The translations under genes were made by a program, and so were the position numbers. From an uncultured Dehalococcoidia bacterium (GTDB taxonomy: Bacteria > Chloroflexota > Dehalococcoidia > Lucifugimonadales > UBA3495), in assembly GCA_951812535.1 (NCBI GenBank), contig CATOSK010000006.1, positions 186,001 through 250,000 on the forward strand: 64,000 nt of DNA, written 5' to 3'. Below, in pieces: positions 1 to 64,000 of this stretch (positions within the stretch are counted from its first letter, which is position 1; every line of letters begins with the position of its first letter). Under the pieces are notes generated by a model. The model ran no database searches. It worked only from the letters and a program-made list of their open reading frames with translations, and had not been told where the DNA came from.

Positions 1-1533
1 TGGCTGGTGCTAGTTCGGGGTTTCGTCAAGTTGACGATGTGATTGTACGAGACCAAGTGGGTAAGGATCCGCTCGTATCTTCCTGCAAAGAACTCGTTGA
101 TCCGGACCGGCCCATCGAACAAGTGATAGAAATTGTACGGAGCGTGCTCCTTCCGAATGCTGGTCCAGAGGAGTTGTTTGATTGGTGGATAGGCAAGTTG
201 CGGTCGGCCGGCAAGGAACAAGCGAGCCAATGGTGCGTTATTGGTGAGGTGTTGCAATCCTGGTCTATCATGGATACTGATACGGTTAAGGACCTCTTAG
301 GCCAGAAGGAGATACCGGCAACTAGGGTGATCGCAGGGCTGTTGCACTCTAATAGGCATGATGTTCTTCAAAGCGATGAAAAGTTGTTGGAAGCCGCCGT
401 TGATGCCATTCTCGCCGGGGATAGGAGTGGCTTTTCGCCGTTCGGTTCAATCCTTCAGCAATTTATGGGAGCCTTTGACTGTACATCCCGAAGTTCCCAA
501 TACCAAAGGTGGCCGGCGTCACGGAGATTGTCTCTGCTGCAATATTGGGGGGGGGCTATACGGTCAGCGGGAAGACCACCCTCGGCCAAGTTACCCTGCG
601 GCTGACCGGTGCGCGCGAGTAGTGGAGGCATTTAAGGCTGCAGCTGAGTGTCCTGTTGAGGAGTGGAACACATCTATTCAACCGTGGGATAGGGTGGTGC
701 AAGAAGGGATTCGCGAATTTGGTGAGCGAAAAGTGTTCGTTCAGCTTGCTAATCTCACAGCCGGAATCCGGTCTGCAAAGGAAAAGTTTCCAGACAGCCC
801 TAGCCTATTTGATGTTGGGCGCCCTATGGTGAGACGTGTTCGGCACGCCCGCCTGAGAGCCAACTCGTGGAAATGGTGGTCGGAGCAGCTATGGTCGGCG
901 ACTACCCCAGCCCAAGTCTGGATGGCACTCTTAGTCTTTGCCACTTGGGCTGGCCCTAGGGCGATCGAAGAGCTTGCCGAAAAATTGGACGAACTCGTAG
1001 TTGGCTTAGAAACCACGGAGTGGCATAGCCTTTATTCGGCGCTTCAAGCAGCAATTGAGGCCAACTCTGATCGGTCTTGGATAAAGCCTCCAGCGCTTCG
1101 CGTGAGCGAGTTGCCACCCGGGCTAAGTGTCCGGACAACCGCTCTCCTCGCGAAGAGGTACGGAGAGGAGGTAGTTGACCATCTGTATGAGCGTTATTTG
1201 ACTAACTATGACGGTGATGATCCGATCGTGTTCGCGATGCGAGCTGATGTTGAAGTCCGTCATTCCCTTGTAGACGAGACGAAATGGGCTAAGGCTATTG
1301 AGAGTGTGAGGATTAGTTATAGCTTGGGTTCGGTTCCTAATCGATCTTTCTACCCGCACTACGTAGACAATATTATGCTTCCGGATGCGGTCGCTAGGGC
1401 AGTGGTGGATCAGCCTCTGGAATTTCCCGGGGGCCTTGTCCGAGTAGCCGAGGCGCGGTGTCGTCAACTCGATGCAGCGAGGGTTTTGCCAGTGAGTCGA
1501 GTAGCAGAATCGGAAGGCTGGTTTACTGACTAA
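1..1533 (+). CDS. hypothetical protein, open at left window edge, apparently frameshifted (ORFs 39..605 and 358..1533)
   Basis: Long overlapping ORFs in consecutive frames with protein-like composition; a third frame around 479-615 also reads protein-like (LYIPKFPIPKVAGVTEIVSAAILGGGYTVSGKTTLGQVTLRLTGAR), suggesting two indels. Confidence 0.35.
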
Positions 1534-2117
1534 GCCCCAATCCACCGAAATGATGAGCGTCGCGGCATGCTGACGTGGTAAGAAAGTGCTCTTGTGCTTC
1601 GGGGATAATGGTTTTGGAACGACAAACCCCACCAGAACCGAGGAGCACCTTCTTTGCCGCTTCAGAACACTGGCCCGACGCCGTCCTTCGGTGGATTCGA
1701 GTAAGCGACCGGCATACAGCATCAACCTCTCGTCCCAGGACCCAGGGGTCCGCTTAACCTCGTTTTCACCGGTGCGACGCCCCAACGCGGTTCCCCAATC
1801 GGTGCACTTCGCCAACATGGCGCAGCTGGACCGCCGGGACTACCTCATGCTCGCGGATTTCGAAGCCGTGGTGGCTGGCAACAGCCCTGTTTCCGGCCCC
1901 GGCTGGAAATCCCCGCCATCCGCAGTTCAGAGGGGTGGCTGGAAACCCCGGTTCATTTCTACCCGGCAGGAAGCTATACTTTTGCACATTCCAGCCAGGG
2001 GGCAGCGGATGACCCGCCACGGTTGGGACCTAGTCCAGCCCGTCGGGCCGATAGTCAAGTGTCCGCGGATGAACCCGTCGCGTTTCGCCCCAAGCCGGAT
2101 CAGGGAGTGACGTCCCG

Positions 2118-2837
2118 TTACTCGGATCGGACGAACTCGCCAGCAAACTCGTTGGGGACTGGGTCGCGGAGGAGGCGTCCGAAAGCCAGTGAGTCGGGGA
2201 GCACGATGCCGCCTGAGAACACCATCTTCATGGCGTCTTCCACGGTAATGCTGGTCTCGAACAGGTCGTCCTCCATGACGAAGGCCATATTACCGGAGGT
2301 GGGGTTGGGCACGGTGGGGATATAGACGATGGCCATGGAATCCCCAGTCCTGGAGGCCACTGATCTGCCGGTGACAAACCCCATGGCAATCATTCCCTCG
2401 CGGGGCCACTCGAGGAAGACGACCCGGCTGAACCGGTACTGGGATCCCATGGAGGATGTGGCCTGCTGGGTTACGCCATAGATCGTTCCCACGACGGGGA
2501 GGCCGTTGAGAATCGTGATTTTAAAATTCATGGCGCTACGCCCCAGGCGTGTGCTCACGATGAGGCCGACGACATAGAAAATCACGATGAGGGCGATGAT
2601 TCCGATGCCGGGAAAGTCCCAGGGTTGTCCCGATACGAAGCCCAGGGGCCGGATGAAGCTGTCGGCCTTTTCGATGACGAACACCAGGACGCCGATGGTA
2701 ACCAGAAGCGGCACCAGTTCCATCAGGCCCCCAACCGTTCTTCTCTGGACATGGCGTTCAACCCGGCGGAACAACCCGGTCCCGCGGACATACCGGGCAT
2801 TGGTGCGGGGAAGGGGCCCTGCGGCGGTGTCAGCCAT
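2118..2837 (-). CDS. DUF502 family membrane protein
   Basis: 239 aa; two N-terminal TM segments followed by a conserved-looking PxxGTIYGxxQQ / VVFLEWPREG / PTxPNPTSG pattern typical of DUF502. Confidence 0.8.
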   Translation of the reverse strand: MADTAAGPLPRTNARYVRGTGLFRRVERHVQRRTVGGLMELVPLLVTIGVLVFVIEKADSFIRPLGFVSGQPWDFPGIGIIALIVIFYVVGLIVSTRLGRSAMNFKITILNGLPVVGTIYGVTQQATSSMGSQYRFSRVVFLEWPREGMIAMGFVTGRSVASRTGDSMAIVYIPTVPNPTSGNMAFVMEDDLFETSITVEDAMKMVFSGGIVLPDSLAFGRLLRDPVPNEFAGEFVRSE

Positions 2838-3032
2838 AGTTCACCTCCCGAATCGGCGTAGAAGCATTTCCCAGGGAACTCCGCGCCGGCAGTATCGCCG
2901 GTGCCGGAACCTGGACCAGCCACCCAACCAAATACTACAGCAGGGGACCCGAACGCACTCCGAAAAGGCCGGACTGGAAGGGAGAGGAATACGCGAGATG
3001 CGTGGGATTCGAGATGTGAGGAACCGGCCGAC

Positions 3033-3612
3033 TGAGGTGGACCCGGGATTTCGGACAGGTGGCGAAGTGAGAGTCCCGCTCCTAAACTGAGGACAGCTGT
3101 TGCTGTCGGAAGGAGCAGGAAATGTCGCAAGCACGCAGGAAGCACAGCCCGGCCTTCAAGGCCAAGGTGGCCCCCTGCCTTCGCAGGGGCAGGCCTGGAG
3201 GCGCTGAAGGGCCAGGAAACGGTGGCCCAGCTGGCCGCCAGGTATGAGGTTCCACCCGGGCCAGATTCAGGCCTGGAAGAAGACTCTTGCGGAGGGCGCC
3301 TCCGGGGTCTTCGGCAACGGCAAGGACCAGAAGGCCAGGAACGATGCCGCCCTGATCGCCCGCCTGTACCAGGAGATCGGCCAGCTGAAGGTGGAGCGGG
3401 ATTTCCTGGCGGAGAGGTCCGGTCCTTGAGTCCGGCCAGGCGGCGTCAGATGGTGGACCGGGAGCACCCGTCCCTGTCCCTGGTGCGCCAGTGCGCGCTG
3501 CTGGGGGTCAGCCGTTCCAGCCTCTACTACCATCCCCGGGCTGCCTCGGCAGAGGACCTGTCCCTGATGGGCGAGATCGACCGGCAGTACCTGAATACGC
3601 CCTTCTACTCCG
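3033..3612 (+). mobile_element. IS3-family element, 3'-truncated (orfA plus start of orfB)
   Basis: Left end TGAGGTGGACCCGGGATTTCGGACAGG matches the end of the IS3 copy at 14245-15402; orfA HTH sequence (KHSPAFKAKVA...QETVAQLAARYEV) and orfB N-terminus (SLSLVRQCALLGVSRSSLYYHPR); homology to the second copy stops near 3612. Confidence 0.85.
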
Positions 3613-4409
3613 CCCTGGCCAGGGTCCGCGCCGCAGCAGCCCGGGAGCAGCGCTCCCTGCCCGAACTCACCGAGCAGAACAACTTCCTGAACGTGGACAT
3701 CATTGTCGCCGACATGGGAGACCCCGATACCAGGGAACGCCGGAGCCCGCCCGTGGCCTACGCCCTCTTCGAGGCCTCCATCACCGCCGACCAAGGCGAC
3801 GCCCAGAGGGCGGCGGACAGAGCCCGCACCCTGGCCCAGACCATGGGCGTTCCAATCACCGCCGCGGTCATAGCCGACAGCGCGCCCGAACCGGTACTCC
3901 GGGAAGCGCACGCCACCGGCGTGAGCATTTTCCTGGCGGCCGACCGCTGATACAACACGGTCCCGACGAGGACATCGTTGGCGCGACGCTGATGACCTCC
4001 TGAACACCGCCGCTACAATCGCAGGGGCACGGCCCCCAGAACCTGAGACTGCTCTACGCCACCAGCGCCTCTGCCGGCACCATAGCCGCCACCGCCTACC
4101 TTGCCGCCATCAGCGTGGACCTGGAGATGGGCGCGTTCAGATTCGCCCTGTTCACCGCCTACATCGGGCTAATGGGTGCCCTCAGCATGGCAGCCACTAG
4201 AGGCAGAGGATTCCGTAGCTGCTCCATTACCCTGTCCCGCAGAACCAGGCGCCTCCATAGTCAATACTCCATGCCCGCGCCCCCTGCCCTGCGGGCAGCA
4301 GGTTGAAACCGGCTGATGCGCATCTACCGTCGGGGCAGCTTGAACAAGCTCCACATCCGTCAGCCTCTTTGCTGGACGCACCTACCCGGAAACAACACCT
4401 AAGGCGGGG

Positions 4410-5984
4410 TCAAGCCGGCGCAATCCAGTCGGCGGCACGTTCCCCTATCATGACAACCGTTGCATGGCTACCACCTGACCTTGTAACCCGGGGCATCACC
4501 GAGGCATCGACCACCGACAACCCCTTTACTCCCTTGACGCTGCAGTATTGATCAACAACCGCCATTGGGTCTGAATCCGGACCCATCTTGCACGTGCCGG
4601 ACACATGCCTGGCTGTTCCAACGGTTTGGCGAATATAGAGGTCCAAAGCGTCGTCGTCGGCCAGAATGTCATCCGTTGGGTGGAGCCGGTAATCGGCCAC
4701 GTCTTTATACGCATCGGATTCAAGGAATGCAATCGCCATTCGCACGCCTTCCCGCACCCGACGAATGTCGTTTGGATGCTGAAGATAGCGGTAGTTAAAG
4801 GTCGGCTGCACTGAGGGATCGGCAGACGCAAGCCTGACGTATCCTGAGCCGTCGGGCAGCCCGAGCGTGCACGAAATTCGCGCCACCCGGTCCGGAGGAA
4901 CATCACCGTTCAGGTACTTGGTCCGGAGACCGGGGACGCGCTCCGGCCGTTCGTCAACCATTGGGGTGGTCCTCAGCAACATATCATTGGCTTCGCTGGA
5001 CCCGTGGGAGGTGTAGTGTAAACAAAAGCGCGCCGCATCGGCATCAGCAGCCAGGGTCATTCCGTCTTTGACTTTAAAGGTAATCTGGGCGCTCAGGTGG
5101 TTAAATAGGTTCTGTCCTACTCCGGGAAGCTCATGAACGAGAGGTATCCCAAATTGTTGAAGTTGGTCATTGGGGCCGATTCCCGATAGCATGAGCAGGT
5201 GGGGTGACTTGATGGCCCCAGCGCTCAACACAACCCGGTCTGCTTCAACGTTGAAAATCCCGCCTCCGCTTTCTACTTCCACACCGACGGCCTTCAGATC
5301 CTTGATCAATACCTTCCTTACGAAAACCCCTCCCCTCACCGTAAGGTTAAGACGGTGGCGCATGGGATTCAGGTGAGTGATAGCAGCGCTCATCCTCCAG
5401 CCGTCCAGGTTGTTCGAGGGCCACACGCCAACGCCTGAGGGGTTCGGGCCATTGGTATCCTCGACTGTCCCATAACCCGCCTCCAAACAGGCTGCGTGGA
5501 AGGCCTTTTGGATGTCTGGCCAGGGCCCGGATTGACGACGCCTTACTGGCATCGGTCCGTTGGTTCCATGAAAATCATCCCGAATGTCGAGATCGTGCTC
5601 AGATTTTCTGAAGTAAGGGAGTACCTTGTCATAAGACCATTCATCGTTGCCCATACCAGACCAGGAGTCGAAATCCTCAGGTAACCCCCTTTGCATTGCC
5701 TGACCGTTGATGGACGACCCTCCTCCGATCACCTTGCCCTGCGCTACGTGGATCTCCCCTTGCTCCTCGGTGATCGTTCCCCGCAGGGCCCAGTTATGTT
5801 CCGAGTCTGGGGATTCTGCAAAACTTGTGTGGCCGAATTTTATCTCGTCCGGAAGATGGGCTGGATCAGGGTAATCTGGCCCGGCCTCCAGCAACAAAAC
5901 GGAGGTATTCACGTTTTCAGCCAATCTGCTGGCCAACACCGATCCAGCTGCTCCTCCACCGACGATAACAACGTCATATTTCAT
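4410..5984 (-). CDS. GMC family oxidoreductase (choline dehydrogenase-like)
   Basis: 524 aa; N-terminal FAD motif YDVVIVGGGAAGSVLASRL, GGGSSINGQ, C-terminal HVSGTCKMG...LSVVDASVMP. Confidence 0.92.
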   Translation of the reverse strand: MKYDVVIVGGGAAGSVLASRLAENVNTSVLLLEAGPDYPDPAHLPDEIKFGHTSFAESPDSEHNWALRGTITEEQGEIHVAQGKVIGGGSSINGQAMQRGLPEDFDSWSGMGNDEWSYDKVLPYFRKSEHDLDIRDDFHGTNGPMPVRRRQSGPWPDIQKAFHAACLEAGYGTVEDTNGPNPSGVGVWPSNNLDGWRMSAAITHLNPMRHRLNLTVRGGVFVRKVLIKDLKAVGVEVESGGGIFNVEADRVVLSAGAIKSPHLLMLSGIGPNDQLQQFGIPLVHELPGVGQNLFNHLSAQITFKVKDGMTLAADADAARFCLHYTSHGSSEANDMLLRTTPMVDERPERVPGLRTKYLNGDVPPDRVARISCTLGLPDGSGYVRLASADPSVQPTFNYRYLQHPNDIRRVREGVRMAIAFLESDAYKDVADYRLHPTDDILADDDALDLYIRQTVGTARHVSGTCKMGPDSDPMAVVDQYCSVKGVKGLSVVDASVMPRVTRSGGSHATVVMIGERAADWIAPA

Positions 5985-6239
5985 GGTTCCTCCTTAAATG
6001 CTTCAAATGCTTCGTCTTCTAACATAGGATTTCCCAGTTTTAACTGATTCCGCTGAGGGTAGGACGTTGTGGGATTTCTCCAATTATAAACCGGCATTCT
6101 CCATACCGGCCGACCAGATGGTTCCGAACAGGGTAGTTGGAGTGTCAACGGCGCCGCGATGGGCTAGTTCAAAAGTCGGCATAAGAGCAGGGCCAGGGTG
6201 GTCTTGGGCTGAAATGGGTGAACAATCCATCATTTGCGA

Positions 6240-6500
6240 GGAATGGGGATGCTCTAGCCGCTGGACCGGTGCCGAAAGGGACTCCACCCTTTTCCTGTTC
6301 ACCAGCTAGCGGCTGCGGGACTTCATTGATCTCAACCATCTTCTGATCCAGATCGATGAGCAACTGGACCTCGCCAAGCTGGTGGCTCCCTTGGAACACC
6401 GGTACTGCCCTGATTTCGGCCGGCCCGCCATTCATCCCGAGACAATGGTGCGGGTGTTCCTCATCTGCTCGATTTGCAACATCGCCTCCTTCCGCTGATT
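6240..6500 (+). pseudogene. IS1182/IS5-like transposase N-terminal remnant
   Basis: Reads RLRDFIDLNHLLIQIDEQLDLAKLVAPLEHRYCPDFGRPAIHPETMVRVFLICSICNIASFR* with an upstream stop; typical DUF772-like transposase N-terminus. Confidence 0.55.
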
Positions 6501-6951
6501 GTGTTCTGCCATCTCCGGGAATATTGCATATCTCTGGTTTTGCTTCCTCACCATCGACGACCCGGTTGTCAATGGCGCTGGGCTGAATCTCCAGAGCACA
6601 CAAGAGGCCAGCGGCAACGGCATCCAAGACGGGCTTCACGAAGTTCTCCACATCCAGGCTCCGGTCGGGGCCGCCGTGGAAGCCGGGGTGGAACCTGAAT
6701 GCCAGGGAGACGGCGTAGTCACCCCCAGGATCCCAGGGACCGGCACCCCGGGCTTCCTTGACCGAGGCAGTGAAGTGGGACTGGAAGGTCCACTTCCTGA
6801 CCGCATTGCTGGTGAACTCATTGATGATCTCGCCCAGCACCAGCAGGACAAGAGGATCCCGCGCCGGGGATCCGAACGCCACCGTGGGGACTTCCCAACC
6901 GCTGATATTCCGGGTCTGGTGAAACATCGGACCGCCTGAAGTGGGAATCAA
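6484..6951 (-). CDS. possible degraded RusA-like/hypothetical protein
   Basis: Minus-strand ORF contains VSLAFRFHPGFHGGPDRSLDVENFVKPVLDAVAAGLL, similar in form to the D-N-x-x-K-P/A-V-L-D motif of RusA-like proteins; remainder not recognisable. Confidence 0.25.
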
Positions 6952-7126
6952 CCTGGTTGGTTGAGTTTCTTACCAACTCCCACGCCGGTCAACCGGCAGG
7001 AGGTTCAAGGCGGCCGGCAGGTGTAGAATCCCTCCCGCTGACAGTTACCCATTGACCATGTCCTGCTCCTGCCCATAGCCTGATGTTGTCAGCAACAGCG
7101 ACTAAACCAGGATCAGGGAGCGGGGG

Positions 7127-8638
7127 ATGTCCAGGAACTACCACATCGAACGGGACGCCATCATCCTGAGATGGTACGGCGGGTACCAAGGAGCAAGGAA
7201 CCCCAGAGTCGAGGGTCCCGTCACCCCCGCCGACTGCCTGGGCATCCCCATTCCGGTCAACCTGCCGTTCATGCCCCTGGGGCACTGCCTGGCTTGGAAG
7301 TACGGGCTGAACCGGGACGGCTATGGCTACCTGACCATAAGCGGGAAGCAGGAGCTGGCCCACCGGAGAGTGTTCATCCAGACCCGGGGCGAGATCCCGG
7401 CAGGGATGCAGGTCAACCACCTCTGCAACCGGCCCTACTGCGTCCAGCCCGCCCACCTCTACGCCGGTACCAGGCAGGACAACAGGGACGACTCCCGCAT
7501 CTTCAACGACCCCGGCCTCATCAAAGCTGCCTCGGTGATGCACTTCCCCGGGAGCGGGGAAGCCAAGGACCCGCTGGTCCGGCGACTCCAGCAAAGAGGA
7601 GGGTATTGGGACATGGAGCTGTGGGAACCGGTGGAGCAGCCTCCTCAGTTGCCTCTCGAGGAGTTCACCTGCCCCAACCACGACTTCGCCATCACGATGC
7701 GGGGCGGGGAATCCAGGATATGCCGCATCTGCGAGATCTCGGAGTTCGACCAGGAGAGGGCCGATGGTGACGGGACCTGGTTGCTGGTCGCCAAGATCTG
7801 CCCCGCATCCCAGACAGTGGATCCCATCCTGGAGAAAATCGGCAACTCCGAGTTTTTTGGCGAGTCCCATCTTGAGACCAGGCGGAGGGCCTACCGCAGG
7901 GAATGCCAGTCTCTCTGGGAGGGGTCCCACAACCTCAGGAACTGCGGGTGCGTCTACTGCACCCAGGACCGTCGGACTTTCCGAGAGGCCGTTGACCCAC
8001 TGCTGACCAGGGAGGAATCGGACATCCTGGACATCTGCGACCGGATGGAGCCGCAGGTCACCGGCGCTCTCCATGATGCCTCCTCCGACATGATGGATGC
8101 GCTAGCACGGGAACAGGGTATGGGCGAGGAGCAAACGCGGGCCCTCAGGGAACACCTCAACTCCACCGCCCGCACCATCGAGAGCGACCTGGCCTACCTC
8201 CTGTACGCCCTGGGGCGGTTCCAAGACCGGGAGGAGATCCTCAAAGACCCCGGGTTCGAGATGGTCATGCTCCGGTGGGACTGCGTCAGTTTGAGGGACG
8301 AAGACGAGAAGGATGTTTTCCAAACGGTCCTTCCATCCGCGGATGAGACCGCCGAGAGGGTGGCGCTGGCCTGGGAGAGGGAAGCCGACGGGCTGATGAG
8401 GCCGTACCTGGAGACCAAGCCCGAACTCCACCAAGGCGTCGGGTTCCTGGCCAGGCTGCTGGCTAAGAAGCACATCTTCGAGCACCTGCGGTACGAGCTC
8501 CTTGGGAGGAACAGTTCCTCCGAGCAGCGGCCCCACCCTCACAGCGGGTGCGCGATCAGCATCAGGGAAACTGGACAGGTGGAGCCTTTCCCCAACGATT
8601 TCGAAGAGGGGAAGGGATACTCCCACCACCATGTTTAG
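7127..8638 (+). CDS. HNH endonuclease domain protein with uncharacterised C-terminal extension
   Basis: 503 aa; GYLTISGKQELAHRRVFIQTRGEIPAGMQVNHLCNRPYCVQPAHLYAGTRQDN is a canonical HNH_3-type motif; Cys pairs further downstream (CRICEI, CGCVYC). Confidence 0.8.
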   Translation: MSRNYHIERDAIILRWYGGYQGARNPRVEGPVTPADCLGIPIPVNLPFMPLGHCLAWKYGLNRDGYGYLTISGKQELAHRRVFIQTRGEIPAGMQVNHLCNRPYCVQPAHLYAGTRQDNRDDSRIFNDPGLIKAASVMHFPGSGEAKDPLVRRLQQRGGYWDMELWEPVEQPPQLPLEEFTCPNHDFAITMRGGESRICRICEISEFDQERADGDGTWLLVAKICPASQTVDPILEKIGNSEFFGESHLETRRRAYRRECQSLWEGSHNLRNCGCVYCTQDRRTFREAVDPLLTREESDILDICDRMEPQVTGALHDASSDMMDALAREQGMGEEQTRALREHLNSTARTIESDLAYLLYALGRFQDREEILKDPGFEMVMLRWDCVSLRDEDEKDVFQTVLPSADETAERVALAWEREADGLMRPYLETKPELHQGVGFLARLLAKKHIFEHLRYELLGRNSSSEQRPHPHSGCAISIRETGQVEPFPNDFEEGKGYSHHHV

Positions 8639-8688
8639 CGGCACGGGAGCCGCGCTCGCCACGACTACAAGAGGTTGACCACCTCCGG

Positions 8689-8811
8689 ATGCCAAAGCAA
8701 CGAGGATTCCTCAAGTCCATCGGATTGATCATCCTGGGGACCCTGGCCTTGTTCCTGGCCCCGGTGGTCTTCATGCTGCTTGCAGTGGCTATCGTCAGGC
8801 TCTTCACCTGA
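8689..8811 (+). CDS. small single-TM protein (40 aa)
   Basis: MPKQRGFLKSIGLIILGTLALFLAPVVFMLLAVAIVRLFT; hydrophobic segment, between two co-oriented genes. Confidence 0.4.
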   Translation: MPKQRGFLKSIGLIILGTLALFLAPVVFMLLAVAIVRLFT

Positions 8812-8885
8812 AAACAAACTGCAACCTGGGAGCAGACGCGGGCCTGTTCGGGGACTACCCTGGCCCGCCAAAATAGTGGGAGCGT

Positions 8886-9413
8886 GTGCCCTTGGGTCCA
8901 AAAGGAGCGGATTTGACCCCCCGACCCATCGAGAGCAGCTATTGGGTGGTTCCCGGCAAACTCCTGGCGGGCGAATACCCCAGGGACTCAGGAGAGGAGT
9001 CTTCCCTGACCAAGCTTACCCACCTCCCATAGGCCGGCGTCTCCGCCTTCATCGACCTGACCCAGGAGGGCGAGTGTTATCCCTACACCAAATGGCTCGG
9101 GGTGGAGACCCACCAGCGGTTCCCCATCGTGGACAGCTCGGTGCCGGAATCCCGGGAGTTGGCCACCGCCGTTCTGGATGCCATCGACGAGCGCATCGGC
9201 CAAGGTCGGACGGTCTACCTCCATTGCCGGTGGGGGATTGGCCGGACCGGCACCACCATCGGGTGTTGGCTGGCACGGCACGGACACACCGGCGCCAGCG
9301 CCCTGGCCCGCCTGGATGACCTGTGGCAACATTGCCCCGAGTCCAGGCATTGGGACCGCCCCGAGACCTGGGAGCAGGAACGGTACATCCTGGACTGGGG
9401 GGAACGGCGATGA
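8886..9413 (+). pseudogene. dual-specificity/protein-tyrosine phosphatase-like, interrupted by in-frame TAG at 9030-9032
   Basis: Same frame reads IESSYWVVPGKLLAGEYPRDS...LTHLP*AGVSAFIDLTQEGECYPY...VYLHCRWGIGRTGTTIGCWLARHG; HCxxGxGRTG signature present. Confidence 0.7.
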
Positions 9414-9458
9414 ACAGCATCCATCACCCGCACCATCAGGTGAGAACAGGGTCCGCAA

Positions 9459-10109
9459 TTGCTTGATTTGCAAAACGGCTACGCGGTGATCGACCTTGAG
9501 ATGGCCGGAGCGGACCCCCAAACCGGCCTCATCATCGAGATGGCGGTCGGGGTGTCCCGCCCAGAGCAGAACCTGGTCACCGAGCGGGTCCTGGTGAAGA
9601 TAGACCAGCCCATCCCAACAGTCATCGTCCGGTTGACCGGGATTACCGACCGGGACCTGGCCTCGAGCGGGATCTCCATCGACGATGCCCTGGCCTGGTT
9701 CGCGGACCGGACTGCCGGCCTCCTCCTGGTCGGGCACAACGTCCTCCAATCGGACCGGGCCTACCTGGTGGAAGCCGCCCGCCGGCACCGCCAGGCCGTC
9801 GAGGAAGGCCTGTACCCCAGGGTCGTCATCGACGAGACCCTTGACCTGCCCGCCCAACGGTTCATCGACACCCTGGGGCTTTACAAGGGTTACCTCCTGG
9901 GAGAGTACCCCCAGGCTGAAGAAAGCCACCAGAACTACGCCGATAGGGTGATCTCCCGAAAAACCCATGGGCTTCGCACCGGCCTGACGGCGGCTTGCGA
10001 AGACCTGGGCATTCCCGCTTCCCGGATCCGGGCCCATCGGGCCAGCGGGGATGTGGTACGGAACCAGATGCTGTTCGAGAAACTCTTGGACCTGAACCCG
10101 CCCGAATGA
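9459..10109 (+). CDS. DnaQ-like 3'-5' exonuclease (DEDD family)
   Basis: 216 aa; AVIDLEMAGADPQTGLIIEMAV, ITGITDRDL-like, VGHNVLQSDRAYL motifs. Confidence 0.75.
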   Translation: MLDLQNGYAVIDLEMAGADPQTGLIIEMAVGVSRPEQNLVTERVLVKIDQPIPTVIVRLTGITDRDLASSGISIDDALAWFADRTAGLLLVGHNVLQSDRAYLVEAARRHRQAVEEGLYPRVVIDETLDLPAQRFIDTLGLYKGYLLGEYPQAEESHQNYADRVISRKTHGLRTGLTAACEDLGIPASRIRAHRASGDVVRNQMLFEKLLDLNPPE

Positions 10110-10147
10110 GCTGCTGAAAGGGTGCTAGGCTGTCAGAAGGCACGCCC

Positions 10148-10368
10148 TCATCCTTCTTTGCCAGCATCCGCCAGAACGCCCAGATCCAGCCAACCGTAGG
10201 ACACCTCCGGCAGGGAGACCCCACCTATCTGGATCTGACGTTCCCGAACGTATTGGCCCCCCAGGACTCCATAGAACCGGCGGGCCGGATGGTTTTTCGC
10301 CAGGACCCAGATGATCATGGGGTTCATCCCCGCCCCGAATAGCCACCGGGCAGTCGCCACCGTGAGCT
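10148..10368 (-). pseudogene. GNAT acetyltransferase C-terminal fragment cut by IS
   Basis: NPMIIWVLAKNHPARRFYGVLGGQYVRERQIQIGGVSLPEVSYGW is the classical GNAT C-terminus; upstream part replaced by the IS starting at 10374. Confidence 0.7.
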
Positions 10369-10373
10369 CTAAG

Positions 10374-11830
10374 CTGGGCTTTGTACGTTCAAGCGGCGTA
10401 GGCGAGGGAATCGATAAGCCGGGAATGCAAATCGGGAACGGGTTTTTCCCGGTCGTCGTCTGACACCGACATTGAAAAACTCTCCGATGCCAACCACAGG
10501 CGACGTCGCACCAAGGCGCTGGCATCCACGAAGGTGGGCAACGGCTTGTCGTACCAAGCCGCGGTGCGTTGGGTGATGGGACTCTCTTGCTGCAGCGAGT
10601 GGGCCGCCAGGGCAACCCAGGAAAACAGACCCATCAGGATGGGCGTGGTGCGGGCGATGGCCCGGTCAGACCATTGGCGCTGAGTTTCCACGCCCAGGTG
10701 AGCTCTCACCTCTTGGAAGGTCACCTCCAGTTGCCATCGCAGCACAAACCATTCCACAATCTGCGCCGGAGCCACTGCCGGATTGGTGCAAAGGAGAGCT
10801 TGGGTGTCGAGTTCACCTCTGGGATCCCGGATCAAAACCCAGCGGATGGGCACGGGCGGCTTGCCGTGGTGGTACCAAAGGGCGGTCTGGGAAGACAGTT
10901 CCAAAGTGCGGACGGTGCCGTCATACCAGGACACCGACACGATGTCCCAAGGCAGGTCGGGATCGTCGAGGCGTTGCTTGAGGGTGGGTTGACGTGATCC
11001 CTTCACCCGGGGTCGGCCAGTTTGACCCGGTTGGCGGGGTGGCACGGGATCATAGAGGCCGGCATCCAGGCGCAGCCTGGTGATGAGGGTTACCGGTTCA
11101 CGGAGGGACTGGCAGCAGTGGAGCAGGTCGAGGACGGCGTAGCCGTTGTCGCCCACCACTACCAGGGGCCGGTGCGGCAGCCAGCGGCGCAGCTGCAAGA
11201 TCATCTGGCGGGCCCAGTCAGTGACCTTCTTGTGCTGGCGTCCCCGTTTTTGGTGATAGCGTTCCGATGGCGCCAGCACGGTGAGGAAGGGCAGGGCCCA
11301 GTATCGGCCGGCCCAGGGGATGTGTCCCAACCACATAAGTGAGACCCAACGTAAACCGCTGGCCTTGACCGTATAGCTGCGGCTGGAACGCACGCCATCT
11401 CGGTAGACACCCAGGGCGTTGATCTTTGGACCTTGCCGCCGCTCCAGGGTTTCGTCGATACCGAACACCAGGGGACCGTCGCCATGGTCGAGATGCTGGA
11501 TCAGCAGCCTGAGCAGAACCTGAGACGCTCCAAGGGGCGACCATGCGGCCCGGTTCAGCACATGATGGTAGCGGGCATAGTTGCGGTCCCCGCTGAGGCC
11601 CATGACGCGCAACGCCGCGGCCACCGTGCGCTGGCCCGGGGTCAGGATCGTGCCGGCCAATAGAACCTGAGCCTTTTGCCAGGTCCGGTGTTGGAACAGC
11701 ATGGCGAAGGGAAAGAGAACGGTTACAATGGCATCAGGCAGGGTGAGCATCGGTCGACCTACGGTGAGATGTCGGGTCAATCCAGCTTACCCTGTCTTTT
11801 TCTTTTATCTAGTTTTTGTACAAAGTCCAG
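10374..11830 (-). mobile_element. DDE (IS701/IS4-superfamily) insertion sequence with transposase 10389..11780
   Basis: 463-aa transposase; terminal inverted repeats CTGGGCTTTGTAC / CTGGACTTTGTAC; apparent 5-bp duplication CTAAG at 10369-10373 and 11831-11835. Confidence 0.85.
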
Positions 11831-11980
11831 CTAAGAGACTATCTCAAAACGTACACTCCGAAACCAGAAACCCGCGATAGAGGAACGACCGGGGTCTGGA
11901 TTCCCGCCTGCGCGGGAATGACGGGAGGGAAACGTGAGGGATCCCCGGCTACGCTCACTTGTTTTGAGATAGTTACTTAG
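11831..11980. repeat. MITE-like element (~150 bp) with 20-bp TIRs
   Basis: CTAAGAGACTATCTCAAAAC at left and reverse complement of CTAAGTAACTATCTCAAAAC at right (18/20 identical); no ORF; internal palindrome ATTCCCGCCTGCGCGGGAAT. Confidence 0.65.
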
Positions 11981-12245
11981 TTCTCATCCCTCTGCACAGT
12001 TCCGTCAAACACAACCCAGGCCAAAACGGCCTTGTTCAGAGGAATCCTGGATATCGGCGTCGCTTCCGCTGCCTCCGCCCAACCCAGTACTCCTACATAA
12101 AAGAGAACCCCTACAGGTGAATGGTGTTCCGACGATCCCATTGCACCCGAAGGGATACTCCTTTGTGCCTATTTTTCTAACCGACCATCTTCGTCTTTAC
12201 TAAACCCTGGTATGCCTCATGTTGCAGGGCCAGAGGGGGAGTGGT

Positions 12246-14057
12246 CTATTGCGTGAATTTCATTGTGTTCACCCGGGTTCGAGGGTCGTACCGGGGAGTC
12301 CACTGCAGGTTTTCCGCCATCCCATAAACCGTCACGACCTCGAAGAACGGGTGAAAGTGATAGTTATTGTGGACGATGTCGGCGATCGCTTCAAACCGTT
12401 CCTGGCGCAGGTCTCCCAGGGGAGTTGACATAGCCGCCTCGATCTGGTCCTGCAATCCGCCTGGAATGCCGTCGCAGATACGGCTGCCACGTCGGTAACA
12501 ACCGTTGCGCGCCCAGGCCTGTCGGGCGTAATCCAGGGTCTCGTTCGACGTGGCGGTCTCAATGGCGTGGGATGAGCCGAAGTACTCGGGCTGCGGTGGC
12601 GCATCGTGGCAGAGGCGCGGATCGGGTAGCCGGTGGCAGCCGGAGTTGGCGATCTGGCTGCGCTTGGCCGGCTCTACTATCTGCAACCGGGCGTTGACAC
12701 CAACGGCCCGCCAGTAGTTGACCACCGCTTCATTCAATTCAACGTCCCGGTAAACTCGGTTGGCGCGGGCGAAGATGATGATCTCGTTCTCGGAGTCATA
12801 TTCGGCTTCGGCCAACAACTGCTTGGCGCGCTCAGGGTCGTAGGGGTATCCCTTGGAGTTCTCGGGAGTGATACCTACGGTTCCGACCGCGGAAATATTG
12901 CCGAAGCATTTCTGCAGGCCGTCGTACAGCGCCTCCATCATGGTCTCGCAGTCGGTGGCGAGATTCAGTGCTTCCCTGACTTTCACCTTCTTCAACTCGG
13001 GGTGCCAGATGGTGTCCAGGACATATATGTAGACCTCGTTGTTCGTGCCCGACGCGAACTTGGGGACATTGTCTTTTTCCGCGAACCCGATGTCCGCCGC
13101 CCAATCCGCTTCGCCAGTTTGCACCATCGCTGCCCGGACCAGGGCTTCGCCGCGCCAGACCTGGAACATGTGCTGGATAGTTGGCATCTGGGAGTCGAAA
13201 GCCTCGTTGGGTTTGTAGTTCTCGAACGCCTCCAGCTCCACCTCAACACCGGACCGCCACTCGATCACCCGGTACGGTCCGATGCCCACGGTGATGCGGG
13301 TCTTTTCGTCCTCGGATGCGGAGGCCCACCATTCAGGAGCCTGAACGTTGTTGAAGATGGCCTGCCGGGGGAGGATGGGACACGCGTCGTCGCAGATGAC
13401 GTCGGCAGTGTATTCGTCGATGACTACGGCATGGAGCGGGCCATGGAAGCTGGCAGCGCCGTCGTGGGTGGGGTCGCCGGCGATGTCCATGCCAAGTTTG
13501 AGAGCATCGGCGTTCATGGGTTCTCCGTTGTGGAATTCAACCCCTTGGCGCACCGTGAAGCGCCAGGTATCAGGCGCGGTCTGTTCCCATCCTTCTATTC
13601 CGCTGAGGGGGACGACCTGGAAGGTGTTGCTGTCTATCCAGGTTAGGGGGTCGCTGGCAACGTCTTCGCAGACCATGCTGGGCACATTGCCCTGGCAACC
13701 TTCGCTCCAAGGGCCAAGCTGGTTAGGCTCTTCCTGGGTGACCAAGATGATGGTGTCCTTGGCGCTGATGGACTCAACGGGGACCGGAGTGAAGGTCGGC
13801 CTGACGGTGGCGAAGGGTGTGGGAGTCGGGGTGGGGTTGCCGGCCGGTTGGCTACTCGAGGATCCGGCCGGGGCGGCAGGGGCTTCGGACGGAGGAGCGG
13901 CAGCGGCGGCAGCGGCTGGCGGAGGAGCCGAACCGGCCGTAGGCTGTGGGGCGGCCTCTTCCGCTGTGCTGCAGGACACAATGAGCAAAGCGATTAAACC
14001 AGCCACCAAATAAGTAAGGATTTCGACGCGCAACCGGGAGTGTGTTATATGTTTCAT
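12246..14057 (-). CDS. ABC transporter substrate-binding lipoprotein, family 5 (peptide/nickel type)
   Basis: 603 aa; lipobox LIVSCSTAEE, Pro/Ala/Thr linker, VRQGVEFHNGEPMNADALK..., KVREALNLATD motifs. Confidence 0.88.
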   Translation of the reverse strand: MKHITHSRLRVEILTYLVAGLIALLIVSCSTAEEAAPQPTAGSAPPPAAAAAAAPPSEAPAAPAGSSSSQPAGNPTPTPTPFATVRPTFTPVPVESISAKDTIILVTQEEPNQLGPWSEGCQGNVPSMVCEDVASDPLTWIDSNTFQVVPLSGIEGWEQTAPDTWRFTVRQGVEFHNGEPMNADALKLGMDIAGDPTHDGAASFHGPLHAVVIDEYTADVICDDACPILPRQAIFNNVQAPEWWASASEDEKTRITVGIGPYRVIEWRSGVEVELEAFENYKPNEAFDSQMPTIQHMFQVWRGEALVRAAMVQTGEADWAADIGFAEKDNVPKFASGTNNEVYIYVLDTIWHPELKKVKVREALNLATDCETMMEALYDGLQKCFGNISAVGTVGITPENSKGYPYDPERAKQLLAEAEYDSENEIIIFARANRVYRDVELNEAVVNYWRAVGVNARLQIVEPAKRSQIANSGCHRLPDPRLCHDAPPQPEYFGSSHAIETATSNETLDYARQAWARNGCYRRGSRICDGIPGGLQDQIEAAMSTPLGDLRQERFEAIADIVHNNYHFHPFFEVVTVYGMAENLQWTPRYDPRTRVNTMKFTQ

Positions 14058-14244
14058 ATCTCCCTTCCTCTACTGTTACTATCGTTTTCCACCTTGTTAG
14101 CCGGGTTCAAATATAATATTCGATATAGAAATATGCAACTATAATGGTATTATTACCTTTAATCGCATGTAAAGAGATGTATTCTGATAACATCTGCTTT
14201 ATGCAATTTGCGAACGGCCGTATGCGCTCGAGAAGAAATTGAGA

Positions 14245-15402
14245 TGGGGCCCATTATTTAGACAGGATCAGGGGCGAGTTAAGTGAGAATCCCGGCGCTC
14301 CTGCCAGTGATTCGGTCCCCTGTTCCGGTGAACCCCTCCTTTCCATAGAGTCCCCTTCTACCACACTCTGGTCCCCGTGGAACACCTCGGCCGGAGTCCG
14401 GTAGCCGAGGGCCTGGTGGGGCCTGAGCCCGTTGTAGAACCGGAAGTAGTCTTCCAGCTCCCTCTGTGCCTCCAGGACGCTGGCGTAGGCTTTCAGGCAC
14501 ACCTCTTCATACTTCACCGTCCGCCACAGCCGCTCCACGAAGATGTTGTCCTGGTACCGCCCCTTCCCGTCCATGCTGATCCTCACCCCTTGCTCCTTGA
14601 GGACCTGGGTGAACTCCAGGCTGGTGAACTGGCTCCCCCCCTGCCTTCGTGGGGGCAGGCTCTGGTTGGGCCGGGTGATCCTGACATTCCTCAGCAGGTA
14701 GGGATAGACCGGATTCTACGGCGACCGGCGGCTGGTGCTGGGCCGCCGGTAGATGGCCCGTAACCCCATGGCCCGCATCAGCCGCTGTACCCGCTTCCGG
14801 CTCACCCGTACGCCCCGCCGATCCAGCCAGGCCTTCATCCGTCTCTATCCGTAGAAGGGGGTGTCCAGATACTGCCGGTCCATCTCCCCCATCAGGGACA
14901 GGTCCTCTGCCGAGGCAGCCCGGGGCCGGTAGTAGAGGCTGGAACGGCTGACCCCCAGCAGCGCGCACTGCCGCACCAGGGACAGGGACGGATGCTCCCG
15001 GTCCACCATCTTCCGCCGCCGGGCCGGACTCATGGACCGGACCTCTCCGCCAGGAAATCCCGCTCCACCTTCAGCTGGCCGATCTCCTGGTACAGGCGGG
15101 CGACCAGGGCGGAGTCGTTCCTGGCCTTCTGCTCCTTGCCGTTGCCGAAGACGCCCGAGGCGCCCTCCGCAAGAGCTTTCTTCCAGGCCTGAATCTGGCC
15201 CGGGTGGACCTCGTCCGGGCGGCCAACTGGGCCACCGTCTCCTGGCCCTTCAGCGCCTCCAGAGCCACCTTGGCCTTGAAAGCCGGGCTGTGCTTCCTGC
15301 GTCCTTGCGACATTTCCTGCTCCTTCCGACAGCGACAGCTGCCCTCAGTTCAGGAGCGGGACTCTCACTTCGCCACCTGTCCGAAATCCCGGGTCCACCT
15401 CA
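14245..15402 (-). mobile_element. IS3-family insertion sequence, degraded (orfA/orfB with stops)
   Basis: Imperfect TIRs (TGGGGCCCATTATTTAGACAGGATCAGGGGCGAGTTAAGTGAGAATCCCGG / TGAGGTGGACCCGGGATTTCGGACAGGTGGCGAAGTGAGAGTCCCG); orfA and orfB pieces including ...FVERLWRTVKYEEVCLKAY...YNGLRPHQALGYRTPAEVF; premature stop after TPFYG and a hairpin insertion near 14635-14662. Confidence 0.9.
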
Positions 15403-15573
15403 TTCTACGGCCACATCCAAGGCTTTAACTGGCAGCCCGGGTTCAAGTACCGGCTGAGAGTCCGCATGACCGAGGTTCCACCGGAAGAAGTCCAAACCGA
15501 CACATCCACATACAAATGGGAACTACTGGAAATCCTGGAGAAAACCAAGGGTGACGCACACCCGGTAGACTGA
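15403..15573 (+). pseudogene. DUF4377-like C-terminal fragment truncated at IS3 boundary
   Basis: FYGHIQGFNWQPGFKYRLRVRMTEVPPEEVQTDTSTYKWELLEILEKTKGDAHPVD* matches repeats of the protein at 46483-47295 (FYSEIDGFTHEPGHDYRLRIERYD...YGYRLIEELSKTR). Confidence 0.65.
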
Positions 15574-15620
15574 CCACTCTCCGAAATTCTTGCCCAGCCT
15601 TTCAAAAGGAGGATTCTCCA

Positions 15621-15902
15621 ATGGAACCCGCAAACATCCTCATCCCCCCGCACAGCCTATTCGGTTCACGAGAATTCCAGATCAGCAGCATCTCAGACGA
15701 GAGCCTTCTCTGGGATATCCGGACCGAACTTAACTGCAACGCCACCACCATAAACGGAGTGAAGACTCAGCTGGGCAAATGGCTTACCCAGAACTCAGGC
15801 GTCGGTTTTAGACTGCCATCCGGCAAGACCATCAGCATATCCGTCCTCAGAAGAGCCAACAACAGCATCCCGGGCATATACCAAATTCAACAATCACCAT
15901 AA
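15621..15902 (+). CDS. hypothetical protein (93 aa)
   Basis: ORF with upstream AAAGGAGG-like RBS (caaaaggaggattctccaatg). Confidence 0.5.
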   Translation: MEPANILIPPHSLFGSREFQISSISDESLLWDIRTELNCNATTINGVKTQLGKWLTQNSGVGFRLPSGKTISISVLRRANNSIPGIYQIQQSP

Positions 15903-16057
15903 GCACAGGAAAGAGGTAACGGTTCCCCGGTTGACTAGCTACCGAGAATCGCCGAAACACGGCACCCTTCCCTCTTGGGCCTCCAGACAATCCAACCTTA
16001 ACCTATTCACACCACCCCGCTTCCCTACCCAGGCCGGACCCCACTCCTTCACGCCCC

Positions 16058-16082
16058 CAGGCCCCTTCACACGGGGGCCTCT
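16058..16082. terminator. hairpin AGGCCCC-ttcacac-GGGGGCCT
   Basis: Strong inverted repeat in intergenic space before the ORF at 16112; weak T tract, so role uncertain. Confidence 0.35.
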
Positions 16083-16111
16083 CTATTCCAATCCCAATCC
16101 GGAGGTTTCTC

Positions 16112-16258
16112 ATGTCAAAGAAAGCAATCGCCAACACCGTACTCGTTTCCACCCTCGCCGCTGCGGTCGCCTACTACGGTTTGGTCAAGAAACAGCGTAA
16201 GGCAAAGACCCCGAAGACGGACAGAGACGATCCATCTTCCCGATGGGTCAGCTCTTAG
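16112..16258 (+). CDS. small TM protein (48 aa)
   Basis: GGAGGTTTCTC-ATG; MSKKAIANTVLVSTLAAAVAYYGLVKKQRKAKTPKTDRDDPSSRWVSS, single TM plus basic tail. Confidence 0.5.
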   Translation: MSKKAIANTVLVSTLAAAVAYYGLVKKQRKAKTPKTDRDDPSSRWVSS

Positions 16259-17423
16259 GGACCCTATCCCCAAACACAAACCGGGCGTCAGGCGGAGACC
16301 GACGCCAGTTTTGACTCTCCCACCCAGATTTCCACCACGAGCAAGCCGCTGCCTCAATGGACCAAATGCACTTGGCTCCGCGTCTTGCCTCACCGCTGGA
16401 ACTCCCGGTACCATGAGACGACCCGCAGCCACTTGGACTGCGGGCCATATACGAACTCCCCACTGTTTTCGAGGCAGAGAAAGGGGGTGGAATCTCCACC
16501 CTGATAGCTCAGGGCTCGTTGAAAGAACACCTCCGGGTTTCCGCCTGGTCAACCAGGTTCCGCCCTCCTTTCTCCAAATTTCAGTGGGAAAAGGGAGGAA
16601 ACCAGCGCCACAACCAATTAAGTTCCCACGCAAATCCAGCAAGCCAAAGCCCATGCAGGCCAAGCGATGGTCCCAGACGCGGCAGCACAGCCAGACACAG
16701 AAAAAGCACAGGCAAAAACCAACCGCTAAGCAGCGAACACCCGGATACACGGCCGCCGAGAGAGCTTCCCGCTTGATTAGAGAATCACTCAACGTCAGGT
16801 AGCTCACCACAACCCACCATCCGAAGCCCGGCTTGACCCACCCCAAGGGCGTCAACCCACCCATCACCCCTTTTACTCACCTCATCCTTCCCTTCCCTTC
16901 CCCTACCCCCATCCTTTCTACACCCCCAACACCTCCCGCTGCTCCAAAAGCGCAATCCCACAGTCTTCCCCCGAAAACGGAGGAACCCATGGAACCGGTT
17001 GCTTTCGAGCTAAAACGCCCAAGACTCGCCGCATTTGGAATGCTTTTGCGCCCATATATCATTCGGGTTTTCGCAGGTGCTTTCGTCGAATCCTGGCTTC
17101 ATAACCAAGGAATTAACACCACCGGACTCGGCATATACGTTATGGCCGGAACCTTGGCCCTTCTCCTAAATGCCCTGATCAAATTGCACATCATCATAGG
17201 TTGGATAGGCGTCCTCGCCACAGACGCCTCAACGAAAACCCCCAGCGGTCTGGCTTTGAATTTTTCTAGCAGGACTGGAGGCCGCAGCTACTTCCTCCGG
17301 CAAGACCTTCGAGCCCCACATCCGGGTCCTGGGCATGATCCTGTTGGCCGTTACTTGCACAATCAGCAACAACGAGCCTGACTTGGCCCGCTCACTACCT
17401 TCCCCATTGTTGAGAACCATCCA

Positions 17424-17636
17424 TTGATCGTCGGCGGAACGGCCGTCGCAGTAGGCACCGCCTTCACCAACTCCAGAACCGTCTGGTACCTCATCGGCGA
17501 CGGATGGCTACGGCGAATCGTAATGGTCCTTGGCAAGCTTAGACTCGGCATCTTGCTCGGCTTCCTTGACGCTTGTCTCACTGCCGCCGTCTTAATCGCC
17601 TGGCTAAACGAGCCAAGCCACCCTCCCTACTGTTAA
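17424..17636 (+). CDS. small hydrophobic hypothetical protein (70 aa)
   Basis: Two hydrophobic stretches; no family recognised. Confidence 0.3.
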   Translation: MIVGGTAVAVGTAFTNSRTVWYLIGDGWLRRIVMVLGKLRLGILLGFLDACLTAAVLIAWLNEPSHPPYC

Positions 17637-17887
17637 ATTCCCCCCAATACCAAGCCATAACCTCCCATGATTCTGCGGTACGAATTGCGTCACATCTCCT
17701 ACGCTTCCAGCAACGCTTTTCTGTCCAGCAGAGTTTTGCAATTTTCTCAACAGTGGTCGCCCCCGGGCAGGTCCTCGGCCACTGGACCTCAACCTGGCCC
17801 AGACCAAGCCCAATCCAACCTGCCCTCAGGACCTGGGCGCCAAACCCTGGCCACTCCGGTCCGCAGGACCATCCTAACCAATGCTAG

Positions 17888-19295
17888 TACTACAGTCGCA
17901 GATTAAGAACAGGTAGAATTGGAGCAGTTGTCTGGTGGAGAGGTGAGGCAGTGGTTGTTGGGAGTGATGAGGTTGCGGAAGTGGCCCGGTGGGCCAATGG
18001 CATCGAGGAGATGCACCAGTGCATCGCCGGCCGGTTCCGGCGGCCGGAGCCGCGCCGCCGGGCTCTGGCCTATCTGCGAGGACTACTCAGCCCGGTGGAA
18101 CGCAAGAACGGCTGGCAACTGGCAGAACAAGCTGGCGACGCCACCCCCTATGGGGTACACCACCTGCTGTCCACGTACATCTGGGACGCGGACCTGGTAC
18201 GCGATGACCTCAGGGACTACGTGGTGGAGCATCTGGGCGGTGCCGACGGAGTAGTGGTGGTGGACGAGACGGGGTTTCTCAAGAAGGGCGACAAGTCAGC
18301 CGGGGTGCAGCGGCAGTACAGCGGGACGGCGGGCCGGATCGAAAACTGTCAGGTTGCGGTGTTCCTGGCCTATGCCGGAGCCAAGGGCAGGGCATTGCTG
18401 GACCGGGAGTTGTACCTGCCCCGGGTGTGGGCGGACGACTGGGAGCGGCGGCGGGAAGCCGGAGTGCCGGAGAGTGTCCGCTTCCGTACCAAACCGCAAC
18501 TGGCGCAACTGATGCTGGGGCGGGCGCTGGAAGCGGGTGTTCCCTTCGCCTGGTTTACTGGGGACGAGGTCTACGGCAGTGATCGCAACCTGCGGCTGTG
18601 GCTGGAACGTGAGGAGATTCCGCATGTGATGGCCATCAAGAGCAACGAGAAGCTGTGGGCTTTGACGGACAAAGGACCGCTGCAGATGAGAGCGGACCGT
18701 CTGGCGTCCGGGGTTGCGGAATCCGCTTGGGTGCGGTGCAGCGCTGGGAATGGCGCCAAGGGACCACGGATCTATGATTGGGCCGCAGTGGACATACGGC
18801 CCCTGAGGGAACCGGGCAAGGGCCACTGGCTACTGGCCCGCCGGAGCATCGCCAAGCCCGACGAGTTGGCCTATTACGTTTGCTTCGGCCCGGCGGAGAC
18901 GGCCTTGGAGGAGTTGGTGAGAGTCGCCGGGACCCGGTGGGCCATAGAGGAATGCTTTGAGCAGGCGAAGGGGGAGGTGGGACTGGACCAGTACGAGGTG
19001 CGGCGGTGGGACGGCTGGTACCGGCACATCACCCTGGCCATGCTGGCTCACGCCTATCTGATGGTAATCAGGCATCATGCATTGGAGCAGGGAGAAAAGG
19101 GGGCCACTACGGTCCCGGTGAAGAGTTGATTCCCGTGACTGTCCCGGAGGTGCGGCGGCTACTCACACGCTTGGTATGGACAGAGAACCAACCACCGGAT
19201 TTCATCCTGTACTGGTCGTGGTGGAGACGCCGCCACCAGGCCAGAGCCCAACGATGTCACTACAAACGGCGTCTATCAAATCTGCGACTGTAGTA
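17888..19295 (+). mobile_element. IS701-family element copy A (transposase 17951..19129)
   Basis: TIR TACTACAGTCGCAGATT / AAATCTGCGACTGTAGTA; transposase VVVVDETGFLKKGDKSAGVQRQYSGTAGRIENCQVAVFLAYA; flanked by CTAG (17884-17887, 19296-19299); 1408 bp. Confidence 0.95.
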
Positions 19296-19299
19296 CTAG

Positions 19300-20139
19300 G
19301 GGGTGTCGTCAAAACAATGAGAGGGTGATAGATTGGTGCGAGTTGGGAGAGTGTGGAAGGTGGGGTATGAAAGCAGCGCACCGGCGCCACGATATGAGTG
19401 ATGCCGTTTGGGAGCGATTGAGGCCGCATCTGCCCGGTGGAGAGGGCAAGCAGGGAAGACCAGCCAACGACAACCGGCGGTTCGTCGACGCCGTGTGCTG
19501 GATTCTGCGAACCGGTTCCCCTTGGCGGGATTTGCCGCCGGACTACGGAGACTGGAAGAACACTCACCGGCGCTTCTGCCGCTGGCGGGACCGGGGGGTG
19601 TGGGCTGGACTGTTGGAGGCGGTGATGGATGACCCTGATTTCGAATGGCTGATGATCGATGCCAGTTACATCAAGGCCCATCCCCACAGTGCCGGGGCCC
19701 GGGGCGGAAATCAGTCCATCGGCCGCACAAAAGGGGGCTGAACAGCAAGCTGCACTTGGCGGTGGATTCCCACGGAATGCCGGTAAGGCTGGCGGTCACC
19801 GAGGGTACGGTAGCCGACTCCTCCCAGGCATTGCCCCTGATTGAGGGTATAGAGGCGGAGTACCTGCTGGCGGACAAAGCGTACGACACCAATGAAATCA
19901 TAGCTTCGGCCCTGGAATTGGGACTGGACCCGGTGATACCACCGAAAAGGAACCGGAGAGAAAAGCGGGACTACGACCAGGCGCTGTACAAGTTGCGGCA
20001 CTTGGTGGAGAACGGTTTCTTGGATTTCAAACAGTGGCGCGGCGTGGCAACCCGTTATGCCAAGAAAGCAGCGTCATACTTGGCCATCTGCCAGCTAAGG
20101 GCAGTGATGATCTGGAGCAAACTCTTTTGACGACACCCC
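19300..20139 (+). mobile_element. IS5-family (IS427-like) element, transposase in two overlapping frames
   Basis: TIR GGGGTGTCGTCAAAA; ORFs 19325..19741 and 19645..20130 join by a -1 shift at ACAAAAGGGGGC (RTKGG* to HKRGLNSKLHLAVDSHG); flanked by CTAG. Confidence 0.92.
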
Positions 20140-20143
20140 CTAG

Positions 20144-21601
20144 TATTACAACGACAGATCAAGGTGGGATGGTGGAGGCGGCGCGAAGGTTGGCGCGGCG
20201 CTTGGCGTGGGAGCGACTGGCCCGTTCGTTACTATCCTGCGTATCCGTCAGCCACCGCAGCAGTTCCTCCGGTCCGAACCGTTCCCTGGGCAGCATCTCC
20301 CGCACCACCCGGTACACCTGGGGACGGGTGACCCGGGGCATCTTTTTCCCCCCAGGCCTGCTGCAGGCTCAGCAGGAAGGCTCCGCCCAAGAGGCACAAG
20401 GCCACGTGGTGATGCCAGCCCGCCCAGGTGCGGGTCTCGTACTCGTCCAGCCCCACGTCGCTCTTCTCTGTCTCGAACTCCGTTTCGATGCGCCAACGGG
20501 AGCCTCCCACGTATGCCAGGGTCTCCAGCGGAGTATCCTCCGGCGCGTTGGACAGGTAGTAGCGGGGTTCGCTGCCGTCCAGGTTCCGGCGAAAGACGGC
20601 CCAGTGGATTTCGCCGGGCTTCCTTCTGCTGGTCGGCCGCAGCCGCTGGGCGATGAACCGGTAAGTCCGGGGACCCTGGCTCCCCTGGGCCACCGTGATC
20701 TCCCGCCATTCCTCAGCAGGGATGGCACCGGCGCGTTCCTGCATTGTCCGGCGCTGCCCACCCACCAGCCTGGGCTTGGGAGGCCCACCCCGTCCCCGGT
20801 AGACCGGAGTGGTCCACTGCGGCTCCGCCGGCCACACCGTGAAGCCGGCAGGGACGTCCAGCACGTACTTCATCTCCAGGGCCGCCAGACCCTCCCGCAA
20901 GGTCGGCGACATCCCGAAGGCGTCGTCTGCGGCAACCCATCCCGCCTTCAGGTGGCCCAAGTCCACTGCCCGCTCCAGCAGCTCCAGGGCCAACTCCGTC
21001 TTCGAGCGGTAGCCCCGTCTCTCCTCCGGCACTCCCGCCGCCTGGCAGCGCTCTTTGTCCGAGGTCCAGCTCTCCGGCAGATACAGGCGCTTGTCCACCA
21101 GGGCCCGTCCCAACGGGCTCACGTAGGCCAGGAACAGCCCCGCCTGGCAGTTGGCCACCTTCCCCAGCCGGCCGCAGTACTGACGGGCCACTCCCGCCGA
21201 CTTACGGCCCTGCTTGGGAAAGTCACTGCCGTCCAGCACCCACACCCCCTCGGGATGCTCCAGCCGGGGACCCAGATACTCCTGCAACCGTCCTATGACC
21301 GCGTTGTCTTCCCAGGGAGAGTCGGTGAGAAACCGCTGCATCCCACGGGCGGACTCCGGGACCGTCTCCGACAGGTTCTCGGCGTTGCGCCGCTCCACGG
21401 ATTGGACCAGCAGGGCCTGCAGATAATGTCCGCTGCGCTCCCGCGTCTCCCTCCGGCCAAACAGACCAGCGAAGTAGGCGTGAAACTCCTGAAAGTCCTG
21501 GTATACCTGCTCGAAAACCGCCGCTTCCACTTCCCTGCCTCACCTGACCAAGCATTCCCCAATCTTTCAGTAATCTTATCACGCCATCTGTCGTTGTAAT
21601 A
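20144..21601 (-). mobile_element. IS701-family element, second type (transposase 20232..21530, C-terminus continuing in ORF 20159..20341)
   Basis: TIR TATTACAACGACAGAT / ATCTGTCGTTGTAATA; VWVLDGSDFPKQGRKSAGVARQYCGRLGKVANCQAGLFLAY; flanked by CTAG (20140-20143, 21602-21605). Confidence 0.92.
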
Positions 21602-21605
21602 CTAG

Positions 21606-23013
21606 TACTACAGTCGCAGATTAAGAACAGGTAGAATTGGAGCAGTTGTCTGGTGGAGAGGTGAGGCAGTGGTTGTTGGGAGTGATGAGGTTGCGGAAGT
21701 GGCCCGGTGGGCCAATGGCATCGAGGAGATGCACCAGTGCATCGCCGGCCGGTTCCGGCGGCCGGAGCCGCGCCGCCGGGCTCTGGCCTATCTGCGAGGA
21801 CTACTCAGCCCGGTGGAACGCAAGAACGGCTGGCAACTGGCAGAACAAGCTGGCGACGCCACCCCCTATGGGGTACACCACCTGCTGTCCACGTACATCT
21901 GGGACGCGGACCTGGTACGCGATGACCTCAGGGACTACGTGGTGGAGCATCTGGGCGGTGCCGACGGAGTAGTGGTGGTGGACGAGACGGGGTTTCTCAA
22001 GAAGGGCGACAAGTCAGCCGGGGTGCAGCGGCAGTACAGCGGGACGGCGGGCCGGATCGAAAACTGTCAGGTTGCGGTGTTCCTGGCCTATGCCGGAGCC
22101 AAGGGCAGGGCATTGCTGGACCGGGAGTTGTACCTGCCCCGGGTGTGGGCGGACGACTGGGAGCGGCGGCGGGAAGCCGGAGTGCCGGAGAGTGTCCGCT
22201 TCCGTACCAAACCGCAACTGGCGCAACTGATGCTGGGGCGGGCGCTGGAAGCGGGTGTTCCCTTCGCCTGGTTTACTGGGGACGAGGTCTACGGCAGTGA
22301 TCGCAACCTGCGGCTGTGGCTGGAACGTGAGGAGATTCCGCATGTGATGGCCATCAAGAGTAACGAGAAGCTGTGGGCTTTGACGGACAAAGGACCGCTG
22401 CAGATGAGAGCGGACCGTCTGGCGTCCGGGGTTGCGGAATCCGCTTGGGTGCGGTGCAGCGCTGGGAATGGCGCCAAGGGACCACGGATCTATGATTGGG
22501 CCGCAGTGGACATACGGCCCCTGAGGGAACCGGGCAAGGGCCACTGGCTACTGGCCCGCCGGAGCATCGCCAAGCCCGACGAGTTGGCCTATTACGTTTG
22601 CTTCGGCCCGGCGGAGACGGCCTTGGAGGAGTTGGTGAGAGTCGCCGGGACCCGGTGGGCCATAGAGGAATGCTTTGAGCAGGCGAAGGGGGAGGTGGGA
22701 CTGGACCAGTACGAGGTGCGGCGGTGGGACGGCTGGTACCGGCACATCACCCTGGCCATGCTGGCTCACGCCTATCTGATGGTAATCAGGCATCATGCAT
22801 TGGAGCAGGGAGAAAAGGGGGCCACTACGGTCCCGGTGAAGAGTTGATTCCCGTGACTGTCCCGGAGGTGCGGCGGCTACTCACACGCTTGGTATGGACA
22901 GAGAACCAACCACCGGATTTCATCCTGTACTGGTCGTGGTGGAGACGCCGCCACCAGGCCAGAGCCCAACGATGTCACTACAAACGGCGTCTATCAAATC
23001 TGCGACTGTAGTA
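21606..23013 (+). mobile_element. IS701-family element copy C, near-identical to copy A (transposase 21669..22847)
   Basis: Same length (1408 bp) and identical transposase to 17888-19295; one synonymous difference noted (18643 C vs 22361 T); flanked by CTAG (21602-21605, 23014-23017). Confidence 0.95.
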
Positions 23014-23017
23014 CTAG

Positions 23018-23243
23018 GAGGCTGAGACAGCCTTACCAGGCCCGCCCAGAGGGAGATTTCCGGCCTCACCAGTCCTCCACTTCGTAATCACCGGCAACCG
23101 GGCCGTCGACGAATGGCTGGGCCTGTTCAAGGACCCCATCCTGGGCAACAATGCCCTCGACCGGCTGGCCCAGTTGGCTACCAGATCGCCATCGAAGGTT
23201 CCCGTTGCCGGGAACGCCTCTCACCACCCAGAGGCCTCCTAGG
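23018..23243 (+). pseudogene. IstB-like (IS21) ATPase C-terminal remnant
   Basis: Frames read NRAVDEWLGLFKDPILGNNALDRLAQ and YQIAIEGSRCRERLSP, resembling the IstB C-terminus; frameshifted. Confidence 0.45.
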
Positions 23244-23389
23244 CATTGGGCGGGGAGGTAATTGACCAGCAGACGGCAACTTGATACAAGTCAAAGCCGT
23301 GGCACTTCAAAGCCGTGGCACTCAGAGTGTCCTGCAGAACCTGTTTTTCGACGCGAGCCCACTCCCACCCACACCAAGGAGCTTCCTTC

Positions 23390-24361
23390 ATGGCGCACCA
23401 CTGTTCCGGCTACGCGTGGGCGCTTCTCGCTCTCACCTTGAGCCTCCTCCTCTCCAATGCCGCATGTTCCACCGAACATGACACCCCCGGGCCATCCTCT
23501 CAACCCCATGTTCCGCTGTCCTCCTCCTCCGCCCGCACCAAAGATGCCCTCCATCTCATCCCCTGGACCGCTGACATATTGTTCGTGCTGGACGTGCGGG
23601 AGCTCCGGAGCCAACGAGAGCACCAGGCCCCGATAATCACTCACTTCGACAACTTCCTCAGAACCGCCATCGACCAACGCTTCAACACCGACGAGATAGC
23701 CGCCGAGGAAGTGGACCTCTTCGTCTACGCCGCATCCCACTCCGGCTACGACAACGGAGCTGTCCTCCTCCAAGGCGACTTTCACCTCGAGAACGTCCGC
23801 CTGAAATTGCAGAACGAGGAATATGACCAACGCACCTACCGGAGCCAGGAGTTATGGGCTGGCGGTGACACCTACGCCATACTGGAAGACCGCCTCGCCG
23901 TCATCGCGTCCAGCCACGAACCGCTTGTAAAGGAATTCATCAAAGTCCAGGACAGCACAATCACTTCCCTGCACCGACTCAGACACACCCCCTACGCCCA
24001 GCTCCTTGGGATCCTTCGAGATGCCCCCATGTTCTTCGCCTCCGGCTTCAACCCGGACTGCGACCACCGCCTCCTGGGATGCCGGCCCTTCGGCATCCGC
24101 TACGACGGCACGGGCCCCGACCAGTCCACCGTCCACCTCACCCTTGCCCTGGTCCTCGCCGACCAGGCATCCGCCGCGGCCGCCGCCGACCAACACCTGG
24201 ATGCGTCCGACGCCATGGCCCGGCTCCTCCATGACCACACCTCCTGGGGCATGTCAACCCTCCAACTGTCCCTTGCCCAGCCAGTACAGGTCGAAAACCT
24301 AAGAAGCGAAGACAACATCCTCCTTGCTGAAGCCGCAATCGCCGTCGGACGACTGCCATGA
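23390..24361 (+). CDS. predicted secreted lipoprotein, hypothetical
   Basis: MAHHCSGYAWALLALTLSLLLSNAACSTEHD: signal peptide with lipobox; upstream gene start in ORF 23315..24361. Confidence 0.6.
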   Translation: MAHHCSGYAWALLALTLSLLLSNAACSTEHDTPGPSSQPHVPLSSSSARTKDALHLIPWTADILFVLDVRELRSQREHQAPIITHFDNFLRTAIDQRFNTDEIAAEEVDLFVYAASHSGYDNGAVLLQGDFHLENVRLKLQNEEYDQRTYRSQELWAGGDTYAILEDRLAVIASSHEPLVKEFIKVQDSTITSLHRLRHTPYAQLLGILRDAPMFFASGFNPDCDHRLLGCRPFGIRYDGTGPDQSTVHLTLALVLADQASAAAAADQHLDASDAMARLLHDHTSWGMSTLQLSLAQPVQVENLRSEDNILLAEAAIAVGRLP

Positions 24362-24431
24362 CATCGGGCCGGCAAGGTAATCAGCGCCACCAAGGTAACC
24401 CCAATGGAAAGGACCAGGCACGAAGAGGGAT

Positions 24432-24752
24432 ATGGCGAAACTGCCTGACCAACAGAGGGCCGAACTCCAGGCATTGGAAGAAATGTCCGGCGACGAGATA
24501 GACCTTTCGGACATCCCCGAGCGGGACATCGACTGGTCCACAGCCCGCCGCGGGGCCATGTACCAGCCGGTCAAACAGGAAACCAACCTGACTCTCGATG
24601 AGTGCGTGATCGACTGGTTCCAAGAGCAGGAACCCGACGAGACCGCCCGCCACGAGGCAATCAACAAGGTCCTGCTGGAGTACATCATGAGGAAACGCTT
24701 CCCCAACCGGGGCAAAATCCCGGAGCCCGGTGCCCAGAACTCCAGCACCTGA
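24432..24752 (+). CDS. hypothetical protein (106 aa)
   Basis: ORF with GAGGGATATGG start context; acidic, no recognised family. Confidence 0.5.
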   Translation: MAKLPDQQRAELQALEEMSGDEIDLSDIPERDIDWSTARRGAMYQPVKQETNLTLDECVIDWFQEQEPDETARHEAINKVLLEYIMRKRFPNRGKIPEPGAQNSST

Positions 24753-24785
24753 CTCAGAATCAGTCCCGGGTCTGAGGATGGAAAA

Positions 24786-24976
24786 GAATAACGACCTTTA
24801 GTCTATAGGAACTTTTTATACCCTCTGGACCTAAAAAATTCCGTTATTCACGTTATTCCGTTATTCACCCGCCATCCAAAGTGGGGGTATGGACCTGTTA
24901 TGAGCACGAAAACATGACTTCAAACCATGGGTAGGGTGAATAACGGTTTCGGAAATCCCGTTATTCACCGTTATTC
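24786..24976. repeat. iteron-like array: seven CGTTATTC octamers (five direct, two inverted)
   Basis: CGTTATTC at 24842, 24851, 24859, 24959, 24969 and GAATAACG at 24786 and 24938, in noncoding DNA. Confidence 0.8.
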
Positions 24977-25314
24977 AACCTTCCGGCCTGAATAGTTGCG
25001 TTTGTAAAAGACCCAGAGCTTCGGCCCACCAAGTTTTTTTCTGGCCCCCAAAAGACATGAAAAAGTCTCTATAGTCTATAGGGTCTTTTTCTCCCGGGCC
25101 CGAAACCGGCCCGGACAGGGGGAGCAGCACCAACCCCTGAAGGGGTGTAATACAGTACCGCTTGGCCCACCGTAAGGGAATCGAACTCACGCCCGACCTT
25201 GGGAGGCCAGAAAATCGAGATAGGGGCGCTTTGGTCCAGGTTTAAGCTTCCAGTATGGCTTAAGCAGGAGGGCCGGTTCTCACCCCGACACCAGCGGGCT
25301 ATGTTCTGGGGTAG

Positions 25315-26520
25315 TCACTTCTTGGTGCCCGAACTGCAAAACTCCCCCCACTCCTCCATCAGCGGCCTTCGGACCTCGAGCAGGTCGGTGTGCTGGATGT
25401 AGGCTTCCTGGGTAGCGTTTCCCAGGTTGTGGGCAAGCGCGGCCTCACTGGGCAGCCATGTAGCGTCCGCGCCCTTGGTCTCCATGCACCATTTCTTGAA
25501 ACTGCTCCGGAACCCATGGGCCACCGCGGGAATCTCCAGCCTCCTCAACATCGTCGTATACACCATGTCCGACAACGGCCGGCCGTCTTTCCCGGAAGGG
25601 AAAATTAACCCGCTACCGTGATCATCCGTTTCCTTCGCCTGGGACAAGATCTCCAGGCACCGATGAGACAACGGGACCCGGTGCTCCCGGCGGGCCTTCA
25701 TCCGCTCTGGCGGTACCGTCCAGGTACCAGTCTCCAGATCAATCTCCAGCCATTGCGCCAGCCGGACCTCGCTGGAGCGGGCCGCGGTCAGCACCAGGAA
25801 CTCGAAGGACAGTTTCGTAACCTCGTCGGCGGTGGACTCCCGGACACGCCGCAAGGCTTCTGGGACCTCGGTGTAAGGCAGAGCGGTGTGGTGACCCTTC
25901 AGCCGGGAAACCCGGGGCAGGACCCGCAGGATGCCCTTGCCTGCAGGGTTGTCCATCCTCCACCCCTGGAAGACGACCCAGTCGAATATCGTCTCGAGGC
26001 GTTGCCGCACCCGGCTGGCCGTCTCGGGCTTGGTCGTCCAGATGGGGGTGAGGATTGCCAAGACATCGCCGGTGGTGACCTCGTCCACCGGCTTCCGTCC
26101 TATGACAGGGTGGGCGTAGGTCGCCAGGGTGTTCGTCCACTGGGAGGCGTGCTTGGCGTTGCTCCAGGTGGGCCGGCGCATCTCGATGACCTGTTCGGCG
26201 GCCTGGGCAAAGGTCGGGATGGCGGGCCTCTTGAGTTCCTCGACGGCCTGGCGTTTCTCGGCCAGAGGGTCCTTCCCCTGTCGGATGAGGCGCTGGTTCT
26301 CGGCGGCCAGTTCCCGGGCATCGGCCAGGGAAACGGCGGGATAGCCCCCCAACCCGATGTTGTGGCGCTTTCCCCCGACAGTGACGCGCTGCACCCACCA
26401 ACGCGATCCGGAGGGAACGACCTTGAGGTTCAGACCATTGCCGTCGGCATACATGCCGGGCTTGGCGACGGTGCGGACAAAGGCGGCGTACAGGGACTGA
26501 TGGGGTACTTTGCGAGGCAT
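25315..26520 (-). CDS. P4-type tyrosine integrase (DUF4102/Arm-DNA-binding)
   Basis: 401 aa; GNGLNLKVVPSGSRWWVQRVTVGGKRHNIGLGGYPAVSLADAR N-terminus; R...HGFRSSFKKW...HNLGNATQEAYIQHTDLLEVRRPLMEEW C-terminal catalytic region. Confidence 0.93.
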   Translation of the reverse strand: MPRKVPHQSLYAAFVRTVAKPGMYADGNGLNLKVVPSGSRWWVQRVTVGGKRHNIGLGGYPAVSLADARELAAENQRLIRQGKDPLAEKRQAVEELKRPAIPTFAQAAEQVIEMRRPTWSNAKHASQWTNTLATYAHPVIGRKPVDEVTTGDVLAILTPIWTTKPETASRVRQRLETIFDWVVFQGWRMDNPAGKGILRVLPRVSRLKGHHTALPYTEVPEALRRVRESTADEVTKLSFEFLVLTAARSSEVRLAQWLEIDLETGTWTVPPERMKARREHRVPLSHRCLEILSQAKETDDHGSGLIFPSGKDGRPLSDMVYTTMLRRLEIPAVAHGFRSSFKKWCMETKGADATWLPSEAALAHNLGNATQEAYIQHTDLLEVRRPLMEEWGEFCSSGTKK

Positions 26521-26681
26521 CCGGCACCCCCAAGATGGTATACCTACTGTTATACCTAACCCAAAAGGATTGTACCGGATGATGATGGACGTTACAAGAC
26601 GCTAAATTCGCTAAATGAGACTCCCATGAGCGCCGCATTGGGAGTCTTTTGAGATATTCACGAGTGATTCAATAATAGTCC

Positions 26682-26772
26682 TGGCGGAGAGGGCGGGATT
26701 CGAACCCGCGAGAGGCGGTTAGCCCCTACGCGATTTCCAGTCGCGCCCGTTCGTCCACTCCGGCACCTCTCC
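26682..26772 (-). tRNA. tRNA-Ser (GGA)
   Basis: Reverse complement GGAGAGGTGCCGGAGTGGACGAACGGGCGCGACTGGAAATCGCG...GCGGGTTCGAATCCCGCCCTCTCCGCCA; acceptor and T stems pair; anticodon loop CTGGAAA; CCA encoded. Confidence 0.95.
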
Positions 26773-26983
26773 AGGCTGTTGGGGAATTTTGGGGACAGGC
26801 ACTGAGGCCCTCGCCTTCACGCTCACGGAAGGCAAGGGGGATGTCTAACCGCGTCGGCCATTATAGAACCCGCCACATCCACTGTCCAGCGCACTGCTCG
26901 TGCGGTGCATACGGGTTTATGGCATAATACCGACCGCCCTCCACAGGTCGTTCCACCTTCTACCTCCCTTTACAGGAGTCGCC

Positions 26984-27805
26984 ATGTTCGACAAGATCCA
27001 GCACATCGGATACCTCGTCGACGACCTCGACGCTGCCGTGGACTGGTACCGCGAAAACTTCGGCGGCGAGAACGCCGGGGGCGGCAACCTCAACCCCTCC
27101 GTCGCCGTCCCCAGCGGAGGGCGCAACGCCTTCGTCCACTTCGGACAGGTCGAAGCCGAAATCATTGAACCCAACGACAAGGAAGGCCTCGCCTCCGGCG
27201 CCCTCAACATGCACCACGTCGCCTACGTCGTCGCCGACATCGACCAGGCCAAGGCGGATCTGGAGGCCCGCGGCTTCCGCTTCGCCACCGAGCGGGCCTT
27301 CACCAACGTCCTCGGCCAGGGCGTCCTGTATTTCGATCCCGCCACCACCAACGGCTGCCTGATGCACCTCACCCAGCAGCCCCAGGTCCCCAACGCCACC
27401 GGTGTCGGCCAGGGAGTCGACGTCCAGCGCATCGTCCACGCCGGATACCGCGTGCCCAACCTCGAGGACGCCATCGCCTGGTACCAGGACAACTTCGACG
27501 GCGTCCACATCGGCGGCGGAGCCTCCCGCAACGGCGGACGCAACGCCTTCGTCAACTTTGGGCAGGTACAAGTCGAGCTCATCGAACCGGGAGACCCCGC
27601 TTCCCTCGGCGGCAATCTCGCCATGGACCACGTCGGATACGTCGTCAATGACATCGCCGCCGGTGTCGACGACTGCTGCGGCCGCGGCTTCCAGTTCGTC
27701 GCCGACACTCCCAACACCAACTCCGTCGGACAGCAGGTGCTCTACTTCGACACCGCCTGCACCCGCGACAGCCGGATGCACCTGACCCAGCTCCCGCCGG
27801 ACTAG
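26984..27805 (+). CDS. VOC family protein with two glyoxalase/bleomycin-resistance domains
   Basis: MFDKIQHIGYLVDDLDAAVDWYRENFGG and second QRIVHAGYRVPNLEDAIAWYQDNFDG repeat. Confidence 0.88.
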   Translation: MFDKIQHIGYLVDDLDAAVDWYRENFGGENAGGGNLNPSVAVPSGGRNAFVHFGQVEAEIIEPNDKEGLASGALNMHHVAYVVADIDQAKADLEARGFRFATERAFTNVLGQGVLYFDPATTNGCLMHLTQQPQVPNATGVGQGVDVQRIVHAGYRVPNLEDAIAWYQDNFDGVHIGGGASRNGGRNAFVNFGQVQVELIEPGDPASLGGNLAMDHVGYVVNDIAAGVDDCCGRGFQFVADTPNTNSVGQQVLYFDTACTRDSRMHLTQLPPD

Positions 27806-27819
27806 GCCCGGCCCATCCC

Positions 27820-28380
27820 GTGACCACTCCGGCGGACCAACCGGCCAACATCATCCTGGTGGGATTCATGGCCACCGGAAAGACCCACGTGGGACGGTGC
27901 CTGTCCCAACTTACCGGCTGGCCCCTCCACGACGCCGACGACGAAATCGTCCGCCGCGCCGGATGCTCGGTAGAGGATATCTTCTCCCGCGACGGAGAGG
28001 GGGCGTTCCGCGACCTCGAACGCCAGGTAATTGCCGACCTGTGCTCCGGCAAGAACCGGGTCATCTCCGCTGGCGGCGGGGCCTTCGTCCAGCCCGCCAA
28101 CCAGGATGTGATGCTGCGGAATGGCCTCGTCATCTGCCTCACCGCCACCCCGGAAACCATCTGCGCCCGCGTCCAGAAGGAAGCCGGTCCCAACGCCCCC
28201 ATCCGCCCCCTGCTGGCCGGAGACGACCCCCTCCAGCGCATCCGCGGCCTCCTGGAAGCCCGCGCCGGAGCCTACTCCCACGCCCACCACACCATCCCCA
28301 CCGACACCCTGACCATCGCGGAAGTGGCGGACCGCATCCTGACCCTCTGGCAGCAATCCGCCGTTTCCCCTATCCTTTAA
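27820..28380 (+). CDS. aroK: shikimate kinase
   Basis: IILVGFMATGKTHVGRCLSQLTGWPLHDADDEI P-loop and shikimate-binding pattern; followed by aroB. Confidence 0.88.
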   Translation: MTTPADQPANIILVGFMATGKTHVGRCLSQLTGWPLHDADDEIVRRAGCSVEDIFSRDGEGAFRDLERQVIADLCSGKNRVISAGGGAFVQPANQDVMLRNGLVICLTATPETICARVQKEAGPNAPIRPLLAGDDPLQRIRGLLEARAGAYSHAHHTIPTDTLTIAEVADRILTLWQQSAVSPIL

Positions 28381-28421
28381 TCCACCAACGGATGATCCCC
28401 CACCCAGGGAGAATACCTGAC

Positions 28422-29522
28422 ATGACCGACACCGACCTCGCCGCAACCGTCCACCACTCCGGCGGCTCCTACCCCGTCGTAGCCGGATGGGGCCTCATCG
28501 ACCGCCTCGGGGAGAGACTCCTGGAACTCGGGGTCAAGGGCCCGGCCTACATCATCACCGACGATAACGTCATGCGCCCTTACGGACGCAACGCCCAGTG
28601 GGCCCTCCAGCGCGCCGGCATCGCCGCCCACGTCTTCATCATCCCCCCGGGCGAACCCAGCAAGACCTTTGGACTGGCCCAGTCCATCTACGAGTGGCTC
28701 GTCGGACTCAAGGCCGAGCGAGGACAGCCCATCATCGCCGTCGGCGGTGGCGTGGTCGGAGATTTAGCCGGATTCGTCGCGGCCACCTTCCTGCGCGGCG
28801 TACCCTTCTTCCAGGTGCCCACCAGCATGGCCGCCATGGTCGACGCCAGCATCGGAGGCAAGGTCGCCGTCAACCTCCCCCAGGCCAAGAACCTCGTCGG
28901 CGCCTTCTACCAGCCCCAGGCAGTCATCGCCGACGTTCAGGCCCTCTCCACTCTGGGCAAGCGCGAGCTTTCAGAAGGCTGGGCCGAGGCCATCAAGCAC
29001 GGCCTCATCCTCGACGCCGACCTCCTCGATGTCTTCGAGGAACACGCCGAGGCCCTCATGAACGTGGAGCCGGAAATCTCCACCGAGGTCATCCGGCGCA
29101 GCATGGCCATCAAGGCCGACGTGGTCAGCCAGGACGAGCGCGAGACCCTGGGAATCCGCATCCTGCTCAACTACGGCCATACAATCGGACACGCCCTCGA
29201 GTCATCCACCGAGTACGGCCGGTTCATGCACGGCGAGGGGGTATCTATCGGAATGATGGGCGTCGCCCGCATGGCCTCCCGCCTGGGAATGATCCCCGAG
29301 AGCATTGTGGACCGACACCGCGAAATCCTCCAGCGGTTCAACCTGCCCATCAAGGCGTCTGGGATGTCGGTGGACCAGATCCGCTATGCCATGTCCCTGG
29401 ACAAGAAAGTCCAGTCCGGCGCCAACCGCTGGGTCATGCTGGAGGAAGTGGGCCGCGCCGTCGTCCGCCAGGACGTCCCCTGGGAGCTGGTGGACGAAAC
29501 CCTCCACGAACTCGTGGACTAG
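28422..29522 (+). CDS. aroB: 3-dehydroquinate synthase
   Basis: AVGGGVVGDLAGFVAATFLRGVPFFQVPTSMAAMVDASIGGKVAVNLPQAKNLVGAFYQP; NYGHTIGHALES. Confidence 0.97.
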   Translation: MTDTDLAATVHHSGGSYPVVAGWGLIDRLGERLLELGVKGPAYIITDDNVMRPYGRNAQWALQRAGIAAHVFIIPPGEPSKTFGLAQSIYEWLVGLKAERGQPIIAVGGGVVGDLAGFVAATFLRGVPFFQVPTSMAAMVDASIGGKVAVNLPQAKNLVGAFYQPQAVIADVQALSTLGKRELSEGWAEAIKHGLILDADLLDVFEEHAEALMNVEPEISTEVIRRSMAIKADVVSQDERETLGIRILLNYGHTIGHALESSTEYGRFMHGEGVSIGMMGVARMASRLGMIPESIVDRHREILQRFNLPIKASGMSVDQIRYAMSLDKKVQSGANRWVMLEEVGRAVVRQDVPWELVDETLHELVD

Positions 29523-29555
29523 ACTCGTGGATTAGTGGATTAGAAGTAAAGGCCC

Positions 29556-30383
29556 CTACCCGTCCGCCTCCAGCAGCCGGATCTCCGTCTCCAGGTCCTG
29601 CGCCGATCCCGCGTCCCCCGCCGACAGCCGGAAGCACCGGTCCAGGTAGAGCTGGGCCAGCTGCGACCCCTTCCGAGAGTTGTCCTGCGCCGCCGCCAGC
29701 AGCCCCGCCAGCCGGAAGTTCTCCGGCAGATGGCGTCCCAGCGACGTAATCTCTGCGGATGCCTCGCTGGCCATCCCCGAATCCCGGCCCTCCTGGGCGA
29801 ACCGCAGCTTACCCAGCAGCCGGGACAACTCCGTCAGCTTGTCGCCTTCGCTCATCAGGCTGAACAGCACCTCGTTCACCTGGAGCGACGTGTCTTCTTC
29901 GGCAGCCGCGTCATTCCTTGCTTCCGGAGCGCTTCCCGCGATGCTCCCCTCGACCACCCGGGGCTCCGGCGCGTCCCCCGCCACGGCCGTATCCAGATAC
30001 TGCCCGCAGATCCGCGAGTACTCCTGCACCGCCTCCGTAACCGCCTCCATCATGCGGGGCAGGTCGAAGGAAAACATGCTGTCCGCGTAGACCAGGTCGT
30101 CGTCCCGCAGCCGGCTCAGATGCTCCACCTTCTGGTAGCTGTCCACCGGCTCCGGCACCGGCGGCATGGCGAAGGCCGAGAACTCGCTCAGCGGCGCAGA
30201 CCCCAGGTGCGACGCCAGGAAGGGCGGCACGTACTTGCTCAGGTCCGCCTGTATCGGCAGCACCACCGCGTAGGTCGCGTACACCTTGTCCGGCTCCGTC
30301 GAAACGCGGAAATAGAGCAGCGCGTGTCCCTTGGGTCGTTGCGGGTCTCCTCGGTCAAATGACAGGTTCATATCCGCGCTCAC
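29556..30383 (-). CDS. hypothetical protein (275 aa)
   Basis: Long ORF with consistent coding bias between known genes; family not recognised. Confidence 0.6.
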   Translation of the reverse strand: MSADMNLSFDRGDPQRPKGHALLYFRVSTEPDKVYATYAVVLPIQADLSKYVPPFLASHLGSAPLSEFSAFAMPPVPEPVDSYQKVEHLSRLRDDDLVYADSMFSFDLPRMMEAVTEAVQEYSRICGQYLDTAVAGDAPEPRVVEGSIAGSAPEARNDAAAEEDTSLQVNEVLFSLMSEGDKLTELSRLLGKLRFAQEGRDSGMASEASAEITSLGRHLPENFRLAGLLAAAQDNSRKGSQLAQLYLDRCFRLSAGDAGSAQDLETEIRLLEADG

Positions 30384-30634
30384 CGCCGTTCAGCATCCCG
30401 TTTAGCATCCCGTTCAGCATCATTGATTGGTCGCCTGTACATCCATTATAGGCGAAACCCTTTGCCCCTAACCACCCGGACAAATCCCTGCAATCGCCGG
30501 TTTCCGCTCCCTCGCCGGACACCCGGTTTCGCGTTGACTTGCCTAGTGAATTAAAGTAATGTATACCCGATTCCACCAGCAGGGGGCGCTCCACCTGCCG
30601 CAAGCGCGGCGGCCCCTCAGAAGGAGTTGCATTT

Positions 30635-31060
30635 ATGGCCCAACAGCAGCTGCCGGAACTGGTTTACAACAACCTGCAGATCGGCGAGGAACTCGGCTCT
30701 TACGAGTACGTCCTGACCCAGGAAATGGTCGATGAATACCGCAAGTCGGTGGACGACCCCGAGGGCGTGTTCCCGACCATCGCCGTCAAGCACGACGCCA
30801 CCGCCCTGGGAATGGCCTACGAGGACAACACCGGCGGAGTCAACGCCGGCAACGAGATCGAGCTCCACAATCCCCCCATCCCCGGCAAGGTCATCCGCGT
30901 CACCGGACGCATCCACGACAAGTACACCCGGCGCGACAAGCCTTACCTGGTCATCGAGGCCACCGCCACCGACGAGGACGGCCGGCTCATCGAGAAGATG
31001 CGGACCTACCAGATGAAAAAACCCGACGAGGTGGGAAAGAAATGGCATCCACAGGGCTAG
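30635..31060 (+). CDS. MaoC-like hot-dog domain protein
   Basis: 141 aa; FPTIAVKHDATALGMAYEDN...GNEIELHNPPIPGKVIRVTGRI. Confidence 0.7.
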   Translation: MAQQQLPELVYNNLQIGEELGSYEYVLTQEMVDEYRKSVDDPEGVFPTIAVKHDATALGMAYEDNTGGVNAGNEIELHNPPIPGKVIRVTGRIHDKYTRRDKPYLVIEATATDEDGRLIEKMRTYQMKKPDEVGKKWHPQG

Positions 31061-31461
31061 AAGACAAGACCATCACCGAGCTCACCAAGACCATCACCCA
31101 GGTCAAGATCAACCAGTTCGAGTCTTGCGGCATCCGGGACCGCGAAAACATCCACAACAGTCCCGAGCTTGCCAAGCGCCGGCTGGGCACCACCTACCCC
31201 ATCGCCTCGGGGCGCATGTCCATTGCCTTCGCGTCCCAGCTGCTGCGGGAGTACTTCGGCGGCGACGTTTTCCACCACAGCGGCGTGGTCAACCTGAAGT
31301 TCCTCCGCCCGGTTAAGGAAGGCGACACTCTTACCGTCAGCGGCGCCTACAACAGCAGCCAGGACACCGATGACGGCACCCTCGTCATCGTAGACGTATC
31401 CTGCCGCAACCAGAACGGCGACATGACCGCCGTCGGCCAGGGCAGCGCCGTCGTCAAATAG
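31042..31461 (+). CDS. MaoC-like hot-dog domain protein (second subunit)
   Basis: 139 aa; overlaps preceding ORF; YPIASGRMSIAFASQLLREYFGGDVFHHSGVVNLKFLRPVKEGDTLTVSG. Confidence 0.75.
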   Translation: MASTGLEDKTITELTKTITQVKINQFESCGIRDRENIHNSPELAKRRLGTTYPIASGRMSIAFASQLLREYFGGDVFHHSGVVNLKFLRPVKEGDTLTVSGAYNSSQDTDDGTLVIVDVSCRNQNGDMTAVGQGSAVVK

Positions 31462-31547
31462 CCCCCGCAACGCCACCGCGGTATTTTCCAGCGGGAGGCA
31501 TCATGCAGCGCACGGAAACCGGGAAAGTCATCCCGCTGAGGAGTATC

Positions 31548-31850
31548 ATGCCCGGAGCAGAGTTCGGAAAAGTCGAAGTCGATATCGTCTACTGCGTACC
31601 TTGAGGGTACCACGCAGTCGCCATGTGGCTGGCGACAGAGATCTGGCGCTCCCAGGAATCGGGAGACGTCGCCATCAAGCTCACCCCCGCCGGGGGCGGC
31701 AGGCTCGAGGTTAATCTCGACGGCGAGAAGATCTTCGACGTCAAGGAAGAGGGCGGGGTGCACCCCAACCTCTCCAAGGCCAACGAGCTCAAGATGGTCA
31801 TCGCCGACAAGGTCTTCGAAGTCGAAGAGGCCATCGCCGCCGGCAACTAG
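31548..31850 (+). CDS. SelW/SelT/Rdx-family selenoprotein; UGA at 31602-31604 read as Sec
   Basis: GAGGAG RBS then MPGAEFGKVEVDIVYCVP(U)GYHAVAMWLATEIWRSQESGDVAIKLTPAGGGRLEVNLDGEKIFDVKEEGGVHPNLSKANELKMVIADKVFEVEEAIAAGN; CxxU motif at the position of the Rdx redox motif; 7-bp stem GTCGCCA/TGGCGAC with loop TGTGGC 12 nt after the UGA. Confidence 0.85.
31617..31636 (+). promoter_or_regulatory. bacterial SECIS-like stem-loop
   Basis: GTCGCCA-TGTGGC-TGGCGAC; apical loop starts 19 nt after UGA and has G in its first two bases, consistent with the published bacterial SECIS pattern. Confidence 0.6.
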
Positions 31851-31974
31851 CCGCCCGGTCCGGCGCACCGCAACGCCGTTTCATATCAGCAGCCCGGGCC
31901 GCCGCGTCTGGGCTGTATATTTTTGGCAACTCTGGACCGCTCCCCACAGCGGTCTGCACCTGGAGCTGGAACCT

Positions 31975-32675
31975 TGGCTAATCCTGAACACCTGAAGCTG
32001 GTCCAACAGGGACCCGAAGCCTTTGCCCTTTGGCGCAAGGAAAACCTGACCGCCGAGCTGGACCTCGAAGGCGCTGACCTGTCCGGCATCAACCTGGCGG
32101 GCGCGCGCATCCGCAACGCCAACCTGCGGGGAGCCAATCTCGCCCAGGCCCGCCTCTTCCGCGCCAGCCTGGCCAAGGCCAACCTGGAGGACGCCGATCT
32201 CACCGGCGCTGACCTCGGCCGCGCCAGCCTCGCCGACACCAACTGCCGGGGGGCCAATTTCACCAACGTTAACCTATACTGGGCCGACTTCCGGGGTGCC
32301 AGGCTCGAGGGAGCGGTGTTCCGCCACTCCCGGGCCATGCGCACATCCTTCTTCAACGCCGACCTGGCCGGAATCGACGCCAGCCAGGCTACCATGATCG
32401 AGGTCGACCTCCGCAACACCAACTGCACCGGCGCCAACTTCTCCTCCGCCAACATGAACGGCGCCGACATCAGCCGCGCCGTCCTCGAAGGCGCCGACTT
32501 CACCAAGGCCATGATCCGGGACTCCATGTGGATCATGACCGACATGCGCCACGCCAACTTCGACATGGCCAGCCTTCACCGCTCCGACCTCAGCATGGCC
32601 AAGTACGACAGCACCACCCGCTTCCCCGACAACTTCGATCCCCTCAACACCGGCCCCAAGGACGCCGTCGACTAG
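31975..32675 (+). CDS. pentapeptide repeat protein
   Basis: Repeated A(D/N)LXX units: LEGADLSGINLAGARIRNANLRGANLAQARLFRASLAKANLEDADLTGADLGRASL. Confidence 0.9.
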
Positions 32676-33903
32676 TAGTGAGTCAAAACAGAGATGTCAG
32701 GTATGGCGATAGCAGGAGGGAGGTGGTAGCGTTATAAGGGAAGCGGCGTAAGTGTAGTGGGAGGTGTGGGGTTCATGGTGCAGAAGAAGTATGAGGTTAG
32801 GCTCTCGCCGGAGGAGAGGAAGCATCTGCGGAAGGTGGTCCGGTCGGGACGGAGTTCGGCCCAGGCAATCACCCGGGCCCGCATTCTGCTGAAGGTGGAC
32901 GAGGGCTGGACGGCCGCTCAGGTGGCAACGGCCCTGGACATCTCGGAGCGGACGGTAATACGAGCCAGGAAGCGGTACGCGCAGGAGGGGTTGGAGGAGA
33001 CGTTGCATCGGCGCAACCAGGTGAACCGGTACCGGAAGCTGGACGAACGTGGGGAAGCTCATCTCATTGCTTTGGCCTGCAGCCCAGCCCCAGAGGGCCA
33101 CGACCACTGGACCCTGCGGCTGCTGGCGGGGAAGACGGTGGAACTGGGATTGGTGGAATCCCTGTCCCACGAGACGGTGCGGCTGCACCTGAAAAAAACG
33201 AACTCAAGCCGTGGCGGAAGCAGCAGTGGTGCATACCTGCGGTGAGCGCCGACTTCGTGGCCCACATGGAGGACGTGCTGGATCTGTACGCCGAACCCTA
33301 CGACCCAGCCAGGCCGGTGGTCTGCTTCGACGAGAGTTCCACTCAGTTGCTGGCTGAGACCAAGGAGCCCCTGCCAGCAGGGCCTGGGCGTCCCAGGCGC
33401 CAGGACTACGAGTACGTGAGGGGCGGTACTCGCAACCTGTTCCTCGCCTGTGAACCCAAGGCGGGCTGGCGCCACGTGGCTATCACCCAGCGGCGTACCA
33501 TGCAGGACTTCGCTCACCGGATGCGCTGGCTGGTGGACCAGGCCTACCCCGACGTCCCAGTGGTCCGAGTGATTCTGGACAATTTGAACACGCATCGGAC
33601 GGCGTCGCTGTATGAGACCTTCCCGCCAGCGGAGGCTCGGCGCATCGCCCAGCGGTTGGAGTTCCACCACACACCCAAGCACGGGAGTTGGCTCAATATG
33701 GCGGAGATGGAGTTCAGCGTCCTGGCCCGGGCCTGCCTGCGGGGACGCAACGGCGACGAGGACAGCCTGGGGAAAGCCGTGAACGCCAACGTGTCGGAGC
33801 GCAACGCCGCGGCGGCCCCCATTAACTGGCGATTTACCACCAGGGAGGCCAGAACCAAACTCCGCAGATTATATCCTGACACTACTGCTTTGACTGAACA
33901 CTA
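32676..33903 (+). mobile_element. IS630-family element, two-ORF transposase (32757..33245, 33242..33904)
   Basis: N-terminal winged helix RARILLKVDEGWTAAQVATALDISERTVIRARKRYAQEGLEETLHRR; DDE part VVCFDESSTQLLAE...VRVILDNLNTHRTASLYE...HHTPKHGSWLNMAEMEFSVLAR; ends TAGTG...CACTA with TA target; frames join at an A7 run (CTGAAAAAAACG). Confidence 0.92.
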
Positions 33904-34222
33904 GGCCGCATCGTCAGAATGGCAAGATAATGGCAGATTTCTGGGTAGCGGGTGATTGTGTGGGGCTGGGACATGGCAGCAGCGCACCGGCGTCACGAGA
34001 TTTCGGACCAGGTTTGGGAACGATTGCGGACCGCACCCAGGCTCCTTCATTGCTTGCTGATATCGATTGCTGATGTCGCAACCGAATATCCGCTGGCGGA
34101 CCGAGGCCGCGACGCCGGTGCCATAGTGGCTGAAGCCCAGGCTCGGGGGATGGAGCCAGTGATACCACCGAGAAGCCACCGCGCGGTGGCCACTGTCATG
34201 GTTAGCTGGTCATATGCGGTGC
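33904..34222 (+). repeat. internally deleted IS5-family derivative
   Basis: MAAAHRRHEISDQVWERLRTA (start of IS5 transposase, cf. MKAAHRRHDMSDAVWERLRPH at 19367) is followed directly by LADRGRDAGAIVAEAQARGMEPVIPPRSHR (downstream part); middle missing. Confidence 0.6.
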
Positions 34223-35379
34223 CTACGCAGCTCCGAGAGCGCCACTGGCGGTCCGCCCCAGGCGACGCCGCGGAAGATAGTGACGAACGCGGAGCGCCAT
34301 AAAGCGTAAATCATCGCCAGCGCAGCAGGGGGAACCAGGAGCCCGGACCACCATGGGTGCCGGATCTGACAGGCGACTAAAACGCCGTTCGCCAGCGCAA
34401 CTGCCGCCGCGGCCCCGAAGAGAGCCGCGGGCCAGGCACCGCCCACCATCGCCATCGTCGGTGCCAGGATGAAAGGAACAATCATCAGCCACAGCATGAG
34501 AACCGTGTAGCTCCCTGCTTTTACGAGACTGTAGTCCATTGATGCGAAGAAGTTCTTTTCCATGCCTCTTACGAGGCCGTGAAAGGTGCTGTACCATTCG
34601 AAGTCAACCAGTGCTTCTCCCCGGACGACTTCCGATCTCATGCCTCTTCGCTTGACCAGCTTCGCAATCTGGGCGTCTTCATCTGGCCGGAGGGCCACGC
34701 TACGGTGCCCCCCAATGGCGTGATAGGAGCGGGCGAGAAACATATTGAATGGGCCAACTCCAAAGTAGGCGGAGCTTTTGGGGTCCCTCGCCTTCCAGGG
34801 TGGCAGGAAAAGGTTCACCGTGGTTGCGAATACCACTATGCAGCTCCGGAGAAGGGGGCCTGAGACCGCGATTCGCGTCGAAAGGGTCAGGTGGTCCAGC
34901 CCATCCCGCACCAGATGGCGTACGGCGTATTCCACGGCGTGCGGTGCGAAAATCACGTCGCCATCCGTGAACAGCAGCACTTCCCCCGTTGCCGCTTTGG
35001 CGGCTTGGTAGGAGGCATGGTTCTTGCCGAACCATCCCGGGGGCAGCTCCTGTATGTGTATCGTCCTGATCCGGCCGTCCGTGGCCCGCAGCCGCTCCAC
35101 GATTTCGCCGGTGCGGTCATCGGAGCGATCGTTGACATACACGATTTCATAGTCTGGGTAATCCAACCTCATCAACGACCGCAGTGCCTCCTCCGCCTTC
35201 CGCTCCTCGTTCTTTGCCGTCACGACGATGGAAACGCGGGGCTGCGGACGGTCGGCCGGCTCCGGCTTTCCCAATTCAGTCAGGTCCCGCATCTGCCGGA
35301 TGCCGTTGAGCATATGCGCCAGTATCAGGACCCACATGATGAGGGCCAACCCCGAAATGACGACGGAAAAAATCTCCAT
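34210..35379 (-). CDS. family 2 glycosyltransferase, membrane-associated
   Basis: PRVSIVVTAKNEERKAEEALRSLMRLDYPDYEIVYVNDRSDDRTGEI; C-terminal TM segments. Confidence 0.9.
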   Translation of the reverse strand: MEIFSVVISGLALIMWVLILAHMLNGIRQMRDLTELGKPEPADRPQPRVSIVVTAKNEERKAEEALRSLMRLDYPDYEIVYVNDRSDDRTGEIVERLRATDGRIRTIHIQELPPGWFGKNHASYQAAKAATGEVLLFTDGDVIFAPHAVEYAVRHLVRDGLDHLTLSTRIAVSGPLLRSCIVVFATTVNLFLPPWKARDPKSSAYFGVGPFNMFLARSYHAIGGHRSVALRPDEDAQIAKLVKRRGMRSEVVRGEALVDFEWYSTFHGLVRGMEKNFFASMDYSLVKAGSYTVLMLWLMIVPFILAPTMAMVGGAWPAALFGAAAAVALANGVLVACQIRHPWWSGLLVPPAALAMIYALWRSAFVTIFRGVAWGGPPVALSELRRHRI

Positions 35380-35432
35380 ATCCTGCCATCACCCTTTGAT
35401 TTTGACGACAGCCCCCAGGCCGCATCCGCCAG

Positions 35433-36209
35433 TCAGGGAGAGTTCTCTCCCGCCCCCGGCCCCCATGTTCTCCCGAAGTCGGCGCGGGCCGCCAGTTGCC
35501 CCGTGAACGTGGTGGCGTCCTGCAGGGCCAGGAACACCGCGCACGGGCCCACGACACTCGGGTCCACCCTTACATGCCAGTCCCGTTGCGCCCATGGGAT
35601 AGCCGCCGAACCCTCGCTCCGCAGTGCCCCGGGACTCAGGATGTTGACCGCAATGTTGTACTCGCGCACTTCATCGGCCAAGCACAGGCTGAACATGTGA
35701 ACCGCCGCTTTGCTCGCGCTGTACAGCACTCCCCCTCCCTGGTTGGGATCAGTAGCCATCCTCGAACCCAGGTTGATGATGCTGCCCCGCCGCTGCTCCA
35801 TCATTATCGGCAGCACTGCCCGGCAGCAGAGGTATGGACCGGTCGCGTTCACCTTCATGATCTGTTCCCACCGTGCCGGGTCAATCTCCAGGATCGACTC
35901 CCCCAGCACCATGGCTCCCGCGTTGTTGAACAGCACGTCGATCCGGCCGTAACGTTCCGTCGCCTCCCGGACCATCTCGTTGACCTCGGACTCGACAGTC
36001 ACATCGCAGTCCACCGCCAGCACCTCCCCGCCGTCTTCCCGGATAGCCTCGGCCGTCTCTTCCAGTGTCCCCGGAAGTCCGGTCGGCGATTGCCCACGGG
36101 CGCAGATGACCACCCTGGCCCCTGCCCGGGCGTACTCCCTGGCTATCGCCCGCCCCAGTCCCCGGCTGGCCCCGGTGACGATCGCCACCATTCCGTCCAT
36201 CTGCCCCAT
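35433..36209 (-). CDS. SDR family oxidoreductase
   Basis: MVAIVTGASRGLGRAIAREYARAGARVVICARG; NNAGAM; YSASKAAVHMFS. Confidence 0.93.
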   Translation of the reverse strand: MGQMDGMVAIVTGASRGLGRAIAREYARAGARVVICARGQSPTGLPGTLEETAEAIREDGGEVLAVDCDVTVESEVNEMVREATERYGRIDVLFNNAGAMVLGESILEIDPARWEQIMKVNATGPYLCCRAVLPIMMEQRRGSIINLGSRMATDPNQGGGVLYSASKAAVHMFSLCLADEVREYNIAVNILSPGALRSEGSAAIPWAQRDWHVRVDPSVVGPCAVFLALQDATTFTGQLAARADFGRTWGPGAGENSP

Positions 36210-36221
36210 CAGACTGCCTGC

Positions 36222-36686
36222 CTAAACGAACTGGGCTTTGACCCACCCTTCGTCGAAGGGAGTCCAGAAGTGGGACGTCAGCTTCAGGTGTCTGAACATC
36301 CACCCGCCATTCACCCGTACATACTCCTCGTCGTATCTCGCCGAGCCCCATACCGCCCGGTCGCCCTCCGAGTAGGTGCACGGCTGAAACAGGTACCAGG
36401 TGCCGGTGGCCGTGTCCCCATCCACTTCGATGATCGGGTTCATTACCATGTGGACCGCAAACGGCAGTCTTCGCGAAGCGTTGACGAAGAACTCGCGAAT
36501 CGCCTCCCGCCCTTCCGCCTTCCCCCGGATGCCTCCGTCCCACACCCCATCTTCCACGAACAGGCTGGCAATCTTGTCCGCATCATAGTTGTCGTCGCAG
36601 TAGCCGCAGTAACGCGCCTTCAGGCGCTTGATCTCCTCAACGTCCTCCAGGACTCGCAGCCTGCGTTCGATGTCTTCCAGGCTCAT
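36222..36686 (-). CDS. nuclear transport factor 2/SnoaL-like domain protein
   Basis: 154 aa; IKRLKARYCGYCDDNYDADKIASLFVEDGVWDGG; typical of SnoaL_4. Confidence 0.8.
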   Translation of the reverse strand: MSLEDIERRLRVLEDVEEIKRLKARYCGYCDDNYDADKIASLFVEDGVWDGGIRGKAEGREAIREFFVNASRRLPFAVHMVMNPIIEVDGDTATGTWYLFQPCTYSEGDRAVWGSARYDEEYVRVNGGWMFRHLKLTSHFWTPFDEGWVKAQFV

Positions 36687-36915
36687 CGGCTTCTTTCCTC
36701 CCGTAGCGCCCTGTTATCGTTGGTCCGGGCGACCTGCCCATCGTCCATTTCTGACTTTCGGCATTTCGCGATGTCCGATTCTACCTGCGGCTCCGTCCGT
36801 AGGAAAGCCGGCTTGACGGAAAGTCGCCTTTTCGCTCCCCTTTCCCGCCCCACCGGCAGAACGAACCCGGCCTCCGTGTTAAAATCCCTCCGTACCTTGC
36901 TTTCAGGAGAACCCG

Positions 36916-37953
36916 GTGACAGTTCTGCAAGTCGTCGCCAACCAGGCCGGAGCGGGCAAGACCTGTCTCATCGCCGGCCTCCTCCGCCACATCGCCGCAT
37001 CCGGCCGGACCGCCGGATACTGCAAGCCCTTCTCCGTCAGCCCCGCGTCCGACCCCGACGCGGTCTATCTCGCGTCCCTCCTGTCCGAAGCCGCGACGGA
37101 AGACGCTGTCCCCCCCGGCGTTCCTGCTCCCCTGCCGTACCCCGCCGCGACAGCCTTGTCGGAGCAGGAAACACAAGCAGTCAGGGACAACATTCAGGCC
37201 GTCGCTTCCGCCGTTGACCATGTCTTGCTGGAAAGCCCGGACCTCCTGACTGGACAGGGTTCCCTCTCGTCCCTCCCGTACCAATTGTCCGCTGCCATCG
37301 CCTCGAAAATCATCCTCCTCGTCCGCTGGCAACCGGGCCTTGGCGTCGCCGCGGTGGAGGAATGGACCGAAGGCTGGCGGGACCGGCTGGCCGGCATAGT
37401 GTTCAACCACTGCCCCATCTACCGCGCCCACGATCTGGAACAAGACCTCGCCTCCCCCCTCCGGGAGGCGGGCTTTCCCGTCTGGGGGACCATTACCGAA
37501 GACCGGGCCATGCTGTCGGTGACGGTCCGGCAGATCGCCGCCCATCTGCAGGGCCGGTGGGTGCAGGAACCCGAAAACGTCGACGCCCCCGTGGACCACT
37601 TCCTCATCGGGGGCAACATCATGGACTCCGGGCCCAACTACTTCGGCCGCTACTCCGCCCAGGCGGTCATCACCCGCGCCGAGCGCCCCGACATTCAGCT
37701 TGCCAGCCTCGAATGTGATACCCGGTGCCTGGTCCTCACCGGAGGCGGAGAGCCTACTGAATACATCCGCGTCGAAGCCGGCAAGCGCGGCGTGCCGTTG
37801 ATTTCCGTCCCAACCGATACCATGACCACCGCCGAGGCCCTTGACGGTATCCTGGGCCTCTCACTCCCCCACACATCCGCCAAAGCCGGACGGTTCTCCT
37901 ATCTCATGGAGCAGCACCTGGACCTGCCCGCCGCTTTGGCCTCCCTGGGCTGA
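36916..37953 (+). CDS. DRTGG/phosphotransacetylase-N-like (BioD-like P-loop) protein
   Basis: VVANQAGAGKTCLIAGLLRHIAASGRTAGYCKPF; later LTGGGEPTEYIRVEAGKRGVPLISVPTDTMTTAEALDGI. Confidence 0.75.
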   Translation: MTVLQVVANQAGAGKTCLIAGLLRHIAASGRTAGYCKPFSVSPASDPDAVYLASLLSEAATEDAVPPGVPAPLPYPAATALSEQETQAVRDNIQAVASAVDHVLLESPDLLTGQGSLSSLPYQLSAAIASKIILLVRWQPGLGVAAVEEWTEGWRDRLAGIVFNHCPIYRAHDLEQDLASPLREAGFPVWGTITEDRAMLSVTVRQIAAHLQGRWVQEPENVDAPVDHFLIGGNIMDSGPNYFGRYSAQAVITRAERPDIQLASLECDTRCLVLTGGGEPTEYIRVEAGKRGVPLISVPTDTMTTAEALDGILGLSLPHTSAKAGRFSYLMEQHLDLPAALASLG

Positions 37954-37977
37954 CCCTTCCGGCGCTGGAAAAGCGAA

Positions 37978-37996
37978 CCCCGGCGTCGTGCCGGGG
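37978..37996. terminator. intergenic hairpin between convergent genes
   Basis: CCCCGGC-GTCGT-GCCGGGG between the ends of 36916..37953 (+) and 38008..38295 (-). Confidence 0.5.
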
Positions 37997-38007
37997 CTGG
38001 GGTTTCC

Positions 38008-38295
38008 CTACTCTGCCACCTCGAACCGCTCCGATTCCGGTGGCTGCGACCACAATTCCTCCGCTCCGGCCATGGCCGCTGCCCGCTCCGGGCTGGCCCG
38101 CCATGCGTCGTATATCTCGTTGCTTTCCCACGTCACCAGGGTAGTGATCTTCGTCGGATCGCTCAGGGAATAGAGCGTCTCCCTGCTGCCGAACCCTGGC
38201 GCCCTGCTCTGGGCCAGCCCGTTGCCGTCCAGCAGCTTGCGCGCATCCTCCACCCGGTCTTCCTTGGCCCAATGGTGAGTCAAAACCCCTATCAT
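38008..38295 (-). CDS. antibiotic biosynthesis monooxygenase-like (dimeric alpha-beta barrel) protein
   Basis: 95 aa; VLTHHWAKEDRVEDARKLLDG...ITTLVTWESNEIYDAWRASPERAA. Confidence 0.55.
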   Translation of the reverse strand: MIGVLTHHWAKEDRVEDARKLLDGNGLAQSRAPGFGSRETLYSLSDPTKITTLVTWESNEIYDAWRASPERAAAMAGAEELWSQPPESERFEVAE

Positions 38296-38400
38296 AACGC
38301 CGATCGCTCCTGTCTAACTCTTGTCGTCCCGCACCGTCCGTGATGACCTCCCCGCAGCCTTGCCCGTTCGACCGGAAACGCATCCGGCGCATCGGCCGCG

Positions 38401-39774
38401 TCAGTCTTCCGCTGCCTCCGCTGTTGCCGGTGCTGTCGCCGTGGCCGTACCCTCTTCCAGTTCCCCGCGCACACCGCTGCCGCCCTTTTCAAACAGCTGC
38501 ACCAGGATCACCGGCGCGATCAGGGTAGTGATCACCGTCATCATGATGCTGACCCCGAAAAGGTCTTGCCCGATGATGTGCTGCGACAGACCGATACCCG
38601 CGATGATCAGAGCCACCTCTCCCCGGGGCATCATCCCTATGCCCACCCGGGCGCTGCCCCGGAAGTTGAACCGCGTAGCGAATGCCGGCACTCCCGAACC
38701 AACCACCTTGGAAAATATTGCCAGCACCGACACGACCAGCCCGAACACCACCGCACCCTGCATCGAACCCACGTCTACCAGCATCCCCATCACCACGAAG
38801 AACACCGGCACCAGGAAGTCAATCACCCCGATCATCGACACCTCCGCCAGGTGTCCCATCCGGGTCGTCGACAGCGCCAGGCCAATGGAGAACGCTCCTA
38901 TGATGAACGCCAGCCCGAATATCTCCGACAGGCCGGCCGCCAGGAACCCCAGGGCCAGGGGGATCACCGTGATCGCCCCCGACGTCCGGAACTTGTCCAT
39001 GACCTTTTCCAGGTAGGGAGCTATCAGCAGCCCCACCCCCGTCAGGCCCAGCCAGAACCCGATGGCCTTGAAGCTGATCCACCCCAGGCTGGCCAGCGAG
39101 AACCCGCCCGCCGCGCTGATGCCGACCACCACCGTCAGGATCAGGATGCCCAGCACGTCGTCTACCACCGCCGCCGCAATGATCGTCACGCCTTCCGGCG
39201 CGTCCAGTCTGTTCAGGTCCGTCAGCACTCTCGCCGTGATTCCCACCGAGGTGGCCGTCAGGATCGACCCCATGAAAAGGGCTTCCGGCGACAGGAAACT
39301 GTCCGCGAAGCCGAACATGACCGTCGCCCCCGCTCCCAGCCCAAAGGGCAGCACCACCCCGCCAATCGCCACCGCCGTCGCCGGCCCCACGTACCGCAGG
39401 AACTGCCGCAGGTTGGTTTCCAGCCCGATGTGGAACAAGAGCACGATGGAGCCCAGCTGCGCCAGCGACCACAGTTCCACGCTCACCGGTATGGGGTTGA
39501 CGTCGGTGGCCAGGTTGGGGAAAATCGGCCCCCACCCGGGTATCGGCAGCGCTCCCAGCGCATACGGCCCGATCAACACTCCGATCCCCAGCTCCCCCAG
39601 CACCGATGGCAGCTTCAGGAACCGGACCGCCAGTTCTCCCGCCACCTTGGCCGCGGCGATGATGATGGAAAGCTGTATGAGCAGGCGGATGACGGCGTCC
39701 GAAAGCTCCCCGCCGCCCCCCGCGAGCGGCAGGGCGAGTAGCGGAATGGCGCCGAATAGGTGGTCGAGCATCAA
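38401..39774 (-). CDS. cation:proton antiporter (CPA2/Kef-type)
   Basis: 457 aa; LKLPSVLGELGIGVLIGPYALG; VLLFHIGLETNLRQFL; multiple TM segments. Confidence 0.92.
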   Translation of the reverse strand: MMLDHLFGAIPLLALPLAGGGGELSDAVIRLLIQLSIIIAAAKVAGELAVRFLKLPSVLGELGIGVLIGPYALGALPIPGWGPIFPNLATDVNPIPVSVELWSLAQLGSIVLLFHIGLETNLRQFLRYVGPATAVAIGGVVLPFGLGAGATVMFGFADSFLSPEALFMGSILTATSVGITARVLTDLNRLDAPEGVTIIAAAVVDDVLGILILTVVVGISAAGGFSLASLGWISFKAIGFWLGLTGVGLLIAPYLEKVMDKFRTSGAITVIPLALGFLAAGLSEIFGLAFIIGAFSIGLALSTTRMGHLAEVSMIGVIDFLVPVFFVVMGMLVDVGSMQGAVVFGLVVSVLAIFSKVVGSGVPAFATRFNFRGSARVGIGMMPRGEVALIIAGIGLSQHIIGQDLFGVSIMMTVITTLIAPVILVQLFEKGGSGVRGELEEGTATATAPATAEAAED

Positions 39775-39984
39775 ATAACCCCGGGGAATTGGCCTTGGGC
39801 AACGGCACGGATTATATCACCTGCCCCCGAACCCGCCCAAACATTCGATCGCGCTTATCCGGGCCGGAATAATCACCGCCCGAACCCTGTCCCTGGCTTC
39901 GAACCCTGTCCCTGGCTTCGAGGACTGTCTCGGAACGATCCCGGTTCCAGGTTCCAGGTTCCCGCTCTCCCCCTCGCCGCGCTG

Positions 39985-40722
39985 TCAGCCGGCCCGCGTG
40001 GCCAGGCCCGACAGCGGAGACTTCGCCGGAACCCCTGTACGCCGCGGGAACTCCCGGGGAGTCTGTGCTGCCTTCTCCACCACCACCAGGATGCGGTCGT
40101 CCGTCAACCCCGTCACCGGCACCCGGCGCACCGCCGGAACCCCGCCGCCCAGGATCGGCGAAACCCTGGCCCCTGCGGACAGTTCCTCGTCGATTCCCCC
40201 GTGCTTCCAGGCCACTGCATGGCCCCCGGTGCGGCAGAAGGGCAGGCAATATTCCAGGAGGGTCGGCAGCTTCGCCACTCCCCGCGCCAGCACCAGGTCG
40301 AAAGACTCCCTCAGGCTGGACTCATGGGCCAGTGCCTCCGCCCTTCCCGTGAGGACAGTGACGCCGGACAACCCCAGCGTCTCGACCACTCCTTCCAGGA
40401 ACCTCGTCTTCTTCCGCACCGAGTCCGCCAGGGTCAGTTCCACCGACGGGAACATGATCTTCACCGCCAGGCCCGGGAAGCCCGCCCCCGACCCCAGGTC
40501 CATTACCAACTTACCATGGATGGCGTCCGCGGCCACTACCGTTACCAGGGTTAATGAGTCCAGGTAGTGCTTGACCAGCACCTCTTCCCACGACGTAATC
40601 GCCGTCAGGTTGGCCCGCTCGTTGCCCGCGACCAGCTCTCGGAAAAGAACTCGGAACTGCTCCAGTTGGCCCTCGTCCCATGCGAGGCCCAGCTCCGCCA
40701 TCCCTTTAGTCAGAAGCTCCAC
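39985..40722 (-). CDS. rsmG: 16S rRNA (guanine527-N7)-methyltransferase
   Basis: NLTAITSWEEVLVKHYLDSL; VMDLGSGAGFPGLAVKIMFPSVELTLADSVRKKTRFLE. Confidence 0.95.
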   Translation of the reverse strand: MELLTKGMAELGLAWDEGQLEQFRVLFRELVAGNERANLTAITSWEEVLVKHYLDSLTLVTVVAADAIHGKLVMDLGSGAGFPGLAVKIMFPSVELTLADSVRKKTRFLEGVVETLGLSGVTVLTGRAEALAHESSLRESFDLVLARGVAKLPTLLEYCLPFCRTGGHAVAWKHGGIDEELSAGARVSPILGGGVPAVRRVPVTGLTDDRILVVVEKAAQTPREFPRRTGVPAKSPLSGLATRAG

Positions 40723-40730
40723 GGGAGCCC

Positions 40731-42191
40731 TTAACCCAGGAAACGGCGCAGCTGCGCCGCCTCCTCCACGTAGTGGGAAATGTCCACCCGCGACCCATAC
40801 GCGATGCCAGCCTGGATCGCGCTGGTCAACCCCTCGTGGACCCGGTCCAGTTCGTCGGTGTACTTTCCCGTCAGCCTCAGGTATTCCTCCCCCAGCAGTT
40901 CCCTCACAGCTCGCTCATTGACGAACCGCAGCGCAGCCCGCAGGTCATCGTCCAGGCTCGGATAGACTTCCCGCACGAAGGCCAGGTCGTCCCCATCCAG
41001 GGCCGTCAGCCCCAGCAGCTCCGGCGGCACTCCAATGGCATACAGCGAGGCCGCAAACCCGATGGCCCTCGGCAGCGTCACCTCGTCCCCCACCCCGTCA
41101 AGGGACCGCCCGTAACCGAACAGGCCCACGTGCAGCTTGCGCTCCCGCCGCTTCGGAACATGCCGGGCCGCGGCGGTTATCGTCGTGATCAGGTTGCGGA
41201 CTTGGGACTGGTACTCGGCCGTGTACTTGTCCATCACCGCCCGGGCCCGTTCCTGGTCTATGGGGATCGGTTCGCCGCGCTCGTGGGCCCTCAGTTCGGC
41301 AATCCCTTTCCGCACCGTTTCCTGGTCGTAGTCGTACTTGAACGCCGACTGCACGGTGAAGGTGTGGGCGCTGGGATACTCCTTCAAGGCCCGGTCAATG
41401 TTCACCGGCGTCAGGTGCCCCCGGAACGGCACCGACCCCGCCCCGATTATCGGATACAGCGGGATGCCCAGCCGTTTTTCCAGGTCGTACAGGCGCGACA
41501 GCCCCACCTTCAGCACCAGCTCGGCGGAAACAATCCCGTAGTTCAGGGCCGGATCGCTCCGGGCCAGGAATACCCGCTGACCCGGCAGGTCCCGTCCGTA
41601 CAGGTATTCCTCCACGATGCGGTCGCAGTAGAACAGGTTCTCCATGTCCTCGATGAGTGGGATCACCCGCAGCTGCTTGGGAAAGAACTCTCCCACCCAG
41701 TCCCGCACCATCCGCCCCTGGAACAGGGTCAGCTCCTCCTGCCCAACGATCACCCGCCGGTAGTAGGCCTCCACCAGGGCCAGTTCCTCCGCCGAGGTCG
41801 TGAAGGGTAGGATGACCTCCTGGATCGGCGCAGTCCCGTCGTCCCCGTCCCCATAGAAGTTGCGGGCCATGTCCCACGCCGAGGGAACGCTCTGCAATGC
41901 CTCCACCATCGACTTCCGCATATCCCGCTCGATCCCGGGATTGGGCACCCGCAGCGTCAGGATCACATCCCGCCCCAGCCGCCGCTCGTCCTGGAAGAAC
42001 TCCGGGTATCCGGTCAGCAGCTTGCGGACTACCTGGTTATCCGCCTCCTTCCCCTCCGAGTCCCACATCTGCTCGTTGCAGCCCAGGGCGAAAACCGCCG
42101 CCGCCTCCTGAACCTCCCCCTCTCCCCGGATTACCCCCGCCTCGTCGGCGAAAGGCGACGGGGTCGCGTTGTCGGGGTGCTGGGTACTCAT
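40731..42191 (-). CDS. ppcA: archaeal-type phosphoenolpyruvate carboxylase
   Basis: MSTQHPDNATPSPFA; GCNEQMWDSEGKEAD; SDPALNYGIVSAELVLKVGLSRLYDLEKRLGIPLYPIIGAGSVPFRGHLTP; about 490 aa (short archaeal-type length). Confidence 0.9.
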   Translation of the reverse strand: MSTQHPDNATPSPFADEAGVIRGEGEVQEAAAVFALGCNEQMWDSEGKEADNQVVRKLLTGYPEFFQDERRLGRDVILTLRVPNPGIERDMRKSMVEALQSVPSAWDMARNFYGDGDDGTAPIQEVILPFTTSAEELALVEAYYRRVIVGQEELTLFQGRMVRDWVGEFFPKQLRVIPLIEDMENLFYCDRIVEEYLYGRDLPGQRVFLARSDPALNYGIVSAELVLKVGLSRLYDLEKRLGIPLYPIIGAGSVPFRGHLTPVNIDRALKEYPSAHTFTVQSAFKYDYDQETVRKGIAELRAHERGEPIPIDQERARAVMDKYTAEYQSQVRNLITTITAAARHVPKRRERKLHVGLFGYGRSLDGVGDEVTLPRAIGFAASLYAIGVPPELLGLTALDGDDLAFVREVYPSLDDDLRAALRFVNERAVRELLGEEYLRLTGKYTDELDRVHEGLTSAIQAGIAYGSRVDISHYVEEAAQLRRFLG

Positions 42192-42832
42192 CACCTTCGG
42201 AACAAAAAACACTGCACACCCCCTCGTACTTCTGCGTGGGATCTCAACTCAATCTCCGGCCGGAACCATACTAAACTTTCGCCGAAATTAGCGTCAATCC
42301 GCCTTACCTCCTCGCGGCTGCCGCAATGTCCAGGGTGCGTCTGCTCCCGGCCAGCACCCCAAGGCCCTCCAACTCCTGACCAGGGCAATCGCACTTGAAA
42401 GATACCACCATGCTGATGCCGCAGCTCGACACCCATATACCGCATTATCAACTATTGTCTTGGGTAACTTCTCGACTATCCATATCTCACTCTATCAAGG
42501 GGCGGCTGTATTTTGAACGTCGACGGGTCTTCGAGAACCCAAATGCGATTGCCCTGTGTCACTGACAGGTGGTTCTTTCCAACCCGATGCCGTTGCCGTT
42601 ACTATGGTTGGATGCAGGTATTCTCAGCGCCCACCACCGGGTTCCACCGTCCAGATGGGACAAAGCGGGATGGAAATTTGTTCTGCGGCAGGGTGGCAGC
42701 TTCCCAGCCCAGGCGGTTCCTCCAGCAACGTCGCGGCAAATTCACCAAAATGCACCAGGATTTTTTCTCGGCCCCCCGGCGCTCACCCGTAGCCTGCCCT
42801 CGCGTAGGCGGGGGAATCTACCTGGGAAAGAG

Positions 42833-42871
42833 CTCCACGTTGAAAGAACTCCACGTTGAAAGAGCCCCACG

Positions 42872-42880
<9 letters not shown>
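42833..42880. repeat. 16-bp tandem repeat x3
   Basis: ctccacgttgaaagaa / ctccacgttgaaagag / ccccacgttgattgaa, contiguous; third unit contains the TTG start of the next CDS. Confidence 0.85.
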
Positions 42881-45190
<2,310 letters not shown>

Positions 45191-45305
45191 CGACCCGTTG
45201 GTCTCGGCCCTGGCGCCTCGAGTGAAGCCTGGCAGCCTCTCAGTGTTGGATTGAAGGATAAAGGCACTTCAGTTTCAAGCGGCCATCCTCGCCAGTAAAT
45301 CTCCA

Positions 45306-45391
45306 GTCCACCCGGGCCAGGTACCGGTCTGGAAGAAAGCCCTGACAGGAGCCGCGCCGCCAGCGTCTTCGGCAAGGAGCAGAGGCCAGGG
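45306..45391 (+). pseudogene. short IS3 orfA relic
   Basis: gtccacccgggccaggtaccggtctggaagaaagccctgacaggagcc...gcgtcttcggcaaggagcagaggccagg aligns to orfA of the IS3 copy at 14245-15402. Confidence 0.65.
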
Positions 45392-45570
45392 CTGGCAGGC
45401 TCAGAGCCAAGACGCTGCCCGGGCGGGTTGAAGCCGCGCTTTTTGGCTGTCCCAACCGTCCCAGTGGTGTAGAATATCAAACATAGCAGAACTCCCTTGA
45501 GGGGAACCGAAGTGCGGCGCCTGCCTGCCTGGGGGGCGGGCTGGTGTGGCCGCAAGCCTCCAGGTGCGAT

Positions 45571-46311
45571 ATGACCACGCCCGACACCACCGCAACGACA
45601 TCCCAGGGCCCGGGCCGCTTTCGGTTGCCGGACCCGCCCCAGCGCGAGCCCGACGAGATGACCCAGTACGACCGCCTGTTCAAGACCGGCAACTCCCGCT
45701 ACCTCGCCATCCACCTGGGCCGCCCGGAAACCACCTTGGTGGAGGCTGACCGCTGGATCATCGCCGAACCCGGCACCTTCCGAGACCTGGCACGCTACCC
45801 GGACCTGCTGGTTGCCTTCGGCGCGGACCCGCAAGCTTACAAAGCCAGCAACGGATACGTCATATCGGAGCAGGGGAAGCCGCCGGACTTCGTGCTGGAA
45901 GTGGCCTCGGAGAGCACGGCGGACGTTGACGTAGGAGACAAGCGGCAGGACTACGCCGCCCTGGGGATACGGGAATACTGGCGGTTCGACGAGACGGGGG
46001 AGTATCACGGGGAGCGACTGTCCGGGGAGCGGCTGGTGGACAGCGGGTACGTCCCCGTGGAGATTGAAGAACTGCCGGGCGGCAGCTTGCAGGGATACAG
46101 TCCCGTCCTGGACCTGAACATCCGCTGGGAGGGCGGTGAGTTGGTATTTTACGACCCGGCGACAGACCGTCCCATCCTCACCTACGAGGACCAACGCGCC
46201 CACGCCGACAGCGCGCGCGAAGCCCTGATGGAAGAGCAGGCGGCTCGCGCACGGGCAGAGAGCCGCGTCTTGGAGTTGGAGGCGGAATTGAACCGGCTGA
46301 TGGGCGGCTGA
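45571..46311 (+). CDS. Uma2 family (DUF820) putative nuclease
   Basis: KPPDFVLEVASESTADVDVGDKRQDYAALGIREYWRFDETGEYHGERL core motif; C-terminal coiled coil. Confidence 0.88.
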   Translation: MTTPDTTATTSQGPGRFRLPDPPQREPDEMTQYDRLFKTGNSRYLAIHLGRPETTLVEADRWIIAEPGTFRDLARYPDLLVAFGADPQAYKASNGYVISEQGKPPDFVLEVASESTADVDVGDKRQDYAALGIREYWRFDETGEYHGERLSGERLVDSGYVPVEIEELPGGSLQGYSPVLDLNIRWEGGELVFYDPATDRPILTYEDQRAHADSAREALMEEQAARARAESRVLELEAELNRLMGG

Positions 46312-46482
46312 TTCCCGTCCGGCGGTGAAATATCTGGTCTGCGTCAGCCTCAACCGGTAGCCGGGTCTCGGCACGGCTAAGATGGTTTTAACCTTTACCT
46401 TACGCAGGACTTCGTGAGATAGAGCGAAAGTCGCTCTCCAGATCCGCTTCTTCCATACATACCCCTGCTAACCCCGCCTCTC

Positions 46483-47295
46483 ATGAAACTCACGCTGCTT
46501 ACCCTGATATTGGCTGGCACACTCGCCGCCATCGCCTGCGCCGGTACATCATCAGAAAGCGCCAGGGAGACGCTGGCGGTATCCGTCGGCCCGGCCCGAC
46601 AGGAATGCTATGGGCCATTCCGGCGCATGTGCCTGGTCGTGGACGACCAGCTGTTCTACAGCGAGATCGACGGGTTCACCCACGAGCCCGGCCACGACTA
46701 CCGGCTGCGCATCGAACGCTACGATGCCTTTCCCGGACAGGCTGAACCTCCACAAGACGCCGGCCGTTACGGTTACCGGCTAATTGAAGAACTCTCCAAG
46801 ACCCGCGCAGACGGGGAAGTGACCGAAGCGACGGTTGCCCCCGCCCGCGTCACTTGCCCCGGATCGGACGAACTTTGCCTGCTGGTCAACGGGGCGCCCC
46901 AGTGGGGCGTCATATCCGGGTTCGAGTTCCGCGCAGGCTACAAGTACCGGATCCGCTACGAGCAATATGCGGACGGTTCCCGACGCTTGCTCGAAGTCCT
47001 GTCGCAAACTCCTGCCCCAGCCGCCGTGGCCGAGATAACCGTCGGCCCCTGGCGGGTCCAATGCCGCGAAAACGCCGCCTTCACCGCAGCATGTATTGTC
47101 GTTGACGATCAACCCTACTACGGCAACATCGAAGACTTCGCCAGGAAACACGGTTACGAATACAGGTTGCGGGTCGAAAAGTACGACCTCATGCCCGGCG
47201 TTTCCGCGCCGCCGCCGGAATCATCGAAATTCGGATATCGACTGCTGGAAGTCCTGTCTGAACAACCGGCGTCAACTCCCCCGGACTCCAACTGA
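46483..47295 (+). CDS. secreted lipoprotein with three tandem DUF4377-like repeats
   Basis: Lipobox LAAIACAGT; three copies of V(G/A)P-R--C------C-(L/I)V(V/N)--(P/Q)-(F/Y)--I-(G/D)F---(G/Y)-(E/K)YR(L/I)R-E-Y pattern. Confidence 0.75.
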   Translation: MKLTLLTLILAGTLAAIACAGTSSESARETLAVSVGPARQECYGPFRRMCLVVDDQLFYSEIDGFTHEPGHDYRLRIERYDAFPGQAEPPQDAGRYGYRLIEELSKTRADGEVTEATVAPARVTCPGSDELCLLVNGAPQWGVISGFEFRAGYKYRIRYEQYADGSRRLLEVLSQTPAPAAVAEITVGPWRVQCRENAAFTAACIVVDDQPYYGNIEDFARKHGYEYRLRVEKYDLMPGVSAPPPESSKFGYRLLEVLSEQPASTPPDSN

Positions 47296-47511
47296 CGGCA
47301 GGCTGCCGTCGATTCAACCGCCGCAACCCCTCTTCCGGTTCTGCCTCAGCGGGGATGCCTCGGTATCCGCCAACAGGTTGGCGGGATCGCTGTACCTGTA
47401 CAGCGGCATCCCCACTCTCCTTGTTCCAACTCTCCCTCTCTATAAACTAACCTCCCCGAATCTGCTATCGTCCTGCGTTGGGGCAGAAGGCGGAGACGTT
47501 GACCGGGTCCA

Positions 47512-48699
47512 TTACTGGTGGGCACGCCCTTCGTAGGGATGATCGCCGGTGAGGAGGTCGCCCTCGGCGAAGCGGCCGGCCCGGAAGTCGCCGACGGGGT
47601 GGTCTTTGCACTCCCCGTGCATGACCAGCTCGGCGACCATCCGGCCCGTCACGGGAGACAGCTTGAAGCCGTGCCCGGAGAAGCCGGCGGCCCAGTAGAG
47701 GCCCTCCACGGCGGCGGACTTGTCCAGGACCGGGTTGCCGTCCGGCGTCATGTCGTAGAGGGAGCCGTAGCCCCCCATCTGGGTGGCGGCGGCGAACCCT
47801 GGGAAGCGGAACCTGGCCCGGTCCCAGTAGCGGGTGATGGTGTCGTGGTCGGCATTGAGCCCGAAGGCGTCCGGGTTCACCACCTCTTCCAGGTCACCCG
47901 GCGCCTCGCCGCCGACCAGGGTCTTGAAACCGGCGTTGGTGCGAAAGTAGGCCCCGGTGGTATTGTCGATAACGGCAGTATCCAGGGACTCGAGGGACGG
48001 CGGCCGCCGCAGGTGGACCATCTGCACGCGGATGGGTGTCACCGGCAGGGTTTCTCCCAGGGGAGCGGCCAGGCGGTTGACCCAGGGGCCGGTGGCGGCG
48101 ACCACCGCGTCGGCCTCGATGGGGCCGTCATCGGTGTCGACGCCGACGACCTTCCCGCCGGCGGTCCTGATACCCGTGACGGCGCATCCGGTGAGGATTT
48201 CGGCCCCGCGGTCCTGGGCTGCCTGGGCATAAGCGTAGGTGGTGGCCATGGGGTCGGCGTAGCCGGAGTTGGGCTCGTAGGCTCCGACGGCGACTCCCTC
48301 GGTGTTCAGGATGGGAAGGATCTCGGCAATGTCGGAGGGGGTCAGAAGCTCGATTTCCACTCCCAGGGAGCGGTTCATGGCGACGTTGGCCCGGACCGCA
48401 TCGGCGTCGTTCTGGCCCCAGAGGAGCAGGCGGCCGGTCTGGGTGAAGCGGGCGTCGCCGCCGACGGCGTCCTGCCAGTTGTGGAAGATGGCGCTGGCTT
48501 CCTGGGCCATGCGGACCAGGGTCGGGTGGAGGTAATGCTCCCGGACCATGGCGCCAGAGCGGCCGCTGGCGCCCCCGGCCAGGTGTCCCTTCTCCACCAG
48601 GAGGACCCTTCCCGCACCCATGCGGGCGAGGTGCATGGCGGTGCTGGCGCCGTTGACGCCCCCGCCGATGACGACCACGTTAGCTGATTGGCTGGTCAT
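47512..48699 (-). CDS. FAD-dependent oxidoreductase (DAO family)
   Basis: NVVVIGGGVNGASTAMHLARMGAGRVLLVEKGHLAGGASGRSGAMVREHY; C-terminal YWAAGFSGHGFKLSPVTGRMVAEL. Confidence 0.93.
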   Translation of the reverse strand: MTSQSANVVVIGGGVNGASTAMHLARMGAGRVLLVEKGHLAGGASGRSGAMVREHYLHPTLVRMAQEASAIFHNWQDAVGGDARFTQTGRLLLWGQNDADAVRANVAMNRSLGVEIELLTPSDIAEILPILNTEGVAVGAYEPNSGYADPMATTYAYAQAAQDRGAEILTGCAVTGIRTAGGKVVGVDTDDGPIEADAVVAATGPWVNRLAAPLGETLPVTPIRVQMVHLRRPPSLESLDTAVIDNTTGAYFRTNAGFKTLVGGEAPGDLEEVVNPDAFGLNADHDTITRYWDRARFRFPGFAAATQMGGYGSLYDMTPDGNPVLDKSAAVEGLYWAAGFSGHGFKLSPVTGRMVAELVMHGECKDHPVGDFRAGRFAEGDLLTGDHPYEGRAHQ

Positions 48700-48758
48700 G
48701 GTGGGTATTCCTTGCGATTGTGCTGAACCGGATTATATGGACTGGGGAGCATTCACGG

Positions 48759-49196
48759 CTAGACGGTCGCAGGCCCCAATCCACCTGGGTTGGCGGGCTG
48801 GGCTTCGTCCTCCCCGGGCCAGGGAGGCATGGTGACGCACAGGAAACGGAGGGGAGCGTCCGGCGCAGCGGCGAACTGAAAGGGCCATCCGGTGGGGATG
48901 GTCAGCGCGTCCCCGGGGGCCACATCCATTGGAGGAACGCTTTCCGGCGCCGCGTCCGGCGGACAGCGCCAGACCTGTCCGGCTCCTTCCAGGATGTACC
49001 AGACCTCCTCGACGGTGCGGTGGCGGACGGGCCGTGACACCTGCCCGGCGGGAAGGGTGACCTCGACGGCGCTGGCCCGGGACGCTCCGTAGGCGGCGTC
49101 GACAAGGAAGCGGATTTCCGACCCGTCAGGAGCGGTGGCGTCGGGAGCGTTCCGGCGGCGGCCAGAGGGCGGGATAGGTGGCGGGGGTTGGGGCAT
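48759..49196 (-). CDS. cupin domain protein
   Basis: HRTVEEVWYILEGAGQVWRC...VAPGDALTIPTGWPFQFAA. Confidence 0.8.
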   Translation of the reverse strand: MPQPPPPIPPSGRRRNAPDATAPDGSEIRFLVDAAYGASRASAVEVTLPAGQVSRPVRHRTVEEVWYILEGAGQVWRCPPDAAPESVPPMDVAPGDALTIPTGWPFQFAAAPDAPLRFLCVTMPPWPGEDEAQPANPGGLGPATV

Positions 49197-49212
49197 GAGG
49201 GAGGTCTTATTC

Positions 49213-49881
49213 CTAAATTGCAAGGATGAGCCTTTGGTAATGTTCGATGCCCTGGGAATGAACGGCGGGAAAACGGTCAATCAATTGTACGAGAGATTGT
49301 TTCTCCGGGCTAATCCAGCCGACGACTTCCACAATTTGTTGGTGGGTGGTGGGCAGGTCTTGTCTATACCAAATCGGTTCGTAATGGAAGACCCGGTTGC
49401 GCAACTCTCGGAATTTGTTAAGGCGTTTGGAAAATTCCTTTCGGGTGCGAATTTTCGCAGGGGCGTAAGGGAAAACGGATTGGAGCAAGGCGGGCCACAA
49501 TATTCCCTTCGATTCATAGGCTTTGTTGAACAAGTGCGTCCAAAACCCAAAGTTGGAATCGGACACAATTTGTCCGGGAGTTAGGGGTTTATTCCTTTCG
49601 GACAATCTATCTTTGATTTCCTCGAACTGCTCTACCCCGTTTTCAACCAAGATGTCCTCAAACCAGAACTCCTTGCCAACCATCTGGAAAATAGCGTCGT
49701 GGATACTGTTGCGTAGGGCGATTTCCAACCCGTTCAAGGCAGGGTAAAGACTTTCACACAACGCCGTGTTCCACAAATACCGGGCATAAACTTCTGATTC
49801 GAGGTCTGCTCTCAAGCGGTATGGCCTCAATCGGTCTGCGGAAATGGACTCTTCCAGGCGTTCGAAAAACCCAGCTTGCAT
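49213..49881 (-). CDS. Abi-like (abortive infection-type) protein
   Basis: FFERLEESISADRLRPYRL...ALYPALNGLEIALRNSIHDAI-like core, FRELRNRVFHYEPIW (RNxxxH-type HEPN motif). Confidence 0.7.
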   Translation of the reverse strand: MQAGFFERLEESISADRLRPYRLRADLESEVYARYLWNTALCESLYPALNGLEIALRNSIHDAIFQMVGKEFWFEDILVENGVEQFEEIKDRLSERNKPLTPGQIVSDSNFGFWTHLFNKAYESKGILWPALLQSVFPYAPAKIRTRKEFSKRLNKFRELRNRVFHYEPIWYRQDLPTTHQQIVEVVGWISPEKQSLVQLIDRFPAVHSQGIEHYQRLILAI

Positions 49882-49908
49882 TGGTGGTTGTGCTTGTTTT
49901 GTGATTAG

Positions 49909-49942
49909 CCGTTATAATGGGCCTACAGGCCCATTATAACGG
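49909..49942. promoter_or_regulatory. perfect 16-bp inverted repeat with internal TATAAT, upstream of Abi-like gene
   Basis: CCGTTATAATGGGCCT-AC-AGGCCCATTATAACGG, 28 nt upstream of the ATG at 49881. Confidence 0.7.
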
Positions 49943-50161
49943 TGGGGCGACAAGATAAACGGTCAGGACTGTTCCACTCCTGCTTTAAAGCAGAAATGGT
50001 TAGCAACCATCAGGCGAAATCCTGCGGGGCCACAAACAATTGCATTTCCCAGCAAACCCTGTATAATTATCCATGCAGCCCCCGGATAAGTCCTCTCCCG
50101 GCCTTTGAGCCGGTGACGGCCCCGGGGTTTTTCTTTGTCCGGTAGTATCCTGACGAAGAAG

Positions 50162-50187
50162 CCCCCGGCAGCACTGCCGGGGGCCCT
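50162..50187 (-). terminator. hairpin downstream of enoyl-CoA hydratase gene
   Basis: CCCCCGGCAG-ca-CTGCCGGGGG. Confidence 0.5.
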
Positions 50188-50217
50188 TTGCTGTTCCGGC
50201 TTGGGGGTTGTTCGGGG

Positions 50218-50991
50218 CTAGGAAACGCGGGGCTTACGGCCCTTGCGGTCGAGGAAGTCGCGGAACCCCTCCTCAACGGAAAGGCCCTTGAAGCGGTCGC
50301 CCCGGGCGTTGATCTCGTTCAGGAACTGCTCCTCCAGGGGCTGGCCGCTGTGCTCCAGGAGCATCTGCTTGATGTTGGCGACGCCCACGGCCCGGTTCTT
50401 GGCGATGCCGGCGGCAACCTCCACGGTCTTGTCCAGGAGCTGTTCGCTGGGGACCAGGTGGTTGATCAGCCCGATGTGGTAGGCCTCGTCGGCAAAGACT
50501 TCCCGGCCGCTGAAGAGTAGCTCCTTCGCCCGGTTGATCCCCACCAGGCGGGGAAGGCTCCAGGTGGCGTTCATCTGTCCGTAGTTGACGGCGAGGAAGC
50601 GGAAGCTGGTCTTCTCGCATCCGACCAGGAAGTCCATGGCGGTGGCCATGACGGTGCCGCCCCCGTAGCAAAGGCCGTTGATGGCGCCGATGATGGGCTT
50701 GACCGAGGTGGTGAGGTGCCAGGTGTACTCGGAGCGTTCCTTCTGGACCTCCTCCCGCTCCTCGGCGGTGCGCTCCCGGTTCTCGTGGATGTCGGCTCCG
50801 GCGGAGAAGGCGCGCTCTCCGGCGCCGGTGATGATGATGGCGCCAACGTCCTCGTCCAGTTCCATGCCGGTGATGGCCTCGTCCAGCTCACGGGTCAGTC
50901 CCAGGTTGAGGGCGTTCAGGACCTCGGGGCGGTTGAGGGTGATGACGGCGACGCGGTCGGTCTGGTCGGTCGTGATGAACTCGTAGCTCAT
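50218..50991 (-). CDS. enoyl-CoA hydratase/isomerase family protein
   Basis: MSYEFITTDQTDRVAVITLNRPEVLNALNLGLTRELDEAI; ITGAGERAFSAGADI; GINGLCYGGG. Confidence 0.92.
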   Translation of the reverse strand: MSYEFITTDQTDRVAVITLNRPEVLNALNLGLTRELDEAITGMELDEDVGAIIITGAGERAFSAGADIHENRERTAEEREEVQKERSEYTWHLTTSVKPIIGAINGLCYGGGTVMATAMDFLVGCEKTSFRFLAVNYGQMNATWSLPRLVGINRAKELLFSGREVFADEAYHIGLINHLVPSEQLLDKTVEVAAGIAKNRAVGVANIKQMLLEHSGQPLEEQFLNEINARGDRFKGLSVEEGFRDFLDRKGRKPRVS

Positions 50992-51247
50992 GGGTGAATG
51001 ACTCCTGTTCGGGTTAAGGTGTGTTGCGGCGGGCTGTTGCGAATAGCACCCGCTGGCAGTGTGAGTCCCATAATACATCACAAACGAAGGGGAAAGTAGA
51101 CGGCTTCCGGGAAGTGCGTTGACCGGTGACCGGCAACTTTTCTCTATTCTCCGGCGCGGTCTGCGACCGGCGTTGAGCGTTATAGACCCGCTGCGTCCCA
51201 AAAGCTATCATTGGGGTCGAGGAGGTCGAGCGGTTGGTGGGGTGTCG

Positions 51248-51511
51248 ATGAACCGACGGAGATTGTTCCGACGGCTGGTCGGCGGGGCGGTGAACAACGT
51301 CGCCTTTACCGACATGGTGGACTTGGTGGAAGGATTCGGGTTTGGCCTTGTGCGGAAACGGCAGTCACCATATATTCGCCCAGCCAGGTATTGACGACCA
51401 GGTATTGACGACCAGATAAACTTGCAGAGGGTCGGACGAGAAGCCAAACCTTATCAGATTCGGCAGTTTCTCAGGCTGGTGGAGCGAAACGGACTCCGGT
51501 TAGAGGACTAA
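51248..51511 (+). pseudogene. hicA: HicA-like toxin remnant
   Basis: MNRRRLFRRLVGGAVNNVAFTDMVDLVEGFGFGLVRKR | GSHHIFAQPGIDDQ (other frame) | INLQRVGREAKPYQIRQFLRLVERNGLRLED; 14-bp tandem duplication ccaggtattgacga x2 at 51384-51411. Confidence 0.65.
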
Positions 51512-51513
51512 TC

Positions 51514-51729
51514 ATGAAAGATTACCACATCAATATCTTCCAAAGGGAAGAAGATGGCGGTTATATCGCGGACATCCCCGACCTGGAGTCATGCTCCGCC
51601 TTCGGAAGCACGCCGGAAGAGGCTCTCGCCGAAGTGACCCGGGCAAGGACGACCTGGCTGGAAGCTGCCGAGTCTGCTGGAAAGTCCGTGCCAACTCCCC
51701 GGTACCTTCCGGCAATCTATCTGGTCTGA
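51514..51729 (+). CDS. hicB: HicB family antitoxin-like protein
   Basis: MKDYHINIFQREEDGGYIADIPDLESCSAFGSTPEEALAEVTRARTTWLEAAESAGKSVPTPRY. Confidence 0.85.
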   Translation: MKDYHINIFQREEDGGYIADIPDLESCSAFGSTPEEALAEVTRARTTWLEAAESAGKSVPTPRYLPAIYLV

Positions 51730-51769
51730 ACCAGCGCTAATCCAGCGTTCCTTCCATCAGGGGAGCTAA

Positions 51770-53143
51770 ATGGGTTTCACCCGGCGTCTGGCCGAATACG
51801 TGCATGGCTTTTCCAGCGGCCCACCTCTGCCTCCGGACGTGGCGGAGCGGGCCAAGGAAATGATGGTCAACGCCGCCGCTGTTGCCCTGGCGGCAGCGGC
51901 CCAGCCGGAAAGCCGCACCATCACCAGGTTCGCCCAGGATATGCAGGGCAACGGAAAATGCACCATCATCGGGATGGGGCTGCGGTCGTCCCCGGTGTAC
52001 GCGGCTCTGGCCAACGGGACGATGGTACACCTGCTGGACTTCGACGACGAGGTCGCCGGGCGGGGCATTCACCCATCGGGGGCGGTTCTTCCGGTGGTGA
52101 TGGCGCTGGGAGAGATGAACGGGTCGCCGGGGGCGGACGTCCTGGCGGCCTACGTGCTGGGCTGCGAGGTCATCGCCAAGTTGGAGGGGGTCGGTGCCGC
52201 CGGCTGGTGGAGCGTTCAATCCAAGTCCTTATCAAGCGGGGCAGCGGGAGCCATCGGGGCCGCCTCCGCCGCCTCCGCCGTGCTGGGTCTCGACGTGCAG
52301 CAAACGGAAAACGCGCTGGGGCTCGCCTGTGGGGCTGCGGGGGGCGGCGCAGGCGTCCTTCCCACCGGGGCGAGAGCGTTGCAAAGGGGGCAGGCGGCCA
52401 TGACCGGGGTGCTCTCCGGGATGCTGGCCCAGCAGGGCATCGCCGCTCCGCCGGGAGCGATGGAAGCGGCGGGGGGCTGGCTGGACACCCATTGGGGTGC
52501 TGGGCAGGCCGAATCCGAATGGGCGGACCGGTTCTTCAGCGGCCTGGGCAACCCCTACGGAGTTATGGACCCTGGCGTCACGATGAAGTTTTATCCTTGC
52601 GCGACGGCCAGCCATACTACGGTGGAGGCGCTGCTTCAGTTGATGCAGCAGTACCAGATCCAGGCTTCCGATGTTGCGTCGGTCCACGTCAGCGTGGCAC
52701 AGGAAGCTTTGAATGTGCTGCCCTATCCCACTCCGGCCAACGGTGCCGAGGCCAAGGCATGCCTCAGCTACATCGCGGCGGCTACTCTGCTCCACGGGCA
52801 TCCTCTCATCGACCATTTCTCCGACCTCGCAGTGCAGGACTCGGATGTGCGGCAGGCCATGGACCGGGTGACGGTGGAGGCCTCTGAGACCGCCACTCTG
52901 CTGATCCCCAACCCCAGCACGGTGGCGGTGGAGTTGACCGACGGGCGCATCCTGCGGCACCGGGCCGAGTACGCCCGCGGCTACCCGCAGCTTCCCCTGG
53001 ACCGCGAGGAGATGGACGCCAAGTTCCTGTACTGCTCCCGGTACATCCTTCCCGCCGACCACATCGAGGAGGCCATCGACAGCTTCCGCGGGTTGGAAGA
53101 CATCGTCAACGTCACCGGCATGGCCTCTGTCCTGGGGGGATAG
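51770..53143 (+). CDS. MmgE/PrpD family protein
   Basis: 457 aa; GTMVHLLDFDDEVAGRGIHPSGAVLPVVMALGE; LGLACGAAGG; KFYPCATASHTTVEALL. Confidence 0.92.
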   Translation: MGFTRRLAEYVHGFSSGPPLPPDVAERAKEMMVNAAAVALAAAAQPESRTITRFAQDMQGNGKCTIIGMGLRSSPVYAALANGTMVHLLDFDDEVAGRGIHPSGAVLPVVMALGEMNGSPGADVLAAYVLGCEVIAKLEGVGAAGWWSVQSKSLSSGAAGAIGAASAASAVLGLDVQQTENALGLACGAAGGGAGVLPTGARALQRGQAAMTGVLSGMLAQQGIAAPPGAMEAAGGWLDTHWGAGQAESEWADRFFSGLGNPYGVMDPGVTMKFYPCATASHTTVEALLQLMQQYQIQASDVASVHVSVAQEALNVLPYPTPANGAEAKACLSYIAAATLLHGHPLIDHFSDLAVQDSDVRQAMDRVTVEASETATLLIPNPSTVAVELTDGRILRHRAEYARGYPQLPLDREEMDAKFLYCSRYILPADHIEEAIDSFRGLEDIVNVTGMASVLGG

Positions 53144-53220
53144 CCAGTCCAGGCCCTTTTTGTCCCAGCGCCGGGAGGCCCAACAGGTTCCCCCATCTAT
53201 CACAACCGGGAGGATATGCG

Positions 53221-54189
53221 ATGAAAGCGGTCAGAGCCCACGAAATCGGCGGCCCAGAAGTCCTGAAGTATGAGGATATCCCCGAAGCCTCCCCCGGACC
53301 GGGAGAGGCGCTGCTGGACATCCGGTCCATCGGGGTCAACTACACCGACGTTTCCAGCCGCAAGGGTACCAACCCTCCGCCCAGCCTGCCGTGGACGCCG
53401 GGTCGGGAGGCGGCGGGAGTGGTCAAGGCGGTGGGCGATGGCGTCACCGAGGTGGCGGTGGGCGACCGGGTGGCCTACGCCATGCACACCGGGTCCTACT
53501 CCCAGGAGGCCGTCGTTCCGTCGTGGCTCCTGGTGCGCCTGCCCGATGGTGTGGAATTCGCCACCGGAGCGGCGACGATGCTCCAGGCCATGACGGCCCA
53601 TTTCCTCACCTTCGGAATCACCCGATTGAATCCGGGGGACTCGGCCCTGGTACACGCCGGGGCGGGCGGCGTCGGGCTGCTCCTGATCCAGATGCTGAAG
53701 AAGGTGGGACTCCACGTCTTCACCACAGTATCCACCGGGGACAAGGCCCAACTCGCCCGGGACGCCGGCGCCGACGTGACCATCAACTACACCGAAGCGG
53801 ACTTTGCCGAAGAGGTCAGGAAGGCGACGGGCGGGACAGGCATTCGCATCGTCTTCGACGCGGTGGGCCGCACCACCTTCGACGACAGCATCAAGTGCCT
53901 GGGACGCCGGGGCCACATGGCGTTCTACGGCCAGGCCAGCGGTCCGGTGGGACCCATCGACTCCGGCGTCCTGCGGAACGGGTCGCTGTTCCTGACCCGT
54001 CCCAGCCTGGGTGACTACACGGCGACCCGTGAGGAACTGCTGCAGCGGGCCGACGAGTGTCTCAACTGGGTGCAGTCCGGCGAGCTCAAGCTGCACATCG
54101 GTTTGGAGCTGCCCCTTTCCGATGCCGCCGAGGCCCACCGGCAGTTGGAGGGGCGGATGACCACCGGGAAGATTCTGCTGACGCCGTAG
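53221..54189 (+). CDS. quinone oxidoreductase (zinc-independent MDR family)
   Basis: MKAVRAHEIGGPEVLKYEDIPEASPGPGEALLDIRSIGVNYTDVSSRKG; VHAGAGGVGLLLIQMLKKVG. Confidence 0.94.
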   Translation: MKAVRAHEIGGPEVLKYEDIPEASPGPGEALLDIRSIGVNYTDVSSRKGTNPPPSLPWTPGREAAGVVKAVGDGVTEVAVGDRVAYAMHTGSYSQEAVVPSWLLVRLPDGVEFATGAATMLQAMTAHFLTFGITRLNPGDSALVHAGAGGVGLLLIQMLKKVGLHVFTTVSTGDKAQLARDAGADVTINYTEADFAEEVRKATGGTGIRIVFDAVGRTTFDDSIKCLGRRGHMAFYGQASGPVGPIDSGVLRNGSLFLTRPSLGDYTATREELLQRADECLNWVQSGELKLHIGLELPLSDAAEAHRQLEGRMTTGKILLTP

Positions 54190-54298
54190 GTAAGCGTCCG
54201 AAAAGGAAGCGTCCGGAAGAGAAGCGTCCGGCTATGTTGGCTGAATTCGGTGCGTTGCCTATAATGGGGGCGTTCCATTCTTTGGGGAGGTCAACCAA

Positions 54299-54625
54299 AT
54301 GTATTTGCTGAGAAGAATAGCCAGGACCCAGCCAGGAAAAGCCTGGGAAGTCGCCGCGTATTTGTCCAAGATCTGCGAGGCCTATGAAGGGAACGGCCGT
54401 CCCAAGGCCACCATCTCCGTGGGCGGTCCCGGGCTGGCGGGCAGCGTCGACGTGGCCTACGCCGAGTGGACCCAGGATAGCATCGCCCCCAACTGGCGGC
54501 AGAAGATCCCGGAAGCAGTCCGCACCAACAACGCCAAGATGCAGGCGCTTCTCACCTCCTACGAGTTGGAAATCTACGAGGTGGTGAATGACGAGAAGCT
54601 TCAGGACCGGAACATCGTCGTCTAG
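54299..54625 (+). CDS. hypothetical alpha-beta barrel-like protein (108 aa)
   Basis: MYLLRRIARTQPGKAWEVAAYLSKICEAYEGNGRPKATISVGG. Confidence 0.6.
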   Translation: MYLLRRIARTQPGKAWEVAAYLSKICEAYEGNGRPKATISVGGPGLAGSVDVAYAEWTQDSIAPNWRQKIPEAVRTNNAKMQALLTSYELEIYEVVNDEKLQDRNIVV

Positions 54626-54726
54626 GACAATCGCCAACCCGGCAGAAAGGCCGCTTTCTTTGTTGACACTGCGTTGACACTGCCGGAAAGGCGCTCCTAT
54701 ACTCGAAACCAACATTCGAATTTGCA

Positions 54727-55049
54727 AAGGCTGCGATGGGGAGTAGTAGCTCTTCCAGCGAGGCACAGAGAGCCGGGTAAGGTGAGAGCCGGCGCCAGGC
54801 GCGGAAGAGGGAATGGACCCCGGAGCCTCAGGTTGAACCGATGGGTTGGGTTTCCTGAAAGCACCCGTCCATCCCAGTAGGCCGGGACGCGTGGGCTGCG
54901 TTAAGGGCCCGCGGCACAGAGGCCAGGTAGACCCAGGGCCTCTCCGCCGGTTGAGAAGCTGACGACGCTCCGTCTACGCCCAAGAGCAAGTCGGCAAAGA
55001 GGGTGGCAACACGGATAGCCCCGTCCCTTGTGGACGGGGCTATTTTTTT
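54727..55049 (+). promoter_or_regulatory. T-box leader RNA, predicted Trp specifier (UGG), with terminator
   Basis: GCGATGGGGAGTAGTAGC, CAGAGAGCCGGGTAAGGTGAGAGCCGGC, specifier context GGAA-TGG-ACC (TGG 54814-54816), T-box AGAGGGTGGCAACACGG (54998-55014), terminator AGCCCCGTCC-cttgt-GGACGGGGCT-ATTTTTTT. Confidence 0.88.
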
Positions 55050-55053
55050 GGAG

Positions 55054-55269
55054 ATGCAAGTAATGGACAGGGCTTCGGTTCGATACATCGTAGACGCCGA
55101 TGGCAAGAAGACAGCCGTGGTGCTCCCCGTCGAAGAATTCGACCGTCTCGTGGAACACCTGGAAGACCTGGAGGATGCGTTGGCCCTAGACAAGACAATG
55201 GGCCAGACCCGGGACTTCGCTCCCTATGAGGAAATCCGGAGAGAGCTCAAGGATGAAGGGCGGATTTGA
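55054..55269 (+). CDS. Phd/RelB-like antitoxin
   Basis: VRYIVDADGKKTAVVLPVEEFDRLVEHLEDLEDALALDKTMGQTRDFAPYEEIRREL. Confidence 0.8.
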   Translation: MQVMDRASVRYIVDADGKKTAVVLPVEEFDRLVEHLEDLEDALALDKTMGQTRDFAPYEEIRRELKDEGRI

Positions 55270-55526
55270 GATACCGGATACAGATCGAATCCCGTGCCCG
55301 ACGAGATTTGAGAGCGCTACCCACCCAGATCTTGCGGCGGGTGGATGCCACGATCATGAACCTGGAGAACGATCCCATACCGCAAGGATCGGCCAGGGTT
55401 CGAGGCAGAATTGGAGATGGTTGGGGGGTAAGAGTGGGGGATTATCGAATTTTGTACACGGTGGACCACGAACACATGGTTGTCACGATCTACCGGGTAA
55501 GACACCGGCGGGAAGTCTACCGTTGA
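55266..55526 (+). CDS. RelE/ParE-like toxin
   Basis: RIQIESRARRDLRALPTQILRRVDATIMNLENDP...GWGVRVGDYRILYTVDHEHMVVTIYRVRHRREVYR; overlaps antitoxin stop. Confidence 0.88.
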   Translation: MRYRIQIESRARRDLRALPTQILRRVDATIMNLENDPIPQGSARVRGRIGDGWGVRVGDYRILYTVDHEHMVVTIYRVRHRREVYR

Positions 55527-55588
55527 CCTGAATCCGGGTCCCAGTCTGCCAAGCAGCAACACACCGCAGAGGAGCCAAGTTTACGCCG

Positions 55589-57049
55589 ATGTACTACCCA
55601 ACCCTGGAAGAAGTTAAGGCCCTGGCCGGCCAGGGCAACCTGGTGCCGGTGTACCGCTCTATCAACGCCGACTTGGAAACGCCGGTGTCGGCCTACCTGA
55701 AGGTGGCTCGCGGCCCCTATTCCTACCTGCTGGAAAGCGTGGAGGGTGGGGAGCGTCTGGGCCGGTACAGCTTCATCGGCACCGAGCCCTACAAGGTCAT
55801 CAAGACCGGCCCTGACCTCCCGGAGGGCGAGGTTGACCCGCTCACGCTGGTGGAACAGGAGATGGCCCAGTACGAGCTCATCCCCGTGGACGGCCTGCCC
55901 GGGTTTCACGGGGGAGCGGTGGGCTACCTGGCCTACGACGCCATCCGCTACTTCGAGCCGCGAGTGCCGCCCATGCCGGAGGACCCCCAGGGTCTGCCCG
56001 AGTCGGTGTTTATGTTCGGGGAGACCATCCTCATCTTCGACCACCTGCGCCACGACATCAAGGTGGTCAGCCACGCCCACCTCCACGGCGACGTGGAGAA
56101 GGCGTACGCCGAGGCCACCGCCCGCATCGACGCGATGGTGGACCGTCTTTCCCATCCCCTGGTTCTGCCGCCGGAACTGCAGAACGGGGATTTCGGGGCC
56201 ACCGCGGGGGCGCAGGTGGAGTCCAACTTCACCCCGGAGCGGTACGCCGGCGTCATCGAAAAGTGCATCGAATACGTTTACGCTGGGGACATCATCCAGG
56301 TGGTGAACTCCCAGCGGTTCTCCCGGCGCACCGGCGCCCATCCTTTCCAGGTCTACCGGGCGCTGCGGAGCGTTAATCCGTCTCCCTACATGTACTACCT
56401 CGACTTGGACGGATTCCAGATCGTCGGCGCGGCCATCGAGACCGTCGTCAAAGTGGAGGACGGTATCGCCGCCACCCATCCCATCGCCGGGACGAGACCC
56501 CGGGGCCAGACTCCAGGAGAAGACCAGGCCAACGAGGTCGAGCTGAAGACCAGCGAAAAGCAGCGGGCGGAACACATCATGCTGGTGGACCTGGGCCGCA
56601 ACGACATCGGGCGGGTCAGCGTCCCCGGAACGGTGTCGGTGACCCAATTGATGGAAGTCGAGCGGTTCTCCCACGTCATGCACCTCGTTTCCCATGTGGA
56701 AGGCGAGCTGAAGCCGGACATGACCCCCTACGACGCGCTCCGCTCCTGCTTCCCCGCCGGAACGGTATCCGGCGCCCCCAAGATCCGGGCGATGGAGATA
56801 ATTTCCGAGGTCGAGGGCCAGAAGCGCGGCCCCTACGGCGGCGCGGTGGGGTACTTCAGCTTCTCCGGCAACATGGACACCGCCCTGGTCCTCCGCACCG
56901 GCATCTACAAGGACGGAATGATGTACGTGCAGGCCGGCGGCGGCGTCGTGGCCGACAGCGTGGCCGAGGACGAGTACATGGAGACCATCCACAAGTCCGG
57001 CGCGCTGATGCGGGCCATCGACGTTGCCGAAGGGCGGGTCGCCATCTAG
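55589..57049 (+). CDS. trpE: anthranilate synthase component I
   Basis: GRYSFIGTEPY; PIAGTRPRGQTPGEDQANEVELKTSEKQRAEHIMLVDLGRNDIGRVS; FPAGTVSGAPKIRAMEII. Confidence 0.97.
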   Translation: MYYPTLEEVKALAGQGNLVPVYRSINADLETPVSAYLKVARGPYSYLLESVEGGERLGRYSFIGTEPYKVIKTGPDLPEGEVDPLTLVEQEMAQYELIPVDGLPGFHGGAVGYLAYDAIRYFEPRVPPMPEDPQGLPESVFMFGETILIFDHLRHDIKVVSHAHLHGDVEKAYAEATARIDAMVDRLSHPLVLPPELQNGDFGATAGAQVESNFTPERYAGVIEKCIEYVYAGDIIQVVNSQRFSRRTGAHPFQVYRALRSVNPSPYMYYLDLDGFQIVGAAIETVVKVEDGIAATHPIAGTRPRGQTPGEDQANEVELKTSEKQRAEHIMLVDLGRNDIGRVSVPGTVSVTQLMEVERFSHVMHLVSHVEGELKPDMTPYDALRSCFPAGTVSGAPKIRAMEIISEVEGQKRGPYGGAVGYFSFSGNMDTALVLRTGIYKDGMMYVQAGGGVVADSVAEDEYMETIHKSGALMRAIDVAEGRVAI

Positions 57050-57096
57050 TCCAGCAACCAGGCGATAATCCGAGAAACGGGAAAGGAGAAAGGGTC

Positions 57097-57536
57097 ATGC
57101 TGAAGTCGATGTTTCACACCGGGTTCATAGTGGATGACGTGGAGGAGGCGGTGGATTTCTACACCAACGTTCTGGGGTTCCGGGTGGCAATGCGGATGGA
57201 GCGCCAGGGAGAGTTCATCGACCAGGTGCTCGGGTTCGACGGGGCCCACATCAAGGGAGCTTTTGTCGACCTGGGGGAGGGACACCAGCTCGAGTTGATC
57301 CAGTACATCAACCCGCCCAGCGGCCCCGGTGGAATCAACCGCAACGATTTGGGAGCGGCGCACCTGGCCTTCTACGTCGAGGACATCGACGCCTTCCACG
57401 CGGAAAAGTCGGAGCAAGGACTCCGTCCGGTCAACCCGCCCGCCCCCAACTACGACGAGAACGGCAACCTGTTCCGCAAGGTGATGTACGCCCAGGACCC
57501 GGACGGCAACTGGCTGGAATTCGTGGAGCTTCTCTG

Positions 57537-57537
<1 letters not shown>
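57097..57537 (+). CDS. VOC family protein (glyoxalase-like)
   Basis: [60 protein letters not shown]. Confidence 0.9.
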
Positions 57538-58106
<569 letters not shown>

Positions 58107-58149
58107 CCGGGAAGGTCAAGCCGAGTCTTCCAAGGAGGGAGGGTTGGCA

Positions 58150-58476
58150 ATGCGGGACGAAATACGTGCCCGGTTGAGCATTTCAGATGCTGGACTGGAA
58201 GATTTTTGCCGGCGCTGGAAAATCACCGAGCTGTCCCTGTTCGGCTCTGCGCTCCGGGAAGACTTCGGACCGGACAGCGACATTGACTTGTTGGTGCGGT
58301 ACGGGCCAGCCCCCAACCGCAGCCTGATGGACCATGTCGCTATGGAACAGGAATTGACAGAGTTGCTGGGACGCAAGGTTGATCTGGTTAGCAAACGGGG
58401 CGTTGAAAACAGCCAGAACTGGATAATCCGCCGGAGCATCCTTGATTCCGCCGAGTTGGTCTATGAATCGGGATGA
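58150..58476 (+). CDS. MNT-type nucleotidyltransferase (minimal NTase; antitoxin of MNT-HEPN module)
   Basis: ELSLFGSALREDFGPDSDIDLLVRYGP: GSxxRxxxxxxSDIDL motif. Confidence 0.88.
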   Translation: MRDEIRARLSISDAGLEDFCRRWKITELSLFGSALREDFGPDSDIDLLVRYGPAPNRSLMDHVAMEQELTELLGRKVDLVSKRGVENSQNWIIRRSILDSAELVYESG

Positions 58477-58804
58477 AGGAACCCTCTTGCAGATAGCCCA
58501 TGCCGCCCGGTTGATTGTTAACTTTTCCCAGGACATGGATGTATCTGGATTCGAACTGGATGCGCTTACCCGGTCGGCTGTGCTGTACCAGTTCGCAATT
58601 CTCGGTGAAGCGGTCAAGCGCTTATCGGACGGTTTTCGGGAAGCCCATCACGAGATTCCATGGTCGGAAGTCGCTGGAATGCGTGACCGCCTGATTCACG
58701 GGTATGATGTTGTTAACCTGGAGCGGGTCTTGGATGCAATATGGCAGGACGTGCCTGCGCTGCTTCAATACATCGAACCGCTACTGCCCGTGGACCCCGC
58801 ATAG
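58463..58804 (+). CDS. HEPN-domain (DUF86/HepT-like) protein
   Basis: LYQFAILGEAVKRLSDGFREAHHEIPWSEVAGMRDRLIHGYDVVNLERVLDAI: RxxxxHxY motif. Confidence 0.9.
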   Translation: MNRDEGTLLQIAHAARLIVNFSQDMDVSGFELDALTRSAVLYQFAILGEAVKRLSDGFREAHHEIPWSEVAGMRDRLIHGYDVVNLERVLDAIWQDVPALLQYIEPLLPVDPA

Positions 58805-58875
58805 ACAACCCCAACCCCTTGGATTACGCTGCCGGTGAAACCAAACTAGGGATGACACTCCAAGGAGCAGAAACC

Positions 58876-60242
58876 ATGCCTACCATTGCTGAACGTCTTT
58901 CCGAGTATTCCGCCGCGACCCACTTCCGTCATTACCCCGATGACGTTGTGCACCTGGCCAAGCGGATGATTATCGACACCATCGGGTGCGCCATCGGCGG
59001 GTACACCAGCGAGCCCAGCAAGATCGCCCGGGATGTGGCTGGGATGGTCACCAGCGCCAATCCCTGCACCATCATCGGTAGCGGCCAGACCAGCAGCCCT
59101 GACCTGGCGACCTTCGCCAACGGCGTGATGATCCGGTACCTGGACTACAACGACGGCTACACCAGCAACGAGTCCGGGCATCCCAGCGACAGCATCGCCG
59201 CCGTCCTGTCGGCCACCGAGATGGCGGGACTGGGCGGACGCCGGGCCATCACGGCCACCGTCATCGCCTACGAGGTCTTCTGCCGCCTGGGGATGCGGCT
59301 CCCATCCGCGCCGAGGGGTTCGACCACGTCACCAACGGCTGCATCGCCAGCGTAGTGGGAGCGGCCCGGTCCCTGGGACTGTCGCCGGAGTTGACCGAGC
59401 AGGCCGTAAACCTGGGGGTCGTGCCCAACATCGCCCTGGGGCAGACCCGGGTCGGCTCCCTGTCTCATTGGAAGGGGTGCGCTTACGCCAACGCTAGCCG
59501 GAACGCCGTTTTCGCGGCCATGCTGGCCCAGCGCGGCCTGACCGGTCCAGCACCCATTTTCGAGGGGGAGTTCGGCTTCTTCCGGGGCGTGTCCCGGGGA
59601 GCGTATGAGCTGGAAGCCTTCGGCGGGAACGGGCAGCCCTTCAAGATTGCCGAGTGCAGCATCAAACGGTTCCCGCTTGGACAGTACTCGCAGACGGTGG
59701 TACAGGGCGCATTGGAGTGCCGCGACCAGATGCCCCAGGTGAATGTGGATGACATCGCCGAGGTGAAGATCCGGACCCTCCAGAAAGCCATTGACATCAT
59801 GGCCGGCGACGACGAGAAATGGCGTCCCCGGACCAGGGAAACCGCCGACCACAGCATGCCCTACACCACCGCCGTGGCCCTGACCCACGGCTACGTGGAC
59901 CAGGGCCACTTCGACGACCGGTTCATCTTCGACGAGCGATTGCTGGACCTGACCAGTCGTGTCAAAGTCGAGGCGTCAGAGGAAGCGGAGCGGCGGGTGC
60001 CGGAAGCGATGCTCTGCTTCGTGGACGTGGTCACCAAGGGCGGCCGGACCTACTCCGCCGAAGTCCCCTACCACAAGGGGCACTACAAGAACCCCATGAC
60101 CGACGCCGAGGTGGAGCAGAAGTTCCGCTCCCTGGCCAAGGACCTGCTGTCCCCGGACCAGACCGACGAGCTTCTGGCCAAGCTGTGGAAGCTGGAAGAG
60201 GTGGAGGACATCGGCGAGGTCCTGCGCCTGACCCGGATCTAG
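58876..60242 (+). CDS. MmgE/PrpD family protein, one frameshift near 59303 in this assembly
   Basis: ORF 58741..59355 (MPTIAERLSEYSAATHFRHYPDDVVHLAKRMIIDTIGCAIGG) continues in ORF 59355..60242; join reads RLP-IRAEGFDHVTNGCIASVVGAARSLGL. Confidence 0.88.
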
Positions 60243-60255
60243 CCGGGTCCGACTC

Positions 60256-60678
60256 CTAAACGGCTGCGAATTTCCGGCCGTCGGGGTAGGTGTAGCCGGC
60301 GTTGTCGGTGAAGGCTCCGACGGCCGGGGTTATCTGCCGGTAGAGGCCCCGCGCCCGCTGCTTCACCACCCCGCCGGCCGCTTCCTTGGTGGGCGTCGGA
60401 TTGGCGTTCTGGTCGTTGTAAATCTGCGACTGGAGCGGGCTTTCGTCTTCCAGCTCCCAGATGCACAGGTAGCGCAGGACGCCTCCCCGGTTCAGGTCGT
60501 CTCCGTCCTCCAGCATGAACCGGCGGGCGCTGATGTATCCGGGTATGGACATGCGCTCGGGCAGGTGCTCCTCGTCGTACCACTTGTTGAAGACTTCATC
60601 GTCTGCTTTGTCCACTTCCATCATCACAACGAGGATGGTGGTTCCGATGGGCTGGGTGGCGTGGCTGTTCTGGGTCAT
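60256..60678 (-). CDS. DUF4286/EthD-like alpha-beta barrel protein
   Basis: ILVVMMEVDKADDEVFNKWYDEEHLPERMSIPGYISARRF. Confidence 0.7.
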   Translation of the reverse strand: MTQNSHATQPIGTTILVVMMEVDKADDEVFNKWYDEEHLPERMSIPGYISARRFMLEDGDDLNRGGVLRYLCIWELEDESPLQSQIYNDQNANPTPTKEAAGGVVKQRARGLYRQITPAVGAFTDNAGYTYPDGRKFAAV

Positions 60679-60707
60679 GTCGTGCTCCTTCTATGGCGTC
60701 GTTGGGA

Positions 60708-61880
60708 CTATTCTATCTCCAGGGTCGCGGCTTCCAGGCCGCAGACCAGTTTTCCGATGGTCTCCAGGCAGCGGTCGTTGGCCGGAGGCATCACCGGACC
60801 GCCCAGCGAGTCCCGGTGCCAGCGCTCCAGGGGACTGCTTTTCAGGAAGCCGCTGCCGCCGGCGAGGCGCATCGCCTGGGTCGTCACGGAAACCCCCAGT
60901 TCCCCGGCAAAGTACTTGGCCTGGTTGATGGCGATGGCCGCGGCATCCTTGTCCCCAGAGACCTTGGCCTCGGCGGCATCCATAAGGAGAAGCCGCCCGG
61001 CCCGCAGGCTGGTTGCCATTTCGCCGATACTGCGCTGGGTCAGGGGATGGTGGATCAATGGCTCGCTGGCGGGCGCGATGACCCGCGTCCTGGCGTACTC
61101 CACGATGTGCTCGTAGGCGCACTCGGCGATTCCCAGGTACACCGCGGCGTATCCTAGGGCGAAACCCGAAAAGTCGGCCTCGAAGAACTGTCCTGGCCTC
61201 CCGATGACCGCCTCCTCAAGAACAAGGCAGTCGTACTGGATGGTGTGGCTGGTGGTGCCGCGCATCCCGGTGGCATTCCAGGGAGCGGTGACCTGCACTC
61301 CAGGGCTGTCCCGGGGGATGAGGGCCGCCAGCAAGCCTTCTCTAGCCGACGCCGCTCCATCCAACACCCCGGATACGAAGCAGTAGTCCGCCGCGTCCCC
61401 CAGGGAACAGAAGTGCTTCAAACCGGAAAACCGGAACCCGTCCCCTTCCATGGCGACGGTTGTGCGGAGGACGAACCGGTCGCGAAAGCTGGACTCCGGC
61501 TCGCTGGTTACCGAGGCGAACAAGACCCCCCGGTCTACCGCATCCCCAAAATAACGCCGCTTCTGCTCCTCGGTGGCCAGCACGTTGATGAATCCGCTGA
61601 GAACGTTGGCGTGCATATTGAAGGTCAGCGCCGTCGACGGACACCCCTTCGCCATTTCCAGGAGGCACCGGGTGTAAGTAACCGGGTCGGCGCCCCACCC
61701 GCCATATTCCTTGGGGACCGTCAGGGAAAGGAGGCCGGCGCCCCGCAGGTCTGCGTAGTTCTCGAAGGGAAAGGACGCTTCGGCGTCATATCCAGCGGCG
61801 CGGCCGGCGAAATTTTCCCGGGACAGGCGGGCAACTTCTGCGACCGCCTTCTCGTTGTGGGTGCGGTGCCTGTTCGTCAA
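60708..61880 (-). CDS. acyl-CoA dehydrogenase family protein
   Basis: LTVPKEYGGWGADPVTYTRCLLEMAKGCPSTALTFNMH; MRLAGGSGFLKSSPLERWHRDSLGG. Confidence 0.93.
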   Translation of the reverse strand: MTNRHRTHNEKAVAEVARLSRENFAGRAAGYDAEASFPFENYADLRGAGLLSLTVPKEYGGWGADPVTYTRCLLEMAKGCPSTALTFNMHANVLSGFINVLATEEQKRRYFGDAVDRGVLFASVTSEPESSFRDRFVLRTTVAMEGDGFRFSGLKHFCSLGDAADYCFVSGVLDGAASAREGLLAALIPRDSPGVQVTAPWNATGMRGTTSHTIQYDCLVLEEAVIGRPGQFFEADFSGFALGYAAVYLGIAECAYEHIVEYARTRVIAPASEPLIHHPLTQRSIGEMATSLRAGRLLLMDAAEAKVSGDKDAAAIAINQAKYFAGELGVSVTTQAMRLAGGSGFLKSSPLERWHRDSLGGPVMPPANDRCLETIGKLVCGLEAATLEIE

Positions 61881-61947
61881 GTGAGACCTGTACTTCTTAC
61901 GTAACCATGGAGATTTTGCCTAGGCACAGACCATTCGGATAAAGTCA

Positions 61948-62817
61948 TCACGGTAAAATATCCACGGCTTCTTGGAGTTCTCTCAAAGTTTTTCCGTTCC
62001 CGTCTCTCCAATCGGTCCGCCCGTTGCTGGTCCTACCTAGAAGAACGCCGGATGCCGTCGAAGGCGACGGAAATTTGTAGTCTGAAGTAAAGCGATACGT
62101 TTCTCCGTCCTTTACTAGAATCCCCCAATCATTCAACAGCTGATTCCGCCAGGTCGTCAGGTATTTGTGAATGGACGGTGCTTCGGTCATGGACGCTTGC
62201 GAACCTCTCCTTACGACGAACCCACTTCCATCTTCAAACCCTTGCGCCTTCAAGGTGGTTGAGTTCAAAAAAAGGTTCCTGGTGGTTTCAGCCGGCGACC
62301 GGGCTTTTTCGAAGAAACTTACTCCCAAAACTGGCAAGCACAACAGCATATCTTTGAGATACAGTTCCGCGTCTACTCTGTCTGCCCATGCGAGGGACGG
62401 AGGTTGGGGTGAATTGCCGTTGTCCAAGTCGCACCGCTTGGCCTCTCTTGCAATTTCTATTAACCGGGCCTCCAAATATTGGACATGTGCTTTGTTGAGA
62501 TTTCGGTCTTTGCTGACGAAGGTTACAGCATGGGTCCAAAAATCCTTGTTGTTGGCGTGGCTATCAAGCCGCGGCTTCACCACATCGCCCTCACCAACAT
62601 AGACAGTTGGTGTCTCTCCGGAACCATACGTGTTCCAAAGAATATAGACGCCCGAACGAGAGATTTCTTCAGCAAGTTTGGAACGGACTTCAGTATAACT
62701 TGGACGAGAGAAATAAATGCCCTGTCCAGTCCAGTTAGATTTCTCAACCACCCGGATACCTTCAGGGTCACCGAAAGGCACAAATATGCGCACCGAAAAT
62801 CCCAAAGGTTCCGTCAT
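61948..62817 (-). CDS. GIY-YIG-like nuclease with C-terminal DUF4357-like domain
   Basis: RSGVYILWNTYGSGETPTVYVGEGDVVKPRLDSH...FWTHAVTFVSKDRNLNKAHVQYLEARLIEIA; C-terminal SPSTASGVLLGRTSNGRTDWRDGNGKTLREL. Confidence 0.8.
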   Translation of the reverse strand: MTEPLGFSVRIFVPFGDPEGIRVVEKSNWTGQGIYFSRPSYTEVRSKLAEEISRSGVYILWNTYGSGETPTVYVGEGDVVKPRLDSHANNKDFWTHAVTFVSKDRNLNKAHVQYLEARLIEIAREAKRCDLDNGNSPQPPSLAWADRVDAELYLKDMLLCLPVLGVSFFEKARSPAETTRNLFLNSTTLKAQGFEDGSGFVVRRGSQASMTEAPSIHKYLTTWRNQLLNDWGILVKDGETYRFTSDYKFPSPSTASGVLLGRTSNGRTDWRDGNGKTLRELQEAVDILP

Positions 62818-63034
62818 GACGCTCTCCTTGCTCCCACTCGCACTTGGATGATCTTACTTAGGGGTGGAAGGAAACACAACAAGGTCAAATGTTGGTGGTA
62901 TAGTGGGCGGTGCTTTAGAGATTAAAGCCTGCTGCTTGGGCGCAGGCACCTTGTGCGTCCCTCTTCACGGTCCCCGTCACCTCCCTCCCCAGCAACGTGT
63001 TTCCCAACCTTTATCCCCGCACGCCCATGACATC

Positions 63035-64000
63035 ATGCTGCAGCACATAGGATCCAGCCCCCGCTACAAGTGGTGGGTCTTCGCCACCATCGGAGCGGGA
63101 ATCTTCTTCTCCGTCGTCGACCACGGCAGCGTTCAGATTGCGCTGCCGGATATCGAAGCCTACTACGATTCGGACCTGCCCACCGTGCAGTGGGTGGTGG
63201 TGGCTTATGCGCTGGCCATCAGCGTCCTTCTGCTGCCCATGGGACGCCTCGGCGACACGCTGGGCCGGAAACGGGTCTACGTGGCTGGCCTGGCCATCTA
63301 CCTGGTGGCGTCGGCGGTGTCCGGCATGGCCACGGACATCGCCATGCTGATCTTCGGGCGGGTCCTGCAGGGCATCGGTTCCGCGATGATGCAGGGGCTG
63401 GCCATGGCGATGATCATTTCCTCCTTTCCGGCCCGGGAACGGGGCAAGGCCCTCGGTTCCAACATGAGCGTTGTCGGCAGCGGCGCCATTGCCGGCCCCG
63501 CGTTGGGCGGCCTGCTGGTCAGCGCCCTGGGGTGGCGGTGGGTGTTCTTCATCAACATCCCCTTTGGCATCATCATCATGATTGCGTCGCTGCTCATCCT
63601 GGAGCGTCGGCAACCCGAGGAGGAAGAACGGGATAACAGCAAGGGATTCGACTGGGTGGGAGCGGCTCTATCCGGAGCGATGCTTTTGCTGTTCCTGCTG
63701 GTGGTTGGCAACGGGCACCAGCTTGGGTGGACGTCGCTGGCGGTGGTCGGCGGGGCATTCGTCGTCGTGGTATTGATGGTGGCCTTCGTTTGGTGGGAAC
63801 TGAGGGTGCCGTCGCCAATGCTGGAGCTGCGGTTGTTCCGTCGAAAGCTGGTGGCGCTGGGAGTGGCCGCCGGTTGGCTCTCCTTCTGCGGAATGGCGGC
63901 GTTGCGGTTCATGGTGCCCTTCTACCTGCAAAGGGTCCTGGGCCTGACGCCGAAAGAGGTGGGCCTGTTGCTGATCCCAGCAGCTATCTGCATGATTGTG
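63035..64000 (+). CDS. MFS transporter, DHA2-type, truncated by window end
   Basis: VFATIGAGIFFSVVDHGSVQIALPDIEAYYDSDLPTVQWVVVAYALAISVLLLPMGRLGDTLGRKRVYVAGLAIYLVAS...; open at right edge, so missing from the ORF track. Confidence 0.92.
   Translation, partial: MLQHIGSSPRYKWWVFATIGAGIFFSVVDHGSVQIALPDIEAYYDSDLPTVQWVVVAYALAISVLLLPMGRLGDTLGRKRVYVAGLAIYLVASAVSGMATDIAMLIFGRVLQGIGSAMMQGLAMAMIISSFPARERGKALGSNMSVVGSGAIAGPALGGLLVSALGWRWVFFINIPFGIIIMIASLLILERRQPEEEERDNSKGFDWVGAALSGAMLLLFLLVVGNGHQLGWTSLAVVGGAFVVVVLMVAFVWWELRVPSPMLELRLFRRKLVALGVAAGWLSFCGMAALRFMVPFYLQRVLGLTPKEVGLLLIPAAICMIV

Follow-up and report, generated by a model that had tools for sequence, protein, structure and literature searches.

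The window, by which we mean the whole 64-kb stretch of DNA analysed here, belongs to a draft genome of a Dehalococcoidia/SAR202-type Chloroflexota (3.59 Mb in 14 contigs, 96.6% complete). The locus of interest comprises the following features:

30635-31060, plus strand: first half of a MaoC-type hydratase/dehydratase (FAS1_DH_region, below the Pfam cut-off; a neighbour in 22 of 29 family loci)
31042-31461, plus strand: MaoC-like dehydratase gene overlapping the previous MaoC-type gene (PF01575, E 6.5e-10)
31538-31543, plus strand: GAGGAG, likely ribosome-binding site for the ATG at 31548 (sequence read directly)
31548-31850, plus strand: gene for a SelW-like selenoprotein of the Rdx family, 100 aa including one Sec (frame reading, profiles and AlphaFold2 model)
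31602-31604, plus strand: UGA codon, predicted to be read as selenocysteine (U19 of CVPU; UGA in the family orthologues, Cys in genomes lacking selA)
31617-31636, plus strand: bacterial SECIS hairpin with a 7-bp stem and the 6-nt loop UGUGGC, whose second base is G (conservation and compensatory changes)
31923-32675, plus strand: pentapeptide-repeat protein gene, downstream neighbour of the selenoprotein gene (PF00805, E 6.8e-51; adjoins the Rdx gene at all 29 family loci)

The frame that opens at ATG 31548 is closed by the TAG at 31848-31850 and is interrupted once, by an in-frame UGA at 31602-31604, and direct reading of the sequence bore out the frame, coordinates and UGA given for it in the first-pass annotation of this DNA. 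The GAGGAG motif ends 4 nt upstream of the ATG. The product is MPGAEFGKVEVDIVYCVPUGYHAVAMWLATEIWRSQESGDVAIKLTPAGGGRLEVNLDGEKIFDVKEEGGVHPNLSKANELKMVIADKVFEVEEAIAAGN, in which Sec takes the second redox position of a C-V-P-U motif. Ordinary gene finders miss this gene because one of its codons resembles a stop. UGA-interrupted frames with a nearby Cys were sought throughout the 64-kb window; 32 candidates were obtained and, among the 30 that were inspected, only the SelW-like gene was protein-like on both sides of the UGA. An Rfam scan of the same window returned a tRNA as its sole match.

The SelW-like protein matches the Pfam Rdx profile PF10262 over residues 10-71, a segment that spans the UGA (E 1.1e-12; 48.4 bits for a cut-off of 22.6 bits), and the NCBIfam profile TIGR02174 (CXXU_selWTH; 37.8 bits for a cut-off of 34.2 bits), and it thus lies above the curated cut-offs of both the Rdx and the SelT/SelW/SelH families. 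In an alignment of 25 sequences, C16 and C/U19 were invariant and several members carried TGC or TGT at residue 19. With the Rdx profile extending across the UGA and Cys in homologues, the proposal that this codon occupies the Sec/Cys site of CxxU/C in an Rdx protein is upheld. An AlphaFold2 model computed from an alignment made in this analysis (pLDDT 87, pTM 0.78) has a beta-alpha-beta-beta-beta-alpha topology and places the CxxC/CxxU motif after the first strand (strand 9-16, helix 22-35). When compared with the bacterial SelW-related structures 2obk, 2fa8 and 2p0g and with mouse SelW (2npb), the model gave a probability of 1.00, TM-scores of about 0.65-0.71 on the query and rmsd values of 1.5-2.7, and a sequence search recovered the same bacterial SelW-related structures as the fold comparison. 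The predicted fold, common to these four structures, is the thioredoxin-like SelW fold. Solved bacterial members of the Rdx/TIGR02174 family are ~30-36% identical to the SelW-like protein, and the best-matching two, 2obk and 2fa8, have Cys where it has Sec.

The gene had been described as following a MaoC-MaoC pair, and profile searches indeed place such a pair at 30635-31060 and 31042-31461. The two MaoC genes, the SelW-like gene and the pentapeptide-repeat gene occur together in 22 of the 29 family loci; three loci without the full cluster reach the end of the contig or of the sequence examined a short way upstream, and at four (genera g3 and g4) no MaoC pair was found beside the SelW-like gene. 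The pairing of the SelW-like and pentapeptide-repeat genes holds in all 29 loci (pentapeptide genes at 31923-32675 in the window and in relatives L009-L044). The cluster was not seen in the ~800-base flanks of more distant members of the order. As judged from gene order, it offers a lead to the possible function of the SelW-like protein. At 32757-33904 the window also carries an IS630-type transposase in two overlapping frames, one with the HTH part and one with the DDE_3 part, and an A7C run near 33190, just ahead of the frame change, is a candidate programmed frameshift.

The hairpin GTCGCCA(TGTGGC)TGGCGAC starts 12 nt past the UGA. For this single sequence, resampling of synonymous codons at local usage, with the protein held constant, gave P 0.08 for 7 pairs and P 0.06 for the energy; as neither is significant, family conservation was used instead. 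In the 24 distinct family sequences the pairing is significant: standard pairs fill 153 of the 168 cells, compared with 147.0 +/- 1.1 after synonymous codons were shuffled between sequences, and none of 5000 shuffles reached 153, under a null that ignores relatedness. The three inner G-C pairs are invariant across the family. The third pair (31619/31634) takes five standard types (C-G, U-G, A-U, U-A and G-C) through changes at the third position of V/L and A codons, and these changes are direct compensatory evidence for the hairpin. In most family sequences the loop is UGUGGC, CGUGGC or CGUGGU, with G second, which agrees with the description of bacterial SECIS elements as having a small apical loop containing G (PMC1088965). 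The first-pass annotation had read the hairpin as a bacterial SECIS; its sequence, 7-bp stem and 12-nt spacing stand. The structure is not exceptional when judged from the single sequence alone, and it is the conservation in the family that makes it convincing.

Relative to the orthologues, codon changes after the UGA are, like those before it, mostly third-position or synonymous; between the window and relative L018, the part after the UGA gives pS 0.77 and pN 0.13. On these comparisons, purifying selection acts on the codons downstream of the UGA, in the same frame. This constraint bears on a reading in which the UGA stops translation in part, so that selenium would switch the product between an 18-residue peptide and the full protein, and the role would be regulatory as well as catalytic. 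Such a switch would fit the position of the gene within a conserved cluster and the generally incomplete readthrough of UGA/SECIS in bacteria, but the downstream codons are under ordinary protein-level constraint and nothing speaks specifically in its favour, so that we regard it as unlikely.

The prediction that the host encodes selA, selB, selC and selD was confirmed by a search of the same genome, in which the full Sec machinery is present: SelA (E 2.8e-168), SelB (E 5e-106, over its full length), SelD (E 1.9e-118) and a tRNA-Sec (67.4 bits on RF01852; called tRNA-SeC with anticodon TCA (UCA) by ARAGORN). SelD (L055, G000:C2:81782-82699) is itself a selenoprotein with an in-frame UGA in HCAGUAAK, at a position that we take to correspond to Cys17, the catalytic residue of the E. 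coli enzyme. A SelA match over the family cut-off occurs in 172 of the 197 genomes of the order. Selenocysteine decoding is largely retained in this order. Stop-free Rdx genes with Cys at the site were found in six genomes without full SelA (G028, G041, G054, G058, G168 and G176). Eight genomes without SelA over the cut-off carry the UGA form; these are drafts, 70-91% complete, several with close relatives that have SelA, and one of them (G080) has a partial SelA match. Among the matches listed, genomes with SelA had UGA in 109 cases and a stop-free best match in 5. The Cys form is associated with SelA absence (Fisher p 2e-4, kinship ignored, from a table compiled by hand from the listed rows and taking in, for SelA-lacking genomes, those whose Rdx form was looked at). 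If a suppressor tRNA or a reassigned code instead made the UGA a codon for a standard amino acid such as Trp, the open frame through it would appear identical; however, stop-free homologues have Cys at the site and never Trp, and the tRNA with a UCA anticodon is tRNA-Sec, accompanied by the SelA/SelB/SelD set. This reading is highly improbable.

The UGA is kept at the same codon in relatives from public Dehalococcoidia, Chloroflexota and SAR202 assemblies. An Rdx match was obtained in 157 of the 197 genomes sampled from the order, and nearly all of the matches listed hold one UGA, at the same site. The UGA at 31602-31604 is common to all family orthologues in independent assemblies, and it aligns with the Cys of homologues. 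The possibility that the UGA arose in a Cys-type Rdx gene by a recent nonsense mutation or a sequencing error, which would take a single base change (TGC/TGT to TGA) in an order where Cys forms of the family exist, was rejected since the UGA is conserved over many genera, with coding constraint persisting past it and the full Sec machinery in the genome, and can be given practically no weight. Neither of the two refuting outcomes named in the first-pass annotation was borne out: the Sec machinery is complete, and the homologues rule out both a sequencing error and a recent, lineage-specific nonsense mutation.

Combined, the gene, the machinery and the conservation of UGA and hairpin, with the fold taken from a predicted model, make it almost certain that 31548-31850 is a genuine SelW-like selenoprotein gene of the Rdx family in which UGA is read as Sec. 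We infer the actual insertion of Sec, the redox chemistry and a partner of the protein along the following lines. SelA would make Sec-tRNA(Sec) using selenophosphate from SelD, and the hairpin at 31617-31636 would recruit SelB with GTP and Sec-tRNA(Sec), so that the ribosome reads the UGA at 31602-31604 as Sec. Cys16 and Sec19 would sit where the first strand of the thioredoxin-like fold ends, and the most likely role of the protein is that of a small selenol/thiol oxidoreductase, forming and resolving a Cys-Sec bond.

The SelW-like family, to which the present gene belongs, is already known from ocean DNA and ranks with the most abundant selenoproteins of marine bacteria. The Sargasso Sea survey (PMC1088965) describes SelW-like selenoproteins as bacterial, and they form the most numerous selenoprotein family in the GOS data, with 427 sequences (PMC2398784). 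As here, the proteins of both surveys (PMC1088965, PMC2398784) are of Rdx type with CxxU, and their SECIS follows closely on the UGA and has a small apical loop containing G; however, they come from environmental reads without assigned organisms, whereas the present gene lies in a genome with the machinery and in a conserved neighbourhood. As CxxU SelW-like proteins have long been known in bacteria, the gene joins a known family, and what is new is a modest lead from the neighbourhood. The locus provides organismal and genomic context for a selenoprotein family that ranks with the most abundant in marine bacteria, and it sets right the annotation of a gene which standard ORF calling loses or shortens throughout an order of Chloroflexota that are mostly uncultured. 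In the literature searched, papers mentioning both selenocysteine and Dehalococcoidia exist, and no paper joining a selenoprotein with SAR202 was found. Tentatively, and with the odds rather against it, the SelW-like selenoprotein of this Chloroflexota family may form a conserved module with the pentapeptide-repeat protein, usually together with the MaoC-type dehydratase pair; if so, the module would be the first genetic lead to a partner or substrate of a bacterial SelW-like protein.

Further Rdx genes were encountered in the material. The same genome carries a second SelW-like UGA gene, 45% identical (L059:2184-2465; G000:C6:571683-571949), in which QHLATATWMA follows the UGA and the hairpin is a variant one; no relatives of the MaoC or pentapeptide-repeat genes were found beside it. 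In another genome (L063:801-1386; G107:C1), two Rdx genes stand side by side in tandem, the first with UGA (Sec) and the second with TGC (Cys).
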